Shown piece by piece: positions 1 through 37,216 of a stretch of 37,216 nucleotides of DNA. Numbering within the stretch: position 1 is the stretch's first letter; each line of letters opens with the position of its first letter. The notes beneath the pieces were generated by a model. The model made no database searches, was not told the origin of the DNA, and saw only the letters and a list, made by a program, of their open reading frames with translations. This DNA comes from Sphingobacteriales bacterium. Lineage in GTDB: Bacteria; Bacteroidota; Bacteroidia; Sphingobacteriales; Sphingobacteriaceae. The stretch covers positions 1 through 37,216 of the forward strand of contig JAATFW010000343.1 of NCBI GenBank assembly GCA_015654985.1, written 5' to 3'. A program made the position numbers and the translations under genes.

Positions 1-1428
1 AAAAGCAGAGATCAGTACCGCCGCGCCTATTACTACACCGAACTCTCTGAAGAGCCTCCCCACAAAGCCCTCAAGGAATATTACAGGAAGGAACACTGCC
101 GCCAGGGTGATTGAAATAGAGATCACTGCTATGAAGATCTCGTTGGCCCCCTTGATGGCGGCCTGGATAGGCGGCATTCCTTCTTCTACTTTCTTGAAAA
201 TATTCTCCGTTACCACAATACCGTCGTCTACCACTAGTCCTGTTGCCAGAACGATTGCCAGCAGCGTAAGCACATTGACTGAAAAGCCCATGAGATACAT
301 GATGAAGAAGGTGGCAATCAGTGAAACCGGAATATCTATCAATGGCCTGAATGCAATTCCCCAGTCGCGGAAGAACAGGTAAATGATGAGGATTACCAGG
401 ATCAGGGAAAGGAGAATGGTTTCGGCTACTTCAGTAACAGACTTTTTAATAAACAGGGTGTTGTCTACAGCGATATCCAGTTTGATATCAGCAGGCAGTT
501 CCTTTTTCAGTTGCTCGTAACGTTCATGAAAAGCCGCTGCGATCTGAAGGTAATTAGTTCCCGGCTGCGGAATGATAGCAAGCCCTACCATTGGTTCGCC
601 CGACTGGGTCATTTCTGTTTCAGTATTTTCAGGGCCGAGCGTGGCAGTGCCGATATCTTTGAACCGGATAATTTTATCGCCATTCGTGCGGATGATCAGG
701 TTGCTGAACTGCTCCTCGTCGGAGAGGTTTCCCAGGGTCCTTACGCTCAGTTCTGTATTGGCCCCGGTTACTTTTCCTGAGGGAAGCTCTACATTCTCCT
801 GCTCAAGGGCCGTTCTGATGTCGGCAACGGTAAGGCCAAAGGAGGCAAGTTTCATAGGGTCGATCCAGAGGCGCATGGCATATCTCTTCTGACCCCAGAT
901 CTGCACGCTGCTTATGCCTGGAATAGTCTGGAGCCGCTCGGAAATAACGTTCTCGGCGTAATCGCTCAATGCCAGTTGATCGCGTTTACTGCTCTGGACG
1001 GTCATCGTAATAATAGGATCGGAATCGGCATCTGCTTTTGACACGACCGGAGGAGCATCTATGTCCTGGGGCAGGCTGCGTGATGCCTGCGAAACCTTGT
1101 CGCGTACATCGTTGGCTGCTTCCTCCAGGTTTTTATCAAGATTAAACTCAATGGTGATGTTACTCGATCCCTGGTTACTGGAAGAAGTGATATTTCTGAT
1201 CCCGTCAATCGAATTAATTGATTTTTCAAGCGGCTCTGTGATCTGCGACTCTATAATATCGGGATTGGCACCTGAGTAACTCGTGCGGACAGAAATTATC
1301 GCGGGGTCAATAGACGGAAACTCCCGTACACCCAGGTAAGTAAATCCTATAATCCCGAATAATATCAGGACCAGGTTCATTACAATGGTAAATACCGGCC
1401 GCTTTATGCTGATGGTTGATAAACTCAT
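1..1428 (-). CDS. RND (AcrB/MdtB-type) efflux transporter permease, partial (C-terminus runs off the left edge)
   Basis: Reverse-complement translation from ATG at 1428 reads MSLSTISIKRPVFTIVMNLVLILFGIIGFTYLGVREFPSIDPAIISVRTSYSGANPDIIE..., typical of RND permeases; the frame stays open to the window edge; directly downstream of an adaptor gene. Confidence 0.93.
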   Translation of the reverse strand, partial: MSLSTISIKRPVFTIVMNLVLILFGIIGFTYLGVREFPSIDPAIISVRTSYSGANPDIIESQITEPLEKSINSIDGIRNITSSSNQGSSNITIEFNLDKNLEEAANDVRDKVSQASRSLPQDIDAPPVVSKADADSDPIITMTVQSSKRDQLALSDYAENVISERLQTIPGISSVQIWGQKRYAMRLWIDPMKLASFGLTVADIRTALEQENVELPSGKVTGANTELSVRTLGNLSDEEQFSNLIIRTNGDKIIRFKDIGTATLGPENTETEMTQSGEPMVGLAIIPQPGTNYLQIAAAFHERYEQLKKELPADIKLDIAVDNTLFIKKSVTEVAETILLSLILVILIIYLFFRDWGIAFRPLIDIPVSLIATFFIMYLMGFSVNVLTLLAIVLATGLVVDDGIVVTENIFKKVEEGMPPIQAAIKGANEIFIAVISISITLAAVFLPVIFLEGFVGRLFREFGVVIGAAVLISAF

Positions 1429-1437
1429 AATCTCCTG

Positions 1438-2511
1438 TTACTTTCCGCCGGTTTTTACTTTTACCGGACTTCCTTCTTTTAATGTCATGATCCCTGTTGT
1501 TAAAACGGTATCCCCTTCTTTTAATCCCGAAGTTACAAGTACATCTTTATCAGTTCTGACGGAGGTTTCTACTGCCACCGATTTGGCTTGTCCGTGGTCT
1601 GAAATAAATACAGTCTTCCCGTTTTGGACCGGTACAATGGCTTCAGTGGGGACCAGTATCGCTTTATTAACCGTTTTAAGCGGGAGCTGTATAGTGGCAA
1701 ACGAACCGGGGATAAGAGCGCCGTCGGGATTGGGTGCTTTCGCCCTCAGCTGAAGGGTCCGGGTAGAGGCTTCTACTCTTGGTTCTATTGCATAAACAGT
1801 GGCTGTATATTTATTATCCGATCCTGCTACAGTAAATAAAAAGCGGGTGTTGTTGCGAACCATGGTCGAGTATTTTTCAGGTACCGAGAACGTTACTTTT
1901 ACAGGATTGGTACTGACCAGGTTGGCAACAATGGTAGTAGGGGTAAGATATTCGCCTTCAGAAACTGAGCGTAGGCCGATCCTTCCGCTGAACGGGGCCG
2001 TAACCAGCGTTTTTGCCAGTTGTGCACGGATAAGCTGTGTCTGTGCTTTCAGAGAACGCAGATCTGCCAGGGCCACATCATATTCTTCCTGGCTTATTGC
2101 TTCTTTTTCAAGGAGTAACTTAGCCCTTCTTTCGGTCTCTGCAGCCAGGTTCTGTTTGGTTAAAGCCTGTGCAAGCTGTGCGCGTAATTCAGAATCATCG
2201 ATCCGGAGTAAAACCTGACCCTTCGAAATATTGCTGCCTTCATTGAAAGAAATGCGCCGTACTATTCCCTGCACTTCGCTCCTGATCTGAACCTCCTCGT
2301 TAGCGTCAATAGATCCGGTAACAGCAAGGTTGTTGGCAAACTCTGATGCTTTTACCACTACTCCCCTTACGGATGCAGGTCTTTGCGCTGACCCCCCTTG
2401 CGCAGGCCCTCCGCTTTCCGTATCAGTGCTTTTATTTTTCTTTATTCTATACACTATCAGAGAACCAATGCCAATGATCAGTACAGCATAAACGATATAT
2501 TTAATTTTCAT
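1438..2511 (-). CDS. RND efflux periplasmic adaptor (HlyD/MexA-type membrane fusion protein)
   Basis: 357 aa ORF with N-terminal TM, GSIDANEEVQIRSEVQGIVRRISFNEGSNISKGQVLLRIDD lipoyl-like hairpin and coiled coil; adjacent to the RND permease. Confidence 0.93.
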   Translation of the reverse strand: MKIKYIVYAVLIIGIGSLIVYRIKKNKSTDTESGGPAQGGSAQRPASVRGVVVKASEFANNLAVTGSIDANEEVQIRSEVQGIVRRISFNEGSNISKGQVLLRIDDSELRAQLAQALTKQNLAAETERRAKLLLEKEAISQEEYDVALADLRSLKAQTQLIRAQLAKTLVTAPFSGRIGLRSVSEGEYLTPTTIVANLVSTNPVKVTFSVPEKYSTMVRNNTRFLFTVAGSDNKYTATVYAIEPRVEASTRTLQLRAKAPNPDGALIPGSFATIQLPLKTVNKAILVPTEAIVPVQNGKTVFISDHGQAKSVAVETSVRTDKDVLVTSGLKEGDTVLTTGIMTLKEGSPVKVKTGGK

Positions 2512-2773
2512 TAGAACAGTTTGTTTTTTTAATGGTGTTCATAGAGAAGAACGCTTCGCTAAGTTTTCACTATTGTTTGCTTTTTCTGCTTTTAAGGGTA
2601 TTCAAGGAGAACACTTTGCTAAGTTTATCCCGGTTTGTGAGCTTCCGCACATACTCATGGTGGTTTCATATTCCGAATGTGATCCGTCTAAGTTAATCAG
2701 TAAATTGAGAACTTCCCGGAATACCAATACTCAAAAAGAGCAATTATATTTTGAAACTCCAAAATTACTCTTG

Positions 2774-2812
2774 TAAGTATCAAATAGTAGGGTGTATCAA
2801 CTATTTTACTTA
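2774..2812. other. Imperfect inverted repeat / stem-loop in the divergent intergenic region
   Basis: TAAGTA-TC-AAATAGT (2774-2788) pairs with ACTATTT-TACTTA (2800-2812): 13 bp with a 2-nt bulge and 11-nt loop. Confidence 0.6.
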
Positions 2813-2856
2813 AATCCTTTCTTTGTACTTAAATCTTTCTATATAAAACTTCCGTT

Positions 2857-4725
2857 ATGTATTTTGGGCTGTTCACATTCGGTCTATTTCCATTACTTTT
2901 GCAATTATTTATGTACAGATACTTTTTTACAGCACTTATTTTTATGATATCTTCTCTTAAAGAGGTTCAGGCGCAGGCAGAAATTTCTTTTCTGGTATCC
3001 TTTTCTGAACCGCAGGCCCACTATGCCGATGTTGAAATCCAACTATCAGGGAATAAAAAGGATTTTGTGGATTTTAAAATGCCAGTATGGGCTCCGGGAT
3101 CTTATCTTGTGAGGGAGTTTGCTAAAAATGTTGAAGGTTTTTATGCAAAAGATGCAACGGACAGGTCTCTTGCCGTACAGAAAATAAACAAAAATACATG
3201 GCGGGTCTCTGCCGGGGGAAAGGAAACTATTAAAGTTGCTTACCGTGTGTATGCTTATGAATTATCTGTCAGGACCAGCTTTATAGATGATTCTCATGCT
3301 TTTCTCTCACCTACGGGAATTTTTATGTACGCCGGTGGGCTGATCAGTCATCCTGCCACTGTCACCATTAAACCTTACGGCACCTGGAAGAAGATCTCTA
3401 CCGGATTGACTCCTGTAAAGGGTAAGGAGAATACTTTTTATGCCCCCGATTTTGATATTCTGTATGATTCGCCTTTTGAGGTTGGCAATCAGGATGTGTT
3501 TGACTTTGAGGCTGCAGGTGTTAAACATGAGGTTGCTATGTATGGGGGAGGTAATTATGATAAGACACGCCTTGCCGCCGATATGGCAAAGCTGGTAGAA
3601 GAGGAAACGGCGATCTTTAAGGAAAATCCGAATAAACACTATGTTTTCATTGTTCATAATACCCAAAGCGGCGGCGGGGGACTGGAACATTTAAACTCTA
3701 CTGTTCTCGGGGCCCCGCGTCTGAGCTATGCCAGTGAAACCGGTTATAAAAATTTCCTTGGCCTGGTGGCGCATGAATATTTTCATTTGTGGAATGTTAA
3801 GCGCCTGCGTCCGGCAGCATTAGGCCCTTTCGATTACGATAATGAAAATTATACTCCGGATCTGTGGGTGGCTGAAGGCTTTACTGCTTATTATGATAAT
3901 ATGATGCTGAGAAGGGCCGGCTTTTATTCCCCTGAAAAGTATCTTGAGGCGCTTTGCGACGATATTGAGAAAGTTGAGAACCAGGCAGGCAGCAAAATTC
4001 AGCCGGTAAGTGAAGCGAGTTTCGACGCCTGGATCAAATATTACAGGCCGAATGAAAATTCAAAGAACTCAACAATATCATATTATAATAAAGGAGCCCT
4101 GCTGGGGATGATCCTTGATCTGGAAATATTGAATGCCACTAAAGGGCAGAAAGGGTTGGATGATGTAATGAGTGGGATGTACGATGAGTATTATAAGCAT
4201 CAGAAGCGCGGTTATACCAGTGAAGAGTTTAAATCAATGGCCGAAAAGGTATCAGGCATCTCTCTTGATGATTTTTACAGGAACTATGTTTATGGCATAG
4301 CTCCGCTTAATTATAATTTACATTTGGGCCATGCAGGTTTAAATCTTGTTAATGATAATGCCGGGAAGAACACTTCGTCGTTAGGGATTACAACTGTTGT
4401 TAAGGAGGACCGTTTTCTTGTTGGTTCTGTAATAAGAGGGGGTGCCGCATGGACCGATGGTTTAAATGTGAATGATGAAATTATTGCTGTAGATGGTTAC
4501 CGTGTTACAGGTGCTACCGATGCTTTGCGCACTACCGACCTTGATAAACTTATTGCTGAAAGAAAGGCGGGCGACAGGGTGAATGTTCTTATTTCAAGAG
4601 ATGGCTTAGTAATAAGCCGGGAGGTAACGCTTAAGGCAAGTGAAACCGGTAAATACAGAATAGAGGCAGATAAAAATGCAAGCCTGGAACAACTGGCTTT
4701 GAGGAAAAAATGGCTGAAACTTTAA
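2857..4725 (+). CDS. M61 family metallopeptidase (glycyl aminopeptidase-like) with C-terminal PDZ domain; true start possibly M at 2911
   Basis: HEYFHLWNVKRLRP and DLWVAEGFTAYYDNMMLRRAG motifs; PDZ-like C-terminus; signal-like MYRYFFTALIFMISSLKEVQAQ. Confidence 0.9.
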   Translation: MYFGLFTFGLFPLLLQLFMYRYFFTALIFMISSLKEVQAQAEISFLVSFSEPQAHYADVEIQLSGNKKDFVDFKMPVWAPGSYLVREFAKNVEGFYAKDATDRSLAVQKINKNTWRVSAGGKETIKVAYRVYAYELSVRTSFIDDSHAFLSPTGIFMYAGGLISHPATVTIKPYGTWKKISTGLTPVKGKENTFYAPDFDILYDSPFEVGNQDVFDFEAAGVKHEVAMYGGGNYDKTRLAADMAKLVEEETAIFKENPNKHYVFIVHNTQSGGGGLEHLNSTVLGAPRLSYASETGYKNFLGLVAHEYFHLWNVKRLRPAALGPFDYDNENYTPDLWVAEGFTAYYDNMMLRRAGFYSPEKYLEALCDDIEKVENQAGSKIQPVSEASFDAWIKYYRPNENSKNSTISYYNKGALLGMILDLEILNATKGQKGLDDVMSGMYDEYYKHQKRGYTSEEFKSMAEKVSGISLDDFYRNYVYGIAPLNYNLHLGHAGLNLVNDNAGKNTSSLGITTVVKEDRFLVGSVIRGGAAWTDGLNVNDEIIAVDGYRVTGATDALRTTDLDKLIAERKAGDRVNVLISRDGLVISREVTLKASETGKYRIEADKNASLEQLALRKKWLKL

Positions 4726-4849
4726 AAGACAGTTAGAAATTAGTTTTTAGAGTTAGCGGCGGTCAGGATTAATACTGATAAAAACTGATTATAACTATAA
4801 CAAACTCAAAACTGTCAGAATTATTGAGTAAAACATTTAACTTCGCTAT

Positions 4850-6228
4850 ATGACAAAATTTGCTGAGGATTTTCAGGGAGCGGCAGAAGAGAAAGCATTT
4901 GATTTAGACCACCGTCGTATTATAAATTTTAATATCGGAAGGTATCATACTGCTGTAGAGCGGGGTTTGTCGAAACTTGCGACTCTGGAGGCCTCCAAAA
5001 GAAAGGCACATGCCATTAAATGGAAGGTGATGGAGAACCTGGATAAGCTGTTACCGGAGTTTGAAGCAAATTTTCAGAAGAGGGGTGGTAAAGTAATCTG
5101 GGCGAATGATGCGGAGGAGGCTAACGACGAAATTCTGAAGATCATCCGTAAAGCTCATGCAAAAACTGTTATAAAATCGAAGTCGATGACTACGGAAGAA
5201 ATTCATCTGAATGAATTTCTCGGGGAGCACCAGATAGAATCTGTAGAAAGTGATCTTGGCGAGTATATTGTGCAATTGCTGGGACAGAAACCTTATCATA
5301 TTGTAACTCCGGCCATGCATCTCAGTAAAGAGGACATCGCCAGGCTGTTCCACGAAAAGTTTGGTACTGCGCCAGACTCCACACCCGAACAGCTAACTCT
5401 TAAAGCAAGAGAGCTGCTGCGCGAAAAGTACACTACGGCAGACGTAGGCATCACCGGCGGTAATTTTCTTATTGCTGATACGGGCAGTATTGCATTGACT
5501 GAAAATGAAGGGAATGCACGGCTCTCTACTACCTTCCCTAAAATTCATATTGCTATAGTTGGAATTGAAAAATTAATCCCTTCCGTTACAGATCTCGACC
5601 TGTTCTGGCCGCTTCTGGCTACACATGGCACTGGTCAGAATCTTACTGTATATAACACTATTCTTGGAGGCCCGCGGCAGCCTGGGGAAACCGATGGTCC
5701 GGAGGAAATGTATGAATCCTGCTGGATAACGGACGTACTGACCTGCTTGCCCAAAAAGAGCAACGTCAGGGATTGTATTGTATCCGGTGTGGAGCTTGTT
5801 TAAATGCCTGCCCTGTTTATAAAAATATAGGTGGCCATACTTATCAAACTACGTATAGCGGCCCTATAGGTTCTGTCATAACTCCTCATTTCAGGGGGAT
5901 GGAAGAATTTAAACATCTTAGTTACGCTTCGAGCCTTTGCGGCAAGTGTACTGAAGTTTGCCCTGTTAAAATAGATATTCATAAAATGCTTCTGCTAAAC
6001 CGGCGCGACGCTGTTTCTGAAGGACTGGCGTCCAAAGCGGAAAAGCTGGGATGGCTGGGCTGGAAACGGGGGATGCTTAAAAGAAGTCTGATGGACTTTG
6101 TGGGCGGCAAGATGAAAAACTTCCTGATGAGGACTTTCTTTAGGAAAAGCTGGGGGAAATACCGGGAAATGCCTGAAGTTGCTGAGAAATCATTCAGTAA
6201 ACTGTGGAAGGAAGGGAAGAGGTTGTAA
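4850..6228 (+). pseudogene. lutB: LutB-like LUD-domain/4Fe-4S lactate utilization protein, interrupted by an apparent 1-nt frameshift near 5714-5715 (ORFs 4850..5803 and 5773..6228)
   Basis: The first ORF carries the LUD domain (HRRIINFNIGRY..., GITGGNFLIADTGSIALTENEGNARL); the second carries CIRCGACLNACPVYKNIGGHTYQTTYSGPIGSV and SSLCGKCTEVCPVKI. Reading codons from 5716 in the second frame gives ILLDNGRTDLLAQKEQRQGLYCIRCGACLN, directly continuous with ...GPEEMY of the first frame. Confidence 0.85.
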
Positions 6229-6277
6229 GTTATAAGTTATAAGTTGTAAGTTGTGGGTTGTAAGTTGTGAGTTAAGA
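6222..6277. repeat. Heptanucleotide tandem array (GTTRTAA consensus), 8 degenerate units
   Basis: GTTGTAA GTTATAA GTTATAA GTTGTAA GTTGTGG GTTGTAA GTTGTGA GTTAAGA; the first unit includes the lutB stop codon (6226-6228). Confidence 0.85.
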
Positions 6278-6354
6278 TCTGAATGCCTAATGAGGTCTTT
6301 TTCATTTAATCTTACACTGAGGGCCATGCAGATGTATATTTATCACCCTATAAC

Positions 6355-6396
6355 TCATCACCCATCACTCATAATTCATAATTCATCACTCATACC
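6355..6396. repeat. Second heptanucleotide tandem array (TCATMAY-like), 6 degenerate units
   Basis: TCATCAC CCATCAC TCATAAT TCATAAT TCATCAC TCATACC. Confidence 0.8.
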
Positions 6397-6428
6397 GTTT
6401 TTTAACTCACAATCAACTAATAACTTTA

Positions 6429-6459
6429 TTTGCTCTTTCGGTGTAGAGTTGTAGTTTTG
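6429..6459 (+). promoter_or_regulatory. Bacteroidota-type promoter for the maeB gene
   Basis: TTTG (6429-6432) - N19 - TAGTTTTG (6452-6459), matching TTTG/TAnnTTTG; 24 nt before the ATG at 6484. Confidence 0.65.
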
Positions 6460-6483
6460 CTTCTTCCCAACATATAGATTATA

Positions 6484-8802
6484 ATGGATAAATTAAATCG
6501 AAAGAAGGACGCGCTGGATTATCATTCCCAGGGACGTCCCGGTAAAATCCAGGTAGTACCAACTAAACCTACAAATTCTCAGCGTGACCTTACATTGGCT
6601 TATTCTCCGGGAGTCGCGGAACCCTGTTTGAAAATTGCTGAGAATACAGAAGATGTTTATAAATATACAGCCAAGGGAAACCTTGTTGCTGTGATTAGTA
6701 ATGGAACTGCCGTATTAGGCCTGGGCAATATTGGCCCGGAAGCCGGTAAACCGGTCATGGAAGGCAAAGGCCTTCTTTTTAAAATATTTGCGGATATTGA
6801 TGTATTTGATCTTGAGTTGAATACAACGGACGTAGATGAGTTCGTAACTATTGTTAAGGCGCTGGAACCGACATTTGGCGGTATTAACCTGGAGGATATT
6901 AAATCACCAGAGTGTTTCGAGATTGAGCGCCGGCTGAAAGAAGAGATGAAGATCCCGGTGATGCATGACGATCAGCATGGAACAGCCATTATCTCTGCCG
7001 CTGCATTACTTAATGCCTGTGAACTTCAGAAGAAGAAGCTTGATAAGGTAAAGATTGTTGTGAATGGAGCTGGTGCAGCCGCCATATCCTGTTCAAGGTT
7101 ATATGTAAGCCTTGGCGCACGCAGGGAAAATATCGTTATGATAGACCGTACCGGTGTGATCCGGAGGGACAGGGGTTCATTAAATTCTTTAAAATCAGAA
7201 TTTGCAACCGACAGGAACATCTATACCCTGGAGGATGCCATGAAAGATGCCGATGTATTTATCGGATTGTCTGCTGCTGATATCCTTTCGCCGGAGGTAT
7301 TAAAAACAATGGCAAAGAATCCTATTGTTTTTGCTATGGCTAATCCCAATCCGGAGATTGCCTATGAACTTGCTATTGCTGCCCGTAAAGATGTTATAAT
7401 GGCTACCGGTCGTTCTGATTATCCTAACCAGGTAAACAATGTACTCGGCTTTCCCTACATTTTCCGCGGGGCAATGGATGTAAGGGCTACAACTATCAAC
7501 GAGGAAATGAAAATCGCTGCTGTGAAAGCAATTGCAGATATGGCTAAGAAGCCTGTGCCCGATGCTGTAACGCTTGCGTATAATTTGCAAAATCTGAGTT
7601 TTGGAAAAGATTATATTATTCCAAAACCAATGGACCCGCGTTTGATTACTTCAGTGTCCTCCGCTGTGGCAAGGGCCGCTATGGAATCGGGAGTAGCGCG
7701 TGCGGCTATAACCGATTGGGATGCCTATACTGAAGAACTGGGCAGAAGACTGGGCGGGGAAGATACCCTGTTGCGTACTTTAAGCAACCGCGCGAAATCA
7801 AATCCAAAGCGGGTGGTGTTTGCTGAGGCCGACCACCATAAAATATTGAAAGCGGTTCAGATCGTTAAAGAAGAAGGAATAGCTATTCCGGTGTTACTTG
7901 GAAATAAGGCGAAGATAAGACAGATACTTGACGAATATTGTCTTGACCTTGGTAGTGTAGAGATCGTTGATCCGCTGGAAGAAACTGAATTGCTTGAACG
8001 TTATGCCAATTACCTGTATGAAAAAAGGCAGCGGAAAGGCATTACCCTGTTTCAGGCAAGAAAAATGGTGAAAGACCGGAATTATTTTGGCGCCTGTATG
8101 GTCGAGTTTGGTGAAGCGGATGCTCTTATTTCGGGACTTACCAAAGATTATGGCTCAACCGTTCGTCCTGCCCTGCAGATTATTGGCACTGAACCCGGTG
8201 TGAGCAAGGTTGCGGGGATGTATATGATGCTTACTAAAAAAGGCCCTGTTTTCTTTGGTGACACTACGGTGAACAAAAACCCTACAGTTGACGAACTCGT
8301 AAATATTACAGCCCTTATAGATCATTCTGTCAGGAAGTTTAATATCAGTCCGAGGATCGCCCTGCTTTCTTATTCTAATTTTGGTTCTACAGGGGGCGAA
8401 GTTCCTGAAAAGACCAGGGAGGCTGTACGGATCCTTCATGAGAAACATCCCGGTATTGCTGTGGATGGTGAGATGCAGGCTAATTTTGCCATTAACGAGT
8501 GTCTGTTAAAGGATAATTTCCCTTTCAGCAAGCTTAGCGGTGCTCCTGCCAATACCCTTGTTTTTCCTAATCTTGAATCGGGCAATATTGCTTATAAATT
8601 ACTGCAGGAACTTGGTGATGCAGAAGCTGTAGGGCCGATCCTTTTAGGTTTGAACAAGCCTGTTCATGTATTACAGATCGGTAGTTCTGTTCGCGAAATT
8701 ATCCATATGGTAACAATTGCTGTAGTGGATGTACAGACTAAACAGGAGGAAGCATCTGAAATGCTGGAAAAAAAGGGTACTTTCGGGCTGGTATTGAATT
8801 AA
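6484..8802 (+). CDS. maeB: NADP-dependent malic enzyme with C-terminal phosphotransacetylase-like domain
   Basis: 772 aa; malic enzyme motifs ([44 protein letters not shown]) and PTA-like C-terminus ([21 protein letters not shown]...). Confidence 0.95.
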
Positions 8803-8832
8803 TAAAACCTATATAGATCTTCTGAAGCAGGC

Positions 8833-9423
8833 ATGTACGCATATATTGATGGAAAGCTGGTTTTTAAATGTCCCGCATACGTAATAATTGATGCAGGAGG
8901 CATTGGATACCATATTAATATTTCATTAAATACTTACGCGAAGCTGCCGGATGGTGAACGCTGTAAATTATATACCTGGCTTCATGTTAAGGAGGATGGA
9001 CATACATTATACGGATTTGCGGATGAAGGGGAAAGGCGTTTATTCCTTCATCTCATTTCTGTTTCAGGCATTGGCCCCGGAACGGGCAGAATGATCCTGT
9101 CCTCTGTTACCCCCGATGAGATACAGACTGCAATTGTAAAAGGGGATGTTCCGCTGATTAAAAGAATTAAAGGTATAGGGCCTAAATCGGCACAGCGTAT
9201 GATCCTCGAACTGCAGGATAAATTAAAAAAGGAAGGAATTGAAACTTTAACCGAAGGGCCACAGTATAACACTGCAAAAGAAGAAGCCTTATCAGCACTC
9301 GTAATGCTTGGATTTGCTAAGAATGTAGCGGAGAAAGTGTTAGACAGTGTTTCCCAGTCTCAAAAGGATGCGGGAAACCTTTCAGTTGAGCAGCTGATAA
9401 AGTTAGCTTTGAAAAGTTTATAA
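8833..9423 (+). CDS. ruvA: Holliday junction branch migration protein RuvA
   Basis: 196 aa; MYAYIDGKLVFKCPAYVIIDAGGIGYHINIS, LHVKEDGHTLYGFADEGERRLFLHLISVSGIGPGTGRMIL, helix-hairpin-helix IKGIGPKSAQRMILEL. Confidence 0.96.
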   Translation: MYAYIDGKLVFKCPAYVIIDAGGIGYHINISLNTYAKLPDGERCKLYTWLHVKEDGHTLYGFADEGERRLFLHLISVSGIGPGTGRMILSSVTPDEIQTAIVKGDVPLIKRIKGIGPKSAQRMILELQDKLKKEGIETLTEGPQYNTAKEEALSALVMLGFAKNVAEKVLDSVSQSQKDAGNLSVEQLIKLALKSL

Positions 9424-9442
9424 TGTAAATCATTCCATAAGG

Positions 9443-12400
9443 GTGGGACAAAGACCTTTTCTTAATAATTTTTTAAGGATCTGTATTATTGCTGCAATAT
9501 TCCTGCAGAGCAAAGGCTTTGCTCAGAATACTGCTTCAGACAGTCTCAGAATCCCCTATCCATTTAAAGATCTTAAATCCCTGGACCTTAATCCCCGACA
9601 GGGGCCTTATCTGCTAAACCCCTCTAATTTACAAAGGTCGGTAGAATTCGATCCTGTAAACCACCGGTATATTGTTACTGAAAAGATTGGTGAACATTTA
9701 TACCGCCCCCCTCAATATTTCACTATAGAAGAGTATCAGCGTTATGAAGCAGAACAGCTTAAACGCCAGTATTGGAGACAGCTTGCTGACACTACCGCCG
9801 CGCGGATAAAGCAGGAGGGCTTTATTCCCTCTATCGAGGTAAACAGCCGCGCCTTTGAACGTATTTTCGGAGGTTCTACCATTGATATTCGTCCTCAGGG
9901 CTCTGCTGATCTTACTCTTGCAGGCCGTTTAAGCAAAAACCAAAATCCATTGCTTAACGAAAGGCAGCGTAAGCAGCTCAACTTCGATTTTGATCAGCGT
10001 ATTCAAATGAATGTTACCGGCCAGATCGGTACTAATTTTAAGATAGCAACCAACTATAACACTGAAGCGCAGTTTGACTTTGAGAACCAGATCAAACTGA
10101 ATTATGAGGGAAAACCTGATGAAATTATCCAGAAGATAGAGGCCGGGAATGTTAGCCTGCCTTTGAATTCGTCGCTGATCAGCGGAAGCCAGGCCCTGTT
10201 TGGAATTAAAACCCAGTTGCAGTTCGGTAAACTGAATGTTACCAGTGTATTTTCGCAGCAGCAGTCGCAGCAAAAGGAAATTACAATTACCAATGGTTCG
10301 CAGCAAAACGAATTTAGCATCAGTGCGGATAATTATGAGGCAAATAAACACTATTTCCTGGCGCAATATTTCAGAAATAACTATAACAATGCCCTGAAGA
10401 ACCTCCCTCTTATTGCTTCTAATATCAACATCACGAAAATAGAAGTATGGATTACCAACAGAAATAACAGCACGACTGATTCAAGGGATGTGCTGGGATT
10501 GATGGATCTGGGGGAAAACAGTCCTTATGATGCGCGGCAGGTACGTGCGGGCGGATCTAACCTGCCGGCTGCAGGCCCTCTGAATGATCCGGCGTTCCCG
10601 CAGCAGTCAAATAATCTTTTACAGAACCTGTTAAATTATTCCGGAGATGTTAGAAACACCAGTTCTAATGCGGTTACTGAGTACTTTCAGGGCAACGGGG
10701 GAACGGAAAATTATTCCAAACTTACCTATGCCCGTAAACTTAGCGACCGGGAGTTTACGCTGAATCCGCGGCTGGGTTATATTTCACTTAATTCGGCTTT
10801 AAATGCTGATGAAGTACTTTCGGTTGCTTTCAGGTATACTTACAACGGCGTAGAATACCAGGTTGGTGAGCTTTCTGCCGATGTGCCGGTTGATCCGGCT
10901 AATCCAAAGATGTTGTTTGTAAAACTTCTTAAAAATGAGGTTCTTAAGACCAGTTTGCCTACCTGGGACCTGATGATGAAGAACATATATTCGTTAGGGG
11001 CTTATCAGGTAAGTACAACGGATTTCAGGCTTAATATTTACAGGCTGGATGAAAATAGCGGAGTGGAAACTCCCACGATTAATGAAGGTATCAATACGAG
11101 CGGGAAGCGATGGCTGCAGTTAACGAATCTCGACAATTTAAACCAGGCAGGAGAGAAAACGCCTGATGGCTTTTTTGATTTTATTGAAGGGATTACCATT
11201 GATCCCCTTAACGGAAGGATTACCTTTCCTCTGGTTGAGCCTTTCGGTTCAGACCTGGCGTCGAAGTTTAACCCGGCAGAGGCGAATCTGAAGGCGAAAT
11301 ATGTGTTCCAGCAATTGTATGATCTTACCAAATCTGACGCCCAGCAACTGTACCCCGGGCTTAACCGCTATGCTATCAAGGGAACTTATCAATCGCAGGT
11401 GAGTTCGGAATTTCAGTTAAATGCCATTAATATTCCGCCCGGCTCTGTTCAGGTTACCGCCGGAACGCTTCCTTTGGTTGAAGGGACTGATTTTACCGTA
11501 GACTATAATATAGGACGGGTGCGGATCCTGAATGAGGCCCTTCTCAATTCAGGGCAGCCTATCAGGATCAAGATGGAGAATAATGAGCTTTTTGGTCTGC
11601 AGCAGCGTTCGTTATTTGGAACTCACCTGGATTACAGGGTAAATAATAAGCTGAATCTCGGCGGTACTATCATGAACCTTACTGAGAAACCCCTAACGGC
11701 TAAAGTGAATCTCGGTGAAGAGCCGATTTCTAATACCATGTGGGGATTAGATGCGAATTACAGTTCGGATTCGCGCTGGCTTACGAAGATGGTCGATAAA
11801 ATCCCTTTCATTGAAACGAAAGAACCTTCTTCACTGACGTTTTCAGGCGAGTTTGCCAATCTTATACCGGGTCACCCAAGTTCATTGAATTTCGCAGGCA
11901 GTAAAAACGGAGTCAGCTATCTTGACGATTTTGAAGGAAGTAAATCGGTTATAGATTTGAAGAGTAACATAGGATGGCAAATATCAGGAACTCCCAATAC
12001 TACAGCAAGGCTTTTTCCCGAATCAGAGTTGAGTGACAATCTGGAATATGGGTTTAACCGGGCCAGGCTTGCTTTTTATAATATTGACCCTATTTTTTTT
12101 AACAGAAGTAACTCCCAGACTCCGGCAAATATCAGGAGAAATGTCAGTGAGCAGTCGAATCATTATGTGAGGGAGATCCTGGAGCAGGAAGTTTTCCCTT
12201 TAAAGCAGTCTGTTACCGGGCAGCCATTAACACTTCCAACCTTAGATCTTGCATACTATCCAAACATCAGGGGCCCTTATAACTATGCCATTACAGGAGT
12301 CAATTCGGATGGTACGCTTGCTAATCCTAAAACCCGTTGGGGTGGGATATTCAGGAAGATGGAGACTACTGATTTTGAAGCTCAGAATATTGAGTTTATT

Positions 12401-15400
12401 GAACTTTGGGTGATGGATCCGTTTATGTATAAGCAGAATTCCCAGGGGGGCGACCTGTACTTTAACCTTGGAAATATTTCTGAAGATATATTAAAGGATG
12501 GCCGCAAGTCTCTTGAAAACGGCCTCGCACCAGATGGCGACCCATCGCGCGCTGACACCACTGCATGGGGCAGAGTACCTAAACTTCAGCCGGTTATTCA
12601 GGCGTTCGATAATAATCCGCAGGCAAGGCAATATCAGGATGTGGGGCTTGACGGTTTAGCCGATAATGACGAGGCCGTGCATTTTTCAGGCTTCGTAAAC
12701 CAGGTTAAAGGCCGGTTGAACAGCGAGGCTGCAGCACAGATCAGTGCCGACCCCTCATCCGATGATTATCAGTATTTCAGGGGAGGGGATCTCGAAAGTA
12801 ATAATGCGGGGATACTGAAGCGGTACGAGCGGTATAACGGAACGGAGGGAAATTCTAAAACTACCGCTCAGTCTATCGCGGAGACAGGAATTGATAATTC
12901 GGCTGCTACGTCTCTCCCCGACGGCGAGGATATCAACCGGGATAATAACATGTCGCTTACCGATGAGTTTTATGAGTATAAAGTTTCTATCAGGCCGCAG
13001 GATATGATGGTAGGACAGAACTTTATTACCGATAAAGTTACTTCAACTGTTAAGCTGGCTAATGGCAGCAGTCAGCCGGTAACCTGGTATCAGTTCAGAA
13101 TTCCTGTTTCGCAATTCCAGGGGAAGATTGGGAATATTGAAGACTTTAAGTCTATCCGCTTTATGAGGATGTTTATGACCAACTTTGAGGATACGACAGT
13201 CCTTCGTATGGCCCGCTTACAGTTAGTAAGAGGCGAATGGCGGCAGTTTAATGCACAAAATACTTCTGAAAATGTAATTGTTGATCCATCTCTGGCAACT
13301 AATAGCCCGGATAACTCAACTCTCGATGTCAGTACGATCAATATTGAAGAGAATGGAAAAAGGTCGCCCATCCCCTATGTGGTGCCGCCCGGTATTGAAA
13401 GAGAACGTGATTTAAGTAATTATACAGGTGAAACCCAGCTTAATGAGCAGTCGCTTGCCATTACGGTAAAGAACCTCAGAGACGGATATGCAAGGGCTTC
13501 TTTTAAAACGGCCTATAATGATTTCCGCTCATATAAAAGGCTGGAGATGTTTATACATGCAGAAGGCGACCAGCTACAGGACAATGATGTTTCTGCAATC
13601 ATCCGTCTGGGCACAGATAACCAGGAGAACTATTATGAGTATGAAATCCCTTTGAAAATCACTAACCCCGGTACAGCGGACCCTTATTCTGTGTGGCCAA
13701 CGGTTAATAATCTGGATCTGGAGCTTAAAAAGCTGCAGGTAGCAAAGGCGGCCAGGAATGAAGCTTTGCTGAATGGCGCGCCCTGGCCTGTAACCACCCC
13801 CTTTCATTATAGCGATGGAAATAATATTATTACGGTTGTAGGGCAGCCTGATCTAAGTAAGGTAAGGGTCTATATGCTGGGAGTGCGGAATCCTTTAAGA
13901 AAAAGCGACCGGTCGTCTGATGATGGGCTCGATAAAAGCGCTCAGGTGTGGTTTAATGAGATGCGGCTTACAGAATTTGATGAGCAGGGTGGCTGGGCTG
14001 CTACAGCAAGAGTAAATGCGAAACTTGCAGATTTTGCTGATGTTACTGTTTCCGGGAGTAAAAGCACTGTAGGTTTTGGTTCTATTGATAAGAGAGTAAG
14101 TGAACGGAACAGAAGCGACGACCGGTATTTCGAGTTGTCGTCGAACATGGAACTCGGAAAGTTCTTCCCTGAGAGAACGGGGATTAAAATACCGGTGTAT
14201 GTTAACTTTTCTACCCAAAGGAGCATTCCTCAATACGATCCGCGCTCTCCTGATATTGAACTTGATGCCGCCCTGCAGTCGCTTTCAGAAAGTAAGCGCG
14301 ACTCATTGCACATGATCGTTGATGACTATACACGCCGGCGGAGCATTAATTTTACCAATGTAAGAAAGATCAGGACAGACCCTCAGGCTAAAATCCATCT
14401 TTGGGATATTGAAAATTTCAGCCTGAGTTATGCTTATACTGAGTATGATCATCGTGATTATATAAATGAGCTTTCATTACAGAAAACTTACCGCGCCAGT
14501 CTGGCTTATAATTATAGCAGCCAGGCAAAATATATTACTCCTTTTAAAAGAATTTTTAAATCGAATGCGTTATCGTTACTTCGCGATCTGAATTTTAATC
14601 TGAAACCATCCGCTTTGAATTTCAGAATGGATGCTGACCGGCTTTACTCAGAAAACACACTTCGCGATAATAATAATATCGATAGTCTCGGATCGACCAC
14701 GTATAATAAAAACTTCCAGATGACCCGCCTCTATGGGATAAGCTGGAACCTGACAAGATCCATGCAGATTGATTTTAATGCCACTAACTTTTCGATTATT
14801 GATGAGCCGCAGGGGAAGCTTAACGGATTGGCCAGGGATACTATGTGGAATAACCTGAAGAAGCTGGGACGTACTACAGATTACAGCCATTCTGTGAATA
14901 TAAACTATACTGTTCCGGTCAATAAGATCCCGGGGCTTGGCTGGACCAGCCTTATTGCCCGTTACGGCACCAATTTTAACTGGAAGACTGAGCCTCTTGC
15001 TACTCTCAGAGATCCGGATATCGATCTGGGCAATACTATTCAGAACTCCCGTGTCATACAGTTAAATCCTTCGTTGAATTTTACCGCGCTTTACAGCAAA
15101 TTTGGTTTCCTGAAAGGCCGGGGCACAGACGGCGTTTCTTTTCTGACCGATGCATTAACCAGTATTAAAAATATATCAGGAGCATATACACGTACCGAGG
15201 GGACATTCCTGCCCGGCTATCTTCCTAAAACTAATCTTTTTGGATACGATTTTGATGCAAATGCACCGGGCCTGGGCTTTATATTCGGCAGCCAGAAGGA
15301 TATCAGGAGCAAAGCAATTGCCAGAGGCTGGATCAGCAGGGATACTTTGCAGAATCAGCTATATATTACTACGCGGAAAGAGGATCTGAATTTCAGGGGA

Positions 15401-16486
15401 ACCATTGAACCGGTCCGTGATCTGAGGATAGAATTAACAGGACTGAAGAGCCAGAGTTTTAATTATTCTTCTAATTTTAAATACAACCAGGAGACCAGCG
15501 GCTTTGAGAACCAGAGTGCCGTAACTACGGGCGATTTCAGTATTTCATATTTTACATTACGGACTGCTTTTAAGGGAAATTCGGGTGAGGGAAAATCAAA
15601 TCTTTTCAGAAAATTCGAACAATACAGATCTATCGTTTCACAAAGATTTGGAAGTATGAATCCCAATTCAAATGGCAGGGTGGATAATTATGCTGACGGC
15701 TATGGGAAGAATTCACAGGATGTTATTATTGCATCCTTTATAGCGGCCTATACAGGAAGCGATCCTGACCGTGCCGGATTAAAAAGCTTTCCTAAAATAC
15801 CTTTTCCAAACTGGAGGATATCTTATAACGGGCTGACTAAATACGATCTTTTCAGCGACTTGTTCTCTTCTTTCGATCTGAGCCATACCTACCGTTCTAC
15901 CTATACTGTAAGTGGCTTTAGCTCGCTGGTGAGATACAATGAAGCAAACGGATATTCAAGTGTTAAGGATGCACAGGGTAACTTCCTCCCGTTTTACCAG
16001 TTTTCCCAGGTAATTTTATCTGAACAATTTGTGCCTCTGCTTGGAGTGGATTTCAGGTTGAAAAATAATGTGACCGCTAATTTTGAGTACCGGAAGTCGA
16101 GGATCTTAAGCTTAAGCCTTTCTAACAGTCAACTGGCACAGCAGGACCAGAACGGCATTGTTTTTGGATTTGGATACCGCAGTAACCAGTTCCGTTTCCC
16201 TTTTGGTCTGTTTGGCGGACGCAAACTTAGCAACGACATGAATTTTAAGGTGGATATTGCAGTGGATGATAACAAAACAGTAATTTACAGGGCAGATGTG
16301 GTGGATGCTGAAGTATCTTCGGGCGCCAAAAACATTACCCTGAGACCCTCTGTGGATTATGTATTGAACCAGCGTTTAAATGTGCGGTTGTTTTACGACG
16401 GGAATATTACCAAACCATACACTTCGCAAACGTTCAATACCTCATATAGTAATTTTGGAATTAATCTGAGATTTACCATACAATAG
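9443..16486 (+). CDS. sprA: SprA/Sov-family outer-membrane translocon of the type IX secretion system
   Basis: 2347 aa intact ORF (GTG start) with signal peptide, SprA N-terminus (LNPRQGPYLLNPSNLQRSVEFDP... FTIEEYQRYEAEQLKRQYWRQLAD) and a barrel-like C-terminus; between ruvA and gcvH. Confidence 0.95.
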   Translation: MGQRPFLNNFLRICIIAAIFLQSKGFAQNTASDSLRIPYPFKDLKSLDLNPRQGPYLLNPSNLQRSVEFDPVNHRYIVTEKIGEHLYRPPQYFTIEEYQRYEAEQLKRQYWRQLADTTAARIKQEGFIPSIEVNSRAFERIFGGSTIDIRPQGSADLTLAGRLSKNQNPLLNERQRKQLNFDFDQRIQMNVTGQIGTNFKIATNYNTEAQFDFENQIKLNYEGKPDEIIQKIEAGNVSLPLNSSLISGSQALFGIKTQLQFGKLNVTSVFSQQQSQQKEITITNGSQQNEFSISADNYEANKHYFLAQYFRNNYNNALKNLPLIASNINITKIEVWITNRNNSTTDSRDVLGLMDLGENSPYDARQVRAGGSNLPAAGPLNDPAFPQQSNNLLQNLLNYSGDVRNTSSNAVTEYFQGNGGTENYSKLTYARKLSDREFTLNPRLGYISLNSALNADEVLSVAFRYTYNGVEYQVGELSADVPVDPANPKMLFVKLLKNEVLKTSLPTWDLMMKNIYSLGAYQVSTTDFRLNIYRLDENSGVETPTINEGINTSGKRWLQLTNLDNLNQAGEKTPDGFFDFIEGITIDPLNGRITFPLVEPFGSDLASKFNPAEANLKAKYVFQQLYDLTKSDAQQLYPGLNRYAIKGTYQSQVSSEFQLNAINIPPGSVQVTAGTLPLVEGTDFTVDYNIGRVRILNEALLNSGQPIRIKMENNELFGLQQRSLFGTHLDYRVNNKLNLGGTIMNLTEKPLTAKVNLGEEPISNTMWGLDANYSSDSRWLTKMVDKIPFIETKEPSSLTFSGEFANLIPGHPSSLNFAGSKNGVSYLDDFEGSKSVIDLKSNIGWQISGTPNTTARLFPESELSDNLEYGFNRARLAFYNIDPIFFNRSNSQTPANIRRNVSEQSNHYVREILEQEVFPLKQSVTGQPLTLPTLDLAYYPNIRGPYNYAITGVNSDGTLANPKTRWGGIFRKMETTDFEAQNIEFIELWVMDPFMYKQNSQGGDLYFNLGNISEDILKDGRKSLENGLAPDGDPSRADTTAWGRVPKLQPVIQAFDNNPQARQYQDVGLDGLADNDEAVHFSGFVNQVKGRLNSEAAAQISADPSSDDYQYFRGGDLESNNAGILKRYERYNGTEGNSKTTAQSIAETGIDNSAATSLPDGEDINRDNNMSLTDEFYEYKVSIRPQDMMVGQNFITDKVTSTVKLANGSSQPVTWYQFRIPVSQFQGKIGNIEDFKSIRFMRMFMTNFEDTTVLRMARLQLVRGEWRQFNAQNTSENVIVDPSLATNSPDNSTLDVSTINIEENGKRSPIPYVVPPGIERERDLSNYTGETQLNEQSLAITVKNLRDGYARASFKTAYNDFRSYKRLEMFIHAEGDQLQDNDVSAIIRLGTDNQENYYEYEIPLKITNPGTADPYSVWPTVNNLDLELKKLQVAKAARNEALLNGAPWPVTTPFHYSDGNNIITVVGQPDLSKVRVYMLGVRNPLRKSDRSSDDGLDKSAQVWFNEMRLTEFDEQGGWAATARVNAKLADFADVTVSGSKSTVGFGSIDKRVSERNRSDDRYFELSSNMELGKFFPERTGIKIPVYVNFSTQRSIPQYDPRSPDIELDAALQSLSESKRDSLHMIVDDYTRRRSINFTNVRKIRTDPQAKIHLWDIENFSLSYAYTEYDHRDYINELSLQKTYRASLAYNYSSQAKYITPFKRIFKSNALSLLRDLNFNLKPSALNFRMDADRLYSENTLRDNNNIDSLGSTTYNKNFQMTRLYGISWNLTRSMQIDFNATNFSIIDEPQGKLNGLARDTMWNNLKKLGRTTDYSHSVNINYTVPVNKIPGLGWTSLIARYGTNFNWKTEPLATLRDPDIDLGNTIQNSRVIQLNPSLNFTALYSKFGFLKGRGTDGVSFLTDALTSIKNISGAYTRTEGTFLPGYLPKTNLFGYDFDANAPGLGFIFGSQKDIRSKAIARGWISRDTLQNQLYITTRKEDLNFRGTIEPVRDLRIELTGLKSQSFNYSSNFKYNQETSGFENQSAVTTGDFSISYFTLRTAFKGNSGEGKSNLFRKFEQYRSIVSQRFGSMNPNSNGRVDNYADGYGKNSQDVIIASFIAAYTGSDPDRAGLKSFPKIPFPNWRISYNGLTKYDLFSDLFSSFDLSHTYRSTYTVSGFSSLVRYNEANGYSSVKDAQGNFLPFYQFSQVILSEQFVPLLGVDFRLKNNVTANFEYRKSRILSLSLSNSQLAQQDQNGIVFGFGYRSNQFRFPFGLFGGRKLSNDMNFKVDIAVDDNKTVIYRADVVDAEVSSGAKNITLRPSVDYVLNQRLNVRLFYDGNITKPYTSQTFNTSYSNFGINLRFTIQ

Positions 16487-16549
16487 GAAGGACAACAATT
16501 TCCCTTGCTCAAATCCTTTCAAAACAATATTTTTGGAACAAAAAGTATC

Positions 16550-16930
16550 ATGAATTTTCCCCAGGAATTAAAGTACACAAAAGATCACGAATGGATCCGT
16601 TTGGACGGCAGCGAAGCGTACGTTGGTATCACTGAATTCGCACAGCGTGAACTCGGCGACATTGTTTATATAGATATTAACACCGTGGGACAGGAAGTTT
16701 CGCAAAATGAAGTGTTTGGAACCGTGGAAGCCGTGAAAACAGTATCCGATCTGTTTATGCCCGTAACTGGTAAAGTGCTTGAGATTAACAGCCTTCTGGA
16801 TGCCTCACCGGAACTTGTCAACCAGGATCCTTATGGCGATGGCTGGATGGTCAAAATCGCTTTGAATTCTGAATCCGACCTCAATACTCTTCTTTCTTCT
16901 GAGGAATATAAGTCACAGATAGGGGCCTGA
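16550..16930 (+). CDS. gcvH: Glycine cleavage system H protein (ORF track starts at 16505; ATG at 16550 preferred)
   Basis: [43 protein letters not shown]...[26 protein letters not shown] lipoyl-lysine motif. Confidence 0.96.
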
Positions 16931-17322
16931 TGATGAATGCATTAAAGTACCAGTACCTGGCCGTTATATGGTCAGTCCTGGTGCTCATCCTTTGTGATAT
17001 GCCAATGGGTGCTACCGATGGAGTGCCGGTATTCGAGGGCTTTGATAAACTGGTCCACACCGGTTTCTTTTTTGTTTTATCGGTTTTTATGTTCTATGGA
17101 AAAATCAGGCAACATAAAAGCTATTCATTCCGTATAATAAGCGTTCTTACAGTTTTTCTTATTTCTGCTTCTTTTGGCGGCCTGATAGAATTGTTGCAAT
17201 GGAAGGTCTTTACTTACAGGTCTGCTGACTGGTGGGACTTCTTTTGTGATGTTGTGGGATCTGCAATGGGTGTTTTTAGTTATATTTTTCTTCATAGAAC
17301 AGGATATGAAAAGTCTGCGTAA
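16930..17322 (+). CDS. VanZ-like family membrane protein
   Basis: 130 aa; MTVS-less TM protein with FDKLVHTGFFFVLSVFMFYG and GLIELLQ...RSADWWDFFCDVVGSAMGV; start overlaps the gcvH stop. Confidence 0.85.
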   Translation: MMNALKYQYLAVIWSVLVLILCDMPMGATDGVPVFEGFDKLVHTGFFFVLSVFMFYGKIRQHKSYSFRIISVLTVFLISASFGGLIELLQWKVFTYRSADWWDFFCDVVGSAMGVFSYIFLHRTGYEKSA

Positions 17323-17440
17323 TTTTTTGTTTGTTACTGTTTTGTTCTTAAGCTTAAGTTCCTGCGGCCTGTTCAGGAAGAAATGTAATTGTCCTCATTT
17401 TTACGGAAACCAGCCGGGGAGAACTGCAGCAGAAAAGTAG
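17306..17440 (+). CDS. Small cysteine-rich lipoprotein (44 aa)
   Basis: MKSLRNFLFVTVLFLSLSSCGLFRKKCNCPHFYGNQPGRTAAEK: signal peptide with LSSC lipobox; start overlaps the VanZ-like ORF by 17 nt. Confidence 0.65.
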   Translation: MKSLRNFLFVTVLFLSLSSCGLFRKKCNCPHFYGNQPGRTAAEK

Positions 17441-17464
17441 AAGATAAATTCCTTTCTTTTTTTG

Positions 17465-17489
17465 CTTATTTGGATTTAATTCAAATAAG
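17465..17489. promoter_or_regulatory. 25-bp near-perfect palindrome, candidate metalloregulator operator for feoAB
   Basis: CTTATTTGGATT-T-AATTCAAATAAG; 11 of 12 arm positions pair (only 17473 G / 17481 T mismatched). Confidence 0.7.
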
Positions 17490-17500
17490 GCCTATCTTTG
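17469..17500 (+). promoter_or_regulatory. Bacteroidota-type promoter for feoA
   Basis: TTTG (17469-17472) - N20 - TATCTTTG (17493-17500), 15 nt before the ATG at 17516. Confidence 0.65.
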
Positions 17501-17515
17501 GAAAGTTTAAAAAAT

Positions 17516-17734
17516 ATGAAGCTATCACAACTGAAACCAGGGCAAACGGGTATTATCAAGGAATTTACAGATCTTGAAATGTCAATTAAGTTAATGGAAA
17601 TGGGATGCCTCCCGGGTGAATCTATTTGTGTAGAAAGGTTCGCACCTCTGGGCGATCCGATGGCAATTACTGTATCCGGTTATCAGTTAAGCCTTCGTAA
17701 GCTTGAGGCTTCGACGATTATATTACATAAGTGA
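17516..17734 (+). CDS. feoA: Ferrous iron transport protein A
   Basis: MKLSQLKPGQTGIIKEFTDLEMSIKLMEMGCLPGESICVERFAPLGDPMAITVSGYQLSLRKLEASTI; directly before feoB. The ORF-track start at TTG 17498 lies within the putative -7 box. Confidence 0.93.
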   Translation: MKLSQLKPGQTGIIKEFTDLEMSIKLMEMGCLPGESICVERFAPLGDPMAITVSGYQLSLRKLEASTIILHK

Positions 17735-17737
17735 TAG

Positions 17738-19852
17738 GTGAGCGGTGATCTGAAGGTTGCTCTAGTTGGAAACCCCAACACAGGAAAATCTACTCTTTTT
17801 AATGTTTTAACCGGTTTAAATCAGAAGATAGGGAATTTCCCCGGGGTTACCGTAGATAAAAAAACAGGTACCTGCAAGCTTCCCGATGGTAGAAGTGCCC
17901 TTATAGTTGACCTTCCGGGTACTTATAGCCTGTATCCCAAAAGTAAAGACGAAAGCATTGTTTTTGAAATTCTCGCTGATAAAAGCAATCCTGTACATCC
18001 CGATATTATTGTAATAGTTTCTGATGCCTCTAATCTTAAACGTAACCTCCTGCTTTATACTCAGGTAGCCGACCTTAAAATTCCGGTTCTTATCGCTCTT
18101 AATATGATGGACCTGACAAAAAAGGCGGGTACTCATATTGATATTGATAGTCTTTCATTAAAGCTTGGCGTTCAGATAGTACCTGTTTCTGCCCGTCAGG
18201 GTGAAAATATAGACAAGCTAAAAGAAGCGATAAGTTTTACTTCTGTCGTTCCGCTGCAGCACGATACTATTGAGGTTAAGGAGCTTGCTCCTGGTTTAAT
18301 CAGTAAGATACAGGAGGAACTGCATTTGGATAAACCCTACACGGCTCTTCAGTTTGCCCATCAGCATGAGAATCTGCGGTTTCTGTCGAAACAGGAGAGC
18401 GACCGGGTAGAAGAGATTGAACAGGAGTTTTCTTTCCATTCACAAAAAGCGCAGGCAGCCGAAACGATTGCCAGGTATCATTTTATTAACGGCCTCCTTT
18501 CTGACACGGTGAAGTATAAGGCCGGTGTAGAAGCTGAAACATTCAGTAATAAGATTGACAGAGTACTTACCCACAAAATATGGGGATTCTTTATCTTTTT
18601 TGCTGTACTCTTTCTGATCTTTCAATCTATTTTTGCATGGTCTGAATATCCGATGTCGCTGATAGAGGCTCTCTTTGTGTGGCTTACTGAGCTTGTGCAT
18701 AAGCTGTTGCCGGCAGGAGTATTTACGGCTCTCCTTACTGATGGAATTCTGGCTGGTTTAAGCGGCGTTCTTGTCTTTATTCCTCAGATTGCCATTCTTT
18801 TTGCCTTTATATCCATTCTGGAAGATACCGGCTATATGTCGAGGGTAACCTTTATGATGGATAAAATAATGCGTAAAGTAGGGCTTAACGGTAAGTCGGT
18901 TGTTCCGATGATCGGCGGACTTGCCTGTGCCGTCCCCGCTATTATGAGTACCCGCAATATAGGGAACTGGAAAGACAGGATGATTACCATTATGGTGACT
19001 CCTTTGGTAAGCTGTTCGGCCCGTCTGCCAATATATACTGTACTGATCTCTTTGGTTGTGCCGGATAAGAAGGTAGCAGGCCTTATAAATATGCAGGGTA
19101 TAGCTTTGATGGCAATGTATGTGCTGAGCATTACAATGGCAATTTTTGTTGCCTGGGTAATGAAATATCTGCTGAAAGCGCGTGAAAAAGGTTATTTTAT
19201 TATGGAACTTCCGGTATACCGCCTTCCACGCTGGGATAATGTGCTGCTGACAATGTATGAAAAGGTAAAAACCTTTGTATTCGAGGCGGGAAAGATCATT
19301 ATAGCTATTTCTATTGTGCTTTGGGTACTTGCAACTTACGGCCCCCCGGGGAAACATGCCGAAATTGAAAAGAAATACCGCTCTGCCGCATATGTAAATA
19401 AGTACAATACTGAAGAACTTAACCTGCACCGTTCGTCCGAAATGCTGGAAACTTCTTATGCCGGGGTTATCGGGAAGGTTATTGAACCCGTAATCAAACC
19501 CCTTGGTTACGACTGGAAAATTGGTATCGCCCTTATTACCTCTTTTGCCGCACGGGAGGTATTTGTTGGAACAATGGCTACTATTTATAGTGTCAGCAAC
19601 GATGATGCACATATTTCTTCGGTAGGCGAAAAGATGCATCAGGCGCGTAACCCTGAAACCGGCCTGCCTGTATTTACTCTGGCTTCATCCTTCTCTTTAA
19701 TGGTCTTTTATGCCTTTGCCATGCAATGTATGAGTACTCTTGCTGTAGTTTACAGAGAGACAAAGAGCTGGAAATGGCCCCTTATTCAGTTTGTTTATAT
19801 GACAGCGCTGGCTTATATTGCGAGCCTGATAGTCTATAACTTGCTTAAATAA
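17738..19852 (+). CDS. feoB: Ferrous iron transport protein B
   Basis: 704 aa, GTG start; G1 GNPNTGKSTLFN, GNFPGVTVDKKTG, DLPGTYSL, NMMD; multiple TM segments. Confidence 0.97.
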   Translation: MSGDLKVALVGNPNTGKSTLFNVLTGLNQKIGNFPGVTVDKKTGTCKLPDGRSALIVDLPGTYSLYPKSKDESIVFEILADKSNPVHPDIIVIVSDASNLKRNLLLYTQVADLKIPVLIALNMMDLTKKAGTHIDIDSLSLKLGVQIVPVSARQGENIDKLKEAISFTSVVPLQHDTIEVKELAPGLISKIQEELHLDKPYTALQFAHQHENLRFLSKQESDRVEEIEQEFSFHSQKAQAAETIARYHFINGLLSDTVKYKAGVEAETFSNKIDRVLTHKIWGFFIFFAVLFLIFQSIFAWSEYPMSLIEALFVWLTELVHKLLPAGVFTALLTDGILAGLSGVLVFIPQIAILFAFISILEDTGYMSRVTFMMDKIMRKVGLNGKSVVPMIGGLACAVPAIMSTRNIGNWKDRMITIMVTPLVSCSARLPIYTVLISLVVPDKKVAGLINMQGIALMAMYVLSITMAIFVAWVMKYLLKAREKGYFIMELPVYRLPRWDNVLLTMYEKVKTFVFEAGKIIIAISIVLWVLATYGPPGKHAEIEKKYRSAAYVNKYNTEELNLHRSSEMLETSYAGVIGKVIEPVIKPLGYDWKIGIALITSFAAREVFVGTMATIYSVSNDDAHISSVGEKMHQARNPETGLPVFTLASSFSLMVFYAFAMQCMSTLAVVYRETKSWKWPLIQFVYMTALAYIASLIVYNLLK

Positions 19853-19865
19853 TAATTTTTCTTTT

Positions 19866-20471
19866 GTGGATAAGGTTAAAATACTTTCCAAATACATTCC
19901 TGAAGAAGCTGCATTTCTCATTAGCCGCTGGATCGATTATTTTAAATGTGATTTCAAAGTATCAGGAAACAGGAATACCAAATTCGGTGATTTCAGGCCG
20001 GGACAGAATGGAGAAAATGACCGTATCTCGGTAAACTACGATCTTAATTCTTATGCTTTTCTTATAACTACAGTGCATGAATTTGCACATCTTGTAACTT
20101 GGAAGGAACATAAAGGCAGGGTAAAACCTCATGGAGCCGAATGGAAGCTTAATTTCAGGAAAATGATGCAGCCATTTTTTGAAAAAGAGATTTTTCCTGA
20201 TGACCTTCATAAGGCTGTTACCCGGTATCTTGCAAATCCTGCTGCCTCGAGCTGCAGTGATATCAGCCTGTTCAGGGCTCTGAAGAAATATGACAGAGAT
20301 ACAGGTTTTAATACGGTTGAAAGTCTCCCTGTTAAAACAGTATTTATGTTAAAAGATGGAAGGACCTTTCAGAAAGGCCATCTTCTAAGAAAGCGCTATA
20401 GCTGTAAGGAAATAAATAGCGGAAGGGTTTATCTTTTTAATCCTATGGCAGAAGTATTTCCGGTTAAGTAA
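19866..20471 (+). CDS. SprT-like zinc metallopeptidase family protein
   Basis: 201 aa; VHEFAHLVTWKEHKGRVKPHGAEWKLNFRKMM (HExxH plus downstream H). Confidence 0.85.
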   Translation: MDKVKILSKYIPEEAAFLISRWIDYFKCDFKVSGNRNTKFGDFRPGQNGENDRISVNYDLNSYAFLITTVHEFAHLVTWKEHKGRVKPHGAEWKLNFRKMMQPFFEKEIFPDDLHKAVTRYLANPAASSCSDISLFRALKKYDRDTGFNTVESLPVKTVFMLKDGRTFQKGHLLRKRYSCKEINSGRVYLFNPMAEVFPVK

Positions 20472-20480
20472 GTTAGTAGC

Positions 20481-21281
20481 TTACTGCTTATTTCGTTTTA
20501 ATCCTCCGCCTTTATATACAGCTTCATTGTCGTCTGTGACGTCCCATTTAAGATCGAGCTTAACGCCGTCATATCTGCCGGGGTTTGAAGAGAGTTCTTT
20601 GATAAGATCGTCTTCCTTGTCTACTCTTATTACAGCCCTGAACGCATTGAGTTCATCTCTTGACAGGATTAAATATTTTGCCTTTGGATATTCTGTTATA
20701 CCATCAAAAACAAGGTTGAATTTGCCCCGCTGGTTGAGTGCGTCTTCCATGGAAGGAATATCATGAAGCGGATCTTTCGGTTCAGGCCCTGTCTGGATAA
20801 AAGGATTTTTTTCAGGTCCGGTATTATCCCCGGCTTTTTTTTGCTCTGTATAGAACAGAATATTATTTCTGAAGTAAGCATTAATTAATGCTTTGGATTG
20901 AACAACGTTATATGGCGCAGAACTTACCTGATAAAGCAGGAGTTTGTCTTTTTTTATATAATATCGTTTTTCGGTATTCCCATCGCCGCTATTGACTTTC
21001 TCTATATAGAGAACAGGTAAGCTGTTATTCATATATTTTGTAATGCTGAATGAGCGATCACCCGAAGAATATACGAGGCTCACCTCTTTTTCAAGGGCAG
21101 GGATAAGCTGGTTTATAGAATCTGCATAAGTTTTGATCGCACTTTCGTCAGGAAGGTTTTCCCGGGGTGTTTCTAACCCGGTCTGTGGATGATCGGGCTG
21201 CAGTTTATTACAGGAAATTATGAAAATTATAAAAAGAATAATTGCAGCAATTGTTCCCGGCACATGTCCAGCCTTCTTCAT
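20481..21281 (-). CDS. Hypothetical lipoprotein
   Basis: 266 aa with N-terminal TM and IISC lipobox (MKKAGHVPGTIAAIILFIIFIISCNKLQPDHPQ); no family recognised. Confidence 0.75.
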   Translation of the reverse strand: MKKAGHVPGTIAAIILFIIFIISCNKLQPDHPQTGLETPRENLPDESAIKTYADSINQLIPALEKEVSLVYSSGDRSFSITKYMNNSLPVLYIEKVNSGDGNTEKRYYIKKDKLLLYQVSSAPYNVVQSKALINAYFRNNILFYTEQKKAGDNTGPEKNPFIQTGPEPKDPLHDIPSMEDALNQRGKFNLVFDGITEYPKAKYLILSRDELNAFRAVIRVDKEDDLIKELSSNPGRYDGVKLDLKWDVTDDNEAVYKGGGLKRNKQ

Positions 21282-21473
21282 GGTAAAATAGTTCTATCTG
21301 TATAATTATAAGATAATCTAATGCCAAAAGCATCCATGTCGCTGAATGATTGTTTAAGGCGGAATACCTTTTACCGTCTTTCACCGTTTGTATAAAAAAG
21401 AGTGCAGTGTGTTGCTTTTACAGGCAAAAATTTAATTATTTATCATTCATTATGAAAATTTTACCTGAATAGG

Positions 21474-21504
21474 TTTTATGCACCTCCGAAACTTTGTAAG
21501 TTTG
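21474..21504 (+). promoter_or_regulatory. Putative Bacteroidota promoter for the DUF4198 gene
   Basis: TTTT (21474-21477) - N19 - TAAGTTTG (21497-21504), 18 nt before the ATG at 21523. Confidence 0.45.
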
Positions 21505-21522
21505 AGCTCAAGAAAGACTAAA

Positions 21523-22305
21523 ATGAAATACCTGTTCTGCTCATTATTAATTATCTGCTCAGTTAATTTGCTTTGTGCCCAGAGTTACTACCTTGTTCCT
21601 TCCAGTTTTTTTCTGGAGAAAGGACAAATGACCGGGATCGGAGTTTTTTATGGGAAAGGCTTTGACACGCTGAAAGCAAAGAGAACTCCAATTTCGCAGC
21701 TTTCTGAAGCCAGGTTATATGCTGAGGGTAAGCCGGTAAACCTGCTTCCGGAGGGCGGGAGTACACTAACTTATTTGTCAGTTCAGTTACCAGGTTCCGG
21801 TATTGGTCTCATTACAGCAAAAAAAGAAGTAAAGATAACTGAGATAGAGAGAGAAGATTTGATACGGCAGTTTTCAGGAGAAGGGTTTACTGATCTTTCA
21901 GAAAAGATAGCTGATAAAGATGAGTTTGATATCAATAATATCTTTGAGGCAAAAACCTTATTGATGGCTTCCAGGTCCGGAGGTAACTATTACAGTGAGA
22001 AAGCCGGCCAGGAACTGGAGCTTACTTTATCTCAAAATCCGTATAAGCTGCATTATGGCGAGGATATTGCAGTACAGGTGCTTTTCAGGGGAAAGCCGCT
22101 GGCAAAAGTACATACTGAAGTATATACCAAAACTCTGAATGGAAGTATCTTTGTTGCTGAATACCTTTCAGATGAAGAGGGTAAGGTGTATGTAAAGCTT
22201 AACAGGTCCGGCGAATGGATGATCAGGGCGGTTCATATTTTGCCTGCTGATCAGGGTATTGATTATAATCGCTGGAGTTCCTCTTACAGTTTCGGATTCA
22301 GATAG
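21523..22305 (+). CDS. DUF4198-like secreted protein (ORF track starts at 21478)
   Basis: Signal MKYLFCSLLIICSVNLLCAQ then YYLVPSSFFLEKGQ...GKPLAKVHTEVYTKTLNGSIFVAEYLSDEEGKVYVKLNRSGEWMIRAVHI...WSSSYSFGFR. Confidence 0.7.
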   Translation: MKYLFCSLLIICSVNLLCAQSYYLVPSSFFLEKGQMTGIGVFYGKGFDTLKAKRTPISQLSEARLYAEGKPVNLLPEGGSTLTYLSVQLPGSGIGLITAKKEVKITEIEREDLIRQFSGEGFTDLSEKIADKDEFDINNIFEAKTLLMASRSGGNYYSEKAGQELELTLSQNPYKLHYGEDIAVQVLFRGKPLAKVHTEVYTKTLNGSIFVAEYLSDEEGKVYVKLNRSGEWMIRAVHILPADQGIDYNRWSSSYSFGFR

Positions 22306-22335
22306 ATTTAACACTAAAATATATAATTATTACTT

Positions 22336-22854
22336 ATGAGAAAAATGATATCCCTTGCAGCAATCATTGGCCTGACAGTTTTATTTTCCTGTAAAAGTAA
22401 AAAGCCTCTTGTTGCCGATTCTACCCAATCCGGCCTTAATACCGATGTTCAGTATGATGCCTACAGAAATAAGATTCCCGGAACACAGGTAGAACGCGTA
22501 GACAAAAGTATCAGAGTCACTTTTGATTCTGAAATCCTGTTTCCTATTAATTCTTCTTATCTTACTAAGGACGCCGAAAAAAGCATCAAAACTCTTGTAG
22601 ACATCGTAAAGCAACAGGGGAATGCTAAGATAGTTATTGAAGGCCATTCGGATAAAACCGGTACTCCGGAGTATAACAAATGGCTTTCTGAGAAGAGAGC
22701 GGTTTCGGTAAAAACGATGGCTGTTAGCCTTGGCTTGCCTGAAGGCACCGTCTCTACCATTGGTTATGGAGATACGAAGCCGGTGGCCGACAATCGTACG
22801 CCTGAAGGACGTGCCAGGAACAGAAGGGTAGAAGTAATTATCACTCCTCTGTAG
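22336..22854 (+). CDS. OmpA-family lipoprotein
   Basis: 172 aa; lipobox LFSC; OmpA-C domain (IVIEGHSDKTGTPEYNKWLSEKRAVSV...GYGDTKPVADNRTPEGRARNRRVEVII). Confidence 0.92.
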   Translation: MRKMISLAAIIGLTVLFSCKSKKPLVADSTQSGLNTDVQYDAYRNKIPGTQVERVDKSIRVTFDSEILFPINSSYLTKDAEKSIKTLVDIVKQQGNAKIVIEGHSDKTGTPEYNKWLSEKRAVSVKTMAVSLGLPEGTVSTIGYGDTKPVADNRTPEGRARNRRVEVIITPL

Positions 22855-24073
22855 TCGTCATGCCTTTCCGGGCAGTGGAAGACGGTAATGCCAGGGAAAG
22901 AGCCTTCACCGGAAAGATCTTAAGGATCTGTCCCGGAACGATTGCAGTTGTTTTAAGCTTATTCCATACTTTAATATCCTGAACTTCTATGCCATATTGA
23001 TTGGCAATGGTAAGGATCGTTTCTCCTTTTTTTACTTTGTGATTGATTGATTCGGTACCGTTGTTTTGATAAGACGCATTTATGAGTTTGGGCCCCGCCT
23101 CTTTATTCAGGTTCAGTACTTCATATAAAGTATTGTAAGAAAGCTTGGTGGTAACCGGGATCACTACAGCTTTAGGACTTTCCGAACTGCCGTTAATGAT
23201 TTGCTTTTTATAAGACGCATTCAATACGTTTAATTCTTCAGGATCTATATTGGCCGCACGGGCAATATCATTTAATGATACAGTGCTGTTCACTGTTATA
23301 ACGTCTGTATTAATATGAAAATCAGGGTCTGATGGATTTATATTATGTTTCCAGTAATTATTCATTACGTAAGCGGTAGCAATAAAGGCGGGAACATAAT
23401 TTCGGGTCTCTACCGGTAAATAATCGCGTATTGACCAAAAATCTTTTTTCCCTCCTGCTTTTTGTATTGCCCATTTTATGTTATTGCGGCCGCAGTTATA
23501 AGAAGCAATAGCCAGAAGCCAGTCGTCGTACAGGAAATAAGAGTCGAGAAGATAACTTGCAGCAGCATTACATGACTTTACGGGGTCTTTCCGTTCGTCT
23601 ACCCAGTCGTCTATCTTAAGGCCGTATATTTTCCCCGTATCATACATAAACTGCCAGAGACCAGTAGCTCCCACTCTTGATACAGCATTAGGGTTGAGGG
23701 ATGACTCAATAACCGAAATGTACTTTAATTCCTCAGGCACGTTCCTGTCCTTTAAAACCTTATCGTAGATAGGGAAGTAATATTTAGCCAGTCCAAGTAC
23801 CTTGGCAAAGCGGGCTTTCTGAGTGGTGGTGTAAGTATCAATAAATTTTTGAACGTATTCGTTATAAGAGAGAGGTACCTTATCCTGGATGATCTCAAGG
23901 GACTGTTTAAATGTTAACGAATCAGAAGGTTTTGAATTGGTTGTTAAAAATTGTTTGCTACCAGTTGTTGCCATGCCTGCTGTTGAGATCGACATACAAA
24001 TCGCTCCAACGAGCAAAAACAGGGCTGAGGCCGTAGTTTTTCTCATCATACTTATCCTTTTGCCGCGAGGCAC
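22841..24073 (-). CDS. MltD-like lytic transglycosylase with SLT domain and LysM
   Basis: VPEELKYISVIESSLNPNAVSRVGATGLWQFMYDTGKIYGL, AIASYNCGRNNIKWA; C-terminal LysM HKVKKGETILTIANQYGIEVQDIKVWNKL. Confidence 0.92.
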   Translation of the reverse strand: MPRGKRISMMRKTTASALFLLVGAICMSISTAGMATTGSKQFLTTNSKPSDSLTFKQSLEIIQDKVPLSYNEYVQKFIDTYTTTQKARFAKVLGLAKYYFPIYDKVLKDRNVPEELKYISVIESSLNPNAVSRVGATGLWQFMYDTGKIYGLKIDDWVDERKDPVKSCNAAASYLLDSYFLYDDWLLAIASYNCGRNNIKWAIQKAGGKKDFWSIRDYLPVETRNYVPAFIATAYVMNNYWKHNINPSDPDFHINTDVITVNSTVSLNDIARAANIDPEELNVLNASYKKQIINGSSESPKAVVIPVTTKLSYNTLYEVLNLNKEAGPKLINASYQNNGTESINHKVKKGETILTIANQYGIEVQDIKVWNKLKTTAIVPGQILKIFPVKALSLALPSSTARKGMTTTEE

Positions 24074-24103
24074 GTTAAAATTTAATTTCCCCTTTATCCT
24101 AAA

Positions 24104-25552
24104 TTACCGGCCTTTTGTTACATCCATCAGATATTTTGAAAAAGCAAGCAGTTCGTTCTCTCCAAATCGTTTTCCGATCAATTGAATTCCTAACGGTAAA
24201 TTTTTACTGTTATTGTCCAGCGGAAGCGAAATTGCGGGGATTCCGGCAAGAGAAGCCTGTACCGTGAATATATCCGCAAGATACATTACTACCGGGTCAT
24301 CGGTTTTTTCTCCCAATCCAAAAGCGGGACCGGGTGAAGTAGGCAGTAAAATGAAATCATGATAGCTCAGGATCTCTTCAGTTTTATTACGGATTAGCCG
24401 CCTAACTCTCTGTGCCTTATCATAAAAAGCATCGTAATGCCCTGAACTTAATACAAAAGTTCCAAGCAGGATGCGACGCTTTACCTCTGTTCCGAAACCT
24501 TCAGATCGGGATTTCTTATAAGTAGATTCAAGGTCGGTGGCATTATCGCTTCGGTAACCGTAATGCACCCCGTCGTATCTTGCCAGGTTAGAGGAGGCCT
24601 CTGCCATGGTAAGAATGTAGTAGGTTGGAACTACATAATCGAGGTACGGAAAAGAAACCGGCTCTACAGTGTGCCCCTCGTCCTGTAATTTTTTTATGGT
24701 GGCCTCCATAAGCGCCTTCACTTCCGGATCAAGGCCTTCACTTTCCAGCGTTTCGGGAAGATATGCAATCCTCTTTTTGCCGCTGACATTAAGGTGCTGC
24801 GAGTAGGCCGGCACCGGCAACGTTGAAGAAGTACTGTCGTATTCGTCCTTTCCTGCAATAACTTCCATGATTATGGCGGCATCTTCTACAGAGGTAGTAA
24901 GAGGCCCCACCTGATCAAATGATGATGCGTAGGCTACAATGCCATGGCGTGATACTCTTCCATAAGTGGGTTTTAAGCCAACAACTCCGCAAAAAGAGGC
25001 GGGCTGGCGCACAGATCCGCCTGTATCAGTTCCGAGAGCTGCCATACATAATCCCGCCTGCACGGCAACGGCAGAACCACCGGAAGAACCACCGGAAACT
25101 TTTGTATTATCGGCATAGTTTTTTACGGGTCCAAACCAGGAATTTTCGTTAGAGCCCCCCATAGCAAATTCATCACAGTTCAGCCTTCCTATAATAATAG
25201 CATCTTCTGCAAGTAAACGTTCTACAACAGTAGATGAGAATATCGATTTATAATTTTCAAGAATTTTAGAACCTGCAGAAATGTGGTGATCCCGGTAACA
25301 TATTAAATCCTTTATACCAATGATCAGGCCTGCGAGCCTGCCCGCTTTTTTCCGGCTGATTTTATCCTGAATTTCTGCTGCACGCTGTAATGCCTCATTC
25401 TCATAGACTTCAATAAATGCATTCAGATATCTGTGGGCTTTAATACGTTCAAGATATTCTTCAACAAGATTCTTTAAATTCAACCTGCCTTCTTTTATTC
25501 CAGCCTGTACTGTATTTAGGGAAGAATGATGTTCCATGGCGTGAAGGTACAC
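24104..25552 (-). CDS. gatA: Asp-tRNA(Asn)/Glu-tRNA(Gln) amidotransferase subunit A
   Basis: 482 aa amidase signature: GGSSGGSAVAVQAGLCMAALGTDTGGSVRQPASFCGVVGLKPTYGRVSRHGIVAYASSFDQVGP. Confidence 0.95.
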   Translation of the reverse strand: MYLHAMEHHSSLNTVQAGIKEGRLNLKNLVEEYLERIKAHRYLNAFIEVYENEALQRAAEIQDKISRKKAGRLAGLIIGIKDLICYRDHHISAGSKILENYKSIFSSTVVERLLAEDAIIIGRLNCDEFAMGGSNENSWFGPVKNYADNTKVSGGSSGGSAVAVQAGLCMAALGTDTGGSVRQPASFCGVVGLKPTYGRVSRHGIVAYASSFDQVGPLTTSVEDAAIIMEVIAGKDEYDSTSSTLPVPAYSQHLNVSGKKRIAYLPETLESEGLDPEVKALMEATIKKLQDEGHTVEPVSFPYLDYVVPTYYILTMAEASSNLARYDGVHYGYRSDNATDLESTYKKSRSEGFGTEVKRRILLGTFVLSSGHYDAFYDKAQRVRRLIRNKTEEILSYHDFILLPTSPGPAFGLGEKTDDPVVMYLADIFTVQASLAGIPAISLPLDNNSKNLPLGIQLIGKRFGENELLAFSKYLMDVTKGR

Positions 25553-25567
25553 ATTTCTCTTAAATGG

Positions 25568-25604
25568 AAAAACCCCATACCATGCAATTCTGCAGAGTAT
25601 GGGG
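25568..25604 (-). terminator. Intrinsic terminator for the tatA genes (minus strand)
   Basis: Stem CCCCATAC (25573-25580) / GTATGGGG (25597-25604), inner TGCA/TGCA, with GGAAAAA on the left giving a U-run on the minus-strand transcript. Confidence 0.85.
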
Positions 25605-25641
25605 CCTAATAGTAAATATACAAAATCTTTCGCCTTATAAA

Positions 25642-25830
25642 TTAATAGTCCCGGCGCTCTTCATCTTTAAGAGAATCGCCATCTTTGGCATTCTTGAATT
25701 CCTTGACACCTTTACCCAGTCCACGCATCAGTTCCGGTATTTTTTTACCTCCAAAAATCAACAGGATCACCACAGCTATAATGATAAGCTCCGGGGCTCC
25801 AAGCACTCCCAGTAAAATAGTATTTAACAT
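25642..25830 (-). CDS. tatA: TatA/E-family twin-arginine translocase subunit (62 aa)
   Basis: GAPELIIIAVVILLIFGGKKIPELMRGLGKGVKEFKNA. Confidence 0.93.
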   Translation of the reverse strand: MLNTILLGVLGAPELIIIAVVILLIFGGKKIPELMRGLGKGVKEFKNAKDGDSLKDEERRDY

Positions 25831-25832
25831 AT

Positions 25833-26108
25833 TTATGAATTTATATGTGATTGTTCCGTTTCATTTTGCTGCGGATCAGACGGTTTACTGTCGGAATCTA
25901 CGTCCAGGTCGTCCTTTACAGCATTGATGTTGCGATGAATTTCCTGTTTGACCCCTTCGGAAGCATCTTTAAATTCCCGAATACCCTTACCCAGTCCTCT
26001 GGCTAATTCCGGTAGTTTTTTGCCCCCAAATAACAGCAGAATGGCAAATAATATTACCATTGTTTCGGGTGCTCCCATATTTAGAAATAAAAATAGTGAA
26101 TTCAGCAT
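25833..26108 (-). CDS. tatA: TatA/E-family twin-arginine translocase subunit (91 aa)
   Basis: GAPETMVILFAILLLFGGKKLPELARGLGKGIREFKDASEGVKQEI with acidic tail; 2 nt upstream of the second tatA. Confidence 0.93.
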   Translation of the reverse strand: MLNSLFLFLNMGAPETMVILFAILLLFGGKKLPELARGLGKGIREFKDASEGVKQEIHRNINAVKDDLDVDSDSKPSDPQQNETEQSHINS

Positions 26109-26195
26109 TGTTAAATGATTGAAAATTTCAAAAGCAATACAAATATAGACATTTAAAACGCTATGCGTGAGTAATTATTGTGTAATATAATAGGG

Positions 26196-27473
26196 TCAAT
26201 TGGCCAGCCATCCTTCCGGGTTCATTGGAACTGCAACCTTCCTGACTTCAAAATGAAGTTGGGTAGTGCCATCTACAGGATCGGTTATTACAGAACCTAT
26301 GTTTTGTTTTACACTCACTTTTTGACCTTTCGATACGCTGACAGTACGGAGATTTGAATATACCGTAAAATATTCGCCATGGCGGATGAGAACGGCATAC
26401 TGCCCGCCCAGATTGTATACAGTAGAAACTTCCCCGGAGAAAACGGCTCTTACTGCAGCTCCTTCGCTGGTTTTAATATCAATCCCATTATTGTCAACAG
26501 TAACATTGACGCCATAACCGTGAACCCCAAATCGTTCTACAATAGTACCAACCGCAACAGGCCATGGCAAACGGCCCCTGTTGCTTAAGAAGTCAGATGA
26601 AAGTTTTGCAGCCTCAGGAGTTGCAGCAAGAACACCGCCGCCCTTTGCTACAGGTTTTGCTTCAGTTCCGCTTTTTGCTGCAGCAGCCCTGGCCGCTGCT
26701 TCCGCACGGCGCCGTTCTTCTTCAATCTCCCGGCTGATGGCAGTTTGTATTGCCCGGTTTAGCCTGGAAACTTCTTTTTGTTTTGCAGTAAGTTCCTGGC
26801 GGAGTTGTTTTTCCTGTTTGCTTAACCTGCTTAGCTGTACCGATTGGTTGTTCTTTTCCTTACCGAGGGTTACTTTCTCTTTTTCCTGGTCGTTCAGTAA
26901 AGAACCCTTTTCCCTTTTATTATGGTCGAGTTCCACTATTTTAATTCCCAGGGCTTTTTGCGTTTGCTCAATATACTCTGCCTGTTTTTGACGGTAATCC
27001 CCGAATTGCTGAAGATATTTTAAACGCTTATAAGCCTGGTTAAAATCGTGTGAGGCAAAAATGAACATAAGTTTGCTGTAAGAGCTTTGGTTCCTGAAAG
27101 CAAAAAGTACCATCGCTGCATATTCCTTTTTAAGCCTGCTTAGCTGGCTTTGAAGAGAACGAACGGTATTTGTATTTTCTGAGATCTGGTTGTCAAGAAG
27201 ACGGATCTCAGAATTAACAGTCCTTATTTTTTCTTCACGAAGCCGTATCTGGGCGTTTAATGCATTTATCTGTTTCAACGACAGGCGTTTACTGTTTACA
27301 ACCTGGTTCTGAGACCGTCTTAGCATCTCGATCTCCTGGTTTAATGCTTCTTTGCGGCGTTTCAGCTCTGCACTGTTTTGTGCGAAAGCACTGCCTGCAA
27401 TAACCAGGAATAGAAAACAAAGGAACAGCCTTATTAAACTCATGGATGCAAACTTAGATAAAATTATTTTCAC
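26196..27473 (-). CDS. EnvC-like murein hydrolase activator, coiled coil plus degenerate LytM/M23 domain
   Basis: 425 aa; signal peptide, long coiled coil, C-terminal LPWPVAVGTIVERFGVHGYGVNVTVDNNGIDIKTSEGAAVRAVFSGEV...LHFEVRK. Confidence 0.9.
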   Translation of the reverse strand: MKIILSKFASMSLIRLFLCFLFLVIAGSAFAQNSAELKRRKEALNQEIEMLRRSQNQVVNSKRLSLKQINALNAQIRLREEKIRTVNSEIRLLDNQISENTNTVRSLQSQLSRLKKEYAAMVLFAFRNQSSYSKLMFIFASHDFNQAYKRLKYLQQFGDYRQKQAEYIEQTQKALGIKIVELDHNKREKGSLLNDQEKEKVTLGKEKNNQSVQLSRLSKQEKQLRQELTAKQKEVSRLNRAIQTAISREIEEERRRAEAAARAAAAKSGTEAKPVAKGGGVLAATPEAAKLSSDFLSNRGRLPWPVAVGTIVERFGVHGYGVNVTVDNNGIDIKTSEGAAVRAVFSGEVSTVYNLGGQYAVLIRHGEYFTVYSNLRTVSVSKGQKVSVKQNIGSVITDPVDGTTQLHFEVRKVAVPMNPEGWLAN

Positions 27474-27496
27474 AAGGAATCAATCTGCATAATCTG

Positions 27497-28291
27497 TTAC
27501 TGTAAACCTTTAGGGATGCTGAATGGCAAGTCGACTGCCTCATTCACAGTAACAGTATTGTATTTAAGGTCTACCAGTACAGGTTTATTGTCTGCATTTG
27601 ATCTTAGCTGAATATTTAATGGGATCTTCTTTCCCGACACGTCCTGGAAATCGCTGTAATTTGCCTGCAGGTTCTTCCCTGTTTGCCGGTCTTTTAAACT
27701 ATTCTCCGTTAACTTATTTTCTGTATTGAAGAAAAGTGTATAGCCAAGTTCTCCCATATTGCCGCTTAAACGGCTTTGATCGCCGGCTATTTCCACCTCA
27801 GAGGTGTCATTCAGAGTACCGGGAAGAGCATTGCCTATCAACAGCGCCTGCAAAGCCTTAAAGTCCAGGTTTCTGTTGGCAAACTGGTATATATAACTGA
27901 AAGGCTTCTTTATATAGGTTCCCTGTAGGCGGTTGCGAATTTTGATGCTATCAGGAGTGATAAGTACCCTGGCCACCTCCAGTCCTGCAATGGCTGTTAC
28001 TGAAATCCAGATTGCTTCATCTTTACGCATTCTGATAGTCATACCTACATTATTGCTGTTGTTATTAAGGCTTAATCCGGCTTTTGCTTTTATAGACAGC
28101 GTGTTAAAGTCAAACTGACCTGAAGAAATATTTCGCAGGATTTCTGTCTTAGCGGTTGAGCTGTTTCCGGCCGAAGGTATTCCTGCAGCAGCAGGAGGAT
28201 TGGAAACAGCGGCTTTTCTTGTTTTGCAGCCCGCCACCACCGCAAGGAGAACAGCCAGTAATATTATTTTATTCAAAAAATTTCTTTTCAT
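27497..28291 (-). CDS. DUF4292-like lipoprotein
   Basis: 264 aa; lipobox VVAGC; IRMRKDEAIWISVTAIAGLEVARVLITPDSIKIRNRLQGTYIKKPFSYI; between EnvC-like and TPR genes. Confidence 0.8.
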   Translation of the reverse strand: MKRNFLNKIILLAVLLAVVAGCKTRKAAVSNPPAAAGIPSAGNSSTAKTEILRNISSGQFDFNTLSIKAKAGLSLNNNSNNVGMTIRMRKDEAIWISVTAIAGLEVARVLITPDSIKIRNRLQGTYIKKPFSYIYQFANRNLDFKALQALLIGNALPGTLNDTSEVEIAGDQSRLSGNMGELGYTLFFNTENKLTENSLKDRQTGKNLQANYSDFQDVSGKKIPLNIQLRSNADNKPVLVDLKYNTVTVNEAVDLPFSIPKGLQ

Positions 28292-29990
28292 TTATCTTTT
28301 TATCAAGAGTTACAGATTTTACGCCTCTATCCTTTGCTTTTAACCATTGTTGAAGGGCAAGGTCCTCCTCTCCAAGGTTAAACAAAATATCTCCGTAATG
28401 TTCGTATTGGATTCCACTGTTGCTGTTGTTTTTTATCGCTTTTTCAATCCAGAAACGTGCTTCGGCAAATTTTTTCTGAGTAAACAATACCCAGGCATAG
28501 GTGTCTTCAAAGGAAGCATTTCCGGGTTGAAGTTCATTAGACCTGCGGGACATTTCTGCTGCGCGGCTAAGCCTTTCTCCTCTTAACGATAAATAGTAAG
28601 CATAATTATTCAGCGTATAAGCGTTAGACGGATCGAGCTGCAGCGCTTTTTCAAATGCCTCATCAGACTCTTTAAATTTTTTCAGGCTGTTTAAAGAATT
28701 GGCAAGGCTTGAATAAATCTGAGCTGTAAATATTTGGTTCCCGGGGTTAAGGCTGACTGCATTTTTTAAATAGCTAACCGCTTTTTCGTGATTATTGTTC
28801 TGAGCATAAGCCACTGCAGTAAAAAAATAAAGATCCGGTTCATGTGGAAACAGGGAAAGTGCTTCTTCTCCATCATTAATAGTATTCATATAATCATTTT
28901 GCGCGGTTTCAAGCTGCAGCAGTTGTGCCCATATCAGGTAAATATTTTTATTAAGAGAAAGGGCCCGCTTATACGATTGTTTAGCCTCTTCCAGCCTTCC
29001 TGACTGGAAAAATACATCTCCCTCCATTGCCTGTGCTTTCGGTTCCAAAGGGTGGACCCTTGCTGTAATTGACGCGAGTGTAAGCGCCTGCGAGAGTACC
29101 TCCGGTTCATTAAACCGTTTAAAATAGGAAAGTATTATTTGGATCTTAATATCGATCGGAAGTCTTTTATCCTGGAATGCCTGTTTTAGTTCGTTAAAAG
29201 CTTCTGTTGTTTTGCCCGATGCAACATAGGTATTTGAAAGCAAAAGGTGAATAAAAGAGTTTTCAGGCTCTATCTTCTGTGCTTTTCCTAATAAGACCTG
29301 AGCCTTTTCAGCTTCTCCGGTTTTAATATAGAGTTCACTTAGTGAAAGGTAATTGTCTATTTCCTTTGGCTCTTTTTTTATTGCCTTTTCAAGTCTGGTT
29401 ATTGCTGCTGCCGGATCTTCCAGCTTTAGCGATAGCCGTTTACGGGCTGCGTCAAGATCAGAAGATCTTCCAAAATGGTTTTCAATCTCCTGGTAAACAG
29501 CTTCAGCTTCTCCTGTCTTGTTAAGAAGGGAGTATGCATTGGCCTTATCATAATAATAGTTTTCAGTATCCGGATCCAGCCTGATCAGTTCATTGAATAC
29601 TAATATAAGTTGTTCAGCATCTGCTTTTTTTTTATAAATATCGGCTAAAAGGAGCCAGTACCACTTATTATCGGGGTTAACAGTAACTGCTTTCCGGGCA
29701 TAATCTTCTGCTTCAGCTTCCTTATTTTGAGAATTATACAGGTTTCCAAGTTCGTAAAGCGCCGCGTCATTCTGAGGATCTGCTTCTATCACTTTTTGAA
29801 ACCGGATGGCCGCCTGCTCTATGCGTCCTGAAGTTTTTTCCCTTAGTGCATTATAAAAATTCTCGTTAACACTATTGCTGTCGGCAGCACTCAATACTCT
29901 TCCGGTAACAATTACGGCCTTGCTTTTCTCCTGGCCCCAGGCAGTCGCTGAGAGTGTCAGTAACAGTAAAGTGAGAATTTTATTGATCAT
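28269..29990 (-). CDS. Tetratricopeptide repeat protein
   Basis: 573 aa with signal peptide and many TPR motifs (e.g. AFEKALQLDPSNAYTLNNYAYYLSLRGERLSRAAEMSRRSNELQP). Confidence 0.93.
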   Translation of the reverse strand: MINKILTLLLLTLSATAWGQEKSKAVIVTGRVLSAADSNSVNENFYNALREKTSGRIEQAAIRFQKVIEADPQNDAALYELGNLYNSQNKEAEAEDYARKAVTVNPDNKWYWLLLADIYKKKADAEQLILVFNELIRLDPDTENYYYDKANAYSLLNKTGEAEAVYQEIENHFGRSSDLDAARKRLSLKLEDPAAAITRLEKAIKKEPKEIDNYLSLSELYIKTGEAEKAQVLLGKAQKIEPENSFIHLLLSNTYVASGKTTEAFNELKQAFQDKRLPIDIKIQIILSYFKRFNEPEVLSQALTLASITARVHPLEPKAQAMEGDVFFQSGRLEEAKQSYKRALSLNKNIYLIWAQLLQLETAQNDYMNTINDGEEALSLFPHEPDLYFFTAVAYAQNNNHEKAVSYLKNAVSLNPGNQIFTAQIYSSLANSLNSLKKFKESDEAFEKALQLDPSNAYTLNNYAYYLSLRGERLSRAAEMSRRSNELQPGNASFEDTYAWVLFTQKKFAEARFWIEKAIKNNSNSGIQYEHYGDILFNLGEEDLALQQWLKAKDRGVKSVTLDKKINEKKFFE

Positions 29991-29995
29991 TAGTT

Positions 29996-30430
29996 TTAAA
30001 CTCCTGTATGTCCGTAGCCGCCAGTGCCTCTGGCTGTTTCATTTAATATTTCCACCTGCTCCCATATTGCCTGTTCATGTCTGGCAATGATCATCTGCGC
30101 AATTCTGTCGCCGTTTCTAACTGTAAAATCAATATCCGACAAATTTACCAGGAGGATTTTTACTTCTCCCCTGTAATCGGCATCTATCGTTCCGGGCGAA
30201 TTAAGAACAGTAATACCACTCTTTAACGCTAAACCACTGCGTGGTCGTATCTGGGCCTCATAGCCCTGAGGTAATTCCATGTATAATCCTGTTGGGATTA
30301 ATTTTCTCTGTAAAGGTTTAATGACCACTTCTTCCTCAGTAACAAAAGCCCTTATATCCATCCCTGCAGCATGGACAGTTTCGTAAGCCGGTAACGGGCT
30401 GTTTGATTTGTTTATAATTTTAATATTCAT
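29996..30430 (-). CDS. dut: dUTP diphosphatase
   Basis: 144 aa; [67 protein letters not shown]. Confidence 0.97.
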
Positions 30431-30464
30431 TATTTAAAGGCTCAATTATAGTTTATTTTAATCT

Positions 30465-31970
30465 TTAGTTGCTTTTGCCCATCATGATGAGAAGCTCTTT
30501 TCTCTCTGTATAAAAAGCAATTCCTGCAAACAGTACAAGCAGGACATTGCCGGCAATAATATTCCTTTCAAATATATGGAACGAGATTATTACAACGACT
30601 AAAGCCAATACAAGATAAAAAACAGCTTTTTTAATATCATACGGTATAGGGTAATTTTTCTGTCCCAGGATATATGAAAGGACCATCATCACTGAATAAG
30701 CGATCAGCGAGATCCAGGCAGATGCCATATAACTGTATTTTGGAATAAAGAGGATGTTCAGTACGATCGTCAGAACTGCTCCAATCCCCGAAATATATAA
30801 GCCGTATTTTGTCTGGTCGGATAATTTATACCAGATCGACAAATTCATATATATGCCAAGGCTTACATAGCCGAAAAGGAGTATGGGTACTACACGGAGC
30901 CCCGACCAGTATAACATTCTTTCTGCATGATTATGTGCACGGATAAAATATTTCAGGAGTTCAATATTTGCAACGAGGGCAACGAAGATCAGGGAAATTG
31001 CAATGATAAAATAATTCATTATCCTGGCATATACCTCACCGGAATTTTTGTTTTTAGCATAGTTAAAGAAAAATGGCTCTGCACCTAAACGGAAAGCCTG
31101 GATAAATATGCTGAGGAAGATAGCTATTTTACAGCAGGCCCCATAAATACCTACCTGCTGACTGCTGATATCTGCAGGAAGAAGCTTGTCTAAAAAAAGT
31201 TTATCAGAGTTTTCGTTAATTATAAAGGAGAGATTGGCAATCAGTATCGGAAAACTGTACAAAAACATTTCCCTGATTACTTTAAGGTCAATAGCGAATG
31301 TAAGCTGCAAGAGTTCAGGGATCAAAAGCAGCAGGGTAACGGCACTGGCAATAAGATTTGAAATAAATACATAACCAACCCAGGCAGGTCTGAACCAATG
31401 AGCGAAAAAGGAAGATAGCGGCCATCCGTTTTTTATGATCATTGGTATTATAAACAGAAAGAACAGGTTGAGCCCAACAAAACAAAAAATGTTTATCAGC
31501 TTAAGGATGCTATATTTATATGGCCTTCCATTTGCCCTTAGTTTTGCAAAAGGAATTACAGAAAGTGCATCCAGGCAGAGTATCGCAATAAAGAACTTTA
31601 TAAATAATTCATAATCATGAAGGCTTGCAATGTTTTCATGGTGCATCCATAATGCAATATTTGCTGCTCCCGACAATGCTAAAACCGCAAAAAGAACCGT
31701 AACTACAGCTACTGTGAAAAAGGTATTGCTGTATACTTTTTCGTGATCGTTATATTTATTTAAAAACCTGAAGAAGGTAGTTTCCATTCCGAATGAAAGA
31801 ATTGCGTTCAGAATGGACGCCCAGCTATAAAGAGTTGTAAAGATGCCATATACTTTTGCAGGATATAAACCCACATAGATTGGGGTCAGAATAAAGTTTA
31901 AAAACCTTGATATAACAGTACTAATACCGTAGATAGCTGTTTGTCCTGCAAATTTTTTTAGAGTCGACAA
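30465..31970 (-). CDS. Oligosaccharide flippase / polysaccharide biosynthesis membrane protein
   Basis: 501 aa, multiple TM segments; FAGQTAIYGISTVISRFLNFILTPIYVGLYPAKVYGIFTTLYSWASILNAILSFGMETTFFRF. Confidence 0.88.
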   Translation of the reverse strand: MSTLKKFAGQTAIYGISTVISRFLNFILTPIYVGLYPAKVYGIFTTLYSWASILNAILSFGMETTFFRFLNKYNDHEKVYSNTFFTVAVVTVLFAVLALSGAANIALWMHHENIASLHDYELFIKFFIAILCLDALSVIPFAKLRANGRPYKYSILKLINIFCFVGLNLFFLFIIPMIIKNGWPLSSFFAHWFRPAWVGYVFISNLIASAVTLLLLIPELLQLTFAIDLKVIREMFLYSFPILIANLSFIINENSDKLFLDKLLPADISSQQVGIYGACCKIAIFLSIFIQAFRLGAEPFFFNYAKNKNSGEVYARIMNYFIIAISLIFVALVANIELLKYFIRAHNHAERMLYWSGLRVVPILLFGYVSLGIYMNLSIWYKLSDQTKYGLYISGIGAVLTIVLNILFIPKYSYMASAWISLIAYSVMMVLSYILGQKNYPIPYDIKKAVFYLVLALVVVIISFHIFERNIIAGNVLLVLFAGIAFYTERKELLIMMGKSN

Positions 31971-32010
31971 TTTTTATGATACGTTAAAGATCCCAGGAAT
32001 CAGGAACTGC

Positions 32011-32292
32011 TTATCCCGCTATCCTTTTTACCACCTCAAAATTACGATAGTTTTTTTGTTCGCCTTCAATAACCTGTACTTTTTCAATTTCTGCCCTGTC
32101 GGTCCCCTCATTACACCATTCCAGAAACGTTTCCAGGGAGAAGTCATCTCCTTCTGCTTCAATGTATACCGTGCCATCCGGCTGATTTATTATAAAACCC
32201 TTTACAGACAGTTGATCTGCTATCGCTTTTGTAGCTGCCCTTAAAGAAACCCTTTGTACTTTTCCGCTTATGGTGATGTTCAGATGTTTCAC
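32011..32292 (-). CDS. Acylphosphatase
   Basis: 93 aa; MKHLNITISGKVQRVSLRAATKAIADQLSVKGFIINQPDGTVYIEAEGD. Confidence 0.9.
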   Translation of the reverse strand: MKHLNITISGKVQRVSLRAATKAIADQLSVKGFIINQPDGTVYIEAEGDDFSLETFLEWCNEGTDRAEIEKVQVIEGEQKNYRNFEVVKRIAG

Positions 32293-32316
32293 GTTTGTTG
32301 TATTATGAATGATGCG

Positions 32317-33492
32317 TTACACCAGTTTCCTTACCCTTGATTCGGGAGTAAGCGATAACCTGTCGACATTGCTTATCAGATTCAGCCCCGGTTTCTTTCC
32401 CTTTTCGATACTCCCGTAGTCATGGTCAATTCCAAGGAAGCTGGCGCCGTTTATAGTTGCCCATTTAATGGTATCAGTTAACTGTAGTGATGGAAATGCT
32501 TTGTGCAATGTTTTTAGTTCGGATAATATGCAAAGCGTATCGTTAGATGCCAGGCTATCGGTGCCAAGCGTCAGGTTGAAATCATTAAAAAGGAACATTT
32601 CAACTTTTGGTAACCGGTTTTCTATATGAAGATTGGCATTCGGACAAAAACAAAAGCTGACATCCCTTTCGGACCGGCGGATAAAGTAAACATCTTTAAG
32701 GCTGGTATAGGTGTTATGCACAAGCAGTAATTTCTGGTGGCGTGGAAGAAGGGGAATAAAGCTTTGTACAGAATTACGGGCCTGTGCTTTAAAAAAATCG
32801 ATATTGATGTTCATCCCCTGGTAGAAATCAGGAAACTGCCCGGTTTTATACCTGAAAAGCTTATTTTCTTCTTCGCTTTCCTGATTATGTATGGAAAGGA
32901 GGCTTCCTGTTTCCCAGCAAAATTTGCTCATGTACCTGAATAATTCTTTGGAAACAGAGTAGGGTGCATGTGGTACCATTGAAGCCTTCAGAGGTTTGAA
33001 CTCTTCATAAAGTTCAGACCCTGCCCTGAAAATATCTTTGGCCTTCTCCGGTTCAAATCCGATAAGTTCGATAAATGTGTGATAATAAATAGAACTGTTC
33101 TGTTTGATTTCTTTAGAGTCAATCGTATTTGAAATATCTCCTACAGCCACAATCCCGTTTTCATACATTAGCTGATCAGCTTCGCGCATTGCTTCAGCAG
33201 ATTCTTTTTGAATGAATTGTTTTTTTGATTGTATTACCTGTTTAATAAAAGGAATGAGCCCGGTGTTTTTCGGTATTTTATTCCGGAGCGGGGATAGCTC
33301 CAGATGGCAATGGCAATTTACAAATCCAGGAACAATAAGTCCCTCGAATTTCTGTATTTCCCTGCCTGATAACTCCGGACTGTTCTCTTCATATAATCCA
33401 AGTATCTGGTGCTGATCAACAGCAACGGTTCCATTCTTAACAGGAGTGCCGGAAACAGGCAGAATATAATCTGCGGAATAATAGTTAACCAT
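32317..33492 (-). CDS. Amidohydrolase-superfamily metal-dependent hydrolase (deaminase-like)
   Basis: 391 aa; GLIVPGFVNCHCHLELSPL, MVPHAPYSVSKELF, FCFCPNANLHIENRLPKVEMF, TLGTDSLASNDTLCILSEL. Confidence 0.88.
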   Translation of the reverse strand: MVNYYSADYILPVSGTPVKNGTVAVDQHQILGLYEENSPELSGREIQKFEGLIVPGFVNCHCHLELSPLRNKIPKNTGLIPFIKQVIQSKKQFIQKESAEAMREADQLMYENGIVAVGDISNTIDSKEIKQNSSIYYHTFIELIGFEPEKAKDIFRAGSELYEEFKPLKASMVPHAPYSVSKELFRYMSKFCWETGSLLSIHNQESEEENKLFRYKTGQFPDFYQGMNINIDFFKAQARNSVQSFIPLLPRHQKLLLVHNTYTSLKDVYFIRRSERDVSFCFCPNANLHIENRLPKVEMFLFNDFNLTLGTDSLASNDTLCILSELKTLHKAFPSLQLTDTIKWATINGASFLGIDHDYGSIEKGKKPGLNLISNVDRLSLTPESRVRKLV

Positions 33493-33671
33493 ATTTAAGA
33501 ATTCCTAAATCCCATCATTCCCTTCGTGCATGAAATTTTTTAGTTGAAATTGAAAACAATAATAGGCATTTTTTTGTTTTATATTATTCTAAATACGCTC
33601 TTAACCTTCATATCCACGGAAATTCTGAAAAATAGTGAGTAATTAAAATGTAAAATCACCAGGCTAAGTGA

Positions 33672-33699
33672 GTTGTACGTTATAAGTTGTAAGTAATAA
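33672..33699. repeat. Third heptanucleotide array (GTTRTAA consensus), 4 units
   Basis: GTTGTAC GTTATAA GTTGTAA GTAATAA; same consensus as 6222-6277. Confidence 0.65.
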
Positions 33700-33821
33700 G
33701 TTCCGGCAAAGAGCATAAGAAATAATTCTTTATCGGTATCCTTAATCATCAGATTGCGCTTAAAATGAGGCTGTACGGCAAAAACGCCGGGCTTCGGAGG
33801 TCTTTTTATTGAATAAATAAG

Positions 33822-33829
33822 TATCTTTG
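33822..33829 (+). promoter_or_regulatory. Putative -7 promoter element for rlmN
   Basis: TATCTTTG, 4 nt before the GTG start at 33834; no good -33 TTTG found. Confidence 0.4.
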
Positions 33830-33833
33830 CGCT

Positions 33834-34886
33834 GTGAATGAGGTTGTTGAAAAAAAAGAGATAAGGAATCTATCCACGGAAGATTTAAAGAAATTTTTAG
33901 CTGAAGAAGGAGAGCCTGCTTTCAGGGCCAGACAGATCTCCGAGTGGCTCTGGATGAAGGCGGCAGCAGATTTTGATGAAATGAGCAACCTGTCTAAAGC
34001 CTTCAGGGAAAAGCTGAAAGACAGGTTTACATTAAATGTTGCCACGATTTACCAGTCGCAGTTCAGTTCTGATAAAACCATAAAGAATACATTTAAACTT
34101 GCCGACGGAAACATTATTGAGGGTGTACTTATTCCCGCACCCGAGCGTATGACTGCCTGTGTAAGTTCTCAGGTAGGATGCAGCCTGACCTGTAAGTTCT
34201 GTGCAACAGGATATATGGAGCGCAAGCGTAACCTTGATCCCGGAGAAATTTACGATCAGGTAGTACTTATAGACCGGCAGGCACGGCAGAACTATGGAAT
34301 TCCCCTGTCGAATATTGTATATATGGGAATGGGTGAGCCTCTTCTTAATTATGCAAATGTTTTGAAATCTATAGACAGGCTTACTTCTCCCGATGGCTTG
34401 AATATGGCTGCAAAGAGAATCACGGTATCAACAGCAGGCATCGCAAAGATGATCAGGAAACTGGGCGATGACCAGGTGAAGTTTAATCTTGCTCTTTCCC
34501 TTCATGCGGCAAATGATGAGAAGAGGAATGAAATTATGCCTGTAAACGAGCAGAATTCATTAAAGGCGCTTGCCGAAGCATTAAAATATTATTTTATAAA
34601 AACCAGGAATCCTGTTACCTACGAGTATATACTTTTCGATAACTTCAACGATGATTTGCAGGATGCTGCCGAACTGGCGAAGTTCTGTAAGCATTTACCC
34701 TGCAAAGTAAATATTATTGAATATAATCCGATCTCTTTTGCTTCTTTTCAAAATGCAGGAGAAGATAAGACAGAAGCATTTGCAGAGTATTTACGGAAGC
34801 AGGGTATCATAACCAATATCAGGCGCAGCAGAGGGAAGGACATAGATGCTGCCTGCGGGCAGCTTGCAATAAAAGAAAAGGCCTGA
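33834..34886 (+). CDS. rlmN: Dual-specificity 23S rRNA/tRNA (adenine-C2)-methyltransferase RlmN
   Basis: 350 aa radical SAM protein: CVSSQVGCSLTCKFCATGYMERKRNLDPGEI, YMGMGEPLLNY, RRSRGKDIDAACGQLA. Confidence 0.97.
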   Translation: MNEVVEKKEIRNLSTEDLKKFLAEEGEPAFRARQISEWLWMKAAADFDEMSNLSKAFREKLKDRFTLNVATIYQSQFSSDKTIKNTFKLADGNIIEGVLIPAPERMTACVSSQVGCSLTCKFCATGYMERKRNLDPGEIYDQVVLIDRQARQNYGIPLSNIVYMGMGEPLLNYANVLKSIDRLTSPDGLNMAAKRITVSTAGIAKMIRKLGDDQVKFNLALSLHAANDEKRNEIMPVNEQNSLKALAEALKYYFIKTRNPVTYEYILFDNFNDDLQDAAELAKFCKHLPCKVNIIEYNPISFASFQNAGEDKTEAFAEYLRKQGIITNIRRSRGKDIDAACGQLAIKEKA

Positions 34887-34911
34887 TCCCTTTGTTGTTC
34901 TGCAGCTTTTA

Positions 34912-35613
34912 ATGATGAATACTGTTTTAAAATACGCGGATGATTTCCTTTCCCTTTTTTTCCCTGATGTATGTTGTGGCTGTGGGCAAGCCCTTGTAAA
35001 AGATGAAACGGTTATCTGCACCGAATGCCTGTACCAGTTACCCTTTACGAATTTTCATTTACAGGAAGATAATCCTGTAGCAAGACAAATCTGGGGCCGT
35101 TTCCCTTTCGTATATGCCGGAGCTTGTCTTTATTTTCATCAGCACTCTATAGTTCAGCAACTGATTCACCGCCTGAAATACAATAATAAACAGGAAGCTG
35201 GCAGGTTAATAGGCAGGATATATGGCAGACAAATCAAAGAACAGGCAGCCTTTCATCATACAGATCTTATTATTCCTGTTCCATTACATAAAATGAGGGA
35301 AAGAAAAAGAGGATATAATCAGAGCGAATGTATCGCACAGGGCTTATCAGAAGTTCTGAATATTCCGGTAGACGCCATTAATCTCAGAAGGGATGTATCC
35401 ACACTTACCCAAACGCACAAGTCGCGGTTTTCGAGATATGAAAACATGAAGGAGGTGTTCAGCGTCATAAAACCGGAATATTTAAAGGGAAAACACGTGT
35501 TACTTGTGGATGACGTAATAACTACAGGGGCTACAATTGAGAGTTGTGCCACTGCACTGCTCTCTGTTCCCGATATAAAAATAAGTATTGCCGCAGCCGC
35601 ATTTACTGCCTGA
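34912..35613 (+). CDS. ComF-family phosphoribosyltransferase-like protein
   Basis: 233 aa; N-terminal Cys cluster (CCGCGQALVKDETVICTEC), IIPVPLHKMRERKRGYNQSE, VLLVDDVITTGATIESC. Confidence 0.93.
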   Translation: MMNTVLKYADDFLSLFFPDVCCGCGQALVKDETVICTECLYQLPFTNFHLQEDNPVARQIWGRFPFVYAGACLYFHQHSIVQQLIHRLKYNNKQEAGRLIGRIYGRQIKEQAAFHHTDLIIPVPLHKMRERKRGYNQSECIAQGLSEVLNIPVDAINLRRDVSTLTQTHKSRFSRYENMKEVFSVIKPEYLKGKHVLLVDDVITTGATIESCATALLSVPDIKISIAAAAFTA

Positions 35614-35723
35614 AAATTTTCTTACTGAAAATCAGCGTGTTGTGTGCCATGGAATTTTTTCTTTAAAATAAAGCAACTTTTTTTGAGTTTAGGAGTATAA
35701 GTAATTGAGAGCGTTAAATTAGA

Positions 35724-35775
35724 AAGAAAGAGCCGGAAAGCCCCCAAGGTAACCGGCCCTTTCTTCTTCTTTTAT
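35724..35775. terminator. Probable bidirectional terminator between convergent comF-like and response-regulator genes
   Basis: Stem AAGAAAG-A-GCCGG (35724-35736) / CCGGC-C-CTTTCTT (35753-35765) with one mismatch; pyrimidine/T-rich 3' flank on both strands. Confidence 0.75.
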
Positions 35776-35819
35776 TACAGAGCTCCCCGCTTCTTCTTTT
35801 CATCCGTCATTAATGTATT

Positions 35820-36239
35820 CTAATCTTTTTTTTCTTCCTCCAAAATTGTCGCAAGCTTTGCGTGCAGTTCTGCCGGGACAAAGGGTTTAGATATATAATC
35901 AGTCATACCCGACTTGCTGATCTCATCTATATCATTTTGCATGACAGAAGCTGTTAATGCAATAATGGGTAGCTTTTTAAACTGACCATTCCTGCTTTGC
36001 CTTATAATACCTGTTGCCTCAATCCCATTAAGAACCGGCATATGAATATCCATCAGCACAACATCGTATTGTTTTGCCTCAACTTTATCTACCGCTACCT
36101 GCCCGTTTTCTGCAAAGTCAGGCGTAATTCCCCACTTCGCAAGAAGTTTTTTTATAATGAACCTGTTAATTTCATTATCATCTACTACAAGGACATTTCC
36201 TGAAAGTTGCTTTTCTGATTCGGTGATGGGAGAAGACAT
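35820..36239 (-). CDS. Single-domain response regulator (receiver) protein
   Basis: 139 aa; VLVVDDNEINRFIIKKLLAKWG, DVVLMDIHMPVLNGIEAT, IIALTASV, SKPF. Confidence 0.93.
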   Translation of the reverse strand: MSSPITESEKQLSGNVLVVDDNEINRFIIKKLLAKWGITPDFAENGQVAVDKVEAKQYDVVLMDIHMPVLNGIEATGIIRQSRNGQFKKLPIIALTASVMQNDIDEISKSGMTDYISKPFVPAELHAKLATILEEEKKD

Positions 36240-36269
36240 TTTAAAAAGATTAAAAGAGCAATAAATTTT

Positions 36270-36307
36270 TTGATTCCGGATTGAGTTCTGTCAATATCCG
36301 GAATCAA
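36270..36307. other. Perfect 12-bp inverted repeat between glyA and the response regulator gene
   Basis: TTGATTCCGGAT (36270-36281) / ATCCGGAATCAA (36296-36307), 14-nt loop. Confidence 0.85.
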
Positions 36308-36316
36308 TATATGTTT

Positions 36317-37216
36317 TTATTTATATAAAGGATAAAGAGTCATCATTTCCTCTACTTTTTTTCTGATCCCACCAAGAGTAGCCTTGTTCTCCGGGTCTGT
36401 TATTACAGCATCAATCAATTCAATGATTTTTTCCATATGATCTTCCTTTAATCCACGGGTGGTAATGGCGGCTGTACCAATCCGTATCCCGGAAGTAACA
36501 AATGGCGACTTGTCATCGAAAGGAACCATGTTCTTATTAACTGTAATATGAGCCTGCTGCAGTGCAGCTTCTGCAACCTTTCCGGTTATGTTTTTATTTC
36601 TCAGGTCGATCAGCATCAGGTGATTATCCGTACCGCCTGAGATTATCTGATAGTTTCTGTCTGATAGCGCCTTTGCCATTGCAGAAGCATTTTTCTTTAC
36701 CTGGATTGCATATTCCAAATATTCATCGCTTAGTGCTTCACCAAAAGCGACTGCTTTAGCAGCAATAATATGTTCAAGCGGACCTCCCTGAGTTCCCGGA
36801 AAAACAGCCATATCCAGCAAAGACGACATCTGCCTGATTTCCCCTTTGGGTGTCTTCAACCCGAAGGGATTTTCAAAATCTTTACCCAGCATAATCATAC
36901 CGCCTCTCGGGCCTCTTAATGTTTTATGGGTAGTAGTGGTTACCACGTGACAATGCGGAAGCGGATCATCAAGGAGCCCTTTTGCGATAAGGCCTGCAGG
37001 ATGCGAAATATCTGCCAGCACCAGGGCGCCTATCCTGTCGGCCACTTCCCTGATAAACCTATAGTCCCACTCTCTGGAATAAGCAGAAGCACCGCATATA
37101 ATAAGTTTTGGCTTTTCAGTTAAAGCCACTTCTTCGAGTTTGTTATAATCAATCCGTCCGCTTTCTTTGTCTACTCCATAAAAGAAAGGAGTATAGAGCT
37201 TCCCGGATGAATTTAC
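36317..37216 (-). CDS. glyA: Serine hydroxymethyltransferase, partial (N-terminus beyond the right edge)
   Basis: [21 protein letters not shown]-lysine motif, [35 protein letters not shown]; the frame stays open to 37216. Confidence 0.96.

Follow-up and report, generated by a model that had tools for sequence, protein, structure and literature searches.

A predicted Fur box of the Bacteroidota type overlaps the feoA-feoB promoter in a Sphingobacteriales bacterium

The window, a stretch of 37,216 nucleotides that constitutes contig C119 of a 4.7 Mb assembly in 355 contigs, carries a ferrous-iron uptake locus in which a palindrome and a promoter precede feoA, feoB and a SprT-like gene (Table 1). 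The nearest named feoB genes are those of Arcticibacter, Daejeonella, Pedobacter and Mucilaginibacter, which places the organism in or near the Sphingobacteriaceae. The SprT-like gene, encoding a metalloprotease, is probably the third member of the feo operon, and Fur of Riemerella anatipestifer bound the promoter of sprT in that species (PMC5609570). Reading by eye also showed, at about 17309-17441, a short ORF (roughly 44 codons) whose start resembles that of a lipoprotein (MKSLRNFLFVTVLFLSLSSCGLF); it lies upstream of the operator, between it and a VanZ-like gene.

Table 1 Features of the feo locus in the window and loci of the same genome that carry the box.
Feature	Location	Strand	Evidence or remarks
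Operator palindrome, 25 bp, near-perfect	17465..17489	.	sequence, genome scans, base frequencies per column at 57 feoA loci
-33 element TTTG	17469..17472	+	inside left half-site; -7 box at fixed distance
-7 element TATCTTTG (TAnnTTTG)	17493..17500	+	20 nt between TTTG and -7 box; consensus from PMC9723704
feoA	17516..17734	+	PF04023, E 2.3e-20; ATG at 17516
feoB	17738..19852	+	PF02421 (E 6e-56), PF07670, PF07664; TIGR00437 above cut-off
SprT-like gene	19866..20471	+	PF10263; downstream of feoB in 47/80 relatives
Box locus: feoAB	C119 (window)		intergenic match to ATTTRGAWTNAWTCYAAAT
Box locus: TonB receptor with divergent AraC regulator	C106		
Box locus: TonB receptor then PepSY_TM	C271		
Box locus: TonB receptor	C107		two boxes
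Box locus: DUF6686-ferritin	C148		two boxes
Box locus: porin-like/imelysin pair	C115		
Box locus: hemA-hemCD	C108		2-mismatch site, tentative
Box locus: aconitase	C123		2-mismatch site, tentative

The palindrome reads CTTATTTGGATTTAATTCAAATAAG and forms a 12-1-12 inverted repeat centred on T17477, in which G17473/T17481 is the sole non-complementary pair. Every element of its first description, namely 25 bp, 12-nt arms, a single central base and one mismatched pair, is confirmed in the sequence. Elsewhere in the window there is no palindrome with 12-nt arms, at least 11 of 12 complementary pairs and a spacer of 0 or 1. Dinucleotide shuffling of the whole window produced at least one equally good palindrome in 20% of the shuffles, and shuffling of the 200 nt before feoA produced one in 0.6%. 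The symmetry by itself is modest-to-moderate evidence, and the case for the palindrome as a real feature therefore rests on its conservation in relatives and its recurrence in the genome.

With up to two mismatches allowed, the box was found before feoA at 56 of 80 related feoB loci, as compared with 3 of 76 for the reversed control; the relatives are phylogenetically related, so that these locus counts do not represent independent events. Column frequencies computed over 57 boxes (the 56 from the feoA upstream regions of relatives plus that of the window) revealed that conservation runs two bases past the 19-bp core (17468-17486) on each side, with TT before and AA after, which defines a conserved unit of 23 bp at 17466-17488. 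The two halves are not equivalent: TTTG occupies the left half at 52 of the 57 loci, while the mirror position of the right half is mostly TTTA, with TTTG in 8 of 57. This asymmetry is as predicted for a -33 element that lies inside the operator. At 50 of the 52 loci with a left-half TTTG, a -7 box stands exactly 19-20 nt downstream, being a perfect TAnnTTTG in 26 and TAnnTTGY in 24, and each of the two motifs was seen just once at other spacings. Since the left half supplies TTTG with a -7 box at a fixed 19-20 nt, both the -33 element and the spacer lie under the operator, and the initial proposal that the palindrome overlaps a -33/-7 promoter ahead of feoA-feoB is borne out by this fixed geometry across relatives.

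The box also recurs within the same genome. Scanning with the 19-bp core pattern ATTTRGAWTNAWTCYAAAT at up to two mismatches yielded 19 genome matches versus 2 for the reversed pattern; ATTTRGAWTNAWTCYAAAT was drawn partly from the feo site, whose own core ATTTGGATTTAATTCAAAT is one mismatch away, and what is independent in this result is the number of recurrences. The 23-bp pattern, at up to three mismatches, occurs at 5 places in the genome versus 0 for the reversed control. Thirteen of the 19 core matches are intergenic, and 10 of these, distributed over eight loci (Table 1), precede iron, haem or Fe-S genes; the remaining 6 of the 19 fall within coding sequence and were taken as chance. 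In the upstream regions of fur and dtxR, the box was absent at up to three mismatches.

Conservation in relatives, together with the iron-gene regulon of the genome itself, supports the first-pass annotation in its reading of the palindrome as an iron operator and upholds the 19-bp core with 9-1-9 layout that it had delineated. That annotation left the choice between Fur and DtxR undecided; the evidence now favours Fur, on the strength of a published box, genomes devoid of DtxR and the mntH upstream regions. We consider the palindrome highly likely to be a Bacteroidota-type Fur box, and hence a predicted operator for Fur. A Fur protein (PF01475, E 7e-29) is encoded on contig C135, where its gene is flanked by a rel-like gene and purA, and its closest solved relatives are mostly Fur proteins. 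The genome also encodes another member of the Fur family, on C352, and a single protein of the DtxR family, on C265.

The closest published counterpart is the Fur box of R. anatipestifer, ATTTAGAATTATTCTAAAT, which is supported by EMSA (PMC5609570). In that organism, which is a distant member of the Bacteroidota whose boxes combine motif prediction with fragment-level gel shifts, the RhuB promoter was also examined by EMSA with Fur (PMC10986502), and feoAB is Fur-regulated and has a Fur box (PMC10434265). The two boxes share a length of 19 bp, the 9-1-9 layout, ATTTRGAWT half-sites and a position upstream of feoAB and TonB receptors, and by eye the window core is identical to the R. anatipestifer consensus at 14 of 19 positions. 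Unlike the R. anatipestifer box, the conserved unit here reaches 23 bp, and its left half carries TTTG and thus doubles as a -33 element. Counted against the Fur reading is that the feo site has TTTGG/TTCAAAT rather than TTTAG/TTCTAAAT. The classical E. coli Fur box, GATAATGATAATCATTATC, is likewise a 19-bp 9-1-9 inverted repeat placed over the promoters of iron genes, but its sequence is essentially unrelated, with about 4 of 19 positions alike by eye; the classical consensus is quoted in the abstract of PMC5609570 and in the text of PMC7976709, and the site table of PMC5609570 supports the form ATTTAGAAT. The feo site is thus very probably an ordinary Fur box, new to the studied genome and of a type known elsewhere in the phylum.

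Among the alternatives, an operator for the DtxR/MntR-family protein encoded on C265, answering to iron or manganese, appears improbable. The gene is present, and half-sites of the TTTAGATT type are likewise seen in a putative site ahead of mntH (TTTTAGATTAATCTAATT), but that site lacks the central base and has a different layout, and the feo-type box was found in 0 of 30 mntH upstream regions at up to two mismatches. DtxR/IdeR and MntR boxes are inverted repeats with TTAG-like half-sites. The box described here shares these two features, yet it differs in layout, is missing before mntH and persists in genomes with no DtxR match. Of 148 genomes sampled from the class, 15 gave no match to DtxR (PF01325), and all 15 have Fur-family proteins. 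Two of them, G035 (a closed genome from the same family as the studied organism) and G112, keep the box regulon, which is therefore not confined to genomes with a DtxR-family protein: at up to one mismatch they hold 7 boxes (control 0) and 9 boxes (control 1), respectively, all intergenic. The G035 boxes precede a TonB receptor with a divergent AraC regulator, another TonB receptor and the DUF6686-ferritin genes (two adjacent boxes), and two of the G112 boxes precede Fe-S assembly genes. In favour of the DtxR alternative, the feoA upstream region of G035 has no box, so that the case for the feo site is its membership in the box regulon. The feoA upstream regions of three other DtxR-less genomes (G119, G121 and G112) have matches with two mismatches.

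The DtxR-family protein itself points towards manganese. Its best score in NCBIfam is against the MntR model, below the cut-off; dtxR adjoins mntH in three genomes of the family (G070, G098 and G124), and G035 is without both genes. From this adjacency, the joint absence in G035 and the 0 of 30 mntH boxes, we infer that manganese regulation is the more likely role of the C265 protein, which sets the iron box apart from mntH, the probable target of that protein. An even-centred DtxR-type pattern, TTTAGATTAATCTAAA, was also tried and rejected, as it is not enriched in the genome (7 matches versus 6 for the control). The best TTTAGATTAATCTAAA match lies before mntH, and most relatives are without it, partly because dtxR often sits between. 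Upstream of mntH (contig C23; L124, about 1316-1350), TTTTAGATTAATCTAATT overlaps CTAATTTATATATTAG, a repeat common to L199 and L200 that may represent an MntR operator.

Recognition by the second Fur-family protein, Zur- or PerR-like, or sharing of the box between the paralogues, is still less probable: the C352 protein exists and paralogues can share boxes, but the targets are iron, haem and Fe-S genes and the protein matches every named Fur-family model weakly. As RNA, 17450-17515 folds at -12.7 kcal/mol with a G-U pair closing the mismatch, but a terminator or attenuator hairpin between the upstream small gene and feoA is scarcely credible and was rejected, given a z-score of just -1.7, the absence of a T-run after the hairpin, a position upstream of the inferred start and hence outside the feo mRNA, and a conserved feature, the -33 TTTG, that is strand-asymmetric.

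Under the favoured assignment to Fur, promoter geometry and general Fur biology suggest repression with iron as the co-repressor. When iron is plentiful, a Fe2+-loaded Fur dimer would occupy 17466-17488, masking the -33 TTTG together with most of the stretch that separates it from the -7 box; RNA polymerase would be excluded, and transcription of feoA-feoB, probably along with sprT, would not start. Under iron scarcity, Fur would come off the DNA and the cell would produce its ferrous-iron importer. These results support the presence of a Fur box of the Bacteroidota type in Sphingobacteriaceae and supply a set of candidate targets, and the consensus TTATTTRGATTNAATYYAAATAA could be used for predicting iron regulation where experiments are lacking.

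The details that may be new are limited to the promoter overlap and a switch of the -7 box in Pedobacter. In F. psychrophilum (Flavobacterium), the -7 consensus is TAnnTTTG and the SM5 variant is TAnnTTGY (PMC9723704). In 24 feoA promoters, mostly from Pedobacter (most of L060-L084, L090 and L101), the operator and TTTG are kept while TAnnTTGY, placed 20 nt downstream, replaces TAnnTTTG, and this Pedobacter-type -7 box resembles the SM5 motif. Tentatively, and with more doubt than confidence, we suggest that the left half-site is held to TTTGG by its second role as the -33 element, such that Fur and RNA polymerase of Sphingobacteriaceae would contend for one set of four bases, and that this arrangement was kept while the -7 box switched between TAnnTTTG and, in Pedobacter, TAnnTTGY, the latter possibly being recognised by another sigma factor. 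Separately, the DUF6686 gene beside the ferritin gene has two boxes both in the studied genome and in the DtxR-less G035 (L012:3386-4360 and L171:2529-3675); DUF6686 is possibly a protein, so far uncharacterised, that responds to iron.
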